64,000 bases of DNA, taken from the NCBI RefSeq assembly GCF_000761485.1, contig NZ_JPMX01000042.1, forward strand, positions 25,230 to 89,229, given 5' to 3'. The translations under genes and the position numbers were made by a program. The DNA is from Modestobacter caceresii. GTDB lineage: Bacteria > Actinomycetota > Actinomycetes > Mycobacteriales > Geodermatophilaceae. The notes under the pieces were generated by a model. The model saw only the letters and a list, made by a program, of their open reading frames with translations, did no database searches and was not told the origin of the DNA. This document shows, one piece after another, positions 1-64,000 of this stretch. The stretch's first letter is position 1, and every line of letters begins with the position of its first letter.

Positions 1-2
1 GC

Positions 3-557
3 AACCAGGTGCTCCCGGTCGGTGCGCCGTGGGGGGCCTCGGTGGTCCGCTTCGGCGACATCGCGCTGCCCACCGGACGGGTGGTGGCGGCCGGGGTGAC
101 GGTGGTCGCGTTCGCCGCCCTCTGGTACCTCTTCTCCCGCACCGACCTCGGTGTGGGCATGCGCGCCGCGGCCGCCGACGGCCCGACCGCCTCGCTGATG
201 GGCATCCGGCTGTCCCGCACCGCGGCCACCGGCTGGGCGCTGGCCGGTGTGCTCGCCGCGGTCGCCGGCGTCTTCCTCACCTCCTTCCCCTCCCCGGGGG
301 TCGCCCCGACGATCGCGCTCAGCGCCTTCGCGGCGATCCCGGCGTGGGTGCTCGGCGGGTTCGACTCGGTGCCCGGCGCCGTCGTCGGCGGCCTGCTCAT
401 CGGGCTCACCAGTGCCCTGGTCACCGGCTACGAGGGCGACCTCGAGCACGTCCTGGGCGCCGGGTTCGGCGAGGTCGCGCCGTACGTGGTCATGATCGTC
501 GTCCTGCTCGTGCGGCCCTCGGGCCTCATGGGCAGCAAGGAGGCCGTCCGTGTCTGA
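3..557 (+). CDS. Branched-chain amino acid-type ABC transporter permease, LivH-like (5' end missing)
   Basis: The reading frame is already open at the window edge, so the N-terminus lies upstream. The visible 184 residues are hydrophobic and contain the late LivH-family part: a loop reading MRAAAADGPTASLMGI (the EAA-type contact with the ATPase), then several membrane helices ending in RPSGLMG, a usual end for this family. The stop overlaps the GTG of the next permease by 8 nt, so the two are translationally coupled. The permease would sit in the cytoplasmic membrane and pair with the 550-1761 product. The two ATPases (LivG, LivF) are not in the window and may lie upstream. Confidence 0.9.
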   Translation, partial: NQVLPVGAPWGASVVRFGDIALPTGRVVAAGVTVVAFAALWYLFSRTDLGVGMRAAAADGPTASLMGIRLSRTAATGWALAGVLAAVAGVFLTSFPSPGVAPTIALSAFAAIPAWVLGGFDSVPGAVVGGLLIGLTSALVTGYEGDLEHVLGAGFGEVAPYVVMIVVLLVRPSGLMGSKEAVRV

Positions 558-1761
558 TCTCCTCCGTCGGCTCGGCGGCGTCGCGCTCCTCGTCGTCGCC
601 CTGGCGCTGCCCCTGGTGCTCGACGACTTCTGGCTGCAGACCGGGCTGTTCGTGATGGCCGCGGCCATCGGGGCGGTCGGGCTCACCCTGCTGGTCGGCG
701 TCGCCGGGCAGCTGTCGCTGGGGCACGCGGCCTTCGCCGCGATCGGCGCCTACGTGTACGCGTGGTCCACCGGTGAGACCACGACGTCGGTCACCGGCGG
801 GGGTCTGCCCCCGGTGCTGGGGCTGGCGCTGGCCGCGCTCGTCGCTGCGGGCGTGGGCGCCGCCTTCTCACCCGTCGCCGGCCGGCTGCGGGGCATCTAC
901 CTGGGCCTGGCCACCCTGGGGCTCGTCTTCGTCGTCCGGCACCTGCTGCTCAACCTCACCGACTGGACCGGCGGGTTCACCGGCCGGTCGGTCGAGTCCT
1001 TCGCGCTCGGCGGGTTCAGCTTCAGCAACCGCGACCCCGACTACCTCGCCGTCGGCGGCGTGGAGTTCGAGGGGCTGCACCGGCTCTGGTACCTCTTCCT
1101 CCTGCTCGCGGTGGTGGCCTGCTGGCTGGCCGGGAACCTGCGGGCGAGCCGCACCGGCCGGGCCTGGGCCAACGTCCGTGACTCCGAGACGGCGGCAGCC
1201 GCCATGGGCATCGGGGTGGCCCGGGCGAAGGCGGCGGCCTTCGTCGTCTCCTCCGCCTACGCCGGGACCGCGGGCGCGATGCTGGCGCTCGCCTACGGGC
1301 GGGTCGCGCCGGACGTCTTCTCGCTGACCGCGTCGGTCGACTTCCTGGTGATGATCGTGTTGGGCGGGCTGGGCTCGGTGGCCGGAGCGGTCGTCGGCGC
1401 GCTCTTCGTGACCGCGCTGCCGCTCGTGCTGGCCGAGTACAGCTCGGCGCTGCCCTTCCTCGCCGCCCCCGGTTCGGGCGGCCTGGACCCCTCGACGGCC
1501 TCCCGGATCGTCTACGGGCTGGCGATCATCGCCGTCCTGGTCCTCCTCCGCGGCGGCCTCGCCGGCGCCGGTCGTCGACTCCGGCACCGGCTCGGGGGCG
1601 GCGGTCCCTCCGGCGACGCCGGCACCACCGACCCGGACACGCCCGGTCCCGGACCCACCGGCCGCACCGCCCCAGCCTCCGGCACCACCGACCCCAGCAC
1701 CCCAGACGGCAGCCACCCGGCCGCGGTCACCCACCCCCGGTCGAAGGAGACCACCCGATGA
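550..1761 (+). CDS. Branched-chain amino acid-type ABC transporter permease, LivM-like
   Basis: 403 residues with about nine membrane helices up to residue 345. The conserved LivM region GLTLLVGVAGQLSLGHAAF is seen near residues 42-60, and the ATPase-contact loop (RDSETAAAAMGIGVARAKAA) near 210-230. After the last helix there is a low-complexity tail of about 55 residues rich in Pro, Thr, Gly and Ser, unusual for LivM and probably cytoplasmic. GTG start inside the previous gene and ATGA overlap with the following binding protein show a tight operon. The downstream ligase and oxygenase genes suggest an aromatic or organic acid substrate rather than an amino acid; this is inference. Confidence 0.9.
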   Translation: MSDLLRRLGGVALLVVALALPLVLDDFWLQTGLFVMAAAIGAVGLTLLVGVAGQLSLGHAAFAAIGAYVYAWSTGETTTSVTGGGLPPVLGLALAALVAAGVGAAFSPVAGRLRGIYLGLATLGLVFVVRHLLLNLTDWTGGFTGRSVESFALGGFSFSNRDPDYLAVGGVEFEGLHRLWYLFLLLAVVACWLAGNLRASRTGRAWANVRDSETAAAAMGIGVARAKAAAFVVSSAYAGTAGAMLALAYGRVAPDVFSLTASVDFLVMIVLGGLGSVAGAVVGALFVTALPLVLAEYSSALPFLAAPGSGGLDPSTASRIVYGLAIIAVLVLLRGGLAGAGRRLRHRLGGGGPSGDAGTTDPDTPGPGPTGRTAPASGTTDPSTPDGSHPAAVTHPRSKETTR

Positions 1762-3023
1762 AGCACCTGCCCCGCACCTGTGCGCTGACCGCCGCGGCCG
1801 TCACGATGCTCTCGCTGGCCGCCTGCAGCACCACGGACCCGAACGCGTCGGGCGAGGGCGGCGGTGGGGAGGGTGACGTGACCACCGGCAGCGGGGTCAC
1901 CGACTCCGAGATCACCGTCGGCATGCTCACCGACCTGTCGGGGCCGTTCGCCGCCGGCGCCGCGGTGCAGGTCACCCAGACCAACGCCTACTGGGACCAG
2001 GTCAACGCCGACGGCGGGGTCTGCGACCGGGACGTCGTGGTCGACGTGCAGGACCACGGCTACGACCCGCAGCGCGCGGTCACCCTCTACCGGAGCATGG
2101 CGCCGGACGTCATCGCCCTGCAGCAGGTCCTCGGCGGCCCGACCAGCGCGGCCGTGCTGCCGCTCGCCGAGCAGGACGACGTCTACGTCGGCGGCGTCGG
2201 GTGGACCGGCTCCGCGCTGCAGTACGAGAACAACCAGCTCCCCGGCGCCAGCTACGCGATCGAGGCCGCCAACGCCGTCGACTACCTGGTCGACGAGCTC
2301 GGCGTGCCCGAGGGCGGCCGCATCGGTGTCGTCTACTTCGCCGGGGACTACGGCGGCGACGCCCTGGCGGGGGCCGAGCACGCCGCCGAGGAGCGGGGCG
2401 TGGAGATCGTCGCCCAGGAGATCACCTCGCAGACCACCGACCTGTCCGCGCAGGCCTCGGCGCTGGTCCAGGCCGACGTGGCCGGCGTCGTGCTCGCCGC
2501 CGCGCCCACCCAGCTCGCCTCGCTGGCCGGGGTGCTGGCCACCCAGGGGGCCGACGTCCCGATCGTCGGGATGAACCCGACGTTCAACCCCTCGCTGCTG
2601 GGCAGCCCGGTCGCGGACGCGCTTGTGGCCAACGCCTACAGCATCACCAGCGTGGCGCCGTACGCCTCGGACGCCCCGGGCGTCCAGGCCGCCAACGAGC
2701 TCTACGCCTCCGTCGCCCCCGACGGTGACGTGGGCTGGGAGGTCCCGCTGGCCTACGTCCAGGGTGAGCTGCTCCGGCAGGCGCTCGAGGGAGCCTGCGA
2801 GGCCGGGGAGCTGACCCCGGAGGGCGTCGTCGCCGCACTGCAGGAGAGCTCGTCGGTGGACACCGACGGTCTGCTGCCCGACGGGCTGGACTACTCCCAG
2901 CCCGGGCAGTCGCCCACCACCACCGTCTACGTCTCCAAGGTGGGCGCCGCCGCCGAGGCCGGACTGGCGCTGCTGGAGGAGTTCAGCGGCCCCAGCGCGG
3001 AGTCCTTCTCCTACGGGGGCTGA
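1758..3023 (+). CDS. ABC transporter substrate-binding lipoprotein, LivK-like (periplasmic-binding protein type 1)
   Basis: 421 residues. A lipoprotein signal ends in LSLAAC with the lipidated cysteine at residue 23, followed by an acidic/Gly-rich linker. The mature part begins ITVGMLTDLSGPFA, the typical start of the type 1 periplasmic-binding fold that captures amino acids, amides or aromatic acids outside the membrane. ATG start overlaps the stop of the permease gene (ATGA). The ligand cannot be read from sequence; the catabolic neighbours downstream favour an aromatic acid. Confidence 0.92.
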   Translation: MKHLPRTCALTAAAVTMLSLAACSTTDPNASGEGGGGEGDVTTGSGVTDSEITVGMLTDLSGPFAAGAAVQVTQTNAYWDQVNADGGVCDRDVVVDVQDHGYDPQRAVTLYRSMAPDVIALQQVLGGPTSAAVLPLAEQDDVYVGGVGWTGSALQYENNQLPGASYAIEAANAVDYLVDELGVPEGGRIGVVYFAGDYGGDALAGAEHAAEERGVEIVAQEITSQTTDLSAQASALVQADVAGVVLAAAPTQLASLAGVLATQGADVPIVGMNPTFNPSLLGSPVADALVANAYSITSVAPYASDAPGVQAANELYASVAPDGDVGWEVPLAYVQGELLRQALEGACEAGELTPEGVVAALQESSSVDTDGLLPDGLDYSQPGQSPTTTVYVSKVGAAAEAGLALLEEFSGPSAESFSYGG

Positions 3024-3026
3024 GCG

Positions 3027-4586
3027 GTGCCGGCGCTGGCGGTGAGCGAGCTGCGGTCGCCGGGCGTCGGCCTGGTGGAGGGCGTCCTCGGCGACGTCCT
3101 CCACCGGGCGGTCCGGGAGGGCCCCGAGGACCTGCTGCTGAGCACCCCGGCCACCGGGGGGACCTGGACGGCGGCACAGCTGCTGGCCGACGCCCGGGTG
3201 GTGGCCGCCGGGCTGCTGCGCGACCGGGCGCCCGGTGCCCGGATCGCCACCTGCCTGGGCAACGGGCCGGCGCCGGTGCTGCTGCAACTGGGCGTCGCCC
3301 TGGCCGGGATGACCCTCGTGCCGATCAACCCCCGGTCTCGGCCGGCCGAGCTGGAACACGCCCTGCGGCTCTCCGGCGCGGCCTGCGTCTTCGCCGCCGA
3401 GGACGTCGCCGGCAACCCGGTGGCCGACCTCTGCGCGGCCGTCGCCGGCGTCGAGGTCGTCCGGGTCGGCGCCGACTGGCGGGCCGCCCTGCCGGAGGCC
3501 GTGCCGGGGGAGCTGCCGGTCGTCGACCCCGAGAGCCTCGCCCAGGTGCAGTTCACCTCCGGCACCACCGGCCGGGCCAAGGGGGTGCGGATCACCCACC
3601 GCGCCATGGTCGTCACCGGGCACGCCTTCGCCGAGCGGCTGGGGCCCACCGCCGGCCGGACCTGGTGCAACCCGATGCCGCTGTTCCACACCGCGGGCAA
3701 CGTGCTCGGGGTGGTCGGGGCGCTGTGGGCCCGGGCCGAGCACGTCGTCTTGCCGTTCGCGCCGGGACCGGTGCTGCAGGCGCTGGCCGACCGCCGGGTG
3801 ACCATGCTGTCGGCCGCCCCCACCCTGCTGGACCTGCTGGCCGCCCAGGGCCCGCCCGGGCTGCCCGACCTGCGCGTGCTGTTCACCGGCGGGATGACGG
3901 TGACGCCGGCCTTCGTCGACCGGGTGGAGCAGGTCTTCGACGCGCGGCTGTCGATCACCTTCGGCATGACCGAGACCTGCGGGGCGGTGCTGCAGACCGC
4001 GCCGACCGACCCCGACCCGATGCGCCGGGAGACCGTCGGGGCGCCCCTGGCCGGCACCGACGTGCGGATCGCCGGCCCGGACGGCGACGCCGTGCCGCCC
4101 GGGACGCCGGGGGAGCTGTGGGTGCGCGGCGCGCGGATCACCCGCGGCTACCTGGACGACCCGCCCGCGACGGCCGCGGCCATCGACGCCGACGGCTGGC
4201 TGCACACCGGCGACCTGGCCGCGATGGACGCCGGTGGTGCCTGCCGGGTCGTCGGCCGGCTCAAGGACATGATCAAGACCGGTGGGGAGAACGTGTCCCC
4301 GGTCGAGGTCGAGGAGGTGCTGGCCGAGCACCCGGACGTCGCCCGGGCCGCCGTCGTCGGGGTGCCGGACGAGCGGTGGGGGGAGCTGGTGGTGGCGTTC
4401 GTCGTCCCGGCGGGCGGCCGCGACCCGCACCCGGACGAGCTGACCGCCCACTGCCGGGAGCGGCTGTCGCCGTTCAAGGTGCCGCGTTCGTGGCGGGTCG
4501 TGGACGAGCTGCCGATGACCGCCTCGGCCAAGGTGCAGCGCGCCGAGCTGCGCCGGATCGCCGCCGAGCCGTCGACGGTGCCGTGA
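3027..4586 (+). CDS. AMP-dependent acyl/aryl-CoA ligase
   Basis: 519 residues of the adenylate-forming (ANL) superfamily. The P-loop-like motif FTSGTTGRAKG is at about residues 173-183, the A5 region TFGMTETCG at about 310-320, the A8 hinge region TGDLAAMD followed by GRLKDMIKTGGENVSP near 395-425, and the A10 lysine within SAKVQRAEL near the C-terminus. It would activate a carboxylic acid to its CoA thioester in the cytoplasm. GTG start 3 nt after the transporter stop. Placed between an uptake system and a ring oxygenase, it most likely primes the imported acid. Substrate unknown. Confidence 0.92.
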   Translation: MPALAVSELRSPGVGLVEGVLGDVLHRAVREGPEDLLLSTPATGGTWTAAQLLADARVVAAGLLRDRAPGARIATCLGNGPAPVLLQLGVALAGMTLVPINPRSRPAELEHALRLSGAACVFAAEDVAGNPVADLCAAVAGVEVVRVGADWRAALPEAVPGELPVVDPESLAQVQFTSGTTGRAKGVRITHRAMVVTGHAFAERLGPTAGRTWCNPMPLFHTAGNVLGVVGALWARAEHVVLPFAPGPVLQALADRRVTMLSAAPTLLDLLAAQGPPGLPDLRVLFTGGMTVTPAFVDRVEQVFDARLSITFGMTETCGAVLQTAPTDPDPMRRETVGAPLAGTDVRIAGPDGDAVPPGTPGELWVRGARITRGYLDDPPATAAAIDADGWLHTGDLAAMDAGGACRVVGRLKDMIKTGGENVSPVEVEEVLAEHPDVARAAVVGVPDERWGELVVAFVVPAGGRDPHPDELTAHCRERLSPFKVPRSWRVVDELPMTASAKVQRAELRRIAAEPSTVP

Positions 4587-5353
4587 GGCCCGGGCTGCTG
4601 GCCGACCTGGCCGCCGAGGGCGCTGCGCTGGAGGAGCTGCTCGGCACGCTCGAGCCCGCGGACTGGGCCCGGCCCACCCCCGCGGCCGGGTGGACCGTCG
4701 CCCACCAGGTCGCCCACCTGGCCTGGACCGACGAGGTCGCCCTGCTGGCCGCCGCGGACCCCGCCGCGTTCGCCGTCCGGGCGGCCGCGGAGCCGGCCGA
4801 CGCCGTGGTGGGCGGGGCCGAGGAGGGGGCGGCCGAGCCGCCCGCGGTGCTGCTGGCCCGGTGGCGGACCGGCCGGGGAGCCCTCGCCGAGGCCCTCGCG
4901 GCCGTGCCCGACGGCACCCGGCTGCCCTGGTTCGGCCCGCCGATGAGCGCGGCGTCGATGGCCACGGCGCGGCTGATGGAGACCTGGGCGCACGGCGTGG
5001 ACGTCGGGGACGCCCTCGGCCGCCCGCCCCGCCCCTCCGCCCGGCTGGACCGCGTCGCCCACCTCGGCGCGCGCACCCGGGCGTTCGCCTTCGCCGCACA
5101 CGGCCGCCCGGCGCCGACGGCCCCGATCCGGGTCGAGCTGACCCGTGCGGACGGCTCGCGCTGGACCGAGGGCCCGCCGGACGCCGGGCAGTCGGTCACC
5201 GGGCCACTGCTGGACTTCTGCCTGCGGGTGGTCCAGCGCCGGCCCCGGGCCGCCCTGTCCCTCGTCGCCGTCGGCCCGGACGCCGACGCGTGGCTCGACG
5301 TGGCACAGGCGTTCGCCGGCCCGCCCGGACGGGGCAGCGATGGGCTTCCGTGA
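4583..5353 (+). CDS. DinB-like mycothiol-enzyme fold protein (TIGR03084 / maleylpyruvate isomerase N-terminal type)
   Basis: 256 residues. The start GTG overlaps the ligase stop (GTGA), which fixes the start. The N-terminal half has the helical pattern of the mycothiol-dependent maleylpyruvate isomerase / DinB-like fold, including PTPAAGWTVAHQVAHLAWTD with the first metal-ligand His, and METWAHGVDVGDALG with the WxH element. The family is known as metal-binding proteins, some using mycothiol in aromatic ring-fission pathways. Its exact reaction here is unknown; context in an aromatic-type operon fits. No truncation seen. Confidence 0.8.
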   Translation: MRPGLLADLAAEGAALEELLGTLEPADWARPTPAAGWTVAHQVAHLAWTDEVALLAAADPAAFAVRAAAEPADAVVGGAEEGAAEPPAVLLARWRTGRGALAEALAAVPDGTRLPWFGPPMSAASMATARLMETWAHGVDVGDALGRPPRPSARLDRVAHLGARTRAFAFAAHGRPAPTAPIRVELTRADGSRWTEGPPDAGQSVTGPLLDFCLRVVQRRPRAALSLVAVGPDADAWLDVAQAFAGPPGRGSDGLP

Positions 5354-5377
5354 GGCGGAAGGAGGGCTGTTCTCCGC

Positions 5378-5393
5378 CGTGACTGCCGTCACG
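5378..5393. promoter_or_regulatory. Palindrome upstream of the Rieske oxygenase gene, possible IclR-family operator
   Basis: CGTGACTGCCGTCACG has 6-nt perfect arms around TGCC and lies 38 nt upstream of the oxygenase ATG. IclR-family regulators bind short palindromes of this sort, and an IclR gene lies at 7944-8696. The link is inference. Confidence 0.35.
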
Positions 5394-5431
5394 CTGGAGG
5401 GGTCGAAGAGGACACCAGCGGGAGGAAGCCC

Positions 5432-6523
5432 ATGACGTCGATCGTCCGCAACCAGTGGTACGTGGCCGCCTACGGCCGCGAGGTCGGCCGCGAGCTGTTC
5501 AGCCGCACGATCTGCGGGGAGTCGATCCTCTTCTGGCGGACCGAGGCCGGCGAGGTCACCGCGATGAGCGACCGCTGCGTGCACCGCCGGTTCCCGCTCT
5601 CGCAGGAGCCCAGCCACCTGGTCGGCGACACCGTCGTCTGCGGTTACCACGGCTTCACCTACGGCGCCGACGGCGGCTGCGTGGCCGTGCCCGGTCAGAC
5701 CCGGGTGCCGCGCACCGCCCGGCTGAAGAGCTACCCGGTGGTGGAGCAGGACAGCTTCGTCTGGGTGTTCATCGGCGACGCCGAGAAGGCGGAGGGCGCC
5801 GCGATCCCGCGGGCACCGTGGCTGGCCCAGGAGGGCTGGACGACGGTCAGCGGCATGGAGCCGCTCGCCGCGCGGGCCAGCCTGCTCGTGGACAACCTGA
5901 TGGACCTCTCGCACGAGACCTACCTGCACGGCGGGTACATCGGGACGCCGGAGGTGGCGAACACCCCGATCACCACCGAGGTCGACGACGCCGCCGGGGT
6001 CGTCTACGTCAGCCGGCACATGGCCGACGCGGAGTGCCCGCCGTTCTACGCGAAGAGCACCGGCATCACCGGCCGGATCACCCGCTGGCAGGACATCGAG
6101 TTCACCCCGCCCTGCCTGTACAAGCTGCACAGCCGGATCGCCCCGGTCGGGGTGCTGCCGAACGACGACGGCACCGACCCGGACGCCTTCCACGTCGAGG
6201 TCGTCTACGCGATCACCCCGGAGACGGAGTCCACCACGCACGACTTCTGGGCGGTCGCCCGCGACTTCGCCCTCGACGACGAGGGGGTCTCGGACTTCCT
6301 GCGGGAGAGCAACCGCACCGTCGTCCTGCAGGACGTCGTCGCCCTCGACGTGCTGGAGAAGGTGCTGACCGGCGAGCCGGACGGCTACCAGGAGCTCTCC
6401 ATCAACATCGACACCGGTGGCCTGGCCGCCCGGCGGATCATCGCCCGGCTGGCGGCCGAGGGCGCCGGCGAGCAGGCACCGGCCACCCCGCCGGCCCGCA
6501 CCCCCGCGGCGGCCACCCGGTGA
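5432..6523 (+). CDS. Rieske non-heme iron oxygenase, VanA-like (aromatic O-demethylase / ring-hydroxylating oxygenase subunit)
   Basis: 363 residues. The Rieske [2Fe-2S] site is C49-x-H51 and C70-x2-H73. The mononuclear iron triad is visible as D158-x2-H161-x4-H166 in a DLSHETYLH segment, the pattern of the vanillate demethylase/pheophorbide oxygenase branch. A good ribosome site (GGGAGGA) precedes the ATG. It would act with the VanB-like reductase at 6952-7929, with NAD(P)H and O2, on a methoxylated or other aromatic acid in the cytoplasm. The substrate is not certain, so I give no symbol. The stop overlaps the next small gene by 4 nt. Confidence 0.9.
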   Translation: MTSIVRNQWYVAAYGREVGRELFSRTICGESILFWRTEAGEVTAMSDRCVHRRFPLSQEPSHLVGDTVVCGYHGFTYGADGGCVAVPGQTRVPRTARLKSYPVVEQDSFVWVFIGDAEKAEGAAIPRAPWLAQEGWTTVSGMEPLAARASLLVDNLMDLSHETYLHGGYIGTPEVANTPITTEVDDAAGVVYVSRHMADAECPPFYAKSTGITGRITRWQDIEFTPPCLYKLHSRIAPVGVLPNDDGTDPDAFHVEVVYAITPETESTTHDFWAVARDFALDDEGVSDFLRESNRTVVLQDVVALDVLEKVLTGEPDGYQELSINIDTGGLAARRIIARLAAEGAGEQAPATPPARTPAAATR

Positions 6524-6840
6524 CCGTCCCCGAGCCCCGGGACGGGTCGCGCACCGAGCCCGGGCTGACGCTGCCCGCGCCGCGACAGGTGCTCGAGGGC
6601 GAGCGGGTGCTGCGGGTCAACTGGCTGCCCGGCTCCGACCGGCTGCGCGGCCTGTGCCACTGCGGCGCCGAGGCCGAGGCGTCGGACCCGGTGGAGATGT
6701 GGGAGTGGCTGCTGGCCCATCCCGACCACCCGGCCGGTGGACCGGTCGAGCCCCCGGTGACAGGCCCGCTGCCGACCCCGCCCGCCCACCTGGTGACCGA
6801 CCCGCTGGTGATCATCCGCAGGGTCCCGGTCCCCGCCTGA
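6520..6840 (+). CDS. Small conserved protein with CHC...HxxH motif, partner of the oxygenase
   Basis: 106 residues; GTG start overlaps the oxygenase stop (GTGA). I do not recognise a named family. The middle contains LRGLCHCGAEAEASD and then LLAHPDHPAGG, a CxC plus HxxH arrangement that could hold a zinc or iron ion. Both ends are proline-rich. Tight coupling between oxygenase and reductase genes suggests a role in the same reaction or in assembling the oxygenase, but this is inference from position only. Confidence 0.7.
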   Translation: MTVPEPRDGSRTEPGLTLPAPRQVLEGERVLRVNWLPGSDRLRGLCHCGAEAEASDPVEMWEWLLAHPDHPAGGPVEPPVTGPLPTPPAHLVTDPLVIIRRVPVPA

Positions 6841-6850
6841 GAAAGTCGAA

Positions 6851-6904
6851 GGACCCCGTCCTCCTCACCCCTCGCAAGCTCGGGGCGAGCCTCGGGACGG
6901 GGCC
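6851..6904. repeat. 54-bp inverted-repeat element, copy 1
   Basis: Begins GGACCCCGTCCTCCTCACCC and ends CTCGGGACGGGGCC. It matches the element at 15977-16030 at 49 of 54 positions. The ends form a stem of about 10 bp with one mismatch in this copy. It sits between two same-strand genes, so it may act as a partial terminator or RNA-stability element. It looks like a dispersed intergenic repeat family. Confidence 0.75.
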
Positions 6905-6951
6905 GGGGCGGGATCTGGCGATGCGGGCGTGACCCCACGACGAGGAGAGCA

Positions 6952-7929
6952 GTGCACAGCACGCATGACGAGGTCGACCTGCGGCTGCAGGTGGCCCGGC
7001 GGACGACGGGCGCGGAGGGCGTCGTCGTCCTCGAGCTGCGCGACCCGACCGGCGCCGACCTGCCGGCCTGGTCGCCCGGTGCGCACATCGACCTGCTGCT
7101 GCCCGGCGGGCTGACCCGGCAGTACTCGCTGTGCGGCGACCCGCACGACCGGGCGGTCTGGCAGATCGGCGTGCTCCGCGAGCCGGCGGGGCGGGGCGGT
7201 TCGGCCCTCGTGCACGACCAGGTGCAGGACGGTACGGAGATCGACGTCCGGGGGCCGCGGAACCACTTCGAGCTGGTGCCCGCCCAGCGGTACGTGTTCC
7301 TCGCCGGCGGCATCGGCATCACCCCGATCCTGCCGATGGCGGCCGCCGCCGAGGAGGCCGGCGCCACCTGGGAGTTCCACTACGGCGGGCGCACCCGGAC
7401 GTCGATGGCCTTCCTCGAGGCGCTGGAGGCGCTGGAGGCGAAGACCGGGCACGGTCTGCGGGTCACGCTGCACCCGCAGGACGAGGTGGGGCTGATCGAC
7501 CTCGACCGCATCCTGGGCACCCCGCAGCCGGACACGAAGGTGTACTGCTGCGGCCCCGAGCCGCTGCTGGCCGCGGTGGAGCAGCGGTGCGCCGACTGGC
7601 CGCCCGGGTCGCTGCACGTGGAACGATTCGCCCCGAAGGAGCAGGGCGAGCGGGTGCTCAGCGGGGACTTCGACGTCGAGCTGACGCTGTCGGGCACGAC
7701 GCTGACCGTCCCGCCGGACAAGTCGATCCTGCAGGTGGTGGAGGAGGCGGGCATCCCGGTCCTCTCCTCGTGCCAGGAGGGGACGTGCGGCACGTGCGAG
7801 ACCGGAGTGCTGGAGGGGACCGTCGACCACCGCGACTCGCTGCTGAGCCCGGAGGAGCAGGCGGCGAACGACACGATGTTCATCTGCGTCTCCCGAGCCG
7901 CGTGTCCGAAGCTCGTCCTGGAGCTCTGA
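6952..7929 (+). CDS. VanB-like ferredoxin-type oxidoreductase (flavin, NAD(P)H and [2Fe-2S] domains)
   Basis: 325 residues in three parts: an FNR-like flavin barrel (RQYSLCGDP near residues 60-68), an NAD-binding domain (FLAGGIGITPILPM near 115-128), and a plant-type ferredoxin at the C-terminus (SCQEGTCGTCETG with a distal Cys in ICVSRAA). It passes electrons from NAD(P)H to the Rieske oxygenase at 5432-6523. GTG start is preceded by GAGGAG. The repeat element lies just upstream, so expression may partly uncouple from the oxygenase gene. Confidence 0.92.
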   Translation: MHSTHDEVDLRLQVARRTTGAEGVVVLELRDPTGADLPAWSPGAHIDLLLPGGLTRQYSLCGDPHDRAVWQIGVLREPAGRGGSALVHDQVQDGTEIDVRGPRNHFELVPAQRYVFLAGGIGITPILPMAAAAEEAGATWEFHYGGRTRTSMAFLEALEALEAKTGHGLRVTLHPQDEVGLIDLDRILGTPQPDTKVYCCGPEPLLAAVEQRCADWPPGSLHVERFAPKEQGERVLSGDFDVELTLSGTTLTVPPDKSILQVVEEAGIPVLSSCQEGTCGTCETGVLEGTVDHRDSLLSPEEQAANDTMFICVSRAACPKLVLEL

Positions 7930-7943
7930 GCCCGGCCGGTCCG

Positions 7944-8696
7944 GTGGCCCGCCGGACGGCGGGCAGCAAGCTCTTGGCCGTCCTCGACGCGTTCACCCGG
8001 GACCGGCGCGCGCTGACCCTCTCCGAGATCGCCCGGGCCACCGACGTCCCGCTGTCCACCGCACACCGGCTGATCGGCGAGCTGTGCAGCTGGGGCGGGC
8101 TCGAGCGCGACCCCGACGGCCGGTACCGGGTCGGGTTGCGGCTGTGGGAACTGGGCGCGCTGGCGCCGCGCGGGCTGGGTTTGCGGGAGGCGGCGCTGCC
8201 GTTCATGGAGGACCTCTACGAGGTGACCCACGAGAACGTCCAGCTGGCGGTGCGGGACGGCGTCGAGGTGGTGTTCGTCGAGCGGTTCGCCGCCCGGGAC
8301 GCGGTCGCGGTCTACACCGAGGTCGGCGGCCGGTTCGCGCTGCCGCCCACCGGGGTCGGGCTGGTGCTGCTCGCGCACGCACCGACCGCGGTGCAGGAGC
8401 AGGTGCTGGCCGCGCCGCTGCGCCGGTACACCGCGCAGACGATCACCGACCCGGTGCAGCTGCGCCGGGTGCTGGCCGAGGTCCGCCGCGCCGGGGTGGC
8501 GGTCAGCGACCGGCAGGTCACCGACGACGCGGTCTCGGTGGCCGCGCCGATCTCCGCCCGGGGCGAGGTGGTCGCGGCGCTGTCGATCGTGGTGCGGGGC
8601 AGCTCGGCCGCCGCCGTCCGGCCGATGGCGCCCGGCGTGCGGGCCGCCGCCCGGGCGATCAGCCGGACCCTGTCCGGAGGCCCTGACCAGGCCTGA
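7944..8696 (+). CDS. IclR-family transcriptional regulator
   Basis: 250 residues, normal for the family. The N-terminal winged helix-turn-helix (LTLSEIARATDVPLSTAHRL) is at about residues 25-45; the rest is the IclR ligand-binding domain with the usual VAAPISARGEVVAALSI segment near 190-210. I chose the GTG 14 nt after the reductase stop; an in-frame GTG at 7902 inside the reductase gene is possible. Regulators of this family often control aromatic catabolic genes, so it probably governs the operon at 1-7929. Confidence 0.88.
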   Translation: MARRTAGSKLLAVLDAFTRDRRALTLSEIARATDVPLSTAHRLIGELCSWGGLERDPDGRYRVGLRLWELGALAPRGLGLREAALPFMEDLYEVTHENVQLAVRDGVEVVFVERFAARDAVAVYTEVGGRFALPPTGVGLVLLAHAPTAVQEQVLAAPLRRYTAQTITDPVQLRRVLAEVRRAGVAVSDRQVTDDAVSVAAPISARGEVVAALSIVVRGSSAAAVRPMAPGVRAAARAISRTLSGGPDQA

Positions 8697-8820
8697 GGTA
8701 TGGCGCGCTCCCGGACGTCGGCTGTTCGCCCGATGATCTCCTGGGTGTCACCCGCTGGTCTGTACCGGCGACGCAGAGTTCCCGCGACAGATGCAGTGCG
8801 GACGATGCGGGAGCGCCTCG

Positions 8821-10512
8821 ATGAGCCACGACCACCACCACGACCACCCCCACCACCACGATCACGACCACTCCCACGGTGAGGTCTCCGGCGTGGAGGG
8901 CACCTGGGCCGACCCGCAGGCCGACGACCCGTTGTCGGTCTCGCGGCGGGCCTTCCTCGTCACCACGGCCGTCGTCGCCGGTGCCGCCGCCGGGCTGGGC
9001 GGCGCCGTCTCCGGCGTCGGCCAGGGAGTCGCTGCCGCCGCGGGCGCGGGGACGACGACCAACGCGTGGACCGGGCGGACCCGGTACTACGCCGGCGACC
9101 ACCACATCCACACCAAGTACTCGCCCGACGCGCAGTACGACGTGGCGACCCAGGTCATCAAGGGCCGTCAGTACGGCCTGGACTGGATGGTCATCACCGA
9201 CCACGGTGGCGTCGCCCACCAGAAGCTCTCGATCGACAAGATCACCCCGGAGATCGAGAAGGTCCGCCGGCAGTACGCGGGCACGATGATCTACCAGGGC
9301 CTGGAGTGGAACATCCCCGGCGCCGAGCACGCCACCGTCATGCTGCCCCCGGGCAACGCGACCGTCGACATCCTCAAGGCGTTCGAGGCCGGCTACGACG
9401 GCAGCGCGCTGGCGGCCAAGGGCGTCACCGGCAACGTCGAGCCCTACGCCATCGAGGCGCTGAAGTACCTGGACAACCAGGTGCGCAACCGGCGCACCGA
9501 GATCGCGCTGATGTTCGCCAACCACCCCTCCCGGCAGGGCATCGACAGCCCGCACGAGCTCCGCAACTGGCGCGACGCGGCCCCGTCGGTCGCCGTCGGC
9601 ATGGAGGGCGCGCCCGGTCACCAGGCCGCCGGCATCCCGGTCTCGCAGGGCGGTCCCGGCAGCGGCCGTGGCTACTACGACAACGCCGGCGCCCGTGCCG
9701 ACCGGTTCCTGCCGTACCCGCCGGAGTCCTACCGCACCTTCGGTGGCTTCGACTGGATGACCGCCACCCTCGGCGGGCTCTGGGACTCGCTGCTGGCCGA
9801 GGGCAAGCCGTGGTGGGTCACCGCCACCTCGGACTCGCACCGGGTCTTCCGGGACACCCGGGTCCAGGGCCCGCTGGACTTCAACACCAACGGCACCAAG
9901 GGCGACGCCGTCGACACCGGCCGGCCGATCACCCAGTACGGCGACTTCTGGCCCGGCCAGTACAGCAGCACCCTGGTGGGATCGGACTCCCGCTCCTACG
10001 TCGGGATCATGCAGGGCCTGCAGGCCGGCAAGGTCGTGGCCGTGCACGGCCGGATCATCGAGGGCCTGGACGTGCGGGTCCGCTCGGCGAAGGACGGCGA
10101 CCCGCAGGGTGCCACGCTCGGCGGCCGCACCTGGGTGCGCCGCGGCGGCAGCGTCACGGTGACCATCACGGTCAAGGTGGCCGGCGGCGCCAACGCCAAC
10201 GGCGACGTGCCGAAGCTCGCCAAGGTCGACCTGATCAGCGGCCCGATCACCGGCGAGGCCAGCGACCGGGACCGGTTCACCGCCCCGGAGACCACCGTGG
10301 CGAAGACCTTCGAGGTGGGCCGCGGCCGGGCCCAGTGGACGTTCGAGCACACGTTCACCAACGTCGAGCGGTCGTTCTACGTGCGCCTGCGCGGCAGCGA
10401 CGGCAATCAGCTCGACAGCAACGGCAACCCGCTGATGGACGTCGTCGGGGACGCGAACCCGTGGGAGGACCTCTGGTTCTACGCCAACCCGGTGTTCGTC
10501 GACGCGATCTGA
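8821..10512 (+). CDS. Tat-exported PHP-domain metallo-hydrolase with histidine-rich leader
   Basis: 563 residues. The first 20 residues hold 11 histidines. A Tat signal follows (SRRAFL, arginines 42-43, then an Ala/Gly-rich hydrophobic stretch). The mature protein starts with the PHP motif GDHHIHTKYSPDA, then ITDHGGVAH, LEWN and ANHPS and TSDSHR motifs that supply metal ligands of the PHP (polymerase and histidinol phosphatase) fold. A C-terminal beta-rich domain follows. It is probably a secreted metal-dependent phosphoesterase of unknown substrate. An ATG 10 codons upstream exists, but the one used gives the cleanest N-terminus. TGATG overlap with the next gene. Confidence 0.85.
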   Translation: MSHDHHHDHPHHHDHDHSHGEVSGVEGTWADPQADDPLSVSRRAFLVTTAVVAGAAAGLGGAVSGVGQGVAAAAGAGTTTNAWTGRTRYYAGDHHIHTKYSPDAQYDVATQVIKGRQYGLDWMVITDHGGVAHQKLSIDKITPEIEKVRRQYAGTMIYQGLEWNIPGAEHATVMLPPGNATVDILKAFEAGYDGSALAAKGVTGNVEPYAIEALKYLDNQVRNRRTEIALMFANHPSRQGIDSPHELRNWRDAAPSVAVGMEGAPGHQAAGIPVSQGGPGSGRGYYDNAGARADRFLPYPPESYRTFGGFDWMTATLGGLWDSLLAEGKPWWVTATSDSHRVFRDTRVQGPLDFNTNGTKGDAVDTGRPITQYGDFWPGQYSSTLVGSDSRSYVGIMQGLQAGKVVAVHGRIIEGLDVRVRSAKDGDPQGATLGGRTWVRRGGSVTVTITVKVAGGANANGDVPKLAKVDLISGPITGEASDRDRFTAPETTVAKTFEVGRGRAQWTFEHTFTNVERSFYVRLRGSDGNQLDSNGNPLMDVVGDANPWEDLWFYANPVFVDAI

Positions 10513-11108
10513 TGACCGCATCGCTGACGGCGGTCTGGTGGGGCGGGGCGCCGGCGGCCGACCGGGTCGCCGACGCCCACCTGCTGGCGGCGGTCGACGA
10601 GGCGCTGGCCGGCTCAGGGGCCGCGGCGGAGCTGGTCTGCACCCACGTGGACGGTTCCGCCCCGGCGCCCCGGGTCGGCGTCTCGATCCGGCTGACCGGG
10701 GAGCCGGCCGACCCGGCGGCGACCCGGTCGGTCCTGGCGAGGGCGTTGGCCGGCCCGGTCGTGGCCGGCGGCACCCACGACGCGGACGTCGCCGGCCCGG
10801 CCCGGACGGCGCTGGTCGAGGCCGCTGCCGGGGACGCCGGCCGGGCGGTCCGTTTCCCGGGGTCGGCGTCGGTCACCGGGCGGGTGCCCGTGGCCGACCT
10901 GATCGCCGCCACCGCGATCGAGCAGGTCGTCGGGATCGGCGTGGAGCCGGCCGGCACCGACGTCGTGGACACCGGGCCGAACGGGTTCCTGCGGCCGCGG
11001 TTCTCCGGCGGCCGGCTCACCCTGCTGGTCGAGCGGGCCGCCGGGGGCGTGCTCCAGCCGTTCGAGATCGAGGACCCGCACCAGTGCTGCGAGGGCGGCG
11101 GGCACTGA
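10512..11108 (+). CDS. Uncharacterised protein with C-terminal CCxxxxH tail, coupled to the PHP-domain gene
   Basis: 198 residues, no family recognised with confidence. The start overlaps the stop of the PHP gene by one base. There is no signal peptide. A conserved-looking segment TGPNGFLRPRFSGG is followed by a C-terminal end PHQCCEGGGH, suggesting a metal site. The coupling suggests that it works with or matures the exported PHP enzyme; this is inference. A perfect hairpin terminator follows. Confidence 0.7.
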   Translation: MTASLTAVWWGGAPAADRVADAHLLAAVDEALAGSGAAAELVCTHVDGSAPAPRVGVSIRLTGEPADPAATRSVLARALAGPVVAGGTHDADVAGPARTALVEAAAGDAGRAVRFPGSASVTGRVPVADLIAATAIEQVVGIGVEPAGTDVVDTGPNGFLRPRFSGGRLTLLVERAAGGVLQPFEIEDPHQCCEGGGH

Positions 11109-11113
11109 GCGAC

Positions 11114-11150
11114 CCGCGGGGGCAGGGACGGTCCGTCCCTGCCCCCGCGG
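11114..11150. terminator. Bidirectional intrinsic terminator
   Basis: Perfect 18-bp arms (CCGCGGGGGCAGGGACGG and its complement) separated by one base, lying between the convergent genes that end at 11108 and 11155. No long T-run, as usual in high-GC actinobacteria. Confidence 0.85.
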
Positions 11151-11154
11151 ACGT

Positions 11155-11451
11155 TCAGACGGCGGAGACGGCGAAGCCGATCTCCTTGTCGGCGACGCAC
11201 GCCGGGAAGGTCTCGAACACCCGGGCCCGCTCGGGGGAGTCGTGGTACGTCTCCTCCACCCGGCGGAACTCGTCCTGGTCGCCGTCGTGCGCGACGGCCC
11301 AGGTGAACGTCTGGTGCTCCTCGTCGGCCAGGGCGAACAGCACCCGGAACCCGTACTGCTCGCGCACCGGCAGCAGGGTCGGGAACCAGGCCAGGAAGTC
11401 GGCCATCCGGCCCGGCTCGAGCACGTATCGGCGCAGCTGCACGGTCTCCAT
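11155..11451 (-). CDS. NIPSNAP-family protein
   Basis: 98 residues with the NIPSNAP-type dimeric alpha/beta-barrel pattern: METVQLRRYVLEPGRMADF at the start and RVLFALADEEHQTFTWAVAHD in the middle. Members are small cytoplasmic proteins, often of unknown function and sometimes monooxygenase-like. The ATG chosen gives a full-length domain. It lies downstream of the VOC protein on the same strand. Confidence 0.75.
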   Translation of the reverse strand: METVQLRRYVLEPGRMADFLAWFPTLLPVREQYGFRVLFALADEEHQTFTWAVAHDGDQDEFRRVEETYHDSPERARVFETFPACVADKEIGFAVSAV

Positions 11452-11480
11452 GCCGTCATCCTGCCCGTCGGGCCGGCAGC

Positions 11481-11828
11481 TCAGGACGGTGGCGCGTAGA
11501 ACTGCAGGTCGTTGCCCTCGGAGTCCCTGAACGGTGCGAGCCGGCCCCACGGGTGGTCGGCGATCCCGCCGAACTCCACGCCCTTGTCCTGCAGGGCGGC
11601 CACCTCGGCGTCCAGGTCGCCGTCGGGCTGGAAGGTGATCACCGCGCCGCCGCTGGCGGGCTGGGCGCTCTCCCGCGCGTTCAGCCCGATCATCAGGCCG
11701 TTGGCGTCGAACTCGCTCCAGTCCTCGGTGGTCTTCCCCTCGGACAGCCCCAGGGTGTCCCGGTAGAACGCCCGGGCCCGGTCCATGTCCGTCACCGGCA
11801 CCCACACACTCGCCACGCCACTCGCCAC
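11481..11828 (-). CDS. VOC-superfamily (glyoxalase/bleomycin-resistance type) protein
   Basis: 115 residues: VPVTDMDRARAFYRDTLGL at the start and PWGRLAPFRDSEGNDLQFY at the end are the hallmarks of the vicinal oxygen chelate fold. Substrate unknown. Start GTG at 11828 has a GAGGGAG ribosome site 7 nt upstream. Followed after about 30 nt by the NIPSNAP gene, probably one transcript. Confidence 0.85.
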   Translation of the reverse strand: MASGVASVWVPVTDMDRARAFYRDTLGLSEGKTTEDWSEFDANGLMIGLNARESAQPASGGAVITFQPDGDLDAEVAALQDKGVEFGGIADHPWGRLAPFRDSEGNDLQFYAPPS

Positions 11829-11910
11829 GTCAGCACTCCCTCGTCCTCGATCGGTCGTGCCCGACCGGTGCCCCGCGCGGCGACCGGTCAACCCACGGCA
11901 GACTGTCGGC

Positions 11911-12384
11911 GTGCGCTCTCCGACCGATGGCTGGACGACCTGCGCCCTGGGCCACCGGCACTGGGGCCTGGCCGGCGCGGCCGGTCTGCTGCTGCACCGG
12001 CCCGGTGCCGACGGTGTCGAGGTGCTGCTCCAGCTGCGGGTGGAGTGGTCGCACCACGGCGGCACCTGGGGCACCCCGGGCGGCGCGCTGCACCCGCAGG
12101 AGTCCGCGGCCGACGGCGCGCTGCGCGAGGCGGGGGAGGAGCTCGGGCTGCGCCCTGTGGACGTCGTCCTCGGCGCGGAGTGGGTCGACGACCACGGCGG
12201 CTGGAGCTACACCACCGTGCTGGCCACGCCCGCCGGCGCGCTCGAGCCCGACGACCTGGCGCTGAACGAGGAGAGCGCCGGCGTCGGCTGGTTCGCCCTC
12301 GACGCGCTGCCCGTGCTCCACCCCGGGCTCGCCGCGACCCTGCCGGTGCTGGCGCGCGCGGTGACCGGCTCCGACGCCACATGA
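11911..12384 (+). CDS. Nudix hydrolase
   Basis: 157 residues with a complete Nudix box: G-x5-E-x7-REAGEELGL, starting GALHPQE at about residue 63. Nudix enzymes hydrolyse nucleoside diphosphates linked to other groups. The GTG at 11911 was chosen because upstream codons look non-coding. It overlaps the next gene by 4 nt. Confidence 0.88.
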   Translation: MRSPTDGWTTCALGHRHWGLAGAAGLLLHRPGADGVEVLLQLRVEWSHHGGTWGTPGGALHPQESAADGALREAGEELGLRPVDVVLGAEWVDDHGGWSYTTVLATPAGALEPDDLALNEESAGVGWFALDALPVLHPGLAATLPVLARAVTGSDAT

Positions 12385-13052
12385 GCGGACGGCAGATCGC
12401 GCGGGGCTACTGGGCGGTGGTGGCACTCGTCGTCGGGGCGTGCCTGGCGACGTCCCTGGTGCGCACCGTGCTCGAGGCGGCGGGCGGCCGCACCACCACG
12501 GTGACAGAGGTGGTCCGGTGGCTGAGCCTGTTCACGGTCGGGAGCAACGTGCTGGTGCTGGCCGCTGCGACGACCCTGGCGCTCGACCCGGTGCGCTCCG
12601 GCCGCCTCTGGCGGGTGCTGGTGCTCGACGCGCTGCTGGCCATCACGGTCACCGGGTTGGTCTTCTCGGTCCTGCTGTCGCCGACCGTCGACCCCACCGG
12701 CGTGACCGTGTGGACCAACCTCGTGCTGCACTACCTGGCACCGCTGGCCATGGTGGGCGGCTGGCTGGTCTTCGGGCCGCGGCCGCGGATCACCGGCGGC
12801 ACGGTCGCCTGGGCGATGATCTTCCCGGTGGCCTGGATCGGCTGGACGATGTGGCACGGCGCGCAGAGCCGCTGGTACCCCTACTTCTTCCTCGACGCCC
12901 GCGACCTCGGCCTCGCGGTCGCGCTGCGGAACACCGCTCTCGTCGTGCTCCTGGCCCTGGTGTTCCTGCTGGTCTACTGGGCGGCCGACCGGTGGCTGCC
13001 GGCGACCGACGGCCGCCGACGGGAGCGCGAGGAGGCTGCCGCGCAGAGCTGA
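12381..13052 (+). CDS. Pr6Pr-type integral membrane protein
   Basis: 223 residues with about six hydrophobic helices (near 8-28, 45-65, 75-95, 108-128, 140-160, 178-200). The pattern FTVGSNVLVL, HYLAPLAMVGGWL and FPVAWIGWTMWHG with a final short charged tail matches the Pr6Pr family of membrane proteins of unknown function. ATG overlaps the Nudix stop (ATGA). Confidence 0.8.
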   Translation: MSGRQIARGYWAVVALVVGACLATSLVRTVLEAAGGRTTTVTEVVRWLSLFTVGSNVLVLAAATTLALDPVRSGRLWRVLVLDALLAITVTGLVFSVLLSPTVDPTGVTVWTNLVLHYLAPLAMVGGWLVFGPRPRITGGTVAWAMIFPVAWIGWTMWHGAQSRWYPYFFLDARDLGLAVALRNTALVVLLALVFLLVYWAADRWLPATDGRRREREEAAAQS

Positions 13053-13096
13053 CCGTGGGCGGGCGCCCCCGGGGGCCACGCGGCCCGCGCGAGGGC

Positions 13097-13891
13097 TCAG
13101 CCCGGGGACACCGACACGGTGACCAGCCGGTGGTCGCCGAGCGGGAGCTGCCGCACCTCGGGGCGCTGCGGGTCCAGGCCGGCCGGGCCGAGCAGGTGGT
13201 CGAACTGCACCCGCGGCGCCGGGGCCGGATAGCTCGGCGCGCTGACCAGTCGCGTGGCGCCGAACACCCGCGCGGGCACCGGCCCCACCAGATTGAGGTC
13301 GCCGGCCAGCACCACCGGGCCGGGCAGCTCGGCGCACCACCGGCGCAGCCGGGTCAGCTGGCGCAGCGCGGTGTGCGGCGCGAAGGACAGGTGGGTGCAG
13401 ACCACGGTGCAGTGCTCGAGCTCGGCGGCGATCGCCAGCCGCGGCTCGTCGGGGAACCACCACCGGCGGGTCTGCCCGGTGCGCGGGTCGGGCGCCCGCA
13501 GCGGCAGCCGGGCCCGGCCGGCGCCCAGCGCGAGCACCGACCAGCGGTGGACCGGCAGCCGACTGAACAGCGCTATCCCGTAGTGCGGGCCGGTCAGCGT
13601 CTCCCAGGACCCGCGGAGCACCGGCGGGTCGACCGGGGTCCAGCTGCGGAACGGGTCGGGGGTGCCGGCGACGGCTGCGGCGAACCGCCACTCGGGCGCA
13701 CCGAGCGCGGCGGCCACCTCGGCGGCCTGGTCGACACCGTGCGACCGGGGCTGGCCCACGTCGACCTCCTGGACGGCGAGGACGTCGACGTCCACCTCCG
13801 CCAGCGCGCCCCGCAGTGCCGCGGCGTCGAGCGAGCGACCGGCACCGTCCCGGCCGGAGGCGAGGTTCAACGTCCCGATCCGGAGTTCCAC
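13097..13891 (-). CDS. Endonuclease/exonuclease/phosphatase (EEP) family protein
   Basis: 264 residues. EEP motifs are in order: LRIGTLNLASG at the start, VLAVQEVD with the metal-binding Glu near residue 45, VVLAGDLNLV near 205, and LGDHRLVTVSV at the C-terminus. The fold covers DNases and lipid or inositol phosphatases; the substrate here is not known. GTG at 13891 is chosen because the protein then begins at the first beta strand; another in-frame GTG lies about nine codons upstream. It diverges from menB across a 124-nt gap. Confidence 0.82.
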   Translation of the reverse strand: MELRIGTLNLASGRDGAGRSLDAAALRGALAEVDVDVLAVQEVDVGQPRSHGVDQAAEVAAALGAPEWRFAAAVAGTPDPFRSWTPVDPPVLRGSWETLTGPHYGIALFSRLPVHRWSVLALGAGRARLPLRAPDPRTGQTRRWWFPDEPRLAIAAELEHCTVVCTHLSFAPHTALRQLTRLRRWCAELPGPVVLAGDLNLVGPVPARVFGATRLVSAPSYPAPAPRVQFDHLLGPAGLDPQRPEVRQLPLGDHRLVTVSVSPG

Positions 13892-14002
13892 ACCTCCATC
13901 AGACCAGTCCGGGGCCACTCGTGCTCCGCTCACCCGGGCTGAGCAGAGCACGGGGCGGCGAGGAGACCCCGGCTCGGCGGAGCGGGGGCATCCTGCTGCG
14001 GC

Positions 14003-14008
14003 TAGGTT
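14003..14008 (+). promoter_or_regulatory. -10 element TAGGTT of a leaderless menB promoter
   Basis: TAGGTT ends 7 nt before the GTG at 14016, so transcription would start at or next to the start codon. No clear -35. Confidence 0.55.
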
Positions 14009-14015
14009 CGGGACC

Positions 14016-14906
14016 GTGAGTGCCCGCGCCGACGTCTCCGAGATCTTCGACCCCACCGCCTGGCGGCCGGTCGAGGGCTTCGAGCAGCTGACCGACGTCA
14101 CCTACCACCGCGCCGTCGACGCCGGGGTGGTGCGGATCGCCCTCGACCGGCCCGAGGTGCGCAACGCCTTCCGGCCGCAGACGGTCGACCAGCTGCTCGC
14201 CGTCTTCGAGCACGCGCGGCTGGCCACCGACATCGGCTGCGTGCTGCTCACCGGCAACGGCCCCAGCGCCAAGGACGGCGGCTGGGCGTTCTGCTCCGGC
14301 GGGGACCAGCGGGTGCGCGGGAAGTACGGCTACGAGGCCGGCGACGGCGCGAACGGACGGCTGCACATCCTGGAGGTGCAGCGGCTGATCCGGTTCATGC
14401 CGAAGGTCGTCGTCTGCGTCGTCCCGGGCTGGGCGGCCGGTGGCGGGCACAGCCTGCACGTGGTCGCCGACCTGACCCTGGCCAGCGCCGAGCACGCCCG
14501 GTTCAAGCAGACCGACGCCGACGTGGGCAGCTTCGACGGCGGGTTCGGCTCGGCGTACCTGGCCCGCCAGGTCGGGCAGAAGTTCGCCCGGGAGGTCTTC
14601 TTCCTCGGCGAGGAGTACTCCGCCGAGGAGGCGCACCGGATGGGCATGGTGAACCGGGTCGTGCCGCACGCCGAGCTGGAGGCCACCGCGCTGGACTGGG
14701 GACGCCGGATCGTGGCCAAGAGCCCGACCGCCCAGCGGATGCTCAAGTACTCGTTCAACCTGATCGACGACGGGCTCGTCGGTCAGCAGCTGTTCGCCGG
14801 GGAGACCACCCGGCTGGCCTACATGGCCGAGGAGGCGGTGGAGGGTCGGGACTCGTTCCTGGAGAAGCGCCCGGCCGACTTCTCCCGCTTCCCATGGCAC
14901 GCCTGA
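14016..14906 (+). CDS. menB: 1,4-dihydroxy-2-naphthoyl-CoA synthase
   Basis: 296 residues of the crotonase family with MenB-specific features: an N-terminal extension (FDPTAWRPVEGF), WAFCSGGDQRVRGKYGY where other crotonases have a shorter loop, GWAAGGGHSLHVVADLTLAS for the oxyanion hole, DADVGSFDGGFGSAYLARQ, and a C-terminal EKRPADFSRFPWHA. It cyclises o-succinylbenzoyl-CoA in menaquinone synthesis. No other men gene is in the window. GTG start, apparently leaderless. Confidence 0.93.
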   Translation: MSARADVSEIFDPTAWRPVEGFEQLTDVTYHRAVDAGVVRIALDRPEVRNAFRPQTVDQLLAVFEHARLATDIGCVLLTGNGPSAKDGGWAFCSGGDQRVRGKYGYEAGDGANGRLHILEVQRLIRFMPKVVVCVVPGWAAGGGHSLHVVADLTLASAEHARFKQTDADVGSFDGGFGSAYLARQVGQKFAREVFFLGEEYSAEEAHRMGMVNRVVPHAELEATALDWGRRIVAKSPTAQRMLKYSFNLIDDGLVGQQLFAGETTRLAYMAEEAVEGRDSFLEKRPADFSRFPWHA

Positions 14907-14921
14907 AGGAGGAGGACACGG

Positions 14922-15254
14922 ATGATCGTCGAGGTGATCGGGGGTGCCGACGAGGTGCCCGAGGTGCGGGTGGCCGACGTCGACGACCTGGCCCGGCTGC
15001 ACCTGGCCGTCGGCGCGCTGACCGACGAGGACGTCGACCGGGCGCTGCGCGAGGCGGGCCTGGGCCGGCTGACCGAGGGGGACACCGGCCTGCTCGACGT
15101 GGCGGCCCTGCGCGCCGCGGCCGAGCCGCAGGCGACCGCCGACGACTGGGCGCAGCGTTTCGACGGGATGGTGGAGCAGGCCGGCGCGAAGGGCTGGACG
15201 GCGGACGACGGGGCCAGCCTGCAGGTGCACGTGGAGCCCGCCGCGTCGGCCTGA
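14922..15254 (+). CDS. Small uncharacterised acidic protein downstream of menB
   Basis: 110 residues, rich in Asp, Glu and Ala; no family recognised. It begins MIVEVIGGADEVPEVRVADVDD and has a central stretch of two predicted helices. A strong ribosome site (AAGGAGGAGG) precedes the ATG, 15 nt after menB, so it is very likely translated and in the menB transcript. Function unknown. Confidence 0.7.
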   Translation: MIVEVIGGADEVPEVRVADVDDLARLHLAVGALTDEDVDRALREAGLGRLTEGDTGLLDVAALRAAAEPQATADDWAQRFDGMVEQAGAKGWTADDGASLQVHVEPAASA

Positions 15255-15345
15255 GGGCGCTCCCCGACCTGCCCGGCGACATGTGTTCTCGATTGGAGTC
15301 GCTCGGTTGTTGTGGTCACTCCACCTTCTTGGGCACGATTGCACG

Positions 15346-15972
15346 GTGACCACGACCGACCTGCCTCCGCGACCCGCCGGCGCCCGTCCTCCGGGGCGCC
15401 CACTGTCCTCGGAGCTGTCCGAGCAACTGGTGGCCGTGGCGGTGGAGATCCTCGCCGACGAGGGCTGGGGGAGGCTCAACAGCGACCGCGTGGCCGCGCG
15501 GGCCCGGGCCGGCAAGGCCGGCATCTACCGGCGGTGGCCCACGATGGCCGCACTGGCGCGGCACGCCCTGAGCACCGCGCCGCTGGTCGAGCTGCCCGCC
15601 GACTCCGGGTCGCTGCGCAGCGACCTCTGCGAGCTGCTGGCCCGCTGGACCCGGCCGCTGGACCGGGCGGAGCGAGCCGCCGCGAGCCTGGTCGGGGCAG
15701 CCCGGCACGACGACGACCTGCGCGCCGGCCTCGAGGAGGCGCTGGTGCGCCCGCTGGCCGGTGCGGTGCGCGAGCTCGCGGCGCGGGAGGCCGCCCGCGG
15801 GCGTGAACTGCCGCACCAGCGGGTCGCGCTGCTGGGGTCGGCGGTGCAGGCCCTGTGGTGGCAGCGCTACACGGCCTTCGGTCCGGCGACGATGAGCACC
15901 GCGCAGGTCGAGCAGCTGGTCACCGACGTGCTGCTGCCGATCGTCGAGCTGGCGCAGCTGCCGCCCGGCTGA
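15346..15972 (+). CDS. TetR-family transcriptional regulator
   Basis: 208 residues. The helix-turn-helix is at about residues 30-75 (AVEILADEGWGRLNSDRVAARARAGKAGIYRRW spread over two helices). The C-terminal ligand domain ends in the AefR/TetR_C type pattern WQRYTAFGPATMS. GTG start. Inverted arms TGGAGT (15294-15299) and ACTCCA (15318-15323) lie upstream and could be its operator. Target genes unknown. Confidence 0.85.
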   Translation: MTTTDLPPRPAGARPPGRPLSSELSEQLVAVAVEILADEGWGRLNSDRVAARARAGKAGIYRRWPTMAALARHALSTAPLVELPADSGSLRSDLCELLARWTRPLDRAERAAASLVGAARHDDDLRAGLEEALVRPLAGAVRELAAREAARGRELPHQRVALLGSAVQALWWQRYTAFGPATMSTAQVEQLVTDVLLPIVELAQLPPG

Positions 15973-15976
15973 GGGA

Positions 15977-16030
15977 GGGCCCCGTCCTCCTCATCCCTCG
16001 CGAGCTCGGGACGAGCCTCTGGACGGGGCC
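15977..16030. repeat. 54-bp inverted-repeat element, copy 2 (likely also a terminator)
   Basis: Same element as 6851-6904 with five base differences. Here the outer arms GGCCCCGTCC and GGACGGGGCC pair perfectly. It lies between two convergent TetR genes and so probably terminates both. Confidence 0.8.
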
Positions 16031-16057
16031 GAGGGGCGGGGGCAGCGGAGTCCTCCT

Positions 16058-16732
16058 TCAGTCGATCCGCACGTCCAGCTGCCGGGCGAGCCGGCGCACC
16101 CCGTCCTCGAGCATGGCGAGGGTGGCGGCGGTGGTCGCGTGCTCGGGTCCGTGCGCTGCGGCGCCGCGCTCCGTGCCGAGCACCTGGCGGCGGTTCGCGA
16201 GCACCAGCACCCGCCCGGCCACCAGGAACAGGTCGGCCGCCAGCCGGCTGAGCAGGTCGACCGAGGCGCCGTCCGGCTGCTCCGTCGCCGAGAGTGCCGT
16301 CGCCAGCGCAGCGGCCACCCGCACGCCGGCCTGCTCGACCAGCGTCCGCTCCCGTTCCTGCAGGCTGGCCGAGCACGCCAGGGCCTCCAGGTAGCTGCGG
16401 TGCTCCGGCTGCGCCTCCTGCTCCAGCAGCTGGTGGAGGTCGCTCTCCAGGTAGCTGCGCAGCGCGGCCAGCGGTCCGGTGCCCTGCGGCCGGGCCGTGA
16501 CGGCGGCGGCGACCCCCTCGACCCAGGGCGTCCGGCCGTCGAAGAAGAGCGCGTCCTTGCTGTCGAAGTGGTTGAAGACGGTCTGCACCGCGACGTCGGC
16601 GGTCGCGGCGACGTCGGCGATGGTCACCGCGTCGAAGCTGCGCTCGGCGAACAGGCGCTGAGCCGCCGCGCGTATCTCCGCCCGGGTCTGCGCCTTGCGG
16701 CGCTCCCGGCGTCCTCCTGTCGCCGCGTCCAC
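16058..16732 (-). CDS. TetR-family transcriptional regulator
   Basis: 224 residues. DNA-binding helix-turn-helix at about residues 12-58 (RAEIRAAAQRLFAERSFDAVTIADVAATADVAVQTVFNHF in segments), then a helical ligand domain. GTG at 16732 is favoured because a TACATT -10 box sits 7 nt upstream, implying a leaderless message; TTG at 16741 is an alternative. An imperfect 17-bp palindrome just upstream of the -10 could be an autoregulatory operator. Target unknown. Confidence 0.87.
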   Translation of the reverse strand: MDAATGGRRERRKAQTRAEIRAAAQRLFAERSFDAVTIADVAATADVAVQTVFNHFDSKDALFFDGRTPWVEGVAAAVTARPQGTGPLAALRSYLESDLHQLLEQEAQPEHRSYLEALACSASLQERERTLVEQAGVRVAAALATALSATEQPDGASVDLLSRLAADLFLVAGRVLVLANRRQVLGTERGAAAHGPEHATTAATLAMLEDGVRRLARQLDVRID

Positions 16733-16739
16733 GGTCGAC

Positions 16740-16762
16740 AATGTAGAGCGCAACTGACGCTC
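16740..16762 (-). promoter_or_regulatory. Promoter and possible operator of the minus-strand TetR gene
   Basis: On the minus strand TACATT (16745-16740) is followed by 7 nt and GTG. The arms GAGCG (16746-16750) and CGCTC (16758-16762), separated by CAACTGA, form a 17-bp palindrome directly upstream, as expected for TetR autoregulation. Confidence 0.45.
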
Positions 16763-16773
16763 GCGATGCTGTG

Positions 16774-17295
16774 TCAGCCGGTCAGGGCCGTGTCCGCGGC
16801 GGCGCGCAGCCGGTCGTGCGCCGGTGCCCAGTCCGCCCACACCGCGTCGGCCCAGGCGCGCACCAGTGCCGGCAGGTCCACGACGTCCAGGTCGGCGGCC
16901 AGGTCCGCGACGGTCGTCGTCCAGCGCGCCGGTGCGGTCAGGTCACGGGGGGCGGCGTCGTCCACCCGGCTGCCGAGTGCGGCCGAGCGCGCGTGGTCGA
17001 CGTTCCGCTCCAGCTCCAGGCAGAGCCGGACCGGTGCGGCGGCCGGTCCGCCGGGCACCAGGTGCTGGGCGTCGTAGGCGTCGGTGGACACCCGGAGCAG
17101 CGATGCGGCCCGCACGTCCTGTCCGGCCTCCTCGCGCAGGCCGCGCACGGTCACGGCGAACAGCCCGGCGCAGCTGGCCGAGGCGCCGGGGTGCGTGCCG
17201 ACCAGGCCGGGGACGACGGCGAGCACCGCACCGCAGCCGGGACAGGCGGAGGTCTCCGGCGCCTGCTGGGGGCTCGGGGTGTCGGCGCCGGTCAC
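16774..17295 (-). CDS. DUF5946-type protein with N-terminal zinc-ribbon cysteines
   Basis: 173 residues. It opens with a CPGCG cysteine pair near residue 15 and continues GTHPGASASCAGLFAVTVRGLREE and RVSTDAYDAQHLVPGG, the pattern of the DUF5946 family. No catalytic role is known. The C-terminal third is helical and ends WADAVWADWAPAHDRLR. GTG start is tentative. Confidence 0.7.
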   Translation of the reverse strand: MTGADTPSPQQAPETSACPGCGAVLAVVPGLVGTHPGASASCAGLFAVTVRGLREEAGQDVRAASLLRVSTDAYDAQHLVPGGPAAAPVRLCLELERNVDHARSAALGSRVDDAAPRDLTAPARWTTTVADLAADLDVVDLPALVRAWADAVWADWAPAHDRLRAAADTALTG

Positions 17296-17339
17296 GACGG
17301 TCGATCGTGCCGTACGGGGACGGGCACCGCCGACCGGAC

Positions 17340-17360
17340 GGGTGGCACTGGGTGCCACCC
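17340..17360. promoter_or_regulatory. Perfect palindrome upstream of the alcohol dehydrogenase gene
   Basis: GGGTGGCA-CTGGG-TGCCACCC, 8-bp arms. It ends 27 nt before a TAGCGT -10-like box (17388-17393), i.e. over the expected -35 region, so it is placed like an operator or activator site for the adh gene at 17427. Confidence 0.4.
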
Positions 17361-17426
17361 GACGGCGAGAGGTGACGCCGGACCCCCTAGCGTGGGCCAG
17401 GTCACGCTCGAGACAGGAGACGGTGG

Positions 17427-18533
17427 ATGAAGACGCACGGCGCGGTGCTGCGGGGTCCCGGCGACTGGGAGGTCGCGGAGCTCGAGCTGGTCGACCCCGG
17501 CCCGGGGCAGGTGCTGGTCGAGATGGCCTATGCGGGGCTGTGCCACTCCGACGAGCACCTGCGGTTCGAGAGCCAGCGCTACCCCATCGTCGGCGGGCAC
17601 GAGGGCGCCGGCGTCGTCCAGGCCGTCGGGGCCGGCGTCACCGGCGTGCAGCCCGGCGACCACGTGGTCACCTCCTTCCTGCCGGCGTGCGGCCACTGCC
17701 GCTGGTGCGCCACCGGCCGCTCCAACCTCTGCGACCTCGGCGCGACGATCGGCACCGGGCAGATGCCGGACGGGACCTGGCCGTTCCGGCTGGACGGCGA
17801 GGAGCTCGGCGGCTTCTGCATGGTCGGTGCCTTCGCCCAGCACTCGGTGCTGTCCCAGTTCTCCTGCGTCAAGATCGAGCCGCACCTGCCCCTGGACGTC
17901 GCCGCGCTGATGGCCTGCAGCGTCCCGACCGGCTGGGGGTCCGCGGTGAACGCCGGGCCGGTGCGCCAGGGCGACGTCGTGGTCGTCGTCGGCACCGGCG
18001 GGGTCGGCTGCAATGCCGTGCAGGGCGCGGCGATGGCCGGTGCAGGCGCCGTCGTCGCCGTCGACCCGGTGGCCTTCCGCCGCGAGTTCGCCCAGACCCT
18101 GGGCGCCACCCACGCGGTCGCCAGCACCGAGGAGGCGGCGAGCCTGGCGAAGCAGCTGTCCCGCGGCACGGGGGCCGACGTCGTCATCCTGGCCACCGGC
18201 ACGACCAGCCCGGAGATCACCGGCGGCGCCTACCGCTGCCTGGGCAAGGGCGGCACGCTGGTGCTCACCGGCCTGGCCGACCACACGATGGCGACGACCG
18301 TCGCGCTGCCCGGCAACATCACCACCGTCTACGAGCAGCGGGTGCAGGGGGCGCTGTACGGGATGTGCAACGCCTACCGGGACATCCCGCGGCTGCTGCG
18401 GCTCTACGAGGACGGCGCGCTCGAGGTCGACTCGCTGATCACCAAGCGCTACTCGCTCGACGAGGTCAACCAGGGCTACCAGGACCAGCGCGACGGCACG
18501 GTCATCCGCGGCGTCCTCCAGCACCAGCACTGA
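17427..18533 (+). CDS. Zinc-dependent NDMA-type alcohol dehydrogenase (MDR superfamily)
   Basis: 368 residues. Catalytic zinc ligands are in GLCHSDEHL (Cys near 38) and GGHEGAGVV (His-Glu near 63); the structural zinc site reads ACGHCRWCATGRSNLC. The Rossmann motif is VVVVGTGGVGCNAVQGA. The sequence matches the actinobacterial NDMA-dependent alcohol dehydrogenases, which hold NAD(H) tightly and are usually paired with mycofactocin; no mycofactocin gene is visible here. ATG with a GGAGA site. A hairpin terminator follows. Confidence 0.88.
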   Translation: MKTHGAVLRGPGDWEVAELELVDPGPGQVLVEMAYAGLCHSDEHLRFESQRYPIVGGHEGAGVVQAVGAGVTGVQPGDHVVTSFLPACGHCRWCATGRSNLCDLGATIGTGQMPDGTWPFRLDGEELGGFCMVGAFAQHSVLSQFSCVKIEPHLPLDVAALMACSVPTGWGSAVNAGPVRQGDVVVVVGTGGVGCNAVQGAAMAGAGAVVAVDPVAFRREFAQTLGATHAVASTEEAASLAKQLSRGTGADVVILATGTTSPEITGGAYRCLGKGGTLVLTGLADHTMATTVALPGNITTVYEQRVQGALYGMCNAYRDIPRLLRLYEDGALEVDSLITKRYSLDEVNQGYQDQRDGTVIRGVLQHQH

Positions 18534-18536
18534 CCT

Positions 18537-18571
18537 CTCCAGGGCCAAAATCGCGACTTTGGCCCCTGGAG
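18537..18571. terminator. Hairpin terminator after the alcohol dehydrogenase gene
   Basis: CTCCAGGGCCAAA and TTTGGCCCCTGGAG pair with one bulged G around TCGCGA. It follows the stop by 4 nt. The core CAGGGGCCAAAATCGCGA-type sequence resembles a short palindrome that I believe recurs in actinobacterial genomes. Confidence 0.75.
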
Positions 18572-18607
18572 GGGTGGTCGTCCGGGTGACTGGGCAGGTC
18601 AGCGGGC

Positions 18608-19273
18608 ATGGCCGAACCCACCATCGCCGTCATGGACGTCGACGGCACCCTCGTCGACTCGAACTACCACCACGCCCTGGCCTGGTACCGGGCGCTGCGC
18701 TCACTGGGGGAGACCTACCCCGTCTGGCGCATCCACCGCCTGATCGGCATGGGCGGTGACCAGCTCGTCGCCGCCCTCGGCGGGGAGGAGGTCGAACGGC
18801 GGATCGGTGCCGAGGCCCGCGACCGGTGGGTGGAGGAGGTCGACCCGTTCATCGACGAGATCGCCCCGCTGCCCGGCGCCCGGGACCTGCTGGTGGCCGT
18901 CAAGGAGCGCGGGCACCGGCTGGTGCTGGCGAGTTCGGGCAAGCCGAAGCACGTGGAGGCCTTCCTCGACCTGCTCGACGCCCGGGACCTCGCCGACGCC
19001 GTCACCTCCAGTGGTGACGTCGAGTCGTCCAAGCCCGAGCCGGACCTGCTGCAGGTGGCGCGGCAGATGCTCGGCGCCGCTGACGAGACGAGCAGCGTGA
19101 TGATCGGCGACTCGGTGTGGGACGTGGTGGCGGCGAAGAACGCCGGGATGCCGGCGATCGTCGTCCGCTCCGGTGGCTTCGGGGACGACGAGCTGCACGA
19201 CGCCGGTGCGGTCGGGATCTACGACACCCCCGGCGACCTCGCGGCCGCGCTGGACGACACCCCGCTCGCCTGA
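18608..19273 (+). CDS. HAD-superfamily hydrolase (phosphoglycolate phosphatase-like)
   Basis: 221 residues. Motif I DVDGTLVDSN with nucleophile Asp near residue 10, motif II SSGKPKHV near 103, motif III lysine KPEPDLL near 142, motif IV MIGDSVWDVVAAKNAGM near 163. A helical cap lies between motifs I and II. A cytoplasmic phosphatase with unknown substrate. Confidence 0.9.
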   Translation: MAEPTIAVMDVDGTLVDSNYHHALAWYRALRSLGETYPVWRIHRLIGMGGDQLVAALGGEEVERRIGAEARDRWVEEVDPFIDEIAPLPGARDLLVAVKERGHRLVLASSGKPKHVEAFLDLLDARDLADAVTSSGDVESSKPEPDLLQVARQMLGAADETSSVMIGDSVWDVVAAKNAGMPAIVVRSGGFGDDELHDAGAVGIYDTPGDLAAALDDTPLA

Positions 19274-19298
19274 GTGATGCTCCGGCCCCTCGGCGGGG

Positions 19299-19352
19299 CA
19301 CTGTGCAGTGAGGGCGCGTTCCCGGCCGGGAACGCGCCCTCATCGCACAGTG
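19299..19352. terminator. 54-bp near-perfect palindrome between convergent genes
   Basis: Two 27-nt arms, CACTGTGCAGTGAGGGCGCG... and its complement, pair at 25 of 27 positions with no loop. It lies between the HAD gene (plus) and gpgS (minus), so a bidirectional terminator is likely; its length also suits a dispersed palindromic repeat. Confidence 0.8.
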
Positions 19353-19365
19353 CGGTGGCCGCTCC

Positions 19366-20394
19366 TCAGCCGACGACGCCGGCGCGGTGCGCGGTGTACT
19401 CGTCGACCGCGCACATCGGCGGCCGCTCGTCGACGGCGACGGTGTGGCTGGTCGGCACGAAGCCGCGCCCGTCGTGGGCGAACTGGGTGAGCAGCCCGCC
19501 GGGCTCCAGCCGGCGCCGGTCCGACCGGCCGCGCTCGGCGCGGGACAGCACGGTCGAGACGATCTGGCCGGCCATGGTGCCCAGCGCCTCGTCCGTCTGG
19601 TGGGAGTGCGTGCGGGTGCCGAGGTCGACCTGGGCCAGCCCGTTGAGTCCGCAGACCTGCAGCAGGTCGACCAGCAGGCCGACCTCCACGCCGTAGCCGG
19701 AGACGAACGGCACCTGCTCCAGGGCCGAGCGGCGGCCGGCGTACTCCCCGCCCAGCGGCTGCACGAACCCGGCCAGCTCCGGCCACAGCGCGTTCAGCAA
19801 CGGACGGGCGGTGAGCTCGGTGACCCGGCCCCCGCCGGCCGGGCGGTGCTCGCCGTCGACGGTGAGCGGGCGGGTGTAGCAGCCCTTGACGTACTCGATG
19901 CGGGGGTCGGTGAGCAGCGGGGTGAGCAGCCCCGGCACGTAGTGGCTGACGTCGCCCAGCAGGTCGGAGTCGATGAAGACGACGAGGTCGCCGGTGGTGG
20001 CCGCCAGGGACTTCCACAGCGCCTCGCCCTTGCCCGGACGGTCGCCCTGCCTCGGCAGCACGTCGCCGACCGCGACGACCTCGGCGCCGGCGGCCCGGGC
20101 CACCTCGGCGGTCGCGTCGGTGGAGTGGGAGTCGATGACGACGAGCTCGTCGATCAGCGGCACACCCTCGACCCAGCGCTCGACCAGGTCGCGGACCAGG
20201 ACCCCGACGGTGGTCTCCTCGTTCCGCGCGGGGAGGACGACGCTGACCCGGTGGCCGCCGCGGCGTTTGGCCAGCAGCAGCGCATCGACGTCGATCTCGG
20301 CCAGGGAGGTGGCCGACGTGGTGCGGTGCTCGAACCAGGCCCGGGCGTCAGGTCGCATCAGCCCACTGTCGAGCAATCCAGCCACCTCCGGCAC
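19366..20394 (-). CDS. gpgS: Glucosyl-3-phosphoglycerate synthase
   Basis: 342 residues of a GT81-type glycosyltransferase. VSVVLPARNEETTVG near residue 50, IDSHSTDATAEVA near 87, RPGKGEALWKSL near 118, and DSDLLGDV (the metal-binding DSD) near 140 match GpgS, which makes glucosyl-3-phosphoglycerate for methylglucose polysaccharide or the solute glucosylglycerate. GTG at 20394 gives the longer form; an ATG at 20358 is possible. It shares its strand with the MBL gene upstream but with a 114-nt gap. Confidence 0.88.
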   Translation of the reverse strand: MPEVAGLLDSGLMRPDARAWFEHRTTSATSLAEIDVDALLLAKRRGGHRVSVVLPARNEETTVGVLVRDLVERWVEGVPLIDELVVIDSHSTDATAEVARAAGAEVVAVGDVLPRQGDRPGKGEALWKSLAATTGDLVVFIDSDLLGDVSHYVPGLLTPLLTDPRIEYVKGCYTRPLTVDGEHRPAGGGRVTELTARPLLNALWPELAGFVQPLGGEYAGRRSALEQVPFVSGYGVEVGLLVDLLQVCGLNGLAQVDLGTRTHSHQTDEALGTMAGQIVSTVLSRAERGRSDRRRLEPGGLLTQFAHDGRGFVPTSHTVAVDERPPMCAVDEYTAHRAGVVG

Positions 20395-20508
20395 GTCGGC
20401 GGGGCGGCGTTCACATGAACTTCACGTTCCCCCTGCGACCCAGGGTGACGGCTGTGTGGCCACCCAGCAAATCCCGTGGGACGGACCGATCGGTGCACCG
20501 GAGGTCGG

Positions 20509-21330
20509 TCAGGTGCCCTCCCGGCCGGGCTCCGCGGCGTCCAGTGCGACGCGGGCGCCGGGGGCGGTCAGCGCCACGGCGGTGGCCGAGCCCGCGGCGG
20601 CGACCGCGGCCGCGAACCGGCGGGGTGGCTCGACGAGCAGTGCCCGCATCCGGGCCCGCCAGGGGCTGGGCACCGAGGTCAGCCCGGCGACGGCGAAGGT
20701 GCCCCAGTGCACCGGGACGGCGACCTGCGGGCGGAGCAGTGCCACCGCCCGGGCGGCACCGGCCGGGTCCAGGTGGCCGGGGCCGAGCGTGGGGCCCCAC
20801 CCCCACACCGGCAGCAGGGCGACGTCCACGCCGTCGTCGCCGAGGTCGGCCATCCCGGGGAAGAGGTCGGTGTCGCCGGCGGCGTAGACGGTGACGCCGT
20901 CCCCGGCGAGCAGGTGCCCGACCGCCGGGGCGTGCGGGCCGTGGGTGAACCGCGGCCCCCAGCGGTGGGCGGCGTGGTCGGCGGGGGTGGCGGTGACGGT
21001 GAGGCCGCCGTCGGTGAGGCTCGCACCCGCACCGAGCTCCTCGACGGCGGTGAAGCCGTGCCGGCCGAGCCACCGGCCGGCGCCGCGGGGCACCACGATC
21101 GGCGTGCTGCGGCCCAGCCGGCGCAACGAGGGCAGGTGCAGGTGGTCGTTGTGCAGGTGCGAGACGACGACCAGGTCGACGCCGGCCCAGGCCTCGGGGG
21201 CCAGGCGGGGGACCACCCGCCGCAGCGGGCCCAGCCGGTGGGTGAGCAGCGGGTCGGTGAGCACCGTCCGGCCGACCAGTTCCACCCGGACGGTCGAGTG
21301 GCCGAGGAAGTGCAGGGACGGCGCGGTCAC
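20509..21330 (-). CDS. MBL-fold metal-dependent hydrolase (UlaG-like)
   Basis: 273 residues. Metal motif SHLHNDHLH gives H58, H60, D62 and H63; AADHAAHRW and AAGDTDLF and VPVHWGTF supply the remaining ligands. The N-terminal LHFLGHSTVRVEL is typical of the L-ascorbate-6-phosphate lactonase-like or NAPE-PLD-like branch. Substrate unknown. Confidence 0.88.
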   Translation of the reverse strand: MTAPSLHFLGHSTVRVELVGRTVLTDPLLTHRLGPLRRVVPRLAPEAWAGVDLVVVSHLHNDHLHLPSLRRLGRSTPIVVPRGAGRWLGRHGFTAVEELGAGASLTDGGLTVTATPADHAAHRWGPRFTHGPHAPAVGHLLAGDGVTVYAAGDTDLFPGMADLGDDGVDVALLPVWGWGPTLGPGHLDPAGAARAVALLRPQVAVPVHWGTFAVAGLTSVPSPWRARMRALLVEPPRRFAAAVAAAGSATAVALTAPGARVALDAAEPGREGT

Positions 21331-21364
21331 CGGGTCAGTGTCGCGCCGACCACCCGCCCGGTCG

Positions 21365-23992
21365 TCACACTCCGGCGCGTGGTCGCGGCAGCGGCACGGG
21401 GACGGGTGCGGGGGCGACCACCGCGGGACCGGGGTGGCGCAGCAGGGCGGCCACCTCGGCGACGGTCAGGCCGGTCGGCAGCACCGGGCCGGAGACGGCG
21501 ACCACGCCCTGCACGCGCAGCTCGTGGAGCAGCTGCCGGGAGTCGATCTCCTTGGCCACGGTGGACACCTGGAAGTCGCGGGCACTGCGGCCGATCGCGC
21601 CGAGCACCTCCAGTGTCCGGTCGTGGTTGCCGCCGGCCGACAGGTTGCGGACGTCGACCATCACCACCTCCAGGGGCAGCCGGGAGAGCTGCGACCACAG
21701 GGTGGAGCCCATGCCGTAGTCGTCCAGCCCGATCCGGACCCCGGTCCGGTGCACGGCGTGCAGCGCGGGGATGAGGGCTGCCGACGAGGTCTGCAGCACC
21801 TCCTCGGTGACGAAGAGGGTGAGCCGGGGAGGTGCCAGGTCGACCGCGGCCAGCGCCACGGCCACCTCGCCGGGCAGCTCGTCGGCGTGCACCAGCCCCG
21901 CAGGCAGGTCGACGGCGACGAGCAACTGGTCGTCGAGGGCGGCGACGTCGGCGCAGGCCCGGGTGATCAGCCACTGCTGCAGGGCCGCGGTGCAGCCCTG
22001 CCGTTCGGCGGCGGCCCACAGCTCCGCCGCGGGCAGCGCGCCGAGCTCGGGGTGCAGCCACACGGGCTGGGCGTGCAGCGCGGCGAGGATGCCGGTGTCG
22101 CCGTTGGCGATGGTGTCGAAGCGGAGCTGGACCTCCCCGTCGGCCAGGGCGGTGGCGACGGAGCTGCTGGCCGCGGCCTGCGCCACCCGGTCGTCGGTGT
22201 GCAGCCGCCAGCAGCCCTTGCCGGCCCGCTTGGCGGCGCCGAGGGCGGCGTCGGCCTGGCGGAAGGCGAGCTGGCCGCCCCCGGGGTGCACCCGGCAGAT
22301 GCCCACGCTGGCGCCGACGGTGAAGGTGCGGTCGCCGATCCGGCAGGGCCGGGCGAGCACGTCGAGCACCCGCTGGGCGGCCTCGACGGCGGCGTCCTCG
22401 CCCCCGGCCAGCAGCACGGCGAACTCGTCGCCGCCGAGGCGGGCGACCAGGTCGTCGGTGCGCAGCAGGCCCTGGAGCCGCCGGGCCACCTCGACCAGCA
22501 GCAGGTCACCGGCCTCGTGGCCGGCGGAGTCGTTGACCGCCTTGAACCCGTCGAGGTCCAGCACCAGCAGGGACCGCTCGGCGGTGGTCGCCGACCCGGC
22601 GGCCATCTCCTGGAAGAGCAGTGCACGGTTGGGCAGCCGGGTGAGGTGGTCGGTGAACGCCATCCGCTCCAGCTCCTGCTCGCGGCGTCGCCGGGTGGTC
22701 ACGTCCCGCAGGTGGAGCACCCGCCGCCCGCTGCCGGGGCGCTCGTGGTGGGTGACCTCCAGGTCCCGGCGCTCGCCCTCGGGGCCGTGCAGCCGCAGGT
22801 GGACCACGGGGGTGACCCCGCCGGCCGCGGTGGTCAGCTCACGGCGGACGCGGGGGCGGTCCTCCTCGTGCAGCAGGTCCAGCAGCAGGGGGTGCGGGTC
22901 GGCCTCGACGACCCCGAGCAGGGTCCGGGCCGCGGGGGAGGTGAACTCGAGGCGGAGCTCGGCGTCCACGATCGCCACGCCGTCCGAACTGGCCTCGACC
23001 AGGCCGCGGAAGTCCTCCTCGCTGCGCAGCAGGTCCTCCTCGATGCGGTCGCCGTCCCGGATCCGCATGAACAGCCGCACCAGCAGCAGGAGGACCACCA
23101 CGGCGGTGCAGGCCAGCGCGCCGTCGGGGACGCGCAGGTCGAGCAGCAGGGCGGTCACCAGGGTGACCGGCACCCCGATCAGGGCCAGGACGTCGATGAC
23201 CAGGCCGGCGGAGTTCACCGTCGGGGTGGAGTCGGCGGCGGAGGACCGGCCCGGGACGGCGCTGGCCAGCTGGACGGCGTGGACGGCGGCGACCAGTGCG
23301 CCGGCGATCGCCACGTCGGCCGCGGCGGCCCACGTCGTGCCCGGCTGCACGATGTGCACGGCGAGCAGCGCCGAGGCCAGTCCCAGCAGCCCGGTCATGA
23401 GGATCATCGCGGTCGCCGGACGCCGGACGGCCGCGGTCGACACCGTGCACAGGGCCCCGACGACGCCCACGGCCACCGCGGGGTAGATGCCGTAGGCGAG
23501 CACCAGGGGCAGCAGGTCGGGGTCGATCGCGCCCGGCGTCACTGCCGGGGCCAGCACCAGCACGTCGGCGACGACGACGAGGGCGAGGGTGACCAGCACC
23601 CCGTCGATCACCAGGATCGGCCAGCGGGTGCCGCGGACCCGCCCACCGATCAGCGCGGCGCTGACCGTCGGCCCGAGGGCCGCGATGAGCACGAGCAGGT
23701 CACCCAGGCCCAGTTGGCCGAGCGCACCGCCGACGCCCAGCCCGGTGACCAGGCTGGCGCAGGTGAAGAGCAGGGAGCTGGCGCCCAGGACCTGCCAGGG
23801 CAGCCGGTCGCGGACGTCCATCCCACGGGTGAGCCGGGCGCAGCGCCAGGCCGCCCACCCGCCGAGCGCAGCCAGCACCAGGTTGTCCCACTGCGGCACG
23901 GCCCCGTGCGGACTGGCCGGCACGGCGATGCCCAGGGCGACCAGCGCGCCGAGCAGCACCAGGCTCAGCGGTGCCCGCCTGACCTGGTTCAC
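21365..23992 (-). CDS. Membrane diguanylate cyclase with PAS, intact GGDEF and degenerate EAL domain
   Basis: 875 residues. About nine membrane helices fill residues 5-300; a PAS domain follows (about 320-435); then GGDEF with an intact ARLGGDEFAVLL site near residue 520; then an EAL-like domain. In the EAL domain the EALLRW block is replaced by HAQPVW, the metal-site DDFGTG reads DDYGMG, the catalytic lysine position in DVLKID reads VVMVD, and the late Glu block AEGVE reads AKEID. So it should make c-di-GMP but not cleave it; the EAL part may be a sensor. GTG start overlaps the upstream gene by 4 nt. Confidence 0.88.
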   Translation of the reverse strand: MNQVRRAPLSLVLLGALVALGIAVPASPHGAVPQWDNLVLAALGGWAAWRCARLTRGMDVRDRLPWQVLGASSLLFTCASLVTGLGVGGALGQLGLGDLLVLIAALGPTVSAALIGGRVRGTRWPILVIDGVLVTLALVVVADVLVLAPAVTPGAIDPDLLPLVLAYGIYPAVAVGVVGALCTVSTAAVRRPATAMILMTGLLGLASALLAVHIVQPGTTWAAAADVAIAGALVAAVHAVQLASAVPGRSSAADSTPTVNSAGLVIDVLALIGVPVTLVTALLLDLRVPDGALACTAVVVLLLLVRLFMRIRDGDRIEEDLLRSEEDFRGLVEASSDGVAIVDAELRLEFTSPAARTLLGVVEADPHPLLLDLLHEEDRPRVRRELTTAAGGVTPVVHLRLHGPEGERRDLEVTHHERPGSGRRVLHLRDVTTRRRREQELERMAFTDHLTRLPNRALLFQEMAAGSATTAERSLLVLDLDGFKAVNDSAGHEAGDLLLVEVARRLQGLLRTDDLVARLGGDEFAVLLAGGEDAAVEAAQRVLDVLARPCRIGDRTFTVGASVGICRVHPGGGQLAFRQADAALGAAKRAGKGCWRLHTDDRVAQAAASSSVATALADGEVQLRFDTIANGDTGILAALHAQPVWLHPELGALPAAELWAAAERQGCTAALQQWLITRACADVAALDDQLLVAVDLPAGLVHADELPGEVAVALAAVDLAPPRLTLFVTEEVLQTSSAALIPALHAVHRTGVRIGLDDYGMGSTLWSQLSRLPLEVVMVDVRNLSAGGNHDRTLEVLGAIGRSARDFQVSTVAKEIDSRQLLHELRVQGVVAVSGPVLPTGLTVAEVAALLRHPGPAVVAPAPVPVPLPRPRAGV

Positions 23993-26664
23993 CTCGGCAG
24001 TCCGTCGTCCGCGGCCCGGGGCAGCCCCGGTGCCGAGGTGGGCACCGGCGCCCCGCCCAGCCCTGGGAGCTGGGTGGTCAGCGCGGCCTCGTCCAGCGGC
24101 CGGGCCAGCAGGTAGCCCTGGATGAACCGGTGGCCCATGTCGCGCAGCAGCTGCAGCTCGGTCGCCGTCTCGACGCCCTCCACGACCACGACGAGGCCCA
24201 GGCTGGTGCCCAGGTGCAGGACGGAGCTGCACAGTGCCCGGCGCTGCGGGTCGGTCTCGACGTCGGCGAGGAACTGCCGGTCCATCTTCAGGACGTCGAT
24301 CGGCAGGCCGACGAGGTAGGCCAGCGAGGACCAGCCGGTGCCGAAGTCGTCGACGGCGATCCGGACACCCAGCCGCCGCAGGGCGGCCAGGTCGTCGGTC
24401 ACGTGCTCGTCGTCCAGCAGCACCGACTCGGTGATCTCCAGGACCAGCCGGGAGGCGGACAGCCCACTGGACCCCAGGGCCTGGAGCACGTCGGAGACCA
24501 GCTCGCCGCTGCGGACGTGCCGCGCCGAGACGTTGACCGCCACCGCCAGGTCCGGGTGCGGGAGTGCGGCGACCGTGGCGGTGGCCTCGGCGAGCACCCA
24601 CCGACCCAGTTCGGTGATCAACGCCGACTCCTCGGCCAGGGGCACGAACTCCGCCGGCGACACCTCGCCGTACACGGGGTGCCGCCAGCGCAGCAGCGCC
24701 TCGACCGAGACGGTGCGGTGCAGCGCCAGGTCGACGACCGGCTGGTAGACCAGCCGCAGCTGACCCTCGGCGAGGGCCTGGTGCAGGTCGGTGCGCAGGG
24801 TCTCCTCGCGCTGCTGGGTGATCCGGAGGGCGTCGGAGTGCCGGCGGACCCGGCCGGGACCGGCGGCGCGGGCGCTGCGCAGCGCCAGGTCGCCCCAGCG
24901 CAGCGCGTCCCCGGCGTCCGCGTCGGCGTCCAGGGGAGTGACGCCGGCCGCGGCGGTCAGCCGCAGGGTGCCGTTGCCGATGGCGACCGGCTCGACGGCG
25001 GCGACCAGCCGGCCGGCGATCACCTCGGCGTCGGCCACCGTGCCGGAGACCAGGACGGCGAACTCGCTCACCCCGGAGCGGGCCAGCCAGTCGTCGCCGC
25101 GCAGGGCCCGGGCGAACCGGGTGGTGAGCTCGCGCAGCACCGCGACGTCGTCGCCCGCAGGGAGCCCGTCGACGCCCAGCACGACGAGGGAGGCGCTGCT
25201 GGCCGACGGGGCGCGGAGGGTGGCGGCGAGGCGCTGGGTCAGGGCCGAGCGGTTGGGCAGGCCGGTCGCCGGGTCGCTCGTGCTGAAGGTGACCACGGGC
25301 TCGGCCGGCTGCGGGGCACTGGCGCTGACGTCCCGGCAGTAGAGCACCAGGGCGCCCACGTCGGGGTCGCCGCGCAGGTCGCGGACCTGGGACTGGATGA
25401 GTCGCCATCGACCGTCGAGGTGCCGCACCCGCGCCGTCCGGGTCTTGGTCTCCATCGGGTCGGTCGAGGCGGCGCTGAGGGCGGCGACCAGGCCCGGGGC
25501 GTCGTCGGGGTGGACGGCGGCGGCGATCGAGTGGCCGACGATGCGCTGGGGGTCCAGGCCGAGCAGCGCGGTGATGGCGGGGGAGACCCACTGCACCTGC
25601 AGCTGGTCGTCGAGGATCAGCACCGGGTCGGCGCTGCCGCGCACCAGCGTGCGGAAGTAGGCCTCGCTGCGCTGCAGGTCGGTGGTGAGCCGCTGCTGGG
25701 TGCGCCAGGACGCCACCTGGTGGGCCAGCAGGGCGCCCAGCCCGAGCACGCCGAGCGTCGTCCCGAAGATGGTGAGCGTCCCGGTGACCGGGACGCTGAG
25801 CAGCAGCAGCGAGCCGCCGGCCAGCGCGGTGGCGTGCGGCAGCATGGCGCCGAGGGCGGAGCCGTCCACGCGCCCGCGGTCGGCGGTGGGCTGCGGTCGG
25901 TCGGCGTGGCAGGCGACCACCAGCAGGGCCAGCCCGAGGACGCTCAGCGCGCAGGCCAGGTACTGGACGTAGCCCGGCCCGGAGGCGATCGAGGAGCACG
26001 CGCCGGCCAGTGCGGTGGCGACCTGGGAGGCGAACAGCAGCCAGCCGACCGGACGCTGGGCGGCGGGGCAGACCGCGATGAGGACCAGCGAGAAGCCGGT
26101 GCCGAGGGCGATGCTGGACAGCAGCGCGAAGAGCGCGATCGTCTCCGACAGGGCCAGTACGCCGTCCCGGGCGATGGTCAGGTGGTAGAGCGTGTGCACG
26201 GTCAGCAGGTCGGCGATCACGAAGAGCGTGAACATCGTCGCCACCTGCGCCCGGGCGGCCCGGAGCGACGCCCGGTCGAGCATCCGCAGGATCGCCACGA
26301 CCACCAGCAGCTGACCGGGGACGCTGCCCAGGGCGGTCTGCCCCCAGGGCAGCACCGACGCGGCGGCCAGGGCACCGCCGGCGCCCACGGCGACCGAGGC
26401 GGCGTACCAGCGCCAGCCGGCCGGGTGGGCGCTCCGGCGCCCGGCGCGGGTGAGGAGGACGAGCACCCCGACGACGGCGAGGAAGTTCACCGTCACCGCC
26501 ACGGTGACGGCGGTCCGTCCCGGCAGCAGCCCGGCGGACAGGGTGGCGCAGGCCGCCAGGACGGAGAGCAGCAGTGGCCGGCTGAGCGTGCGGACGGCGG
26601 CCGGGCCGCCCCGCGTCGGAGCGGCCATGGCCCGCATGGGTGCGGCGAGGGCTCCGGAGGTCAC
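23989..26664 (-). CDS. Membrane c-di-GMP phosphodiesterase with PAS, degenerate GGDEF and intact EAL domain
   Basis: 891 residues. Roughly nine membrane helices to residue 300, a PAS domain (about 315-430), a GGDEF-like domain in which the signature reads SGVSEF near residue 533, then a complete EAL domain: VEALLRWRHP near 655, NVSARH, ITESVLL, DDFGTGWSSLAYL, the lysine in DVLKMDRQF, and EGVET near the end. It should hydrolyse c-di-GMP to pGpG at the membrane. GTG start. It is first in a two-gene operon; the product downstream has the opposite set of intact sites. Confidence 0.9.
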   Translation of the reverse strand: MTSGALAAPMRAMAAPTRGGPAAVRTLSRPLLLSVLAACATLSAGLLPGRTAVTVAVTVNFLAVVGVLVLLTRAGRRSAHPAGWRWYAASVAVGAGGALAAASVLPWGQTALGSVPGQLLVVVAILRMLDRASLRAARAQVATMFTLFVIADLLTVHTLYHLTIARDGVLALSETIALFALLSSIALGTGFSLVLIAVCPAAQRPVGWLLFASQVATALAGACSSIASGPGYVQYLACALSVLGLALLVVACHADRPQPTADRGRVDGSALGAMLPHATALAGGSLLLLSVPVTGTLTIFGTTLGVLGLGALLAHQVASWRTQQRLTTDLQRSEAYFRTLVRGSADPVLILDDQLQVQWVSPAITALLGLDPQRIVGHSIAAAVHPDDAPGLVAALSAASTDPMETKTRTARVRHLDGRWRLIQSQVRDLRGDPDVGALVLYCRDVSASAPQPAEPVVTFSTSDPATGLPNRSALTQRLAATLRAPSASSASLVVLGVDGLPAGDDVAVLRELTTRFARALRGDDWLARSGVSEFAVLVSGTVADAEVIAGRLVAAVEPVAIGNGTLRLTAAAGVTPLDADADAGDALRWGDLALRSARAAGPGRVRRHSDALRITQQREETLRTDLHQALAEGQLRLVYQPVVDLALHRTVSVEALLRWRHPVYGEVSPAEFVPLAEESALITELGRWVLAEATATVAALPHPDLAVAVNVSARHVRSGELVSDVLQALGSSGLSASRLVLEITESVLLDDEHVTDDLAALRRLGVRIAVDDFGTGWSSLAYLVGLPIDVLKMDRQFLADVETDPQRRALCSSVLHLGTSLGLVVVVEGVETATELQLLRDMGHRFIQGYLLARPLDEAALTTQLPGLGGAPVPTSAPGLPRAADDGLPR

Positions 26665-26785
26665 GGATCAGTTGTCGGACCGCGGGCGGCCGGACTGCAC
26701 CAGTGGCCGGCGCCACTCACCCGAAGGGGCGGGGGCGGGGGTGGAGGGGCGAGGGCGGAGGGGGCGACCGCTCAGTCGGGCCGGT

Positions 26786-27013
26786 TCACCAGCGCAGGGG
26801 CTGGGTCGCCCGGGAGTCGGCGGTGCGGCAGACCCGGCAGTGACCCCAGGTGGCGATCCGCACGAGGCTGCTGGGCTCACCGCACTCGGGGCAGTCGACC
26901 ATCCCCTCGGCGCCGGGCCGGGGCTCGCCGGCGTGCCGGGCGTGGACGGCCGCGTCACCGGCGCACGGGCAGTCGAGGTGGGCTTCTGAGCAGCGTGCAT
27001 GGTCGGTTGCGAT
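26786..27013 (-). CDS. Small cysteine-rich (zinc-ribbon-like) protein with uncertain, possibly ATC, start
   Basis: The C-terminal 38 residues (MVDCPECGEPSSLVR ... WGHCRVCRTADSRA) hold two CxxC pairs typical of a zinc ribbon. Upstream in the same frame are more Cys and His residues (ARCSEAHLDCPCAGD), but no ATG, GTG or TTG precedes them. A perfect AGGAGG (27025-27020) lies 6 nt before an ATC codon (27013-27011), which would give 75 residues. If ATC is not used, the ATG at 26902 gives 38 residues. Function unknown. It diverges from fdhA. Confidence 0.5.
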   Translation of the reverse strand: MATDHARCSEAHLDCPCAGDAAVHARHAGEPRPGAEGMVDCPECGEPSSLVRIATWGHCRVCRTADSRATQPLRW

Positions 27014-27167
27014 GGGGCGCCTCCTGGTGTCCCCGACGACGCTACTCAGGCGCACCAGCCCCCCGTGCCGCGTCGTCCTCCCGGAGGCGGGCCCGCGCGG
27101 AGGGACAGGGCGACCCGCGGGAGGGCTCGGCGCGCGAACGGTGCCTCCGGGTGGCAAGCTCGTCGGG

Positions 27168-30100
27168 GTGAAGACGTGGCTGGATGCATGGCCGGTGTTC
27201 CGGCAGCTGACGGGTCCTGACCCGCTGGGGCGTGGCAAGGCCGCGCGCAGCAAGGCGACAGAGCAGGTGGTCAGCCGCACGGCCACCGCCGACAGGGTGG
27301 TGCAGTCGGTCTGCCCGTACTGCGCGGTGGGCTGCGGCCAGCGGGTGTTCGTCAAGGACGAGCAGGTCGTGCAGATCGAGGGCGACCCGGACTCGCCGAT
27401 CAGCCGCGGCCGGCTCTGCCCCAAGGGCAGCGCCAGCAAGCAGCTGGTCACCAGCCCGAGCCGGGTCACCACGGTCAAGTACCGCCGTCCGCACGGGACG
27501 GAGTGGGAGGACCTCGACCTGGACACGGCGATGGAGATGATCGCCGACCGCGTGCTCGACGCCCGCCGCAAGGGCTGGCAGGACGAGGTCGACGGGCACC
27601 AGGTGAACCGCACGCTGGGCATCGCGAGCCTCGGCGGGGCGACCCTCGACAACGAGGAGAACTACCTGATGAAGAAGCTGTACAGCGCCATGGGCGCTGT
27701 ACAGATCGAGAACCAGGCCCGCATATAGCACTCCGCGACGGTCCCCGGTCTGGGGACCTCGTTCGGTCGTGGCGGCGCCACGAACTTCCAGCAGGACCTG
27801 GTGAACTCCGATTGCATCGTGATCGAGGGTTCGAACATGGCCGAGTGCCACCCGGTCGGCTTCCAGTGGGTCATGGAGGCCAAGGCGCGGGGCGCGAAGA
27901 TCGTCCACATCGACCCGCGGTTCACCCGCACCAGCGCGCTGGCCGACCTGCACGTGCCGTTGCGCGCGGGCACCGACATCGCCTTCCTCGGCGGGCTCAT
28001 CAAGTACGTCCTCGACAACGACCTGGACTTCCGCGAGTACGTCGTCGCCTACACCAACGCGGCGGCGATCCTGCGCGAGGACTTCCAGGACACCGAGGAC
28101 CTCGACGGCCTGTTCTCCGGCTTCGACCCCGAGACCGGGCAGTACGACGAGACCACCTGGCAGTACGAGGGCGTCAACGTGCCCTCCTCGGCCGGTCAGC
28201 GCTCACCGAGCCAGCCCGGCGGGTCGGCCTTCCGCGAGGACGACCGGCCCGACGACACCGCGGACGACGGCACCGACGACGAGACCGAGAGCGTCAAGGA
28301 GGCCGACCAGCAGCAGGGCGCGCAGGGCTCGGCCGACATCCACGGCAAGCCGAAGCGGGACGAGACGCTGCAGCACCCGCGGTGTGTCTTCCAGGTGCTC
28401 AAGCGGCACTACGCCCGGTACACCCCGGAGATGGTCAGCGACATCTGCGGCATCGAGCCCGAGGTGTTCCTCAAGGTCGCCGAGTGGGTCACCGCCAACA
28501 GCAACCGCGAGCGGACGACCGCGTGGGTCTACTCGGTGGGCTGGACGCACCACACCGTGGGCGTGCAGTACATCCGGACGGCGTCGGTGCTGCAGGCGCT
28601 GCTGGGCAACATGGGCCGCCCGGGCGGCGGGATCCTGGCGCTGCGCGGGCACGCGAGCATCCAGGGCTCCACCGACATCCCGACGCTGTTCAACATCCTG
28701 CCCGGCTACATCCCGATGCCCCACGCCCAGCAGCACACCGACCTGGACAGCTTCTGCGCCTCCAGCGACGACCGGGTGGGCTTCTGGGGCAACATGCGCT
28801 CGTACACGACGAGCCTGCTCAAGTCCTGGTGGGGCGACGCGGCGCAGCCGGAGAACGACTTCGCGTTCAACTACCTGCCCCGGCTCACCGGCGACCACGG
28901 CACGTACACCACGGTCGCCGACATGATCCAGGGGAACGTGCCCGGCTACTTCCTGGTCGGGGAGAACCCGGCGGTGGGCAGCGCCAACGGCCGGATGCAG
29001 CGGTTCGGCCTGGCCAACCTGGAGTGGCTGGTCGTCCGCGACCTGCAGATGATCGAGTCGGCGACGTTCTGGAAGACGGCCCCGGAGATCGAGACCGGCG
29101 AGCTGGTCACCGAGGACATCGCCACCGAGGTCTTCTTCATGCCGGCGGCCACGCACGTGGAGAAGGAGGGCACCTTCACCCAGACGCAGCGGCTGCTGCA
29201 GTGGCGGCACAAGGCGGTCGAGCCGCCGGGCGAGTGCCGCAGCGACCTGTGGTTCTACTTCCACCTGGGCCGCAGGCTGCGGGAGAAGCTCGCCGGGTCG
29301 ACCGACCCGCGGGACCGTCCGCTGCTGGACCTCACCTGGGACTACCCGACGCACGGGGAGCACGACGAGCCCAGCGCCGACGCCGTCCTGCGGGAGATCA
29401 ACGGCTGGGGTCCGGACGGCGAGATGCTCTCGACCTACCTGGACATGAAGGACGACGGGTCGACCACCGGCGGCTGCTGGATCTACACCGGCGTCTACGC
29501 CGACGGGGTCAACCAGGCCGCCCGGCGCAAGCCCGGGCGGGAGCAGGACTGGGTGGCCGCCGAGTGGGGCTGGGCCTGGCCGTCGAACCGCCGGGTGCTC
29601 TACAACCGCGCGTCGGCCGACCCCGACGGCAAGCCGTGGAGCGAGCGCAAGGCCTACGTCTGGTGGGACGAGGAGGCCGGCACGTGGACCGGTCACGACG
29701 TCCCCGACTTCGAGGCGACCAAGCGACCGGACTACGTGCCGCCGGAGGGCGCGACCGCGCAGGCCGGCCTCGGCGGTGCCGACCCGTTCGTCATGCAGGC
29801 CGACGGGAAGGCCTGGCTCTACGTGCCGGCCGGTCTGGCCGACGGCCCGATGCCGGCGCACTACGAGCCGGCCGAGTCGCCGGTGGAGAACGCGCTCTAC
29901 GGCCAGCAGGCCAACCCGGGTCGGGAGGAGATCCAGGGGGCGTGGAACCGGGGCAACCCGCCGCGCAGCACGGTCTACCCCTACGCGATGACCACCTACC
30001 GGCTGACCGAGCACCACACCGCCGGTGGGATGAGCCGAACGCTGCCCTACCTGTCGGAGCTGCAGCCGGAGTTCTTCGTGGAGGTCAGCCCACAGCTGGC

Positions 30101-30485
30101 CGAGGAGCGCGGGCTGGAGAACGGCGGCTGGGCGACGCTGATCAGCGCCCGGACGGCGATCGAGGCCCGGGTGCTGGTCACCGAGCGGATCCGGCCGATG
30201 AAGCTCAAGGGCGGCCAGGTCGTCGAGCAGATCGGCATCCCCTACCACTGGGGCGAGCAGGGACTGTCCACGGGCGACTCGGGCAACGACCTGTTCGGCG
30301 TGGTGATGGACCCGAACGTGCACATCCAGGAGACGAAGGTCGCCACCTGCGACATCCAGCCCGGGCGGCGTCCGCGCGGCAAGGCGCTGGTGCAGTACGT
30401 GGAGGACTACCGGATCCGGGCGGGCGTCCAGTCGGGCCTGGTCCCCAGTGGCGGCCGGGCCCCGATCGAGGAGGGGACGAGCTGA
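27168..30485 (+). CDS. fdhA: Formate dehydrogenase catalytic subunit, selenocysteine encoded by in-frame TAG
   Basis: 1105 residues if TAG 27726-27728 is read as selenocysteine (residue 187). The frame is the same before and after the TAG, and the sequence around it, ENQARI-U-HSATVPGLGTSFGRG, matches the NQARV-U-H site of FDH-N/FDH-O. The [4Fe-4S] cysteines are C49, C52, C56 and C84; MGD-binding motifs follow. An acidic Asp/Glu-rich insert is near residues 340-405. No twin-arginine signal is seen at the N-terminus, so catalysis is probably on the cytoplasmic side. The enzyme oxidises formate to CO2 (or the reverse) using Mo or W. GTG start. Read conventionally it would look like two broken ORFs. 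Confidence 0.93.
27726..27758 (+). promoter_or_regulatory. UAG selenocysteine codon with bacterial SECIS hairpin
   Basis: The TAG is followed by 18 nt and then GGTCT, closed by a perfect 7-bp stem GGTCCCC (27740-27746) / GGGGACC (27752-27758). E. coli fdhF, as I recall it, has a GGUCU loop at the same 18-nt distance after its UGA, and this loop is what SelB recognises. The hairpin is therefore a convincing SECIS element attached to UAG. Confidence 0.88.
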
Positions 30486-30520
30486 TGCGGCTCGACCCGA
30501 TGGAAGAGGAGCGCTCGTGA
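30485..30520 (+). CDS. Possible 11-codon coupling peptide between fdhA and fdhB
   Basis: ATG overlaps the fdhA stop by one base (TGATG), the frame reads MRLDPMEEERS and stops at TGA, overlapping the fdhB GTG start by three bases (GTGA). It could pass ribosomes from fdhA to fdhB. It also contains the fdhB ribosome site GGAAGAGGAG, so it may be incidental. Confidence 0.3.
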   Translation: MRLDPMEEERS

Positions 30521-31644
30521 CGACCGTCAGCTCGGCGAGCCCGGCGCTCACCGGCAACGACCCGGCCAACCGGCTCTACGGTCCGCTGCCCGATGTGAGC
30601 GGGGAGGCCGGCTACGCGGAGGACCACCCCGCGCGGGTGGGCTTCTTCACCGACACCTCGGTGTGCATCGGCTGCAAGGCCTGCGAGGTCGCCTGCAAGG
30701 AGTGGAACACGCTCCCGATGGACGACGCGGACGGCAACCGCGACGCCATGGCGCTGACCGGGATGTCCTACGACAACACCGGCATGCTCGGGGCCAGCTC
30801 CTGGCGGCACGTGGCGTTCGTCGAGCAGAGCCGGGCCGTCGACCTCCCCATGCCGGGGGTCGGGCTGCCGGGCGCCGGTGGCGCGGGTGCCGCCGCACCC
30901 GCGGCCGGCTGCGGCAGCGGCGGGGGCTGTGGGGGTGGCTCGGTCGACCCGCACGCCGTCTCGGCCGGTGGCGACGCCGACGGCGGGCTGACCGCGCAGT
31001 CCAGCGTGCTCAACGCCGAGGCGCTCAGCGAGTTCGACCCGCAGACCGGCCACTCGGCCGACCGGGAGATCCGCTGGCTGATGTCCTCGGACGTGTGCAA
31101 GCACTGCACGCACGCCGGCTGCCTGGACGTCTGCCCGACCGGGGCGCTGTTCCGCACCGAGTTCGGCACCGTGGTCGTGCAGGGCGACATCTGCAACGGC
31201 TGCGGCTACTGCGTGCCGGCCTGCCCCTACGGCGTCATCGACCAGCGCAAGGACGACGGCCGGGTCTTCAAGTGCACGATGTGCTACGACCGGCTCACCG
31301 ACGGCCTGCAGCCGGCGTGCGCCACCGCGTGCCCCACCCAGTCGATCCAGTTCGGCGACCTCGACGAGCTCCAGGCCCGGGCCGATGCCCGGCTGGCGAC
31401 GCTCAAGGAGCAGGGTGTGGAGACCGCCCGGCTCTACGGGCGGGACGAGGACGACGGCGTCGGCGGTGCCGGGGCGTTCTTCCTGCTGCTCGACGAGCCG
31501 GAGGTCTACGGACTCCCGCCGGACCCGATCGTCACCACCCGGGACCTGCCGTCGATGTGGAAGCACGCCGTCGGCGGGGCCGCCATGGTGGTCGGCTTCG
31601 CGCTCTCGGCCGTGCTCGGTTCCCGGAAGGGGCTGCGCCGATGA
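30517..31644 (+). CDS. fdhB: Formate dehydrogenase iron-sulfur subunit
   Basis: 375 residues with four ferredoxin-type cysteine clusters: C50-x2-C53-x2-C56-x3-C60; VCKHCTHAGCLDVCPTGAL; ICNGCGYCVPACPYGVI; and CTMCYDRL ... CATACPT. They would carry electrons from FdhA to the membrane subunit. A Gly/Ala-rich insert with two extra cysteines (CGSGGGCGGG) lies near residues 125-150. A C-terminal membrane helix (HAVGGAAMVVGFALSAVLG) anchors it, as in FDH-N beta subunits. GTG start. Confidence 0.93.
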   Translation: MTTVSSASPALTGNDPANRLYGPLPDVSGEAGYAEDHPARVGFFTDTSVCIGCKACEVACKEWNTLPMDDADGNRDAMALTGMSYDNTGMLGASSWRHVAFVEQSRAVDLPMPGVGLPGAGGAGAAAPAAGCGSGGGCGGGSVDPHAVSAGGDADGGLTAQSSVLNAEALSEFDPQTGHSADREIRWLMSSDVCKHCTHAGCLDVCPTGALFRTEFGTVVVQGDICNGCGYCVPACPYGVIDQRKDDGRVFKCTMCYDRLTDGLQPACATACPTQSIQFGDLDELQARADARLATLKEQGVETARLYGRDEDDGVGGAGAFFLLLDEPEVYGLPPDPIVTTRDLPSMWKHAVGGAAMVVGFALSAVLGSRKGLRR

Positions 31645-32741
31645 CCGAGGGACTGGCGACGCCGGGCGCCGGTTGGCGCCGGGCCGACGGCCCGCCGGCG
31701 CAGGCGCGGGAGAAGAAGCGGCGCAAGGGCGGCCGGCGCGGCGGTGGCCGGGACGGCGACCCGACCGTCGACGAGGCCGAGTTCACCTCGTACTACGGCC
31801 GCCCCATCATCAAGCCGCCGGTGTGGAAGACCCCGGACGTGCCGCTGTACCTGTTCCTGGGCGGCGCGGCGGGCTCGTCGGCAGTGCTCGGCGCGATCGC
31901 GGACGTGACCGGGCGCCCGGCGCTGACCCGGGCCGCGCACTACACCGCCGGCGGCGGGGCGCTGGCCTCGGTGGTCTGGCTGATCCACGACCTCGGGCGG
32001 CCGGCGCGGTTCCTGCACATGCTGCGGGTGATCAAGCCGACGTCGCCGCTGTCGGTGGGCTCCTACATCCTGGCGCCGTTCAGCGCCCTCACCGCGGCGA
32101 CCGCGGGGATCCAGCTGCTGGAGGCCTTCCCCGGTCTGCAGAAGTTCGGGCTGCGCCGGATCGCCGGCTGGTTCCCTGCGCTGCGGAAGGTCGTGGGGAG
32201 CACCTCTGCGGTCTTCGGTGGTCCGATGACCACGTACACGGCGGTGCTGCTGGCCAACACCGCGGTGCCGTCGTGGCACGAGCCGTACAAGGAGCTCCCG
32301 TTCGTCTTCGCCGGCTCCGGGATGGCGGCCGGCGGTGGCATCTGCATGGCGTTCACCCCGGTCGACGAGGCCGGGCCCGCGCGGAAGATGGCGGTCGCCG
32401 GCGCGGCGGTCGAGCTGGCCGCGATGCACAAGGTCGAGCACGACCACGGCATCGTCGGTGAGCCTTACCAGCTGGGCAAGGCGGGCACCATGATGAAGGC
32501 CGCGAAGGCCTGCACCGCCAGCGGTGCCGGGCTGACCGTGGTGGCCGGCCGCACCCGGGTCGGTGCCGCGGTCTCCGGTGCGCTGCTGGCCGCCGGCTCG
32601 CTGCTCACCCGGTTCGGGGTCTTCGAGGCCGGCATGGCCAGCGCGCGGGACCCGAAGTACACGGTGGTCCCGCAGCGGGCACGGATGGCCGCCCGCGAGG
32701 AGCAGGCGCGCCAGGACGAGGCCCGCTCCGTCACCCGCTGA
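31641..32741 (+). CDS. NrfD-family membrane subunit of formate dehydrogenase
   Basis: 366 residues; ATG overlaps the fdhB stop (ATGA). A basic, Lys/Arg/Gly-rich N-terminal segment of about 45 residues precedes KTPDVPLYLFLGGAAGSSA and about eight membrane helices in the NrfD/PsrC pattern. This is not the haem-b FdnI type, so quinone reduction would be of the NrfD kind. A strong terminator follows, closing the fdh operon. No selA, selB, selC or fdhD gene lies next to it. Confidence 0.9.
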   Translation: MTEGLATPGAGWRRADGPPAQAREKKRRKGGRRGGGRDGDPTVDEAEFTSYYGRPIIKPPVWKTPDVPLYLFLGGAAGSSAVLGAIADVTGRPALTRAAHYTAGGGALASVVWLIHDLGRPARFLHMLRVIKPTSPLSVGSYILAPFSALTAATAGIQLLEAFPGLQKFGLRRIAGWFPALRKVVGSTSAVFGGPMTTYTAVLLANTAVPSWHEPYKELPFVFAGSGMAAGGGICMAFTPVDEAGPARKMAVAGAAVELAAMHKVEHDHGIVGEPYQLGKAGTMMKAAKACTASGAGLTVVAGRTRVGAAVSGALLAAGSLLTRFGVFEAGMASARDPKYTVVPQRARMAAREEQARQDEARSVTR

Positions 32742-32755
32742 GCGACCAGCTCCGA

Positions 32756-32798
32756 CCGAACTGCCCCGTCCCACCGCTGGTGGTGCGGGGCAGTTCGG
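32756..32798. terminator. Terminator after the formate dehydrogenase operon
   Basis: Perfect 12-bp stem CCGAACTGCCCC / GGGGCAGTTCGG with an inner CCACC-GCT-GGTGG stem. Lies between the fdh operon (plus) and a minus-strand gene, so may serve both. Confidence 0.85.
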
Positions 32799-32877
32799 CG
32801 TCCCGGGCACTGCACACCCGAGGTGGCCGTCGGTGACCAGGTGGCCGTCGGCGGCAGCCCCGTGCCGGGCCGGGCTC

Positions 32878-34311
32878 CTAGGGCGCGGTGGGAGTCCCCG
32901 GCGCAGCCTCTGGGGGCCGGGGGGATGCGACGTCGCCGGCCGCGGCCGCCGCATCCGGCTCGTCGAGCTCGCCCGGCTCCGTCGGCACCGGCTCCGTCGG
33001 CACCGGCTCCGTCGGTGCTGGCTCCGTGGGCGCCGGCTCCGTCGGCTCGGCCGGGTCGGTCGGGCTGAGAGTGGGGGTCGGCTCCGGGTCGGTCGGGGTC
33101 GGCGTGGGCTCCGGGTCGGTCGGCGTCGGCGTCGGGGTCGGGGTCGGGGTCGGCGTGGGCTCCGGATCGGTCGGCGTCGGCGTCGGCGTCGGCGTGGGCG
33201 TCGGCTCGGGATCGGTCGGGCTGGGGGTCGGGGTGGGCCGAGGCGCGGTGGGGTCGGCCGGGTCCGACGGCGTCGGTGTCGGCGTCGGCACGGTGGTGCG
33301 GGTGACCCCGCCGGTCGCGGCACCGCTCGCCGGCGGTGGGTCGTCGGGGACGGCGCCGGGTGGCACCGTCGGCCCGTCGCCGGGCGCGTCGTCGGTGGAG
33401 GTCGCAGGTGGGGCGGTGGTCCGGCTCGACTCGGTGGCGGCCGTGGTGGGTCCGGGGTCGGGTGCCCGCCTGGTGGACCGGTCGTCGAGCTCGTCCGACA
33501 CCGTCCTGGTCGACGGAGACCGCCATTCGGGGATGGCGACCGGGGTGGTCAGCCCGGATGCCGCGGCCCCACGGTTGAGCGCCTCCCAGGTGGCCGAGTA
33601 CTGGTCGGGGTTGGCGGCGAGCTCGGCCTGGAGGGGGTCGTCGAACCCGAGGGTGCTGCCCGATCGGGCCAGCACCGGTGCGAGCGCGATGGCCGAGAGC
33701 GCGGTGAGGGCGAGCAGCCGCTGCGGGCCGCGCCCCCGTGGCCCCGGGCGCGCGGGCCCCCCACGCGTCCACGCCGGCCGGAGGCGGTGGGCGGGAGCAC
33801 CCGGCGCGATGCCGGCGAGGGGGAGCGGGACCGAGCGCGGCGGCTGGTGGGGGGGTGTCGAGACGAAGACGGTGACGGCGCCCCGCGCAGCTGCGGCGAG
33901 CGGACCGTGGCCGGCGGTCCGCCGGGGCGCGCAGCACGCCTGCGCCACGGCACCCGGCACCTGGGGGAGGGGCGTCCGGCTCGATGCGCGCCGCCGGCGC
34001 CCCGGGACGAGCTGGGCCTGCAGGGGGAGACGGTGGACCGGCCCGCGGGCCAGGCCGAGGGGCATCGGCGCGCCGGTCGTGGTCGTGGGGCGGTGCCGGG
34101 TGAGGGGTGGGCCACCGGGGCGGCCGGTCGGTGGACGGGAGGCGGGTCGGCGGCGCAGCCTCAAGGGGTGCCCGCCGGGGAGGTGGGCGCGTTTTACGGG
34201 GGTCAGCTCATGGCAGCGGTCCGGCGGCACGTGGCTGACGACGAGGTGGAAGACGGCAGCGGCCAGCAACCCCACCAGGGGCCATGCGACCAGCAGCCAC
34301 CACCACGCCAC
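32878..34311 (-). CDS. Membrane protein with long Pro/Thr-rich stalk, paralogue of the 35327-36358 product
   Basis: 477 residues, no named family. GTG at 34311 has a GAGGGA site 5 nt upstream and gives an N-terminal membrane helix (VAWWWLLVAWPLVGLLAAAV). After a basic, Pro-rich segment of about 130 residues a second helix reads LLALTALSAIALAPVLARS, followed by STLGFDDPLQAELAANPDQYSATWEAL and then a tail dominated by PTPTP, TDPEP and APTEPVPT repeats. The LARS...LG..D...AE.A..PDQ block is shared with the 35327 product. The tail is probably outside the cell or wall-spanning. TAG stop. Function unknown. Confidence 0.65.
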   Translation of the reverse strand: MAWWWLLVAWPLVGLLAAAVFHLVVSHVPPDRCHELTPVKRAHLPGGHPLRLRRRPASRPPTGRPGGPPLTRHRPTTTTGAPMPLGLARGPVHRLPLQAQLVPGRRRRASSRTPLPQVPGAVAQACCAPRRTAGHGPLAAAARGAVTVFVSTPPHQPPRSVPLPLAGIAPGAPAHRLRPAWTRGGPARPGPRGRGPQRLLALTALSAIALAPVLARSGSTLGFDDPLQAELAANPDQYSATWEALNRGAAASGLTTPVAIPEWRSPSTRTVSDELDDRSTRRAPDPGPTTAATESSRTTAPPATSTDDAPGDGPTVPPGAVPDDPPPASGAATGGVTRTTVPTPTPTPSDPADPTAPRPTPTPSPTDPEPTPTPTPTPTPTDPEPTPTPTPTPTPTPTDPEPTPTPTDPEPTPTLSPTDPAEPTEPAPTEPAPTEPVPTEPVPTEPGELDEPDAAAAAGDVASPRPPEAAPGTPTAP

Positions 34312-34700
34312 GGAGTTCCCTCGTCTCGGCCACTCTGCCCACGCTGGCAGCGTCCCCACGCCAAGGTTCGCCCGGTCGGACGTTCCCGTCAATCGCGGGT
34401 CCACCAGGCCATCGGTCCGTTGGAGCGACCTGCCGACAGGTCCTCGGCGGTGCCCCAGCGGGACGGTGACCCCTCCGATCCGAAGGGGCGGCACCGAGGT
34501 CCGGGAGACGAGCGCAGCGGCAGCCTAGGGGGCGTGGCGGAGCGACCCGGCGACGGGTGGGTGCCAGCGCCGTCCGGGCTCGGTCGACCGGACACGTGGA
34601 GCTGCCCCGTGCCGCCGGGACACGGCGGCACGGGGCAGGCCTGGGGGATGGACGCCGATCGTCCACGTGTCCACCGCGCCGCTGCGGTGGACACGTGTCG
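34312..34700. other. 389-nt intergenic region with nested, competing hairpins
   Basis: No gene seen. The half nearest 34311 must hold the promoter of the minus-strand stalk protein; a TTGACG-like box is present but no clear -10. The other half (34590-34697) carries overlapping inverted repeats described separately. Confidence 0.6.
34590..34697. terminator. Tandem hairpins with a shared arm after the degenerate GGDEF gene
   Basis: TGCCCCGTGCCGCCG (34603-34617) pairs perfectly with 34623-34637. CACGTGTCCACCGC (34664-34677) pairs perfectly with 34684-34697. The outer segment GGACACGTGGA (34590-34600) can instead pair with 34662-34672, which overlaps the second hairpin. On the minus strand these follow the stop at 34701 directly. 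Confidence 0.7.
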
Positions 34701-35210
34701 TCAGCGGCGGGTGCCGCGGTAGCGGATGACCCGACCGCCGCCGATGCTGCGCGCCGCGGTGAGGCACAGGGTGGCCCGGCGGTGCACCTCGCTGGGGGAG
34801 GTGTCCGGGGAGAGCCCGGCGATGCCGGCGCAGGCGGTCAGGCCGGGGACGCCGGTGCCGGCGACGACCTCGAGGAGCCGGTCGGCCGCGGTCTCGGCGT
34901 GGTGTGCCGCCGCGCCCAGCAGCACGGCGAACTCGGTGGGCCCGGAGCGGGCCAGCCAGTCGTCGCCACGGACGTTGGCCGACAGCGCAGCAGCGACCTG
35001 GTCGAGCTGGTCGCCCGGCAGGGGCCAGCCGGTGTCCCGGCGGAGCAGTCCGACGAGCACCAGCGCCGCGGGGGCGACGTCCGAGGCGGCCGTCTGCTCG
35101 GTGATGCGGTCGAGCAACGTGGCCCGGGTGGGCAGCAGGGAGACGGCGGCGGCGTGGAGGCCCGGCGGTGACGGGACCTCGTCGGCGACCGGGGTGGCGG
35201 CGATCGGCAT
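34701..35210 (-). CDS. Stand-alone degenerate GGDEF-domain protein
   Basis: 169 residues, about one GGDEF domain and nothing else. The segment ANVRGDDWLARSGPTEFAVLLG closely resembles ALRGDDWLARSGVSEFAVLVSG of the protein at 23989-26664, and the signature GGDEF is replaced by GPTEF. It should not make c-di-GMP; it may bind it or pair with another cyclase. The start is uncertain because no good ribosome site precedes the ATG. It lies between two paralogous stalk proteins on the same strand. Confidence 0.65.
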   Translation of the reverse strand: MPIAATPVADEVPSPPGLHAAAVSLLPTRATLLDRITEQTAASDVAPAALVLVGLLRRDTGWPLPGDQLDQVAAALSANVRGDDWLARSGPTEFAVLLGAAAHHAETAADRLLEVVAGTGVPGLTACAGIAGLSPDTSPSEVHRRATLCLTAARSIGGGRVIRYRGTRR

Positions 35211-35326
35211 GACGGGGGTGTCGGCGTCCTGGACGGCTCGGTTGAGGCCGGCGACGACCGGGGTGCCTCGTCGGAGGGAGCGGCCGCTGCCCGCCGCTGA
35301 GGCGGGTGGTCCGCCGCGGCCCCGGC

Positions 35327-36358
35327 TCAGCGACCGACGAGGGTGCCCACCCGCTCGATGAGCGCGGCGACGGTGCCGTCCGACGCCTCTGCTGTTTCCG
35401 GAGGCGGCGGGGTCGTCGCGGTCGGTGCCGGCTCCGAGGGCTGCGGCGCGACCGTCGCTCCCGGCGCACCGGTGGACGGCTGGGTGGGGCTCGGTGGCGG
35501 CGCGTCCTGGGTCAGGAAGGACTGGACGGGCGGCTCGTCGGTCGACGGGGCGTCGGTGGTCTCCGGAGCCGGCTGGCTGCTCGTCGCGGGCGTGCTGTCG
35601 TCCGCCGGCGTCGCCCCGGTCGGCTTCGCGTCGGTCGGCTTCGCGTCGGTCGGCTTGGCGTCGGTCGGCTTGGCGTCGGTCGGCACAGGTGTCACCGGGC
35701 GGGTGCCAGGCGGCGTCGGCTCCCCGTTCCCGGTGGGCGAGCCGGCGGACGCGCTGCTGGTGGTGGTCGGACCAGGGGCCGGTCGGCCGGCGCTGTCGGG
35801 GCCTGGCGCAGCACCGGGCCGGGTGGCCGCGGCGTTCGCCGGGGCTGGAGCCGTGCCGTCGGGCTCCGCTGCCCGCGCGCCGGGGCCGTCAGGAGCGGGC
35901 GGCACCACGGCCGGGCTGGGCGAGGCCGCGCCGGCCAGGACGCCGCCGGCGGTGAGCGCCGCCAGTGTGTCGTCGGCCTGGTCGGGGTGGGCGGCGATCT
36001 CGGCGGCGACCGCGTCGTGCATGCCGAGTGCGGTGGTGGACCGGGCGAGCACCGGCGTCGCGGTGATCAGCAACAGGGTGGCGCCGGCGAGGACCCGCTG
36101 CGGTGTCCGGCTGCGCCGGCGGCGGGCATCGGGGTGCGAGCTCGGCGCCTCGTCCGCCGCGTGCCGGCGGCGCACCGGCCGCAGCGGCTCCGGGATCGGC
36201 AGCGCGGGCTCGGTCGTCCCAGGCGGCGGTGCGGGCTCGGCCGCCCGGGGCGGCGGTGCGGTGACCACCCGGTGCCGGCCGGTCTCGGGGGGCGCCGGTG
36301 GCACCTGGACCCGGCGGTGCCGGCCGGAGGTCTCCGGGTCTGGTCGATCGGTCTGCAC
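35327..36358 (-). CDS. Membrane protein with KPTDA-repeat stalk, paralogue of the 32878-34311 product
   Basis: 343 residues. An N-terminal cytoplasmic-type segment of about 88 residues, Pro and Arg rich, leads to one membrane helix (VLAGATLLLITATPVLARS) and then TTALGMHDAVAAEIAAHPDQADDTLAAL, which mirrors the equivalent block in the 32878 product. The remaining part is Pro/Ala/Thr-rich with four KPTDA repeats and ends with a short helix (VAALIERVGTLVGR). No enzymatic motif. ATG start. Function unknown; perhaps a wall-spanning signalling or anchoring protein. Confidence 0.65.
   Translation of the reverse strand: MQTDRPDPETSGRHRRVQVPPAPPETGRHRVVTAPPPRAAEPAPPPGTTEPALPIPEPLRPVRRRHAADEAPSSHPDARRRRSRTPQRVLAGATLLLITATPVLARSTTALGMHDAVAAEIAAHPDQADDTLAALTAGGVLAGAASPSPAVVPPAPDGPGARAAEPDGTAPAPANAAATRPGAAPGPDSAGRPAPGPTTTSSASAGSPTGNGEPTPPGTRPVTPVPTDAKPTDAKPTDAKPTDAKPTGATPADDSTPATSSQPAPETTDAPSTDEPPVQSFLTQDAPPPSPTQPSTGAPGATVAPQPSEPAPTATTPPPPETAEASDGTVAALIERVGTLVGR
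35619..35693 (-). repeat. 15-bp tandem repeats encoding KPTDA
   Basis: Four to five copies of a GTCGGCTTCGCGTCG-type unit (plus-strand reading), with C/G variation, inside the stalk protein gene. Copy number likely varies between strains. Confidence 0.8.
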
Positions 36359-36796
36359 GTCCTGCGTTCCCCCCTCGCGCGCCGGCAGGAGCCGACGGCA
36401 GCAAGGTAGTTGTCGTGGCAGCCTGTGCCTAGACGACTACGGCGTGTCCGCATCGACACGCTGAGCGGGGTGGAGTCGACGCCAGCGGCTCGCAGCGTCT
36501 GCGCCCGAGGTCCCCGACAGCCCGCCCGCAGTGACTCAATTCACCCGCTACCAGATGGATCGGGTATCGGGAAATGCCGCGTGTGTCCTTGCAGTCAGTA
36601 TTGGCCGACTGACTGCGCGTACTCGGAAATGGTCAGTACACCAAGACCCGTGGAACTTCCATTCTCTCGGGGTGCCGCTATTGCTACGACTTCGTTACCT
36701 TCACCCTGGCCGGTCGGACAGAGCAGTCGTCGGTCCGTCCAAGACATGGCTACGAGGTGCGCTTCCCGTGGCGCCGACCTCCCGGGGGTGCACTGC
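36359..36796. other. 438-nt divergent intergenic region, A+T-richer, upstream of the EPS initiating enzyme
   Basis: No convincing gene. It is clearly less G+C-rich than the flanks, holds a 24-bp palindrome at 36592-36615 and a further GTCAGTA copy at 36632-36638, and serves as promoter region for both the minus-strand stalk gene and the plus-strand phosphotransferase. Confidence 0.65.
36592..36615. promoter_or_regulatory. 24-bp palindrome, likely operator
   Basis: CAGTCAGT-N8-ACTGACTG with perfect 8-nt arms, about 180 nt upstream of the phosphotransferase ATG. A direct GTCAGTA repeat occurs 38 nt further on. Confidence 0.5.
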
Positions 36797-38335
36797 ATGA
36801 GCATGATCGACGAGCGGAACAGCGCCGTCCGTCCTCGACGGGGCACGGCGTCCAAGCACCGGGCGCAGGAGCCGCGGCGCCGCACGTTCGCACGCTCCTG
36901 GCTGCGCGGTGAGGGCACCGTGGCCCGCCGGGCCTGGCGTGCCCAGTACGTGCGTCGCATCGCCTTCGGGGACGCGGCAGCGGCCGGCGCCGCCGCCACC
37001 GTCGGTTACCTGACCCGCTTCGGCCCCGCGGGGATGTCCGCGGGCCAGCAGGCGTCGGTCTGGATGGCCACGATCCTCCCCGTGGCGTGGGTGACCCTGA
37101 TGCTCGTCAGCCGCAGCTACGAGGAGCGCTTCCTGTGGGTGGGCCCGGAGGAGTTCCGCCGGGTCTTCTCCGCCGCCGTCCTGCTGCTCGCCCTGGTCGG
37201 CACCGTCTCCTGGGCCTTCAAGCTCGAGATCGCCCGGGGCTTCATCGTGGTCGCCCTGCCCCTGGCCACCGGTCTCTCGCTGCTGCAGCGTTACCTGCAG
37301 CGGCAGTGGGTGCACCGCCGTCGCGCCGAGGGGCGCTTCCTGCAGACGGCGATCCTCGTCGGTCACCGCAGCGGGGTCACCGCGCTGCACGCGCAGATCG
37401 ACCGTGAGGCCTACCACGGCTACCGGGTGATCGGCTGCTGCCTCCCGGCCGGCCCGCAGGGGGAGTCCCCGCAGGCCTTCGACGGGCTGCCGGTGCTGGG
37501 CACCCTCAACGAGGTGGTCGACGTCGTCCACGCCTACGAGGTCGACACCGTCGCGGTGCTGCCCTCTCCGGAGCTGGACGGTCCGGCGCTGCGCCGGCTG
37601 GGCTGGGACCTGGAGAAGACCCGCGCCGAGCTGCTGCTGGCTCCTGCGGTCACCGAGATCGCCGGCCCCCGCGTGCGCATCCGCCCGGTGTGCGGGCTGC
37701 CGCTGCTGCACATGGAGCGGCCCGAGCTGCGTGGCGTCCGCCGGCTCACCAAGGAGTCCTTCGACCGCACGGCCGCGACGGTGGGGATCCTGCTCATCCT
37801 GCCGGTGCTCGCCGCCCTGGCCCTGGCCGTCGGGCTCACCAGCCGTGGCGGGGTGTTCTACCGGCAGGAGCGCGTCGGCCGGGACGGGCAGACCTTCGGG
37901 ATGCTGAAGTTCCGCACCATGGTCGCCGGCGCCGACCGGATGGTGCCCGACCTGGCCGAGCAGAGCGACGGCAACGGCGTCCTGTTCAAGATGAAGGGCG
38001 ACCCGCGGGTCACCCCGATCGGCCGGGTGCTGCGCCGCTACTCCCTCGACGAGCTGCCGCAGCTGCTGAACGTGCTGCGCGGTGAGATGTCGCTGGTCGG
38101 GCCGCGCCCGCCGCTGCCCACCGAGGTCGAGCGCTACGGCTTCGACATGCACCGCCGCTTCCTGGTCAAGCCCGGGATCACCGGGCTGTGGCAGGTCAGT
38201 GGCCGCTCCGACCTCTCCTGGGACGACTCGGTGCGCATCGACGTCCGGTACGTGGAGAACTGGTCCTTGGCCTTCGACTTCATGATCCTGTGGAAGACCG
38301 TGGGTGCGGTCTTCCGCGGCTCCGGCGCCTACTGA
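36797..38335 (+). CDS. Exopolysaccharide initiating polyprenyl-phosphate glycosyl-1-phosphate transferase (WbaP/CpsE-like)
   Basis: 512 residues. Four or five N-terminal helices (about 55-175), a cytoplasmic Rossmann-like domain (180-310), one more helix (FDRTAATVGILLILPVLAALALAVGLTS), and the catalytic sugar-transferase domain: FYRQERVGRDGQTFGMLKFRTM, RVTPIGRVLRRYSLDELPQLLNVL, MSLVGPRPPLPTEVERY and KPGITGLWQVSGRSD. It attaches the first sugar phosphate to undecaprenyl phosphate and so starts the repeat unit of a Wzy-type polymer. ATG chosen because the protein upstream of it looks non-coding. Confidence 0.92.
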   Translation: MSMIDERNSAVRPRRGTASKHRAQEPRRRTFARSWLRGEGTVARRAWRAQYVRRIAFGDAAAAGAAATVGYLTRFGPAGMSAGQQASVWMATILPVAWVTLMLVSRSYEERFLWVGPEEFRRVFSAAVLLLALVGTVSWAFKLEIARGFIVVALPLATGLSLLQRYLQRQWVHRRRAEGRFLQTAILVGHRSGVTALHAQIDREAYHGYRVIGCCLPAGPQGESPQAFDGLPVLGTLNEVVDVVHAYEVDTVAVLPSPELDGPALRRLGWDLEKTRAELLLAPAVTEIAGPRVRIRPVCGLPLLHMERPELRGVRRLTKESFDRTAATVGILLILPVLAALALAVGLTSRGGVFYRQERVGRDGQTFGMLKFRTMVAGADRMVPDLAEQSDGNGVLFKMKGDPRVTPIGRVLRRYSLDELPQLLNVLRGEMSLVGPRPPLPTEVERYGFDMHRRFLVKPGITGLWQVSGRSDLSWDDSVRIDVRYVENWSLAFDFMILWKTVGAVFRGSGAY

Positions 38336-38350
38336 CCGACCGCCGCCGAC

Positions 38351-38393
38351 CGGGGTGGGCCTGGGCTGCGCATGCAGCCCCGGGCCCACCCCG
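38351..38393 (+). terminator. Hairpin terminator after the phosphotransferase gene
   Basis: CGGGGTGGGCCTGGGCTGCG pairs with GCAGCCCCGGGCCCACCCCG with small bulges, 15 nt after the stop. Confidence 0.75.
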
Positions 38394-38470
38394 ACGTCGT
38401 TCCGGCGCCGGTGTCAGTGGGCCGTGCACCCCTGACGCGCACCCCTGACGCCCGGTGACGGCCCGACACG

Positions 38471-38510
38471 ACGGAGGCGGGGCGCTGGTCTGCCAGCGCC
38501 CCGCCTCCGT
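38471..38510 (-). terminator. Hairpin terminator for the tyrosinase operon
   Basis: Perfect 18-bp stem ACGGAGGCGGGGCGCTGG with a TCTG loop, 22 nt past the minus-strand stop at 38533. Confidence 0.85.
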
Positions 38511-38532
38511 CCTGCCGTCCGTGTCGGACGCG

Positions 38533-38856
38533 TCAGATGATCAGCAGCCCGGCGTCCTCGGCCTGGATGACGGCCTCGACGAGCTTCCGCGGTGACTTGT
38601 ACGTACCGAAGGGGAGCAGGTGGGTCGCGTACCCGTCGAGCATCCGCTCGATGTGCACACCGTGCCGACCGTTGATGACGGCGTGCGCGCTGTTGCCGAT
38701 CTTCTGGATGGCCACCGCGCGCCCCCGGGACGTGAAGCGCTCTTCCCCGGCCGCGGCCGCACTCGGCACGTCGCCGAACGGAGGGGTGCCGGTCACGGCC
38801 ACCGCGGTGCCGGCCACGGCCACGGAGGCCCCGATCACGAAACGTCTGCGATCCAT
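38533..38856 (-). CDS. Tyrosinase cofactor / copper-chaperone-like protein with Tat signal (MelC1-like)
   Basis: 107 residues. A Tat signal (MDRRRFVIGASVAVAGTAVA) is followed by a short domain INGRHGVHIERMLDGYATHLLPFGTYKSPRKLVEAV resembling the C-terminal part of Streptomyces MelC1, which loads copper into tyrosinase and carries it through the Tat pore. It starts 14 nt after the tyrosinase stop. In Streptomyces the cofactor gene comes first; here it comes second. Confidence 0.8.
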   Translation of the reverse strand: MDRRRFVIGASVAVAGTAVAVTGTPPFGDVPSAAAAGEERFTSRGRAVAIQKIGNSAHAVINGRHGVHIERMLDGYATHLLPFGTYKSPRKLVEAVIQAEDAGLLII

Positions 38857-38870
38857 GTGCCTCGGTCCTC

Positions 38871-39755
38871 CTAGACGTAGTTGTAGTCGAGCCGGTTGAT
38901 GTCGAGGACGTCAGCCGGGGTCCGCGGGACGACCAGGCCCTGCATCGAGTCGTTGAGGTTGTGCCCGGTGGGACCGCCGGAGGTGGGCTGGTAGTTGTTC
39001 ACGCCCCGCATCCCCTGCCAGACCCACCAGAGCCGGTCCACGTTCGCGTGGGTCAGCCAGAAGACCGGGTCGTTCGGCGAGGTGCCGGCGAGCATGTCGC
39101 CGCCCACCCACCGGTGCACCAGGTTGTGCATGCGGGGGCCTCCGGACCAGCCCTCCATCCGGTTGCGGAAGGTCGCCACGCTGGCGTCCCAGGGGGACCT
39201 GTCGTAGGTGGTGTAGCGGTCGATTGCGTCGGTGACCTGTGCCGGGGTCGGCAGGCTGCTCGACCCGCGGGGGTCGCGACCAAGGAGCCGGATCAGGCCG
39301 GGCGTGGAGCGCGGGACGAGGGCGCCGGTGCTGTTGTTGACGATGAGCGCCACCCAGTGCGCGAACGGCCCGTTGAGCACCCGGTTGCCTCGGGCCGGGT
39401 CGCCGTCGCCGCCGATGCCCCCCGCGGTCCACAAGGGCGAGCGTCGCGGGTCGCCACCGTTGAGGGCCGTGTCGTTCTGCCACCGCCAGTAGGGCATGCC
39501 CTCGATCGACGGGTCGACGGCCTGCAGGGCGTTCTCGATGTCGAGCAGGGTCGCCCGGTGCCAGGGGAGGAAGGCGGGTGCGCGATGGGCGGCGTTGCGC
39601 GTGGAGCCCGGGGGGGTCGCGACGTTCATCGCGGCGACGTGGTTGCGGATGAACTGGTCGTAGGTGCCGTTGGCCTTGAGCACGTTGAAGGCCGAGGTCA
39701 GCCGCTGCACCTCGGTCGAGGACAGGCTCAGGATGTTCCGTCTCGTCCCGGTCAT
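38871..39755 (-). CDS. Tyrosinase (binuclear copper monophenol oxidase)
   Basis: 294 residues. Copper ligands are visible: CuA H39, H57 and H66 (AAHRAPAFLPWHRATLLDIE) and CuB H210, H214 and H236 (MHNLVHRWVGG and NDPVFWLTHANVDRLWW). It oxidises tyrosine-type phenols to quinones, the first step of melanin. There is no signal peptide, so it is probably exported together with the Tat-bearing partner at 38533-38856. ATG at 39755 is favoured by a GGAAGGGG site 10 nt upstream; GTG at 39764 is an alternative. TAG stop, so UAG also terminates here. Confidence 0.92.
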   Translation of the reverse strand: MTGTRRNILSLSSTEVQRLTSAFNVLKANGTYDQFIRNHVAAMNVATPPGSTRNAAHRAPAFLPWHRATLLDIENALQAVDPSIEGMPYWRWQNDTALNGGDPRRSPLWTAGGIGGDGDPARGNRVLNGPFAHWVALIVNNSTGALVPRSTPGLIRLLGRDPRGSSSLPTPAQVTDAIDRYTTYDRSPWDASVATFRNRMEGWSGGPRMHNLVHRWVGGDMLAGTSPNDPVFWLTHANVDRLWWVWQGMRGVNNYQPTSGGPTGHNLNDSMQGLVVPRTPADVLDINRLDYNYV

Positions 39756-40104
39756 CAGGAGCACACCCCTTCCCGGCGCGACGGGGGGGCGATCGGTGCC
39801 GCAGGGCCTCGTTCCAGCATGTCCGACCCTTCGAGAACAGTTGGTGACGTACGACAGAGGTAATCGAACCGTCGGGAATCCGCAGCTGGAAGGCGCGAAC
39901 TCGAAGGTCGATCACTCGTAATCTCGTCGACACCATAGCCACATCTCTCGCGGATATGGAATGAGCGAGCTGTCACTTCTCCCCGTGATCAGGGGGTCAC
40001 CATGAGCATTCCCAAATGTCACTCATCGCGTGCATTCGGTGACTCATTCAGTGCATGTCGGAGCGGGCGCTACTCGTACGGTGACTGTCCGGTGACCGAC
40101 AGGC
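39756..40104. other. 349-nt intergenic region upstream of tyrosinase
   Basis: Relatively A+T-rich with no convincing gene. It should hold the tyrosinase promoter and the 3' end signals of the minus-strand glycosyltransferase. Two direct repeats lie at 40021-40056. Confidence 0.6.
40021..40056. promoter_or_regulatory. Two direct repeats ACTCAT-N4-TGCAT with 21-bp period
   Basis: ACTCAT at 40021 and 40042, each followed after four bases by TGCAT. The 21-bp period is two DNA turns, as in sites bound by regulators on one face. They are about 270 nt upstream of tyrosinase. Confidence 0.4.
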
Positions 40105-41154
40105 TCAGTCGGCCCGCGCGGCGCCGGAGGTGGGGCGACGGCGGTCGGCGAGCGCGGCGAGCCACAGGTCCTCGACCCGCGGGAACACCGCGTCGGCGCT
40201 GAAGCGCTCCTCGAAGGCCTGCAGGGCCGACTCGGCCAACCGGGACCGGCGCTCCGGGTCGCTGAGGACCGACTGCAGGGCGGCCCGGAAGGCCTCCACG
40301 TCCCCGGGCGGGACGACGATGCCGTGCTCGTCCCCCAGGACCGCGGCGATGCCCCCCACGTCGGTGGAGACCACGCAGTTGCCGCGGGCCATCGCCTCCA
40401 GGATGAACATCGGCATCGCCTCGTCCCGGGACGGGAGCACCGCGATGCGGGACCGGTCCAGCAGCGCCATGAGCTCCTCGTGCGCCAGCGAACCGGCCAT
40501 CGTGAGCCCCTCGACGTCCGCACGCACGAGCGCGGCGTCCTGGACGGGGCCGGCCACGACGAGCTCCCAGCCCGGGGCGTCGATCCGGGCCCACGCCTCC
40601 TGCAGCACGTCGATGCCCTTGCGGTGCGACACGACGCCGCCGAAGACCACCAGGTCCTCCTTCGCCACGGGCGCGCTGGAGGGGATCGCGTTCGGGATCA
40701 GCACCACCCGCTCGGCCGGCACGAAGCGGGCCGCCACCTCCGAGGACTCGGCCGACAGGCTGATCACCCGGTCGGCGCCACGCAGCGCCCACCCGGTGAG
40801 CCGCGGGTGCGCGGCGGCGAAGGCGGCGAACGAGCTGCCGTGCAGGTGTGCCACCGTGGCGATCCCGCGGCGGTGCGCCACCCGCATCAGCGCGCCCTCG
40901 CGGACGAAGGACCCGCGCTCGGACAGGTGCGCCACCACGACCGAGGACCGCCGGGGCAGCCGCAGCACCCTGCCCAGCGCACCGGTGCCCTTCACCAGGG
41001 CGGCCCGCAGGTCGTGCGGGTCCCCCCGGGAGGTGATCACCGCGACGTCCACCCGCGGGAAGGGCCACGCCAGGTAGCCGTTCATGACCTGCGTCATCCC
41101 ACCCGGGATGTCCCCCACGCGGCCCAGGTGGTGCACGGTCGGCCGGGTCGTCAC
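40105..41154 (-). CDS. GT4-family glycosyltransferase
   Basis: 349 residues in a GT-B layout: an N-terminal acceptor domain with DIPGGMTQVMNGYLAW and HLHGSSFAAFA, and a C-terminal nucleotide-sugar domain with PNAIPS, VVFGGVVSHRKGIDVLQEAW, and PSRDEAMPMFILEAMARGNCVV containing the family E-x7-E type motif. A cytoplasmic retaining transferase for the EPS repeat unit. GTG start 5 nt after the stop of the gene upstream; last gene of the minus-strand set that begins at 45235. Confidence 0.9.
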   Translation of the reverse strand: MTTRPTVHHLGRVGDIPGGMTQVMNGYLAWPFPRVDVAVITSRGDPHDLRAALVKGTGALGRVLRLPRRSSVVVAHLSERGSFVREGALMRVAHRRGIATVAHLHGSSFAAFAAAHPRLTGWALRGADRVISLSAESSEVAARFVPAERVVLIPNAIPSSAPVAKEDLVVFGGVVSHRKGIDVLQEAWARIDAPGWELVVAGPVQDAALVRADVEGLTMAGSLAHEELMALLDRSRIAVLPSRDEAMPMFILEAMARGNCVVSTDVGGIAAVLGDEHGIVVPPGDVEAFRAALQSVLSDPERRSRLAESALQAFEERFSADAVFPRVEDLWLAALADRRRPTSGAARAD

Positions 41155-41159
41155 CGCGA

Positions 41160-42281
41160 TCAGCCCGCGACCGGCTCGGTGGTGGCCGGGGCCGATGGGG
41201 AGCGCCCCGACAGCACCTGCTGGATGTCGTCGCGGTGCCCGCGCAGCCGCCGGCGCGCCTCCAGGAGGGCGCCGAACAGCTCGGCCCGCCGTCCGGCGAG
41301 GGTCTCCAGCCGGGCCACCAGCTCGTCGGCGGAGTCGGTGGCCGCCGACACGGTCACCCCCGGGATGCCGATGGTGGTGAAGTGCCGGTCCACCTTGTCG
41401 GAGTCCCCGACCGGTGAGCCGACCGGCACCGCGCCCTCGGTGAACGCGGCGATGACCACGTGCAGCCGGTCCGACAGCGCGATCGCGGTGCGGGAGTACA
41501 GCTCCCGCAGCCGGCGCTCCTGCTCGTCGTGACCGGTGGGGCCGTCCCAGCCGAGCGTCTGGCCGCCCAGGTCCGCCGCCAGTCGCTGGGTGCGCTCCTC
41601 GTCGGTCCACACCTGGGTGACCGCCCAGATCTCCAGGTCGTGCGCCGCGGCGTACGCCCGGACGCCGTCCAGCCAGGCCTGACTCGGGTAGGGGCGGGCC
41701 GGGTCCTCGCCGCGCATCGACACCACGAGCGCGTTGCGCTCGGGGGCGGGGGAGGCGAACCGCGCGACGGCGGCGTCGTCGGCCCCCTCGCCGAAGGCGA
41801 GGTCCGGCATGACCGCGCCGGTGCCCATGTAGCGGCCGGTCGCGTCGTCACGCCACAGGGTCCGGTCCGACAGGGCGATGGACGGGCGCATCAGGGCACG
41901 GGGCACGGCTGCGTAGTTGCGCGTGCCGACCCCGGCCCGGACGGCGGCGCCGCCCCGCAGCTTCAGCGTCAGCAGCAGGGGCAGCAGGGAGAGGTGCTCC
42001 TTCATGCCCACGAGGGTCAGCTGGATCTCCCCGGGCTTGAAGACGTAGGCGGCCCGGCCCCGCGCGGCCGAGGTCAGGGCGACCCGGTACCAGGCCCGCA
42101 GTGACCGGTAGACGTGGTCGCCCGGCCGGAGCCCGAGGCCCTCGTCGTAGCCGGCAGGGGAGGCCCCCACGTAGACGTGCAGCTCGCCCACCGGACGCAC
42201 CCAGTCGAGGAGCTGCCGGCGCAGGATGATGTCCCCCACGTTCTCGTACTGGCCGCGGCCGATCGCGAAGACCTTCGTCAT
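41160..42281 (-). CDS. Polysaccharide pyruvyl transferase family protein
   Basis: 373 residues. GQYENVGDIILRRQLLDWV at the N-terminus and DRLHVVIAAFTEGAVPVGSP in the C-terminal half are the typical NxGDxxL and SxRLH blocks of this GT-B-like family, which attaches pyruvate ketals to polysaccharides. ATG preceded by GAAAGG. A second family member is at 49256-50509. Confidence 0.88.
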   Translation of the reverse strand: MTKVFAIGRGQYENVGDIILRRQLLDWVRPVGELHVYVGASPAGYDEGLGLRPGDHVYRSLRAWYRVALTSAARGRAAYVFKPGEIQLTLVGMKEHLSLLPLLLTLKLRGGAAVRAGVGTRNYAAVPRALMRPSIALSDRTLWRDDATGRYMGTGAVMPDLAFGEGADDAAVARFASPAPERNALVVSMRGEDPARPYPSQAWLDGVRAYAAAHDLEIWAVTQVWTDEERTQRLAADLGGQTLGWDGPTGHDEQERRLRELYSRTAIALSDRLHVVIAAFTEGAVPVGSPVGDSDKVDRHFTTIGIPGVTVSAATDSADELVARLETLAGRRAELFGALLEARRRLRGHRDDIQQVLSGRSPSAPATTEPVAG

Positions 42282-42437
42282 GCGGGCGCCTTTCGGTGAC
42301 GGTGGCGGCGGTGGCGTCGTCGGCACCTCAGGACACGCAGGTCCGCAGATGGCCTCGACGGGACCCTAGGGGGGCGCAGGTCGGGCGGCCCACGGAGCCG
42401 TCGAACGGTAACGCACCGTTCACCCCCGCCCGGCTGC

Positions 42438-43409
42438 TCACCGGTTGGCGACGGCCAGGAGCCGGCGGTAGGCGGAGAGGGACACCTTCGCCGAGATCGC
42501 CAGCGCCAGCCGCTTGGCGTCCCGCCGGCGGGCCAGGAGCACCAGTTCCCGTACCCCCAGCCGACGGCGCAGCCGGCGGACGTGCTGCGCGCTCTCCGCG
42601 GGGCTGTAGGAGCCGAGGACGGCGTCCTTGAGCCCGGAGAGGGTGAGGTAGCGGGTCACGAAGTAGCGGTACTCGGCCGTCCCGATCGCCGTCGGGTCCA
42701 CCCGCCGGGCGGCGCCCTCGACGGCGGCGGCGATGAGCTCGAGGGACTCCACGCGCCGGGACCGGGTGGTGATGATCGAGGCGCTGCGCACCCGGTACTC
42801 GTAGACGGTCACCGGCAGGAAGCCCACCCAGCGGGCCCCGGCCACCGCCTGGGCGACCATGGCGAGGTCGGACTGCACCCGGGCGGGGGTGAAGTCGATG
42901 CTGCCCAGCAGCTCCCGGCGGAACAGCTTGTTCCACAGGTGCCCGGTGATGCGGCCGGTCAGGAAGAGGCTGAACGCCTCGTGGCCCGGGACGGGTGGGC
43001 CGGCCGGCGGCTCCTTGCTGGTGGGTGCCTTGCCGGACTCGAAGGTGGCGAGAGCACCGGCCACGACCACGTCCGTGCCCGGGAACGCCGCGGCGGCAGC
43101 CAGCAGCTGGGCGGCGGCGTCGGGCGGCCAGCCGTCGTCGGAGTCCACGAACCAGATCCAGTCCGCGGTCGCCTCCTGCACCCCGCGCTCCCGAGCACGC
43201 GCGACCCCGCCGTTCTCCGGCAGGGGGACGAACCGGATCCGGTCGTCCCGGTCGGCCGCGGCCTGGGCGATCGCCCGCGAGCCGTCGGTGGAGCCGTCGT
43301 CGACGAGCACCAGCTCGACGTCGACCCCCTCCTGGCCCAGCACCCGGTCGATCGCGTCGGCGAGGTGGGCTGCGTCGTTGTAGACGGGCAGCACGACGCT
43401 GATCAGCAC
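42438..43409 (-). CDS. GT2-family glycosyltransferase
   Basis: 323 residues, GT-A fold. ISVVLPVYNDAAHLADAI at the start, LVLVDDGSTDGS near 35-46, and WIWFVDSDDGW (the DxD metal site) near 85-95. Inverting transferase acting at the cytoplasmic face on the lipid-linked repeat unit. GTG with GGAGGAAA upstream. Confidence 0.92.
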   Translation of the reverse strand: MLISVVLPVYNDAAHLADAIDRVLGQEGVDVELVLVDDGSTDGSRAIAQAAADRDDRIRFVPLPENGGVARARERGVQEATADWIWFVDSDDGWPPDAAAQLLAAAAAFPGTDVVVAGALATFESGKAPTSKEPPAGPPVPGHEAFSLFLTGRITGHLWNKLFRRELLGSIDFTPARVQSDLAMVAQAVAGARWVGFLPVTVYEYRVRSASIITTRSRRVESLELIAAAVEGAARRVDPTAIGTAEYRYFVTRYLTLSGLKDAVLGSYSPAESAQHVRRLRRRLGVRELVLLARRRDAKRLALAISAKVSLSAYRRLLAVANR

Positions 43410-43427
43410 GTTTCCTCCAGGAGGCGG

Positions 43428-44087
43428 TCAGGCGTAGGCAGGGTAGCCGTAGCTGATCAGCGCCTGCTCCTCCCAGGGGCGGGCGTACCGGCGCACGAAG
43501 CGCTCGGGGTAGGGCAGCGAGAAGGGGTGGTCGCCCTCGACCGTCTGCGGCACACCGCGGGTCACCGAGGTCACCAGCCCCACGTGGTGCGGGCGGTTGA
43601 CCTCCCCCCGGGAGTAGAAGACCAGCGCCCCGGGCTCCGGGTCCGAGCCCACCCGGCCGTCGCGCTGCAGCTCCGCGTAGAGGGTCACGGGGTCGGCCGT
43701 CCGCTGCACCCCGTTCTCGCGCAGCAACCAGGTGACGTAGACGGCGCTCCACGGCTCCGACGTCTCACCGAACCAGGCGCGCCACGGGCTGCCGAGCAGC
43801 CGGCGCCCGGCGGTCCGGTCGGCCTCGGCCAGCACCGCGTCCAGGGAGCCGGGCACCAGCTCGGACGGCGCCGGCGTCTCCGGGGGCGGCGCCGTCACCG
43901 GCGGGACGTCGGGCTGCCCCGACCGGGACAGCCCCGCCACGACAGCCGCACCACCGGCGAGGACGGCGCCGCCCCCGAGCAGGAACGTGCGACGGCTGAC
44001 CGGCCGCCGACCGGAGGCCGGGGCGTCCCGGCCGTCGGGGCCGGTCGGCTGGTCGCCGCGCAGGGACGGGGCGTGCGGGTCGATCAC
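43428..44087 (-). CDS. Tat-exported CHAP-like protein with Cys to Ser at the active site
   Basis: 219 residues. A Tat signal (VSRRTFLLGGGAVLAGGAAVV) near residues 30-50 follows a hydrophilic leader. The domain has the CHAP layout: SEPWSAVYVTWLLRENGV where active amidases have PWCAxFVSW, then PGALVFYSRGEVNRPHHVGLVTSV with the His, and TVEGDHP. The Cys is Ser, so it is likely inactive as a peptidase, or uses Ser. Possible wall- or polymer-binding role. GTG overlaps the lyase-like gene stop. Confidence 0.78.
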   Translation of the reverse strand: MIDPHAPSLRGDQPTGPDGRDAPASGRRPVSRRTFLLGGGAVLAGGAAVVAGLSRSGQPDVPPVTAPPPETPAPSELVPGSLDAVLAEADRTAGRRLLGSPWRAWFGETSEPWSAVYVTWLLRENGVQRTADPVTLYAELQRDGRVGSDPEPGALVFYSRGEVNRPHHVGLVTSVTRGVPQTVEGDHPFSLPYPERFVRRYARPWEEQALISYGYPAYA

Positions 44088-45235
44088 GCCGACGCCCCGT
44101 TCCGGTAGGAGCCCGGGTCTGCTTCCTCGACCGTGCGGGCGATCTTGTGGCCGGTGTGCCAGAGGGTCACCCGGTCGAAGCGGCCGGCCACGCGGTAGAG
44201 CTGCATGTCGGTCCGGTGGGCCTCGGAGTCCGGCCGGAGGAGCACCCGGGGGACCCGGAGCCGGCCGTCGGCGAGCTGCATCGGACGGACCGCCGTCGAC
44301 TCGCCCTGGTTGAGGTGGCACTCCACCCAGCCGGACGCGATGGACGACGACGCCCGGACCCGGAACACCACGTCGGTCCACTGCCCGCGGCGGTAGGGCA
44401 GCGAGAGGAAGGGGACCGGGTCGCCGGGGTTCAGCTCGTTGCCCCGCACGCTGAACTCGTCGATCGGGTCGCCGGGCGTGCGGCGCTCGGTGTGCAGCAC
44501 GAACGGGGAGCCCTGCTCGTACGGCGGCCCGTAGAACTGGAAGACCGCGATGTAGCCGGACGCCTCGCCGCCGGGGCGGAGCACGCCGTCCCGGGGGTGG
44601 ACGGAGGGGAAGTCGTCAGGGGGCAGGAACGCGAACCCGACGCAGAACTCGTCGCCCTCGCGGATGTTGGACCTGCTCGAGGACTGGAACCGCACGGTGG
44701 ACGACGTCGGCTGGTCGCGGTCGCCCCGCGCGCTGTCGGGCACGGAGACCCGGACGGCCCGCCGCGCCGGCCCGAGGACCGGGTCGGGCTCGACGGAGGC
44801 GTACTCGGCCCCGACGACCGCGGTGTTGCTGGCCAGCCACTGCTCGGTCGAACCGCTGTAGTCCGCGGCCCAGGCGAGCTCCTCCCGCCATCCGCCGGCG
44901 GACTCCGCACGCACGGCGTCCCGGTCGTTGGCGGTGACGACGGCGATGTAGGGCGCCTCCACCCGGATGCCGTCCACGACCGCCGAGGCGGTGATCCAGA
45001 ACAGTGCATCGGCCGGTGCGGGCACCTCGGGGTCGACCAGCTTGCGCGTGGTGTCCCAGCGGACGGCGTACGTCCGGTCGCCGACCCGTTCGGCCGGCCG
45101 GGTCCCGAACTCCGGATCGCCGATGGCGACCGTGACATCGCCCACCCTGCTGCCGCCGCGCACCTCGACCCGCACCACGACCGTGCCCCGCACCCGGGCC
45201 CCGGGAGCAGGGTCCAGGACGGCGATCGAGGCCAT
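44084..45235 (-). CDS. Polysaccharide lyase-like protein with N-terminal Ig-like domain
   Basis: 383 residues. Residues 1-105 form an Ig-like beta domain (VLDPAPGARVRGTVVVRVEVRGG). The remaining part resembles the heparin-lyase type jelly-roll family: VRFQSSSRSNIREGDEFCVGFAFLPPDDF in the first strand set, FQFYGPPYEQGSPFVLH, and LPYRRGQWTDVVFRVRAS. No clear signal peptide, so export is unexplained. It may trim or bind the polymer made by the cluster. ATG with GGAGGAG upstream. Confidence 0.75.
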   Translation of the reverse strand: MASIAVLDPAPGARVRGTVVVRVEVRGGSRVGDVTVAIGDPEFGTRPAERVGDRTYAVRWDTTRKLVDPEVPAPADALFWITASAVVDGIRVEAPYIAVVTANDRDAVRAESAGGWREELAWAADYSGSTEQWLASNTAVVGAEYASVEPDPVLGPARRAVRVSVPDSARGDRDQPTSSTVRFQSSSRSNIREGDEFCVGFAFLPPDDFPSVHPRDGVLRPGGEASGYIAVFQFYGPPYEQGSPFVLHTERRTPGDPIDEFSVRGNELNPGDPVPFLSLPYRRGQWTDVVFRVRASSSIASGWVECHLNQGESTAVRPMQLADGRLRVPRVLLRPDSEAHRTDMQLYRVAGRFDRVTLWHTGHKIARTVEEADPGSYRNGASA

Positions 45236-45542
45236 GCTCCTCCTCCGGGCGGTGCGTGCGACGGTGTCACGGCGGGCCCTGGGCCAGGGAAGTCGCCTTC
45301 GGTCCAGGGTACGTGCCGACCCGGCCACGCCTGCCTCTGTCGGTCACCGGTGGACGGGGACGGGGTCGACGGTGCGTGCGCTGTCGCGGCGCCATCCCCC
45401 GATCGGGTGACACCCGGACGGGATCGGCCACAGGTCTTCCCTGGCATCTGCGTTCGGTGGAGGCTAGTTTTCCGGTACACCTGTTGCGGTCCTGCGGCTC
45501 GGTGCCGACCACCCGTCCCGGTTCTCATGGAGGGCCTAGCCC
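45236..45542. other. 307-nt divergent promoter region inside the EPS locus
   Basis: No gene seen. It separates the minus-strand set ending at 40105 from the plus-strand set starting at 45543. A TAGTTT -10-like box lies at 45465-45470 for the plus strand. The words CCAGGGAAG (45284-45292) and CTTCCCTGG (45436-45444) are widely spaced complements. Confidence 0.55.
45465..45470 (+). promoter_or_regulatory. -10-like box TAGTTT
   Basis: Lies 72 nt upstream of the GTG of the secreted hydrolase gene, in the A+T-richest part of the gap. No clear -35. Confidence 0.4.
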
Positions 45543-46463
45543 GTGTCCCGAGTCCGCCCGGACGTCCCCGCGTCCGACCTGTCCGCCGTCCGCTCGCCCC
45601 TGGCCAGTCGCCGCACCGTCCTGCTGGGTGCCGCTGCCGGGCTCGCCGGCGTGGCCGTCGCGGCTCGGCCCGCCCAGGCGGCCCCGGTCTACACCCCCAT
45701 CCCGAAGCTGCCGGGTGAGGTGTCCCGGACCGACACCCGGACCACCCGGATCGGGAAGAAGAAGTTCGAGGTCATCGACGTCGTGTGGGGCAAGGACCGG
45801 GCCCGACTCTACGTGCCGTGGGCGACCCCGCCGAAGGCGCCGAAGCCCGGCGCGGTGGCCTGGATGTACCACTCGAACGGCAGCACGCACACCGCCCTCG
45901 ACGGCGCCTACGCCTACCCCGGCATGCTGATGGTCGACCGGGGTGCGGTCTGTGTCTGCCCGAACTTCGGTGGCAGCACGTGGACCACGCAGGCCGCCCT
46001 CACCCACCAGGTGAACTGGGACAAGTACATGAGCGGCGTGTTCAACATCGGCGTCGCCTTCGCCCGCGCGAACTCCGGCGGTGGCTCGCTGATGACCTAC
46101 GCCTACGCGAAGGACATGGTCCGCGGGATGCGCGGGATCTACCTCGCGAACGCGACCTACGACATGGAGGACCTCTACGCCCGGGACCCCGGGCGGATCG
46201 GTCCGGTCTACGGGAACGACCCGGCGCTCGTCGCGGCGACGAACCCCGCCCGCCTGCCGCAGAGCGCATGGGCGGGCAAGCGGGTGAAGACCGTGGTCTC
46301 CCTCGTGGACCCGGTCGTGCCGCCGGAGAAGCACGGCCTCGCGCTGGCAGCTCTCGCGAAGCCGGTCGCGGCCGACGTGCGGGTCCAGTACCACGAGCAG
46401 GGGCACACCGTGCCGGGTTGGACGCACTCCGACATGGCCGCCACCTTCTCCTCCTGGCTGTGA
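45543..46463 (+). CDS. Tat-exported alpha/beta-hydrolase-like protein
   Basis: 306 residues. A Tat signal (SRRTVLLGAAAGLAGVAVAARPAQA) near 21-46. The mature protein has an alpha/beta-hydrolase order: YHSNGSTH near 118, a GGGSLMTYAY segment that may hold the nucleophile Ser near 180, SLVDPVVPPEKHG for the acid, and HEQGHTVPGW for the His. The nucleophile motif is not a classic GxSxG, so activity is uncertain. Could deacylate the exported polymer. GTG start. Confidence 0.7.
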   Translation: MSRVRPDVPASDLSAVRSPLASRRTVLLGAAAGLAGVAVAARPAQAAPVYTPIPKLPGEVSRTDTRTTRIGKKKFEVIDVVWGKDRARLYVPWATPPKAPKPGAVAWMYHSNGSTHTALDGAYAYPGMLMVDRGAVCVCPNFGGSTWTTQAALTHQVNWDKYMSGVFNIGVAFARANSGGGSLMTYAYAKDMVRGMRGIYLANATYDMEDLYARDPGRIGPVYGNDPALVAATNPARLPQSAWAGKRVKTVVSLVDPVVPPEKHGLALAALAKPVAADVRVQYHEQGHTVPGWTHSDMAATFSSWL

Positions 46464-46551
46464 GCGGGAGCCCACTGCCCCATGTCCGTTGCACCGAGGC
46501 CCCGTCCGCTGTCCCGTGGGCGGCGACACCCATGACCGCGCGAGGAGCGAT

Positions 46552-47649
46552 GTGCGTCGGGCCGCACGCTGGAGTGCCTGGCGACGGGCACTGCCGGCCG
46601 TGACCGGCCGCCGGCCCCTGCGTCCGGCGGCCGCTGGGACCGACCCCGAGCAGCGCCTGGTGGTGCTGCACTCCCTGCGCGAGCCGGACGGCACCACGCA
46701 GTACGCCGACCAGATGGTCCAGGGCGCCGCCCCGGACGTGGACATCCGCTTCTTCGACTGGCAGACGGGGCTGTTCGGCCGGTACGACGTGCTGCACGTG
46801 CACTGGCCGGAGCTGCTCATCCGCGACAGCCGGCGGCCGTGGCTGCGCTTCGTGAAGCGCCGGCTGCTGGAGCTGCTGCTCCTCCGGCTGCGGCTGCGGC
46901 GGATCCCGCTGGTGTGGACGGCGCACAACCTCAGTCCGCACGAGCAGGGCAGTCGAGCCGACCACCGGTCGCTGGACCGGTTCTACCGGCACGTCGACCT
47001 GGTGATCCGGCTGAACCCGGCCAGTCCGGTCACCGCCGGACGCGAGACGGTGACGATCCCGCACGGCCACTACCGGCAGCCCTTCGCCCAGTACCCGCAG
47101 CCCGAGGCGGAGCCGGGGCGGGTCCTCTACTTCGGCATCATCCGGCCGTACAAGGGCGTCGACGTCCTCATCGACGCCTTCCGGGGCATCGACCGGGCCG
47201 ACCTCCGGTTGCGGATCGTGGGCAACCCGCACCCCGGCCAGGCCGAGTTGGTGCAGGAGGCGTGCGAGGGCGACCCGCGCATCGACACCCTGCTCCGGCT
47301 CGTGAGCGACCAGGAGCTGGTCGACGAGATCCGCCGATCGCAGCTGGTGGTCCTGCCCTACCGCGGGAGCATGCACAACTCCGGGTCCCTCTTCGCGGCG
47401 CTGTCCCTCGGTCGGCCGGTCCTCGTACCGGAGTCGCCGACCAACGCGGCGCTGTCGGAGGAGGTTGGCTCGGAGTGGATCCTGCAGTACACCGGTGAGC
47501 TGACCCCCCAGGTGCTCGAGGCGGCGATCGCCGCCACGGCGACCGGCCAGGACGGGGAGCCGCGGCTCGACGACCGCGACTGGGAGCGGATCGGGCTCCG
47601 CCACCGCGACGCCTACCGCCGGGCCCGAGTGCTCAGCGGGCGAGGGTGA
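46552..47649 (+). CDS. GT4-like glycosyltransferase
   Basis: 365 residues. The GTG at 46552 has a GAGGAG site; earlier codons look non-coding. VLHVHWPELLIRD and VWTAHNLSPHEQ in the N-terminal domain, then VLYFGIIRPYKGVDVLIDAF and LPYRGSMHNSGSLFAALSLGRPVLVPE in the nucleotide-sugar domain. Similar in style to GumH/EPS mannosyl-type transferases. Stop overlaps the flippase start. Confidence 0.87.
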   Translation: MRRAARWSAWRRALPAVTGRRPLRPAAAGTDPEQRLVVLHSLREPDGTTQYADQMVQGAAPDVDIRFFDWQTGLFGRYDVLHVHWPELLIRDSRRPWLRFVKRRLLELLLLRLRLRRIPLVWTAHNLSPHEQGSRADHRSLDRFYRHVDLVIRLNPASPVTAGRETVTIPHGHYRQPFAQYPQPEAEPGRVLYFGIIRPYKGVDVLIDAFRGIDRADLRLRIVGNPHPGQAELVQEACEGDPRIDTLLRLVSDQELVDEIRRSQLVVLPYRGSMHNSGSLFAALSLGRPVLVPESPTNAALSEEVGSEWILQYTGELTPQVLEAAIAATATGQDGEPRLDDRDWERIGLRHRDAYRRARVLSGRG

Positions 47650-49259
47650 ACGCGGAGCCACGAGCGGGGGAGGGCCCGGGGCTCGGCGCACGAGCCTCCC
47701 GGGGTGCTGCCGTCACCCTGGGCGGCCAGGGGATCCGCGTGCTCGTCCAGCTGGTGGGCATCGCCGTCCTCGCCCGGCTGCTCGACCCCGAGGACTACGG
47801 GCTCATCGCGATCGTGGCCCTGATCGTCGGCTTCGGTGAGCTGTTCCGGGACTTCGGGCTCTCCTCGGCCGCCGTCCAGGCCAAGACGCTCTCCGACGGG
47901 CAGCGCGACAACCTGTTCTGGCTCAACACCGGCATGGGCGCGGTCCTGGCCGTGCTCGTCTGCGCCGCGTCGCCGTTGATCGCGATGGCCTTCGACGACG
48001 ACCGGCTCACGCTCGTCGCCGTCGTCATGTCCGCCACGTTCCTGCTGAACGGGGTGTCCACCCAGTACCGGGCGATGCACACCCGGCACCTGCGGTTCGG
48101 CAAGCTGGCTCTCTCCGAGATCGGCGGGCAGGTCGCCGGGGTGGTCGTCGGCATCGTGCTCGCCGTCCTCGGGGCCGGCTACTGGGCGCTGGTCGCCCAG
48201 CAGCTCACCCAAGGGCTGGTCGCGCAGGTGTTCCTGGTCGCCACCAACCGGTGGCTGCCGGGCTGGGTGGACCGGAGCGCGTCGGTCCGGCCCTTCATCG
48301 GGTACGGCATGCCGCTGCTCGGCTCCCACCTGCTCAACTACGTGGGCCGGAACATGGACACCCTCGTGCTGGGTGCGCGCTTCGGTGCCGCGCCCGTCGG
48401 GCTCTACAACCGCGCCTTCCAGCTGGTCATGATGCCGTTGCTGCAGGTCCAGGCACCGGCGACCCGCGTGGCCCTGCCGGTCCTCTCCCGGCTGCAGGAC
48501 GACCGGAAGCGGTTCGCCGAGTTCATCAGCTTCGGCCAGGTCGCGCTGCTCACCCTGATCGGCGGTCTGTTCGCCGTGCTGTTCGCGCAGGCCGAGTCCG
48601 TGGTGTTCGTGATGCTCGGGTCCCAGTGGACGGAGGCGGTGCCGATCTTCCGGGTGCTGCTCGTCGCCGGGTTCTTCCAGGCCGCCACCTACGCCATCTC
48701 CTGGGTCTTCCTGGCCAAGGGGCTGACGCGCTCGCAGTTCGTCTACGCGTTGGTGACCAGGCCCGTGCTCGCCGTCATCATCGTGGTCGGCTCCGCCTGG
48801 GGGCTGCAGGGCGTGGCGGTGGGCTACGCGATCGGGGTGGCCCTGTCCTGGCCGGTGGCGCTGCTGTGGATCGCGCGCGTCTCCGACGCCCCTGCCGGGC
48901 GGATGTTCGGCAACGGGCTCCGCACCGGGCTCGTCTTCAGCACCGCCTCGGCGCTGTCCTTCCTGTCCACGATGGCGCTGCCGGACGACGCGCATGCGCT
49001 GCGCCTGGTCGTCGGGGTCCTCGCCGTCCTCGGTTCGACCGGCCTCATCGCGCTCGTCTGGCCGACGTTCCGGCGCGACCTGCGCGGCATCGCGGGGATG
49101 CGCAGGTCCCTCCGGCGCGGCTCCGGCCGTCCGGCCACCCGGTCCCCGGGCGATGCCGACGCACCCACCGGCCGGACCGCCGACCCGACCACCCTCAGCC
49201 TCACCGGTGCGGCTGCCACTGACCCGATCACGACCCCGAAGGCGGGTATGGACGCATGA
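47646..49259 (+). CDS. Lipid-linked oligosaccharide flippase, Wzx/polysaccharide transport type
   Basis: 537 residues with about 13-14 membrane helices. GAAVTLGGQGIRVLVQLVGIAVLARLLDPEDYG at the start is the MOP-superfamily (WzxC-like) pattern. It moves undecaprenyl-linked repeat units to the outer face for polymerisation by the 59354-60844 product. A Pro/Thr-rich hydrophilic tail of about 50 residues ends the protein. GTG and ATGA overlaps join it to both neighbours. Confidence 0.92.
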   Translation: MNAEPRAGEGPGLGARASRGAAVTLGGQGIRVLVQLVGIAVLARLLDPEDYGLIAIVALIVGFGELFRDFGLSSAAVQAKTLSDGQRDNLFWLNTGMGAVLAVLVCAASPLIAMAFDDDRLTLVAVVMSATFLLNGVSTQYRAMHTRHLRFGKLALSEIGGQVAGVVVGIVLAVLGAGYWALVAQQLTQGLVAQVFLVATNRWLPGWVDRSASVRPFIGYGMPLLGSHLLNYVGRNMDTLVLGARFGAAPVGLYNRAFQLVMMPLLQVQAPATRVALPVLSRLQDDRKRFAEFISFGQVALLTLIGGLFAVLFAQAESVVFVMLGSQWTEAVPIFRVLLVAGFFQAATYAISWVFLAKGLTRSQFVYALVTRPVLAVIIVVGSAWGLQGVAVGYAIGVALSWPVALLWIARVSDAPAGRMFGNGLRTGLVFSTASALSFLSTMALPDDAHALRLVVGVLAVLGSTGLIALVWPTFRRDLRGIAGMRRSLRRGSGRPATRSPGDADAPTGRTADPTTLSLTGAAATDPITTPKAGMDA

Positions 49260-50509
49260 CCAAGGCCATCGAGCGCGCGCACCGGATCTGGCGACGGGCG
49301 GTGGTGGCATCGGGGCTGCCCAGCCTCGTCGACCGCCGGATCGTCCGGTCCCGGGTGCGCGCCGAGCCGCGCGACCGGAGCAGGCACCTGCTCCTCGCCG
49401 CGCCCGGCGGCGGCAACGTCGGGGACCAGGCGATGCTCGAGGCGGTGCTGGAGAACACCGCCGGCCCGGTGACCCTGGTCGTGCCCGACCGCGCGTCGGT
49501 GGAGCTGCCCGAGGAGTTCCGGCAGCGCGTGGAGGTGCTGGAGATCCCGCACCTGGTGTACGGGACCGGAGCCGACCACCGGGCATCGGTGGCGTCGTTC
49601 GGCCGGGCTCTCGCGGGTGCGGCCCAGCTGTCCGTCCTGGGCGCGGACGTGATGGACGGCCGGTACTCGCTGCCGGCGTCGGCGCGCCGGTCGAACCTCG
49701 CCCGGGCGGCCGCTCTCGCCGGGGTCGAGACCCGGGTCATCGGGTTCAGCTGGAGCGACCGCGCACGGGTCGCGGCTCGGCGGTCGCTGGCTGCCGCGGC
49801 CCGGGACGGGGTGCGCCTGCTGCTCCGCGACCCCATCTCCGCCGAGCGGGCCCGCCGTGACGGGATCACCCCGGTGGAGGAGGTCGCAGACGTCGTCTTC
49901 GCCGCCCGGAGCGTGGACGGCTCCGCGGCCGACGAGCTGCTGCAGCACGTCACCCGGCCGGTCGCGCTGGTCAACGTCAGCGGGCTGCTCGCCGGCCGGG
50001 TGGACCAGACCGAGGAGTACGTCCGCGTCGTGGAGGCGCTGCTGCAGCGGGGCCTGCACGTGCTGGTCCTCCCGCACGTCGACCGAGCGCAGAGCGGCGA
50101 CATGGAGGCCTGCGCCGCGCTGATGGCGCGGGTGGGCGAGCTCCCCGACGTCAGCGGCGTGCCGTCGATCCTGACCCCGGCGCAGGTCCGCGGGCTGACC
50201 GCGCGGGCGAGCATCGCGGTGACCGGGCGCATGCACCTGGCGGTGATGTCGCTGCTGCACGGCGTGCCGGCGATCACCCTGGCGTCCCAGGGCAAGGTCG
50301 AGGGCCTCATGCAGCTGTTCGGGACGCCGGAGCTGCGCATCGACGCGGTCCCGGGCTTCTCGGCGGTCGTGGTCGACGTGGTCGACCAGGTCCTCCCTGC
50401 GGACTCGGCAGCCCGGCAGTCCATCCGGCAGGCGCTCCCGGGCGTCGTGACGATGGCGCAGCGCAACACGGTCGACCTGCTGGCCTCCGCCCCCACCGGG
50501 CAGGCGTAG
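49256..50509 (+). CDS. Polysaccharide pyruvyl transferase family protein (TAG stop)
   Basis: 417 residues. LLLAAPGGGNVGDQAMLEAVLE near 43-62 and SIAVTGRMHLAVMSLLHGVPAITLASQGKVEGLM in the C-terminal part are the family blocks. It would add pyruvate ketals to the repeat unit. The stop is TAG (50507-50509) and the next gene starts with ATG in the same frame immediately after it, so UAG read-through would yield a fused protein. Confidence 0.88.
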   Translation: MTKAIERAHRIWRRAVVASGLPSLVDRRIVRSRVRAEPRDRSRHLLLAAPGGGNVGDQAMLEAVLENTAGPVTLVVPDRASVELPEEFRQRVEVLEIPHLVYGTGADHRASVASFGRALAGAAQLSVLGADVMDGRYSLPASARRSNLARAAALAGVETRVIGFSWSDRARVAARRSLAAAARDGVRLLLRDPISAERARRDGITPVEEVADVVFAARSVDGSAADELLQHVTRPVALVNVSGLLAGRVDQTEEYVRVVEALLQRGLHVLVLPHVDRAQSGDMEACAALMARVGELPDVSGVPSILTPAQVRGLTARASIAVTGRMHLAVMSLLHGVPAITLASQGKVEGLMQLFGTPELRIDAVPGFSAVVVDVVDQVLPADSAARQSIRQALPGVVTMAQRNTVDLLASAPTGQA

Positions 50510-51061
50510 ATGGCCGGCAGGCTGCGGGGCGCGTTGGCCAGCACGGTGGCCGCCAGCCCGGTCTGGGCGCCGCGCACCAGGGCGCGCCTGCTCCGGGCGC
50601 TGGGCGTCCGGGTGCACGGCAGCGCCCGGGTCTACCCGTGGATCCGCTTCGTGGGCGGCGTCGACCACCTGGAGATCGGCCGGGGCGCGTTCGTCAACGT
50701 CAACGCCACGATCGGGGCCAACGCCCGCGTCGTCATCGGCGACCGGGTCCACCTCGGCCCCGGGGTCAGCCTGCTGCCCACCTCCCACGAGATCGGGCCG
50801 CGGGAGCAGCGCGCCGGGGCACCGGTCAGCGCCCCGATCACGATCGGGGCCGGCGCCTGGCTCGGCGCCGGCGTCACCGTCCTGGGCGGGGTGACCATCG
50901 GTGAGGGCTGCGTCATCGCCGCCGGCACCCTGGTCAGCGCCGACACCCAGCCCGACGGCGTCTACGGTGGGGTGCCGGCACGGCTGATCCGGCGCCTGGG
51001 CCCCTCGGGTTCGGAGCCGGCACCGTCGCTGGCGGAGCCGGCGTCCTCCCCGGTCGAGTGA
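50510..51061 (+). CDS. Hexapeptide-repeat acyltransferase (LbH, serine acetyltransferase-like)
   Basis: 183 residues. Left-handed beta-helix repeats from about residue 55 (LEIGRGAFVNVNATIGANARVVIGDRVHLGPGV), a catalytic-type His in LLPTSHEIG, then APITIGAGAWLGAGVTVLGGVTIGEG and the closing GVYGGVPARLIRRLG. Probably O- or N-acetylates a sugar of the EPS. ATG directly follows the TAG of the preceding gene. Confidence 0.9.
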   Translation: MAGRLRGALASTVAASPVWAPRTRARLLRALGVRVHGSARVYPWIRFVGGVDHLEIGRGAFVNVNATIGANARVVIGDRVHLGPGVSLLPTSHEIGPREQRAGAPVSAPITIGAGAWLGAGVTVLGGVTIGEGCVIAAGTLVSADTQPDGVYGGVPARLIRRLGPSGSEPAPSLAEPASSPVE

Positions 51062-51084
51062 ACGCCGTCCCCGGTCAAGTGAAC
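51048..51084 (+). repeat. 16-bp direct repeat across the acyltransferase stop
   Basis: CCCCGGTCGAGTGAAC at 51048-51063 and CCCCGGTCAAGTGAAC at 51069-51084, one difference, 21-bp period. The first copy contains the TGA stop. Confidence 0.6.
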
Positions 51085-51142
51085 CTGTCCCGGGTCAGCC
51101 GTCCGATGATCACGGTCCCCTCGTCGCCGGTGTACCGGCTGT

Positions 51143-51148
51143 TAGGGT
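51143..51148 (+). promoter_or_regulatory. -10-like box TAGGGT
   Basis: In the 175-nt gap before the acyltransferase gene at 51237, preceded by an A+T-richer stretch. No convincing -35. Confidence 0.4.
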
Positions 51149-51236
51149 CCGCGCGGATGACCAACAGGTCACCACGGGATCACATGACCGGACACGGTCG
51201 GGCGACGGACCAGGCCGTAGGAAGAACGGATCCTCG

Positions 51237-52358
51237 ATGAGCGCCCACAGCACAGCCCCGACGACGGGGCGGTTCGCGTGGCTCGAGCCCGTCAAGGGCC
51301 TGGCCATCTTCATGGTCATCGCCTACCACGTGACCCTGTACCTGAAGACCGCTGACGTCGACGCGGTGCTCGGCCGGGCCAAGGCCGTCTTCGAGCTCTT
51401 CCCGATGCCCGCGTTCTTCCTCATCGCCGGGATCTTCGCCGGCCGGCACGGGGCCACGAAGTTCCGTGCCCTGTGGAAGCGCCGGCTCCTGCCGCTGCTG
51501 TACCTCTACGTCCTGTGGTCGATCATCCGGACCGTCTTCTACTTCGTCGTCCCCGGGCTCAACGGCGAGCTCGGTGAGATCCCCGCGACCGACCCGCTGG
51601 CGCTGCCGCTCATCCTGTTCTGGCCGAGCAGCAGCTACTGGTTCCTCTACGCCCTCTTCCTGTTCACGCTCGGCCGCTGGCTGATCGCCCGTGCACCGGT
51701 CTGGGCACAGCTGGCCGGCTCGGGTCTGGTCTCCACCCTCTTCACCAGCGGCCTGGTCGACGCGCACAACATCGGCTGGAACCGGGTTGGCGCACTGTTC
51801 TTCTTCTTCGTGCTGGGCGCGGTGTTCTCCCGGGAGATCCGGGACCTCGTCGAGCGGGCGCGGCCGGTGCACCTCGGGATCGCGTTCGCCGCCCTCCTCG
51901 TGTCCACCGCGCTGATCGTCCTGGGCTTCCGCTGGGTCCCGCTGGTGGTGCTCGTCGGGCAGCTCTCCGCCGTGGCCGTCGGCATCCTGCTCACGCGGTA
52001 CCTGGTCCGGCTGCCGGGCTTCGGCATCTTCACCTCGATGGGCACCGCCAGCCTGAAGCTGTACCTGCTGCACCTCTACGTCATCGTCTCGGCGACCGCG
52101 CTGATCGCGCTGCTGGACCCGGCGTGGCCGCGGTGGGTCGACGTCGGCGTGCAGACGGCGCTGGTGGTCCTCACCGTCCTCGCGTCGTTCGGTCTCGCCC
52201 GGCTCACCAGCCGGGTCCGCTGGCTGTACGCGCCACCGGCCTTCCTCCGCGGTCCCCGTCCCCGCGGGGTGCGGCAGGACCCCACCCCCAACGACCCGGA
52301 GGCGGCGGTCAGCCCGCAGCGCGACCTCACGCCCCGGCCCACCGAGACGAGGGAATGA
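51237..52358 (+). CDS. Integral membrane acyltransferase (Acyl_transf_3 / OafA type)
   Basis: 373 residues with about ten helices. WLEPVKGLAIFMVIAYHVTLYL at the N-terminus carries the conserved catalytic His of the family, followed by PMPAFFLIAGIFAGRHG and an Arg-rich loop. It transfers an acyl group, often acetyl, to a sugar at or through the membrane. Pro-rich cytoplasmic tail of about 45 residues. Stop overlaps the next gene (ATGA). Confidence 0.88.
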   Translation: MSAHSTAPTTGRFAWLEPVKGLAIFMVIAYHVTLYLKTADVDAVLGRAKAVFELFPMPAFFLIAGIFAGRHGATKFRALWKRRLLPLLYLYVLWSIIRTVFYFVVPGLNGELGEIPATDPLALPLILFWPSSSYWFLYALFLFTLGRWLIARAPVWAQLAGSGLVSTLFTSGLVDAHNIGWNRVGALFFFFVLGAVFSREIRDLVERARPVHLGIAFAALLVSTALIVLGFRWVPLVVLVGQLSAVAVGILLTRYLVRLPGFGIFTSMGTASLKLYLLHLYVIVSATALIALLDPAWPRWVDVGVQTALVVLTVLASFGLARLTSRVRWLYAPPAFLRGPRPRGVRQDPTPNDPEAAVSPQRDLTPRPTETRE

Positions 52359-53359
52359 CGATGCCCCGGGAACTGCCCGAGCTCCGGCCGGGCGCCGAGC
52401 GGCGGCTCGTGCTGGCCGCCTCCACCGGTGGTCATCTCGCCCAGCTGGTCCGGCTGGCGCCGGGGCTCGGGGCCTCCGCCGACTCGCTGTGGATCACCTT
52501 CCCCACCGCCCAGAGCGAGTCGCTCCTGGCGGGCCGGAACGTCCTGCACGTGCCCTACATCCGTCCGCGGGAGGGGCTGCAGATCGCCCGGGCGTTCCGG
52601 TCGATCCTGCCTCGGCTGCGGTCGGACCACTTCGACGCCGCGGTGAGCACGGGGTCGGCGTTGGCGCTGGCCGCGCTGCCTGCCGCGCACCTGGCCGGGA
52701 TCCCGACGCTCTACATCGAGAGCGTCTCGCGGGTGAACGGCCCCTCCGTCAGCGGCCGGGTCCTGGCCGCGATGCGCTTCGCCCAGCTGCGGACACAGCA
52801 CCCGGGCTGGGCGGGAGGCCGCTGGGGCACCCACCCGAGCGTGTTCTCGGCGTTCCGGATGGTGCCTCGAGCGGTGCAGGGCGAGGGGCGGGCGAGACTG
52901 TTCATCACGCTCGGCACGCTCCGCGGCTATCCGTTCCACTCGATCGTCGACCGCGTCCTGGAGCTGGGGCTGGCCGACGACCACACGGTCTGGCAGCTGG
53001 GGGAGACCGAGCCGACCGTCGAGCTGCCGGGTCAGGTCCACCGCGAGCTGCCCGCCCGGGACTTCGAGCGGTACGCGCGCGAGGCGGACGTGGTGATCAC
53101 CCACGCCGGCGTCGGCAGCGTCCTCGGGCTGCTGGAGATGGGCATCGCGCCGATCGCCGTCGTCCGCCGCCGTTCCCGTGGCGAGCACGTCGACGACCAC
53201 CAGCAGCAGCTGGCGGGCCTGATGAAGAGCAGCGGGATCGGCTTCGCCGTCGAGGTCGACGAGCTCTGCCCGGAGGTCGTCGCGGCTGCGGCGCGCGTCC
53301 GGGTCGAGACCGACCCCGGCACGACCGGCGAGTCCGGCACGTCGCTCTCCCGGCCCTGA
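52355..53359 (+). CDS. Glycosyltransferase with fused PssD/PssE (Alg14/Alg13-like) halves
   Basis: 334 residues. The N-terminal half (LVLAASTGGHLAQLVRLAPGL, VSTGSALALAALPAAHLAGIPTLYIES) is PssD/Alg14-like; the C-terminal half (LFITLGTLRGYPFHSIVDRVLE, VVITHAGVGSVLGLLEMG, RSRGEHVDDHQQQLAG) is PssE/Alg13-like. In many bacteria these are separate genes; here they are one polypeptide. Adds the second or later sugar on the lipid carrier. Confidence 0.87.
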   Translation: MTMPRELPELRPGAERRLVLAASTGGHLAQLVRLAPGLGASADSLWITFPTAQSESLLAGRNVLHVPYIRPREGLQIARAFRSILPRLRSDHFDAAVSTGSALALAALPAAHLAGIPTLYIESVSRVNGPSVSGRVLAAMRFAQLRTQHPGWAGGRWGTHPSVFSAFRMVPRAVQGEGRARLFITLGTLRGYPFHSIVDRVLELGLADDHTVWQLGETEPTVELPGQVHRELPARDFERYAREADVVITHAGVGSVLGLLEMGIAPIAVVRRRSRGEHVDDHQQQLAGLMKSSGIGFAVEVDELCPEVVAAAARVRVETDPGTTGESGTSLSRP

Positions 53360-53383
53360 CCACTGCCGCGCGGCGGTTCAGGG

Positions 53384-53415
53384 GGCCGGACGGCGCACGG
53401 GGCGCTCGTCCGGCC
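53384..53415. terminator. Bidirectional hairpin terminator
   Basis: GGCCGGACG (53384-53392) pairs with CGTCCGGCC (53407-53415) between convergent genes ending at 53359 and 53458. Confidence 0.7.
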
Positions 53416-53457
53416 TGCTGACCCAGCCGGCGCGACCCGTGCCGGTCGCGGGCGGGG

Positions 53458-55356
53458 TCAGATGACGCTGTGCCCGGCCTGCGAGATGGCGGTGATCTCC
53501 CGGAAGAAGTCGTTGTCGCGCAGCAGGACCTGGGGCTCGTCGATCGCCTGGAGCCGGCCGGCCCCCATCACCATGACCCGGTCGCAGATCGACAGCGTGG
53601 ACACCCGGTGCGCGACGAGGAAGAGCAGGACCTCGCCCTTCATCCGCGCCAGGGACTCCTGGACCGCCTGCTCGCTCTTGACGTCCAGCGCACTGGTGGG
53701 CTCGTCGAGGATCAGCACGTCGGGACGCCCGGCCAGGGCGCGGGCCAGGCACAGTCGCTGGCGCTGGCCCCCGGAGATCGCCGCGGCCCGCTGCCCGATG
53801 ACCGTCTGGTAGCCCTTCGGCCAGCTGAGGATCTCCTCGTGCAGCGAGGCCTTGCGCGCGGCCTCCTCGACCTCCGCGTCGGAGATGTCGTCGCGGTAGA
53901 AGCGGATGTTGTCGGCGACGGTGCCCCAGAGCAGTTGCGGGCTCTGCGGCACGTAGGAGACGCGCTGCCGCCAGTCACTGAGCCGGAAGTCGCGGGCGTC
54001 CTGGCCGTTGACCGTGACGGAGCCGCTGGTCGGCTGCCGCAGGCGCAGCAGCAGCTGCACGATGGAGGACTTCCCGGCCCCGGACGGGCCGACGATGCCG
54101 ATGACCTCACCGCGGCTGGCCTCGAAGGACACGTCGTGCAGGACGGGCGCCGTGGAGTCGTAGGCGAAGTCCACGTGGGACATGCCGAGCCGCTCGACGC
54201 GGGACAGCGGGTGGTCGCCGTCCTGCCGGGTGTGCCCGGCGTAGTGGTCGAGCGCACGGCGCAGCCGGCCCATGTAGGGGATCAGCTCGTTCATCCGGGT
54301 GGAGGAAGCCTGGATCCGCTGCCCGAAGGTCAGCGACCGGATGAGGATGAGGACGACCGCGCCGAGCTCGCCGATCGCCGTCGCCCCGGACAGGTGGACG
54401 ATCGTGAGGGCGAGCAACAGCAGGAAGAACGCGACGCTCTGGTAGAGCGCCGGGACGGCCCGGTTGAGGAAGCGGGTCTGCAGGAGCGGACGGCGCACCT
54501 CCTGGATCATCTTCTCGACGGCCTCGCGGTAGGCCCGGTTGGCCCCGAAGACCTGGGTCTCCTCGGCCAGCTGCACCATCTCCTGCACGCCCTTGGCGTA
54601 CTCGACGTTCTCCGCGCTCAGCGCCCGGGCGTGGCCGCGCTGGCGGCGGGCCAGCGGGGCCAGCATCACGAACAGCACCGCCGAGGCCCCGATGAGGATC
54701 AGCGCCGTCGGGGCGCTGAGCAGGAAGGCGGAGGCGAGCAGCGTGAAGAACATGAGGACGGCGCTGATGCCCTCGGAGAGGGTGGTGACCGCCGCCGAGG
54801 CCTGGATCGCCTGGGTGGTCATCAGGGACTGGAAGTGCCCGTCGCGCTCGGCCGACTGGATCTTCCAGGACGCCGAGGTGAACCGCTCGAACAGGTCACG
54901 CCGGAGGGCGGCCATCACCGACGCGCTCATCGAGGCGGGCACGTAGGCGAGCCACACCTGCAGCGCGCCGCGGAAGACGGCCAGCCCCATGCCCACCGCG
55001 CAGAGGACGACGAGCGGGGCGGTGACGTCGAGCGGTCCGGGGATGGCGTCGACCTCCGTCTGCCCCTGGGACAGCGCGGTGGCGAGGGAGGCGACCAGCG
55101 CCAGCAGCGCGGCCTCGACCAGGCCGGCGATCACCGAGCCGCCCGCCATCAGCGCGATGCGCGACTTCGACGAGCCGAGGAAGGGGCCGAACTGCTGCCA
55201 GGCGGTCCTGTAGCGCCGGACGACCCTGGTGGGGGTCGGCCACTGCTTCGGCAGTGACAACTGCCCTCCCGGACTCGAGTGCACGACCCCGGCCGGGGTC
55301 TTGGTCACGGCGAACCCTACCGTCGTGGCCTGGCCACGAGGAGCGTCGTGGCCCAC
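53458..55356 (-). CDS. ABC exporter, fused membrane and ATPase domains (MsbA-like)
   Basis: 632 residues. About 40 hydrophilic residues, then six helices (about 65-345) and an ATPase domain: Walker A GIVGPSGAGKSS near 425, the signature ISGGQRQRLCLARAL near 525, Walker B VLILDEPTSALD near 545, and H-loop VAHRVSTL. A homodimeric exporter of lipid, lipid-linked sugar or peptide. It is the only ABC exporter of the EPS locus, so it may move a modifying group. It diverges from the TupA-like gene. GTG start. Confidence 0.9.
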   Translation of the reverse strand: MGHDAPRGQATTVGFAVTKTPAGVVHSSPGGQLSLPKQWPTPTRVVRRYRTAWQQFGPFLGSSKSRIALMAGGSVIAGLVEAALLALVASLATALSQGQTEVDAIPGPLDVTAPLVVLCAVGMGLAVFRGALQVWLAYVPASMSASVMAALRRDLFERFTSASWKIQSAERDGHFQSLMTTQAIQASAAVTTLSEGISAVLMFFTLLASAFLLSAPTALILIGASAVLFVMLAPLARRQRGHARALSAENVEYAKGVQEMVQLAEETQVFGANRAYREAVEKMIQEVRRPLLQTRFLNRAVPALYQSVAFFLLLLALTIVHLSGATAIGELGAVVLILIRSLTFGQRIQASSTRMNELIPYMGRLRRALDHYAGHTRQDGDHPLSRVERLGMSHVDFAYDSTAPVLHDVSFEASRGEVIGIVGPSGAGKSSIVQLLLRLRQPTSGSVTVNGQDARDFRLSDWRQRVSYVPQSPQLLWGTVADNIRFYRDDISDAEVEEAARKASLHEEILSWPKGYQTVIGQRAAAISGGQRQRLCLARALAGRPDVLILDEPTSALDVKSEQAVQESLARMKGEVLLFLVAHRVSTLSICDRVMVMGAGRLQAIDEPQVLLRDNDFFREITAISQAGHSVI

Positions 55357-55384
55357 ACTGAGCGTGGGGACGAGGGGGGCGACC

Positions 55385-55413
55385 TTGCGGCGCAGTCGCG
55401 GGTCTGTTGAAGT
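55385..55413 (+). promoter_or_regulatory. Leaderless promoter of the TupA-like gene
   Basis: TTGCGG (55385-55390), a 17-nt spacer, TGAAGT (55408-55413), then 7 nt to GTG at 55421. Spacing fits sigma-70-type promoters. Confidence 0.45.
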
Positions 55414-55420
55414 GTGCGCC

Positions 55421-56296
55421 GTGGCCCCGGCGCCGTTCCCCCGTCTCGACCTGCAGCGGCTGGTCCCTGTCCAGCTGCGCCGGGCGAGGAAGTTCTACCT
55501 CCGGCACGGTCGGCTCCCTCCCGTGATGGGCTTCGAGACCTTCAACGACAAGGTGCAGTGGCGGATCACCCGGGACCGTCGGGACCTGCTCCGGGCGACC
55601 TGCGACAAGCTGGCCATGAAGGAGCACGCGGCACGGCTGGCGCCGGATCTCACCCGGACGCCGGAGACGTACTGGTTCGGCACCGATGTCGCCGAGCTGC
55701 GTGACGTCGACCTGCCCGAGAACTGGGTGCTGAAGCCGAACCACGCGAGTCAGCGCGTCATCATCAGCGGTGGCCCCGCCGACGTCGAGAAGCTGGCGGT
55801 CGAGGTCGCCGGCTGGGTGGACGAGCCGTACTGGCGGCGCAGCGGCGAGTGGGCCTACCGCACGGCCCGCCCCGGGCTCCTGGTCGAGGAGTTCATCGGC
55901 ACGCCGGGCGAGGTGCCCGCCGACCTCAAGCTGTTCGTCTTCGACGGGCAGCCCCGCGCCGTCGCCGTGCACAGCAAGGACGGCGCCGTGCACAAGGCCC
56001 GGTACTACACCACCGACTGGGAGCCGATGCCCTGGACCGGTGGCTACGTCGCGGGGCCCGACACCCCCCGCCCCGAGCGCCTCGAGGACATGCTGAAGGC
56101 GGCCTCCCTGCTCGCGCAGGACTTCGACATGATGCGGGTCGACTTCTACGAGCACGACGGGGTGCTGTGGTTCGGCGAGCTGACCCCCTATCCCGCGGCC
56201 GGCCTGGCCCGGTACGAGCCCGAGCTGGACCGGCTGCTGGGCAGTTGGTGGCAGCTCCCCGTCACCGGGCGCAGAGGGCTGCTCCCCCTGCGCTGA
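55421..56296 (+). CDS. TupA-like ATP-grasp protein
   Basis: 291 residues. FETFNDKVQWRITRDRRDLLRATCDKLAMKEH near 40-70, PENWVLKPNHASQRVII with the ATP-binding Lys near 107, LLVEEFIG, DLKLFVFDGQPRAV, and MMRVDFYEHDGVLWFGELTPYPAAGLARY with metal-binding Asp and Glu. TupA of Bacillus makes the teichuronopeptide, so this protein may ligate an amino acid or similar group to a uronic-acid polymer. GTG at 55421 is chosen by the promoter position; GTG at 55412 is possible. Confidence 0.85.
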   Translation: MAPAPFPRLDLQRLVPVQLRRARKFYLRHGRLPPVMGFETFNDKVQWRITRDRRDLLRATCDKLAMKEHAARLAPDLTRTPETYWFGTDVAELRDVDLPENWVLKPNHASQRVIISGGPADVEKLAVEVAGWVDEPYWRRSGEWAYRTARPGLLVEEFIGTPGEVPADLKLFVFDGQPRAVAVHSKDGAVHKARYYTTDWEPMPWTGGYVAGPDTPRPERLEDMLKAASLLAQDFDMMRVDFYEHDGVLWFGELTPYPAAGLARYEPELDRLLGSWWQLPVTGRRGLLPLR

Positions 56297-56326
56297 GCGG
56301 CGCGGCCGCCGCCGGGCGCGCGGCGC

Positions 56327-57319
56327 TCAGGCGTGCCGGGCGGCGAGCAGGCCGTGGTCGATGTAGAAGCGGCGCACGCGCGAGTCGGCCAGGAAGGACC
56401 CGTGGAACTGGAACACGTTGAGGTTCGGGACGCCGGCGTTCCCCTCGAGCACCAGTGGGCCGCGGTCGGTGACGCAGACGTCCCAGCCGACGTGCGTCAC
56501 CTCCGGGAAGGCCGTCATCAGCTGCCCGACCAGGTCGAGCACCTCGCCCCAGTGCGGCACGGTCTCCCCGGCAATCGGCACCCCGGTGTCGGGATGCCGG
56601 TCGTAGGTGGGGCGCCCCCGCTCCCGTGGGCGCCCCACCGCCGGACCGAGGCGCCCGGTCGCGAGGTCGACGGCGCTGCACAGACCGCCCGAGCTGACGT
56701 TGTCGACGGCGCCGCTGGCCGCGGTGCCCCACCGGTGCACCGCGGCGGCGACCACCGGGTCGCCGTCCGGCAGCCGGATGGCCAGCGCGCGGAGCGTGTT
56801 GAGGGAGCCCGGGTGGACGGCCCGGAGCTGCGGGTGCTGCTCCAGCCGCTCCTGCACGAGCACGGCGGCTCCCGGCTCGCCGGCGACCAGGCCCTCGACC
56901 CGCTCGCCCGCCACGATGCGGACCCCGCGTCCGCCGGCGCCGTCGAGGGGCTTGAGGACGACGTCCGGCGCGGTCCGCATCCGGTCCAGCGCCGCGGCCG
57001 ACCGGCCGTGCACCGTGCCGCGGAGCCCGACGCCGTAGACCTCGGGGGCGGCAGCCGCGAGGCCGCGGGCGACCACGACGTCGGCGAAGACGTTCTTGTC
57101 CTCCAGCAGCCGTGCGCCGGCCGGGTCGTTCAGCCGGCGCAGCCGTGCCTCGACCGCGGCGTCGCTGATGAACGGGACGGCGGGGTCGTGGATGCCGGGG
57201 TAGGCGTACCAGCGGTTGGAGAGGAAGCCGCGTCGCCACATCGACGGGTGCAGGCGGCCGGCGTACTGGCGCCGCTCCAGCCGCGCCATGGTGCGCAGCA
57301 GCGTGGCGCGACTGGTCAT
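56327..57319 (-). CDS. ATP-grasp protein, sugar-transfer-associated type
   Basis: 330 residues. MWRRGFLSNRWYAYPGIHDPAVPFISD, LEDKNVFADVVVARGL, VVLKPLDGAGGRGVRIV, GAAVLVQERLEQHPQL, and THVGWDVCVTDRGPLVLEGNAGVPNL follow the ATP-grasp order of Lys, Glu and Asp/Glu/Asn metal ligands. It resembles the 58148-59281 product. It likely forms an amide or ester bond on a polysaccharide precursor. ATG overlaps the stop of the PP-loop gene (ATGA), so the two are coupled. Confidence 0.82.
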   Translation of the reverse strand: MTSRATLLRTMARLERRQYAGRLHPSMWRRGFLSNRWYAYPGIHDPAVPFISDAAVEARLRRLNDPAGARLLEDKNVFADVVVARGLAAAAPEVYGVGLRGTVHGRSAAALDRMRTAPDVVLKPLDGAGGRGVRIVAGERVEGLVAGEPGAAVLVQERLEQHPQLRAVHPGSLNTLRALAIRLPDGDPVVAAAVHRWGTAASGAVDNVSSGGLCSAVDLATGRLGPAVGRPRERGRPTYDRHPDTGVPIAGETVPHWGEVLDLVGQLMTAFPEVTHVGWDVCVTDRGPLVLEGNAGVPNLNVFQFHGSFLADSRVRRFYIDHGLLAARHA

Positions 57320-58071
57320 GCAGTGCGCCGGACCCGGCGCCTGGCGGCCCGGGTGACCCGGCGCTGGGTCCGCACGAGCTTGCGACCGAGGACGAGCGCC
57401 GGGGGAGCGAAGGTCACGCCGTCCCGGTTGGTCAGCTGGCAGGGCCGGCACTGACCGCAGGGCAGGTCGCCGAGCGGGTCGTGGCAGAACCAGCGCTGGG
57501 ACAGCAGGTCCAGGAAGCCGTGCTCCCGGGCGATCTCGGCCATCTCGCCCTTCGTCGTCCGGAGGACGGGGAAGGACCAGAACCGGAACATCTGCGCCTC
57601 GGGCGCGGAGCTGAGCGTCCCGCGGTCGTCGGTGAAGACCAGGCGGTGCAGCGCGGTGGGGCCGTCGTCGTGGGCCTGCATGCAGACCTCCACGCCCGAC
57701 CAGCCGAGCCGCTCGGCGACACCGGCCAGGTAGACGTACTGGCTGCCGATCCAGGTGCCGTTGCGCAGGATCGACGCGTTGAGGGCCTGGAGCTCCTCCG
57801 ACGGCGGGAAGTCCCAGCGCAGGTGCATCTCGACCGGGGCCAGCATCGCCGGGTCGTCGAGCCGCTGGAGCAGCTGCTCGCGCATCCGGGCCATCGTGGT
57901 GAGCTCCAGCAGGGTGCTGCGCCGCTCGGGGTTGACCACGTAGATCGGTTGCACCGGCCGGTGCTCGACGAGCAGCGCCTGCATCAGCCGGAAGGAGGAG
58001 TCCCAGCCTCCGGTCCACAGCAGTCGGACGGGGGCGTGGTCCTCGGGTTCGTGGTCCTCGGCGGCACTCAT
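57316..58071 (-). CDS. QueC-like PP-loop ATPase with four-cysteine zinc site
   Basis: 251 residues. The PP-loop motif is LLWTGGWDSS at residues 17-26 (canonical SGGxDS). C196-x8-C205-x2-C208-x2-C211 matches the QueC zinc site. QueC makes 7-cyano-7-deazaguanine, but no queC partners (queD, queE) are near, and the gene is coupled to an ATP-grasp gene in a polysaccharide locus. It may instead activate a carboxylate to an amide or nitrile for the polymer. ATG at 58071 has GAGAGG upstream; a GTG at 58101 is possible. Confidence 0.8.
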   Translation of the reverse strand: MSAAEDHEPEDHAPVRLLWTGGWDSSFRLMQALLVEHRPVQPIYVVNPERRSTLLELTTMARMREQLLQRLDDPAMLAPVEMHLRWDFPPSEELQALNASILRNGTWIGSQYVYLAGVAERLGWSGVEVCMQAHDDGPTALHRLVFTDDRGTLSSAPEAQMFRFWSFPVLRTTKGEMAEIAREHGFLDLLSQRWFCHDPLGDLPCGQCRPCQLTNRDGVTFAPPALVLGRKLVRTQRRVTRAARRRVRRTA

Positions 58072-58111
58072 CGCCGTCCTCTCGTTCGTTCCAGGGGTCA
58101 CGGGCCGGGTG

Positions 58112-58143
58112 CGGTACCGAACGGGTGGCCCCGTCCGGTACCG
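58112..58143 (-). terminator. Hairpin between the two ATP-grasp transcription units
   Basis: CGGTACCGAACGG and CCGTCCGGTACCG pair over 13 bp with one G-U type position and a 6-nt loop, just after the minus-strand stop at 58148. Confidence 0.6.
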
Positions 58144-58147
58144 GGGT

Positions 58148-59281
58148 TCATCGGGAGGTGAGGGTGCGCCCGACCCGCCGGGCGACCCGACGGGCGCGGT
58201 CCCGACCGCGGGCGAGCACCCCGGCGGCGACCTGCCGGGACACCCGGCCGGTGGGCAGCGGCACCCCGAGGCCCTCGACCCGCTCCCGGGTGTCCGGATC
58301 GGCGAGCCAGCCGTCGGCGGCCAGCATCTGGGAGCCGCGCAGGCTCCAGTGCACGTTGCCCTCCAGCAGCATCGGCCCGTCCGGGCCGATCACGACGTCC
58401 CAGCCGAGGAAGCGCAGCCCCGGGAAGAGGACGGCGGCGCGGCGGCACAGCTCGACGGTCTCCTGCCACAGGGGCAGCTCCCGGCCGGCGAACCGCTCGC
58501 CGGTGTCGGGGTGCTCGGTCAGGTCACCCGGCACGCCCTTGAGGATGCCCGGGCCCATCACGCCGGTGGCCACGTCGATCGGGATGCTGACCCCGCCGGA
58601 CCCCCAGTTGTCGATCATGCCGCCGCGTCGGCCGAGGCGGATGCTCGCGGCGTGCACGTGCGCGGTCCCGTCGGTGGCGACGGTGGTCAGCACGCGGCAG
58701 GTGTTGGTCGTCGTGGGGGCGAGCTGTGCCAGCTCCGGGTGGTTGCGGACGGCGTGCTGAAGGACGTAGCCGCTGACCCCGCGCTCACCGCCCGGGTCGA
58801 GTGCGGCGAAGACGCGCTCGAGGGTGGTCTCCTCGCCGGTGCGGGTCGTGGCCGTGCCGGTCGCGTGGTCGATCCGGTCGAGGATGGTGATCTGCGCGCC
58901 CTGCCCCCCGCCGGCGGGCTTCACCACCAGCCCGGTCGGACGGACACGGTCCAGCTCGGCGAGGACCTGGGGCACGGTCCGTAGCGGGCGCTCGCCGTCC
59001 CAGGTGGTGCCCTGGACGCTGTCGAAGAAGCCGATGGTCGGCGGCACGGGCAACCCGAAGCCGTCGGCGAAGCGGTAGAAGACCCACTTGTGCTCGGTGA
59101 GGACGTGGTTGCGCGGGTCGTTGACGACGTCCTGGACGAACCTGCGGTTCCAGTCGCTGCCCAGGTACCGGCCGGCGTCGGCGGCCGGGCGCCCGTCGTC
59201 GAAGCCGTAGGCGGTGATGTCCGCGGGCCGATAACCCCACAGCCAGACCAACTTGTTGCGCTGCAGCCTGCTCAGGGTCAC
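58148..59281 (-). CDS. ATP-grasp protein, sugar-transfer-associated type
   Basis: 377 residues. KLVWLWGYRPADITAYGFDDGRP at the start, VLTEHKWVFYRFADGFGL, PTGLVVKPAGGGQGAQITIL with the ATP-binding Lys, GYVLQHAVRNHPEL, and RFLGWDVVIGPDGPMLLEGNVHWSL with the metal ligands. It is longer than the paralogue at 56327-57319 and has a basic C-terminal tail. GTG with GGAGGAAC upstream. Probably another polymer-decorating ligase. Confidence 0.82.
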   Translation of the reverse strand: MTLSRLQRNKLVWLWGYRPADITAYGFDDGRPAADAGRYLGSDWNRRFVQDVVNDPRNHVLTEHKWVFYRFADGFGLPVPPTIGFFDSVQGTTWDGERPLRTVPQVLAELDRVRPTGLVVKPAGGGQGAQITILDRIDHATGTATTRTGEETTLERVFAALDPGGERGVSGYVLQHAVRNHPELAQLAPTTTNTCRVLTTVATDGTAHVHAASIRLGRRGGMIDNWGSGGVSIPIDVATGVMGPGILKGVPGDLTEHPDTGERFAGRELPLWQETVELCRRAAVLFPGLRFLGWDVVIGPDGPMLLEGNVHWSLRGSQMLAADGWLADPDTRERVEGLGVPLPTGRVSRQVAAGVLARGRDRARRVARRVGRTLTSR

Positions 59282-59353
59282 GTTCCTCCTCCTACCGCTG
59301 ACTCACGAGGGCGCCGGGGTGTCGGCCGGCCACGGCATTGTGCCCGAAGACGA

Positions 59354-60844
59354 TCAAGGAACGGTCGGTTCTCGGTGTCCCGTGACCGGGGGGCGTCCCA
59401 GGGCCGCGGCCTGCCGCGCGTCGACGCGGAGGGAGGCGATGACGCCGGCGGCCGCGAACACGAACGGGAAGGACGGCGACGAGACGAACACCGGGGCCAC
59501 CGCGGACTCCACGAGCAGCAGGACCAGCCAGCCGACCCCGGTGATCCGCATCCAGCGGACCAGGACGTCCTCGCGGGCGGAGACGCGCCGGAGCAGGGCG
59601 ACGAGCATGCAGGCGAGCCCGGCCGCGAAGCAGAACGCGCCGAACCAGCCGGTCTCGCCGTAGATCGCCGGCCACTGGGAGTCGTTGAGGAACTGACCGG
59701 AGTCCGGCCCCGGGCCCAGTCCGTAGCGGCCGGGGAAGCCCAGTGCGTAGTACAGCGGGCTGTAGTCGTCGGCGGCCGTCGAGCTGCCGTACCGGCCGAA
59801 CCCCGCGCCGAGCGGGAAGAACTGCGCCGCGACGGTGACCCCGCCTGCGGTGAGCATGGAGCGGGCGGAGTCCTGGTTGAGGTAGATGTCGATGTCGCCA
59901 CCGATGAGCGCCGCGAGCGGCGGCACGGTGAGGAGCGCCACGAGCGGACCGACGGCGAGGAGCGCCGCGACCCCGACCGGCCGGAGGAAGCGGGTGCCGA
60001 CCGCCGCCAGCGTGGCCAGCAGCCCGACGATGGACTTGACCTGGAAGGTCAGGAAGGCCAGGCCGCCGGAGAGCAGCACGAGGATCGTGTTGGCGAGGGA
60101 ACGGCGGACCACCAGGCCGTAGACGAGCGCGCCGACGGCGAGCACCCCGCTGAACCGGCTGAAGGCCGCCGGGTGCTGGAACACACCGTTGATCGCCGGG
60201 AACGGGCCGATGTAGCTGATCGGCGGCCGTCCGGTGGTGAAGTTCGCCCACGCTGCCGGGAGCGCGAGGTTCAGCAGCGCGGTGAAGGCCATCACCACGA
60301 TCGCCGTGACGCCGAGGCGGACCAGGAGGGCCAGGTCGTCGCGGGTCCAGTGCAGCTGCGCGATGGCGAAGGCGAAGACCACGCCCTTGACGGCGATGAA
60401 GGCAGCGGGGACGGCGAGCCCGGCGGGGACCTCCGCCAGCGCGGCGCTGACCAGCCCGGCGACGAGGAAGCCCAGGAACCAGCCGGTCCCCGGCAGCCAG
60501 ACCAGTCGTCCCTCGGTGACCAGGCGACGGGTGCTGAGGGCGACGAAGGCGAGGGCGATCACGCCCTCGTCCGCGTAGGTGCCCACCTGTCCCAGCACGT
60601 TCTGGATCGGCGCCGAGAGGATGATCACGACCAGCGCCAGCAGGACGAAGAGCTTCGGTCGGAACGCAGCGATCAGCACCCCGGTGAGGGCGATGAGCAC
60701 GGCGAGCGGCAGGGCCGGCTCGATCCAGGCCAGGGCGGCCAGGACGAAGGCCAGAGCTGCGGCGAAGACCACCCAGGCGGGCCCGGGCGGTGTTCCCGGG
60801 CCGGACCGCGCGGGGGCCCCAGCCGTCGTCGGCGGTGCCGACAT
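59354..60844 (-). CDS. O-antigen ligase/polymerase-type membrane protein (Wzy-like)
   Basis: 496 residues with about 12 helices and a large extracellular loop near 300-390 containing LGAGFGRYGSSTAADDYSPLYY and SQWPAIYGETGWFGAF, the pattern of the O-antigen ligase/Wzy family. It would polymerise the repeat units flipped by the 47646-49259 product. It follows the chain-length gene with one-base overlap (TGATG). Confidence 0.85.
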   Translation of the reverse strand: MSAPPTTAGAPARSGPGTPPGPAWVVFAAALAFVLAALAWIEPALPLAVLIALTGVLIAAFRPKLFVLLALVVIILSAPIQNVLGQVGTYADEGVIALAFVALSTRRLVTEGRLVWLPGTGWFLGFLVAGLVSAALAEVPAGLAVPAAFIAVKGVVFAFAIAQLHWTRDDLALLVRLGVTAIVVMAFTALLNLALPAAWANFTTGRPPISYIGPFPAINGVFQHPAAFSRFSGVLAVGALVYGLVVRRSLANTILVLLSGGLAFLTFQVKSIVGLLATLAAVGTRFLRPVGVAALLAVGPLVALLTVPPLAALIGGDIDIYLNQDSARSMLTAGGVTVAAQFFPLGAGFGRYGSSTAADDYSPLYYALGFPGRYGLGPGPDSGQFLNDSQWPAIYGETGWFGAFCFAAGLACMLVALLRRVSAREDVLVRWMRITGVGWLVLLLVESAVAPVFVSSPSFPFVFAAAGVIASLRVDARQAAALGRPPVTGHREPTVP

Positions 60845-61518
60845 CAGCGTCCCCGGGTGCCCGCGGAGAGCGCCTGGCGGAACACGATCACCAGGAAGGC
60901 CACCAGCAGGCCGACGGCGAGCCCCACCAGCAGGTTGAGCAGCAGCAGCGGCGACGCCAGCTCGTCGGGGATCTCCGGCGCCTCGACCACGGTCCCGGTC
61001 AGGCTGATCGGGGTGGCGGCGGCGGCGTCGCCCTCGATCTGGGTGATGAGGCTGGCGGCGATCGCGTTGGCGAGCTCGGCCGCGTTCGTCGGCGTGCCCG
61101 CCTCGACGGTGATGTTGATGATCGACGTGCGGGGGAGCACCTCCGCGGTGACGTTGTCCACCAGGTCGGTGGAGGCCACGTCCGCGCCGATGGCGTCGAT
61201 GGCGGGGTCGAGCACCGCGGGGGTCTGGGCGAGCGCGGCGAAGGTCTCCACCCGGTCGGCGACGAGCGCGGACGCCTGGGACAGGGTGTCGGTGGCCTCG
61301 ACGGAGACGACCGGGTCGACCAGCACCTTGGTCTCGGTCTCGTAGCGCTCCGGCATGAAGACGGTGACGAGCCAGCCGGCGAGGAGGCCGGCGACGACGG
61401 CGGCCACGATGATCATCCAGCTCCGGCGGATGACGCGCAGCACGTCACGCAGGTGCATGGAGCCCGGGTCCTCGTGGCGGTACCGGGGGAGCGGGGGCGC
61501 AGCGGTGTCGATGGTCAT
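60844..61518 (-). CDS. Chain-length determinant / Wzz-type protein
   Basis: 224 residues. HLRDVLRVIRRSWMIIVAAVVAGLLAGWLVTVF gives the first membrane helix near 40-60; ALVADRVETFAALAQTPAVL and ISLTGTVVEAPEIPDELASP match the Wzz/YveK domain; a second helix (LLLLNLLVGLAVGLLVAFLVIVF) ends the protein. No kinase domain is attached. It sets polymer length with Wzy. ATG at 61518; a GAGGA site lies upstream. Confidence 0.88.
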   Translation of the reverse strand: MTIDTAAPPLPRYRHEDPGSMHLRDVLRVIRRSWMIIVAAVVAGLLAGWLVTVFMPERYETETKVLVDPVVSVEATDTLSQASALVADRVETFAALAQTPAVLDPAIDAIGADVASTDLVDNVTAEVLPRTSIINITVEAGTPTNAAELANAIAASLITQIEGDAAAATPISLTGTVVEAPEIPDELASPLLLLNLLVGLAVGLLVAFLVIVFRQALSAGTRGR

Positions 61519-61565
61519 GTAGGGGGTCCTCTCGGGTGCTGGGGTGCGGGAGTCCGGCGTGCTGG

Positions 61566-62483
61566 TCACAGCTGCTCCTCCAGGAAGGCGAGGACCGCAC
61601 GTCGCACGTCGCTGTCGAGCAGCGTGATCCCGTGGCTGGGTGCATCGACGATCAGCAGCTCTACCTGGACGCCGGCGTCCTCCAGCGCTGTCGCCAGCGC
61701 CTCGGGCTGTTCTTCGGGTACGAGTTCGTCGGTGCCGTTGACCAGCAGCATCGGTGGGTCGGAGGGGTCGACCCCGGTGATGGGGGAGGCCGGCACCGAC
61801 TGTGGGCAGTCGGCCACCGAGGTGCAGCCGAGGTAGTTGAGCACCAGGTCGGCGGCCTGCTCACTGGGCCGGCCGAGCTCCAGGCCCTCGGGGGACAGCA
61901 CGGAGACGCCGCTCAGGGACGCCACCGCGCCCAGCCGGGCACCGGTGTCGAGCGGGCCCTCCCCGCGGGTGGCCAGGCTCTGCGCGATGATCGCCCCGGC
62001 CGAGCTGCCGATGGCGCCGATCCGGGCCGGGTCGATGCCGAACGCCTCCACCTGGGCGGGCTCGCGCAGCCACTGGACCGCGTTGGCGAGGTCGTCGACC
62101 TGGGCGGGGTAGGTGAACTCCGGTGCGAGCCGGTAGTCGACCGAGAAGGCGGCCGCACCCTGTTCGGCCGTCAGCTCGCACAGCGTGCGCAGTCCGCTGC
62201 TGTCGCGCGCGCCCTCGGTGAAGCCACCGCCGTGCACGATCAGCACGGCCGGGACGGGCCCCTCGGCGTCGGTGGGGAGGCAGGCGTCGAGCTTCAGCTC
62301 GCTCTGGTCGTCGGACCAGTAGGTGAGGCCTTCCTCCACGCGCACGTTGTCCGGGCCGGGGTCGAGCCGAGCCGTCGGCTCGGACGACGAGGAGCAGGCG
62401 CTCAGCGTCAGGACCAGGGCGGTCACGCCGAGCGCGGCAGCGGGGAGGCCGGGTCGCGACGCGGCGGGGCTCTTCACGTGCAT
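61566..62483 (-). CDS. Secreted lipoprotein of the HSL-type alpha/beta hydrolase family
   Basis: 305 residues. Lipobox LTLSAC with the lipidated cysteine at residue 30. AVLIVHGGGFTEG (oxyanion HGGG), IGAIGSSAGAIIAQS (nucleophile Ser), MLLVNGTDELVP (Asp) and DAPSHGITLLD (His) complete the esterase triad. A surface esterase, possibly removing acyl groups from the polymer. The ATG at 62483 gives a proper signal peptide. Confidence 0.9.
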   Translation of the reverse strand: MHVKSPAASRPGLPAAALGVTALVLTLSACSSSSEPTARLDPGPDNVRVEEGLTYWSDDQSELKLDACLPTDAEGPVPAVLIVHGGGFTEGARDSSGLRTLCELTAEQGAAAFSVDYRLAPEFTYPAQVDDLANAVQWLREPAQVEAFGIDPARIGAIGSSAGAIIAQSLATRGEGPLDTGARLGAVASLSGVSVLSPEGLELGRPSEQAADLVLNYLGCTSVADCPQSVPASPITGVDPSDPPMLLVNGTDELVPEEQPEALATALEDAGVQVELLIVDAPSHGITLLDSDVRRAVLAFLEEQL

Positions 62484-62639
62484 CGGGGTTCTCGAATCCG
62501 TCGGGCGGCGACGGACGAGGGCCCTGGTGTTCGAGGACAGCGGGGCCGGGTCTCGTCGAGGCCGTCGGCTCATCAGTGCTGCGCGGCTGCGCTGCATCAT
62601 CTTGCCGTCGCGGGGTACGGGGTGGCTCGCAACGTGACG

Positions 62640-62645
62640 AACCTA
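62640..62645 (-). promoter_or_regulatory. -10-like box TAGGTT for the lipoprotein esterase
   Basis: Minus-strand TAGGTT about 157 nt upstream of the ATG, leaving a leader of about 150 nt. Confidence 0.35.
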
Positions 62646-63051
62646 GCGTCCAGGGCTCCGTGGTCGCCGTGAGCGCTGTCACGGCCAGGGCGGTCAGGCC
62701 GCGCTGCTCGCGGGTCGTGAGTGACGTGACTCACTTTCGACGGGTTGTGATCGCTCACGGTGACTGCCGTGCGTCCTTACTCGTCGAGTTCCCACAGCGT
62801 GGCGAGCGGCCAGTTTAGTCCGCGCACGCCCGTGCAGCGGTAGCTCGTTCACTTGATCGGGTGCCGCGGTGGGCGCTGCGTCGTCGCGCGCCCGGGCCAC
62901 GGAGTGCTGCTCGGGTGCACGCCGCACAGGTGACCGGGGACAGGATCGACGATGTGCTGTCAGTCGGTACCGGTCGGCGCATGAACTGCCGATGAACCTG
63001 GCGAGGCCCGCGCGCCCTCACGCGCCGGAGGCCGGCTGCTCCGGGAACGAC

Positions 63052-63068
63052 AGTCACAGAATGTGACT
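63052..63068. promoter_or_regulatory. 17-bp palindrome upstream of the beta-helix gene
   Basis: AGTCACA-GAA-TGTGACT, perfect 7-nt arms, 58 nt before the -10-like box of the downstream gene. Confidence 0.45.
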
Positions 63069-63125
63069 CTCGTATCACCGGACTCAGCAGTTTCACAAGG
63101 CTGTGGCGTGACGTAATCAAACTGC

Positions 63126-63131
63126 TACGTT
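63126..63131 (+). promoter_or_regulatory. -10 box TACGTT of a leaderless promoter
   Basis: TACGTT is followed by 7 nt and the GTG at 63139, the same geometry as for menB. Confidence 0.45.
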
Positions 63132-63138
63132 CCGCTGC

Positions 63139-64000
63139 GTGCCTCGCTCCCGTTTCGTCTCCACACGAAAGTCCGCCTCGGCCACGTGCCGCGCGATCAT
63201 GGGCGGTGGCCGCAGCCGCTGGCTCGCCCTCGCGATCGCCTTCGGGTGCCTCGTGCCCGTGACCGAAGCCGCCACCGGTGCGGCCGAGCCGGTGCCCGCC
63301 GCCGACGTCGCTGCCCCCGCGCCCGGTCAGGCCGCCCCCGCGCCGGTCGCGGCCGAGACGCAGGCCCCGACCGAGGACGCGGTCAAGGAGACGACCGGTG
63401 GCGCCCGGGCCAGTGCGTCGGCGGATGCGCGGGCCGACAGCCTCGCTGCCTCCTCGTCAGCCCCGGCCCCCGCCCCTGCTCCTGCCCCTGCGCCCGCGGC
63501 GCCCCGTACCGAGGTGGCGGCCCCCGCTCCTGCCCCCGCGCCGGTGAAGGTCGAGCAGGTCGCCGCACCGGCCCCCGCGCCGGCGGCCACCACCTCCGGT
63601 GCAGCGCTCAGCTGGGCGCCGCCCGCCGGTTACGCCAACTACCCCGTCACCAACGTGACGGCCACCGACACGCTGACGACGGTGAGCGGCCGCGGCGGTG
63701 ACGTGCTGATCAAGCTGCCCACCGACCGTGCGGTCGGCCCGATCACGATCGCGGACTGCCGCAACGCGGTGATCATCGGCGGCAGCATCCGGGCGCTGCC
63801 GTCGGCCAAGGTGGCCGGCCATGACCAGCGGGCCATCTACGTGCGCAACTGCACCGGCACGGTGCACATCGAGGGCGTCCACATCGACGGCGCCGTGAGC
63901 GGCGCGCAGACCGACGGCATCGCCGCCAACGCACCGAAGGCCATCCTGCAGATCCAGAACGTGCGGGTCGACGGCCTGCGCGGCATGAGCACCGGGAACC
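63139..64000 (+). CDS. Secreted right-handed beta-helix protein (3' end missing)
   Basis: 287 codons are open to the window edge without a stop. A signal-like helix (RWLALAIAFGCLVPVTEAATGA) near 28-50 is followed by about 110 residues rich in Ala and Pro (repeated PAPAPA), a wall-spanning linker, and then parallel-beta-helix-like repeats: GDVLIKLPTDRAVGPITIADCRNAVIIGGSIRA, IYVRNCTGTVHIEGVHIDG, GIAANAPKAILQIQNVRVDG. Such proteins are often polysaccharide lyases or hydrolases. GTG start fits a leaderless promoter. Confidence 0.75.
   Translation, partial: MPRSRFVSTRKSASATCRAIMGGGRSRWLALAIAFGCLVPVTEAATGAAEPVPAADVAAPAPGQAAPAPVAAETQAPTEDAVKETTGGARASASADARADSLAASSSAPAPAPAPAPAPAAPRTEVAAPAPAPAPVKVEQVAAPAPAPAATTSGAALSWAPPAGYANYPVTNVTATDTLTTVSGRGGDVLIKLPTDRAVGPITIADCRNAVIIGGSIRALPSAKVAGHDQRAIYVRNCTGTVHIEGVHIDGAVSGAQTDGIAANAPKAILQIQNVRVDGLRGMSTGN

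Follow-up and report, generated by a model that had tools for sequence, protein, structure and literature searches.

The formate dehydrogenase locus

The window, a stretch of 64,000 nucleotides of Modestobacter caceresii, carries on its forward strand a formate dehydrogenase alpha-subunit gene, fdhA, followed by open frames for an iron-sulfur (beta) subunit and for a protein with an NrfD-type membrane anchor (Table 1). The original prediction of a single fdhA frame, broken only by a TAG codon with the flanking residues NQARI and HSATV, agreed with the translation: the frame encodes 1105 residues when codon 187, its sole internal stop, is read through. Standard annotation had been expected to give two broken open reading frames, and translation with table 11 yielded these at 26850-27728 and 27801-30485. 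With codon 187 entered as Cys, FdhA matched the actinobacterial formate dehydrogenase model NF041513 with 1961.8 bits (cut-off 1400) and the FDH-N alpha-subunit model TIGR01553 with 957.8 bits (cut-off 814.2), and the Pfam domains Molybdop_Fe4S4, Molybdopterin and Molydop_binding were identified; 4Fe-4S and molybdopterin domains together with a predicted selenocysteine (Sec) site followed by His are the features expected of an alpha subunit. In an alignment to PDB entry 1h0h (chain A), codon 187 falls on the X of QARIXHSATV, which we take to be the selenocysteine ligand. The claim that the TAG lies on the Sec/Cys ligand of FDH-N/FDH-O was therefore upheld as regards the site and not as regards the enzyme class, the best fit being to NF041513 rather than to FDH-N. 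Inspection by eye revealed no twin-arginine motif, which FDH-N and FDH-O carry at the N terminus, at the start of FdhA.

The beta-subunit frame scored 180.1 bits against the FDH-beta model TIGR01582, below its cut-off of 334.7, and the true start of the gene probably lies somewhat downstream of 30448. The NrfD and NrfD_2 matches of the third frame fall within residues 375-660 of 692, with the Pfam match beginning at about 31785, and the gene itself probably starts close to where the beta-subunit gene ends. The gene order fdh, 4Fe-4S, nrfD is common to the window and an Arthrobacter plasmid, which also bears selA, selB and selD. A long minus-strand frame with PAS, GGDEF and EAL domains lies upstream of fdhA, at positions 21365-26716 (-); two large plus-strand open reading frames opposite it gave no Pfam match.

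Table 1. Positions of the features in the window and of the tRNA-Sec and candidate selenoprotein genes on other contigs
Feature	Position	Strand	Basis
fdhA, formate dehydrogenase alpha subunit	27168..30485	+	single frame; profile and Pfam matches
In-frame UAG, predicted Sec codon 187	27726..27728	+	alignment to 1h0h; TAG or TGA in relatives
Predicted SECIS: hairpin of six pairs, apical loop GGUCU at 27747-27751	27741..27757	+	covariation
Iron-sulfur (beta) subunit, open frame	30448..31644	+	Pfam Fer4_11, Fer4_7
Open frame whose final part holds an NrfD-type membrane anchor	30663..32741	+	NrfD 43.9 bits, NrfD_2 35.9 bits
tRNA-Sec (CUA) of the window's genome	C64:12295-12386	-	Rfam match
Second tRNA-Sec (UCA) of G059	L021 / L081:1173-1263 (G059:C17)		81.8 bits
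Deiodinase-like candidate of the window's genome	L340:728-1531 (G000:C79)		T4_deiodinase 47.2 bits
Peroxiredoxin-like candidate of the window's genome	L338:508-1176 (G000:C72)		
SBP_bac_5-like candidate loci of relatives	L293:460-2145; L086:1911-3725; L308-L325		

Codon 187 within and outside the Geodermatophilaceae

The codon at the site was surveyed in a set of 112 Geodermatophilaceae genomes from 12 genera, 100 of which gave FDH matches at E 1e-100. TAG occupied the very codon 187 in all 30 family loci that were fetched, and each family match spanning residue 187 contained a single TAG by stop count, the position of the codon itself having been read in the 30 loci. The stop-free FDH matches fall short of residue 187; one match (G034) begins at residue 204, past the site, and the copy of another genome (G080) is in pieces around it. 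An extra TGA reported for G009 was the terminal stop and was set aside. At this threshold FDH was not found in the remaining 12 genomes, which include all nine of the genera g6, g7 and g8, so that the older state of fdhA within the family is not seen directly.

Codon 187 was also read in the best 80 of at least 587 confirmed named relatives, where it was TAG in 22 and TGA in 58. All 22 TAG relatives among these 80 bear Geodermatophilaceae genus names (Modestobacter, Blastococcus, Geodermatophilus, Klenkia and Goekera), and all 58 TGA relatives are other actinobacteria. In an FDH tree of the 80 relatives and the window, rooted on one TGA copy, the 23 TAG copies (the 22 and the window's) formed one group with a support of 0.998, placed beside seven Actinomycetospora copies with TGA. 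A single in-frame stop in an otherwise intact gene would suit a gene at the onset of decay into a pseudogene, or an error in sequencing; the same TAG, however, persists in named genomes whose protein identity is as low as about 74%, the sequence composition is coding-like on both sides of it and third-position covariation occurs within the hairpin described below, which leaves this explanation extremely improbable. The retention of TAG in relatives by itself makes a sequencing error very unlikely.

Decoding machinery in the genome of the window

Within the window no tRNA was identified by ARAGORN, and no Rfam match exceeded the gathering score. The genome to which it belongs (139 contigs, estimated to be 100% complete) contains one tRNA-Sec, with the anticodon CUA (CTA in the DNA), the discriminator base G73 and an encoded CCA end. 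This tRNA matches the Rfam model over its full length; some of its pairs are non-standard, and two of these lie where the acceptor stem has its inner end. The only further match above the Rfam tRNA-Sec cut-off was a tRNA-Ser. A UCA tRNA-Sec was not among the matches in this genome, the five others at E 0.001 being tRNA-Ser (three), tRNA-Gly and tRNA-Leu. Downstream of selC, on the same strand, follow selA (407.6 bits) and selB (271.7 bits), and selD (385 bits) is located on the same contig about 8 kb off, all three above the curated cut-offs; the SelB protein carries a winged-helix domain at its C-terminal end. The checks proposed with the original prediction, namely a CUA anticodon in selC, the absence of a UCA form and the presence of selA, selB and selD, thus all came out as anticipated.

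ARAGORN labelled the CUA tRNA as tRNA-Pyl, presumably from its anticodon, as would be the case if UAG were read as pyrrolysine. However, the same tRNA fits the tRNA-Sec model with 64.2 bits (cut-off 47) and adjoins selA and selB, the best match in this genome to the pyrrolysyl-tRNA synthetase model reached 22.2 bits against a cut-off of 178.15, and relatives from other families have TGA at the site; insertion of pyrrolysine is accordingly regarded as exceedingly improbable.

A rough composition-based call over the window and the first 30 kb of contig C64 gave 48 open reading frames, 44 ending in TGA and 4 in TAG, with fdhA counted among the four and its second half among the 44. By this rough call UAG ends 3 of the 47 other frames, and it seems still to end other genes in the genome. 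This points to context-dependent, local recoding and not to the reassignment of the stop codon that had been claimed.

Anticodons of tRNA-Sec across the family

A tRNA-Sec was detected in 108 of the 112 family genomes. The anticodon was CUA in 102 of the 110 matches (101 and that of the window's genome) and UCA in eight, seven of which belong to g6, g7 and g8 and the eighth of which is the second tRNA-Sec of G059. The seven native UCA forms and the CUA form agree in the core of the anticodon stem-loop except for two bases of the anticodon itself and one base pair next to the loop, which is swapped. Two matches, both CUA, were obtained in the incomplete genome G037 (G037:C168 and G037:C25). A SelA tree of 30 chosen loci with one outgroup placed the UCA genera apart from the CUA genera, with a support of just 0.658 for the CUA node. 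One change of codon, UGA to UAG, at the root of the genera with a CUA tRNA-Sec is the simplest reading of these sequences and a likely one: the switch looks single because three sister genera keep a UCA tRNA-Sec, and it falls short of proven because of the support of the CUA node.

Genome G059, which is matched to Geodermatophilus sp. LHW52908 on the ground of identical FDH coordinates, has a native CUA tRNA-Sec and a single selA match, and TAG is found in both its FDH and its UGSC genes. Its second, UCA-bearing tRNA-Sec is situated near a transposase frame in a stretch that resembles actinobacterial plasmid stretches at 78-83%, one of which adjoins selA, selB and selD. A composition scan of the 69-kb contig carrying this tRNA returned many weak candidates and no convincing one for a UGA-encoded selenoprotein, and none of the 11 AhpC/TSA matches of the genome contained an in-frame stop.

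A predicted SECIS hairpin downstream of the codon

A SECIS-type hairpin begins 15 bases past the first base of codon 187. Its six pairs were unbroken in all 81 FDH sequences compared (the window and 80 relatives; 62 distinct), in which the loop read GGUCU (70 sequences), AGUCU (10) or AGUUU (1). One pair, 27743-27755, varies freely (CG in 37, UG in 17, UA in 15, GU in 10 and GC in 2 of the 81 sequences), with both bases at synonymous third codon positions. In a test with 500 shuffles, for which 50 of the 81 sequences were hand-picked for diversity and 31 left out, the helix exceeded every shuffle in percentage paired, in doubly changed cells and in covariation score, and was unremarkable in the number of pairs changed on both sides (228/500) and in pair types (30/500). 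The next pair outward was broken in 34 of the 81 sequences, and in the minimum-energy fold the outer helix was just 67.7% paired; conservation is thus limited to the inner six pairs, and the outer helix is not supported. The fold alone was unexceptional for its composition (z = -1.83; 8 of 200 shuffles folded equally well), and z values at the other candidate sites discussed below were -1.48 and 0.03 (deiodinase-like), 0.05 (peroxiredoxin-like) and -2.73 and -2.04 (SBP_bac_5-like), folding by itself being a weak test for a SECIS. The hairpin is identical with TAG and with TGA, indicating that the switch altered the codon and the tRNA and not the signal.

These data also bear on low-level suppression of UAG by an ordinary tRNA and on a short functional product of fdhA. 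Either would leave unexplained why the tRNA-Sec has a CUA anticodon, why codon and anticodon agree throughout the family and why the TGA relatives share the hairpin, and an explanation of this kind is considered very unlikely.

Further candidate UAG-Sec genes

AhpC/TSA-type proteins were surveyed in seven chosen genomes, and two genes of this type with an in-frame TAG at a redox-active site were found in the genome of the window. One is a deiodinase-like gene (FGSVT(TAG)P), whose TAG is aligned with the TCP-motif Cys of two deiodinases of known structure, presumably Sec-to-Cys forms. This gene is present in 4 of the 112 family genomes (E 1e-15), and the codon is TAG in the window's genome and in two genes of G004, and TGA in G071 (L341), a UCA genome; in G005 the codon marks a break between two contigs (L344 and L347), each of which carries one half of the gene with a TAG beside it. 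The peroxiredoxin-like gene contains RGDW(TAG)PYCC, with TAG also in G101; the site is absent from the 120 homologues listed out of 139, and no Cys form was found among them. It is probably the AhpC of Blastococcus saxobsidens mentioned in the available passages of PMC5330540, since the database copy P0163, from a strain of that species, is a shortened member. The deiodinase-like and peroxiredoxin-like genes are put forward as candidate UAG-Sec genes. UGSC-family proteins gave no match in this genome at E 1e-15.

An SBP_bac_5-like gene located between selC and selA was identified in six genomes, with TAG in G111, G104, G058, G048 and G063 and TGA in G074, the stop (*) being embedded in GEGHW*VIDxPGPW. 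A family-wide search at E 1e-80 retrieved 17 genes in 14 of the 112 genomes, with no match in the genome of the window; the stop was TAG in 15 (all in CUA genomes), TGA in one (G074, UCA) and TAA in one (G075, UCA), and so fits the anticodon of its own genome in 16 of 17 genes. The TAA of G075 (L319) was considered as an intermediate between UGA and UAG and set aside: a second in-frame stop and the UCA anticodon make decay the likelier explanation, and this copy has probably decayed. The genes of G058:C18 and G048:C1 (L313 and L314) appear to be disrupted by frame changes past the site. Of the best 120 of 656 database homologues, 118 have their start directly behind the codon and 116 end in GNAC. 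This pattern suggests a widespread stop at the site and database proteins that have been called too short. The family would thus represent a candidate selenoprotein family. A DNA pattern for it found nothing in viral contigs, a limited literature search returned no report of it as a selenoprotein, and Table 1 of PMC13188914, whose substrate-binding proteins are SaoX, SaoB and BtuF, does not list the family.

Proposed decoding of fdhA and its significance

On this evidence, UAG codon 187 of fdhA is very likely decoded as Sec by the genome's own CUA tRNA-Sec, guided by the predicted SECIS. SelA would convert Ser-tRNA-Sec(CUA) into Sec-tRNA-Sec with selenophosphate provided by SelD, and SelB, bound to the GGUCU hairpin, would deliver the charged tRNA to the UAG, where release factor 1 would compete with it. 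In the enzyme, Sec187 would then bind the Mo or W of the cofactor through its selenium, and UAG elsewhere would remain a stop. The change from UGA to UAG would probably have been a single event in the lineage from which the CUA-bearing genera arose. A broader proposal, somewhat favoured at present, is that the whole selenoproteome of the main Geodermatophilaceae genera passed from UGA to UAG in that one step while SECIS, SelA and SelB were kept, with three sister genera retaining the old code and one Geodermatophilus having regained a UCA tRNA-Sec, so that it may read both codons.

If true, this would be a natural code swap of which both ends are still alive and visible in orthologous genes, namely fdhA when compared with relatives outside the family, and the deiodinase-like and SBP_bac_5-like genes within it. 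Where codon and anticodon have changed together in one clade whose near relatives stand on both sides of the change, the movement of a genetic code can be tested directly by codon and tRNA swaps between sister species. There is also a consequence for annotation: the standard code splits FdhA in two, and proteins of two further candidate families seem to be truncated in databases at or after such a codon.

Comparison with known systems

Sec is nearly always encoded by UGA. For Geodermatophilus and Blastococcus, 75Se or mass-spectrometric proof of UAG-encoded Sec was reportedly given by Mukai et al. in 2016. In the available passages of PMC5330540, CUA tRNA-Sec is described in three Geodermatophilaceae genomes of its set, Mukai et al. 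2016 (doi 10.1002/anie.201511657) is cited for UAG-encoded FDH and UGSC proteins, and AhpC in Blastococcus saxobsidens is added; a passage of PMC5133445 states that Sec is encoded by UAG in Blastococcus, and one of PMC10778597 states that UAG and UAA are recoded to Sec in some species. The link to UAG-encoded Sec in this family, which the original prediction made, is corroborated by the CUA tRNA-Sec in the available part of PMC5330540 and by the family genus names borne by all the TAG relatives. A match to 'amber codon' in the available text of PMC9686282 was discarded as the title of a cited reference only. A limited search, mostly at the level of listings, retrieved no further study devoted to UAG-encoded Sec in the Geodermatophilaceae, and none on selenoproteins of Modestobacter was found in a limited literature search. 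UAG-encoded Sec with a CUA tRNA-Sec is already known in the Geodermatophilaceae, and fdhA adds a case; the additions made here are the breadth of the switch, the UCA sister genera, the genome with two tRNAs and the extra genes, all of which other papers may hold.

The present case shares family, codon and anticodon with the Geodermatophilaceae system as reported in the passages available, with FDH among its selenoproteins, and differs from it in coming from Modestobacter. CUA anticodon and UAG codon are also common to pyrrolysine decoding, whereas the pyrrolysyl-tRNA synthetase is below its cut-off here. Among solved formate dehydrogenases (1h0h, 1kqf and 6sdv), the site corresponds residue for residue to that of 1h0h; in contrast to 1h0h, FdhA is encoded with UAG, belongs to the NF041513 subfamily and contains an extra stretch at about residues 335-389. 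Canonical UGA decoding is alike in selA, selB, selC, selD and a SECIS-type hairpin, but here the codon is UAG, the anticodon is CUA and the competitor would be release factor 1 instead of release factor 2.
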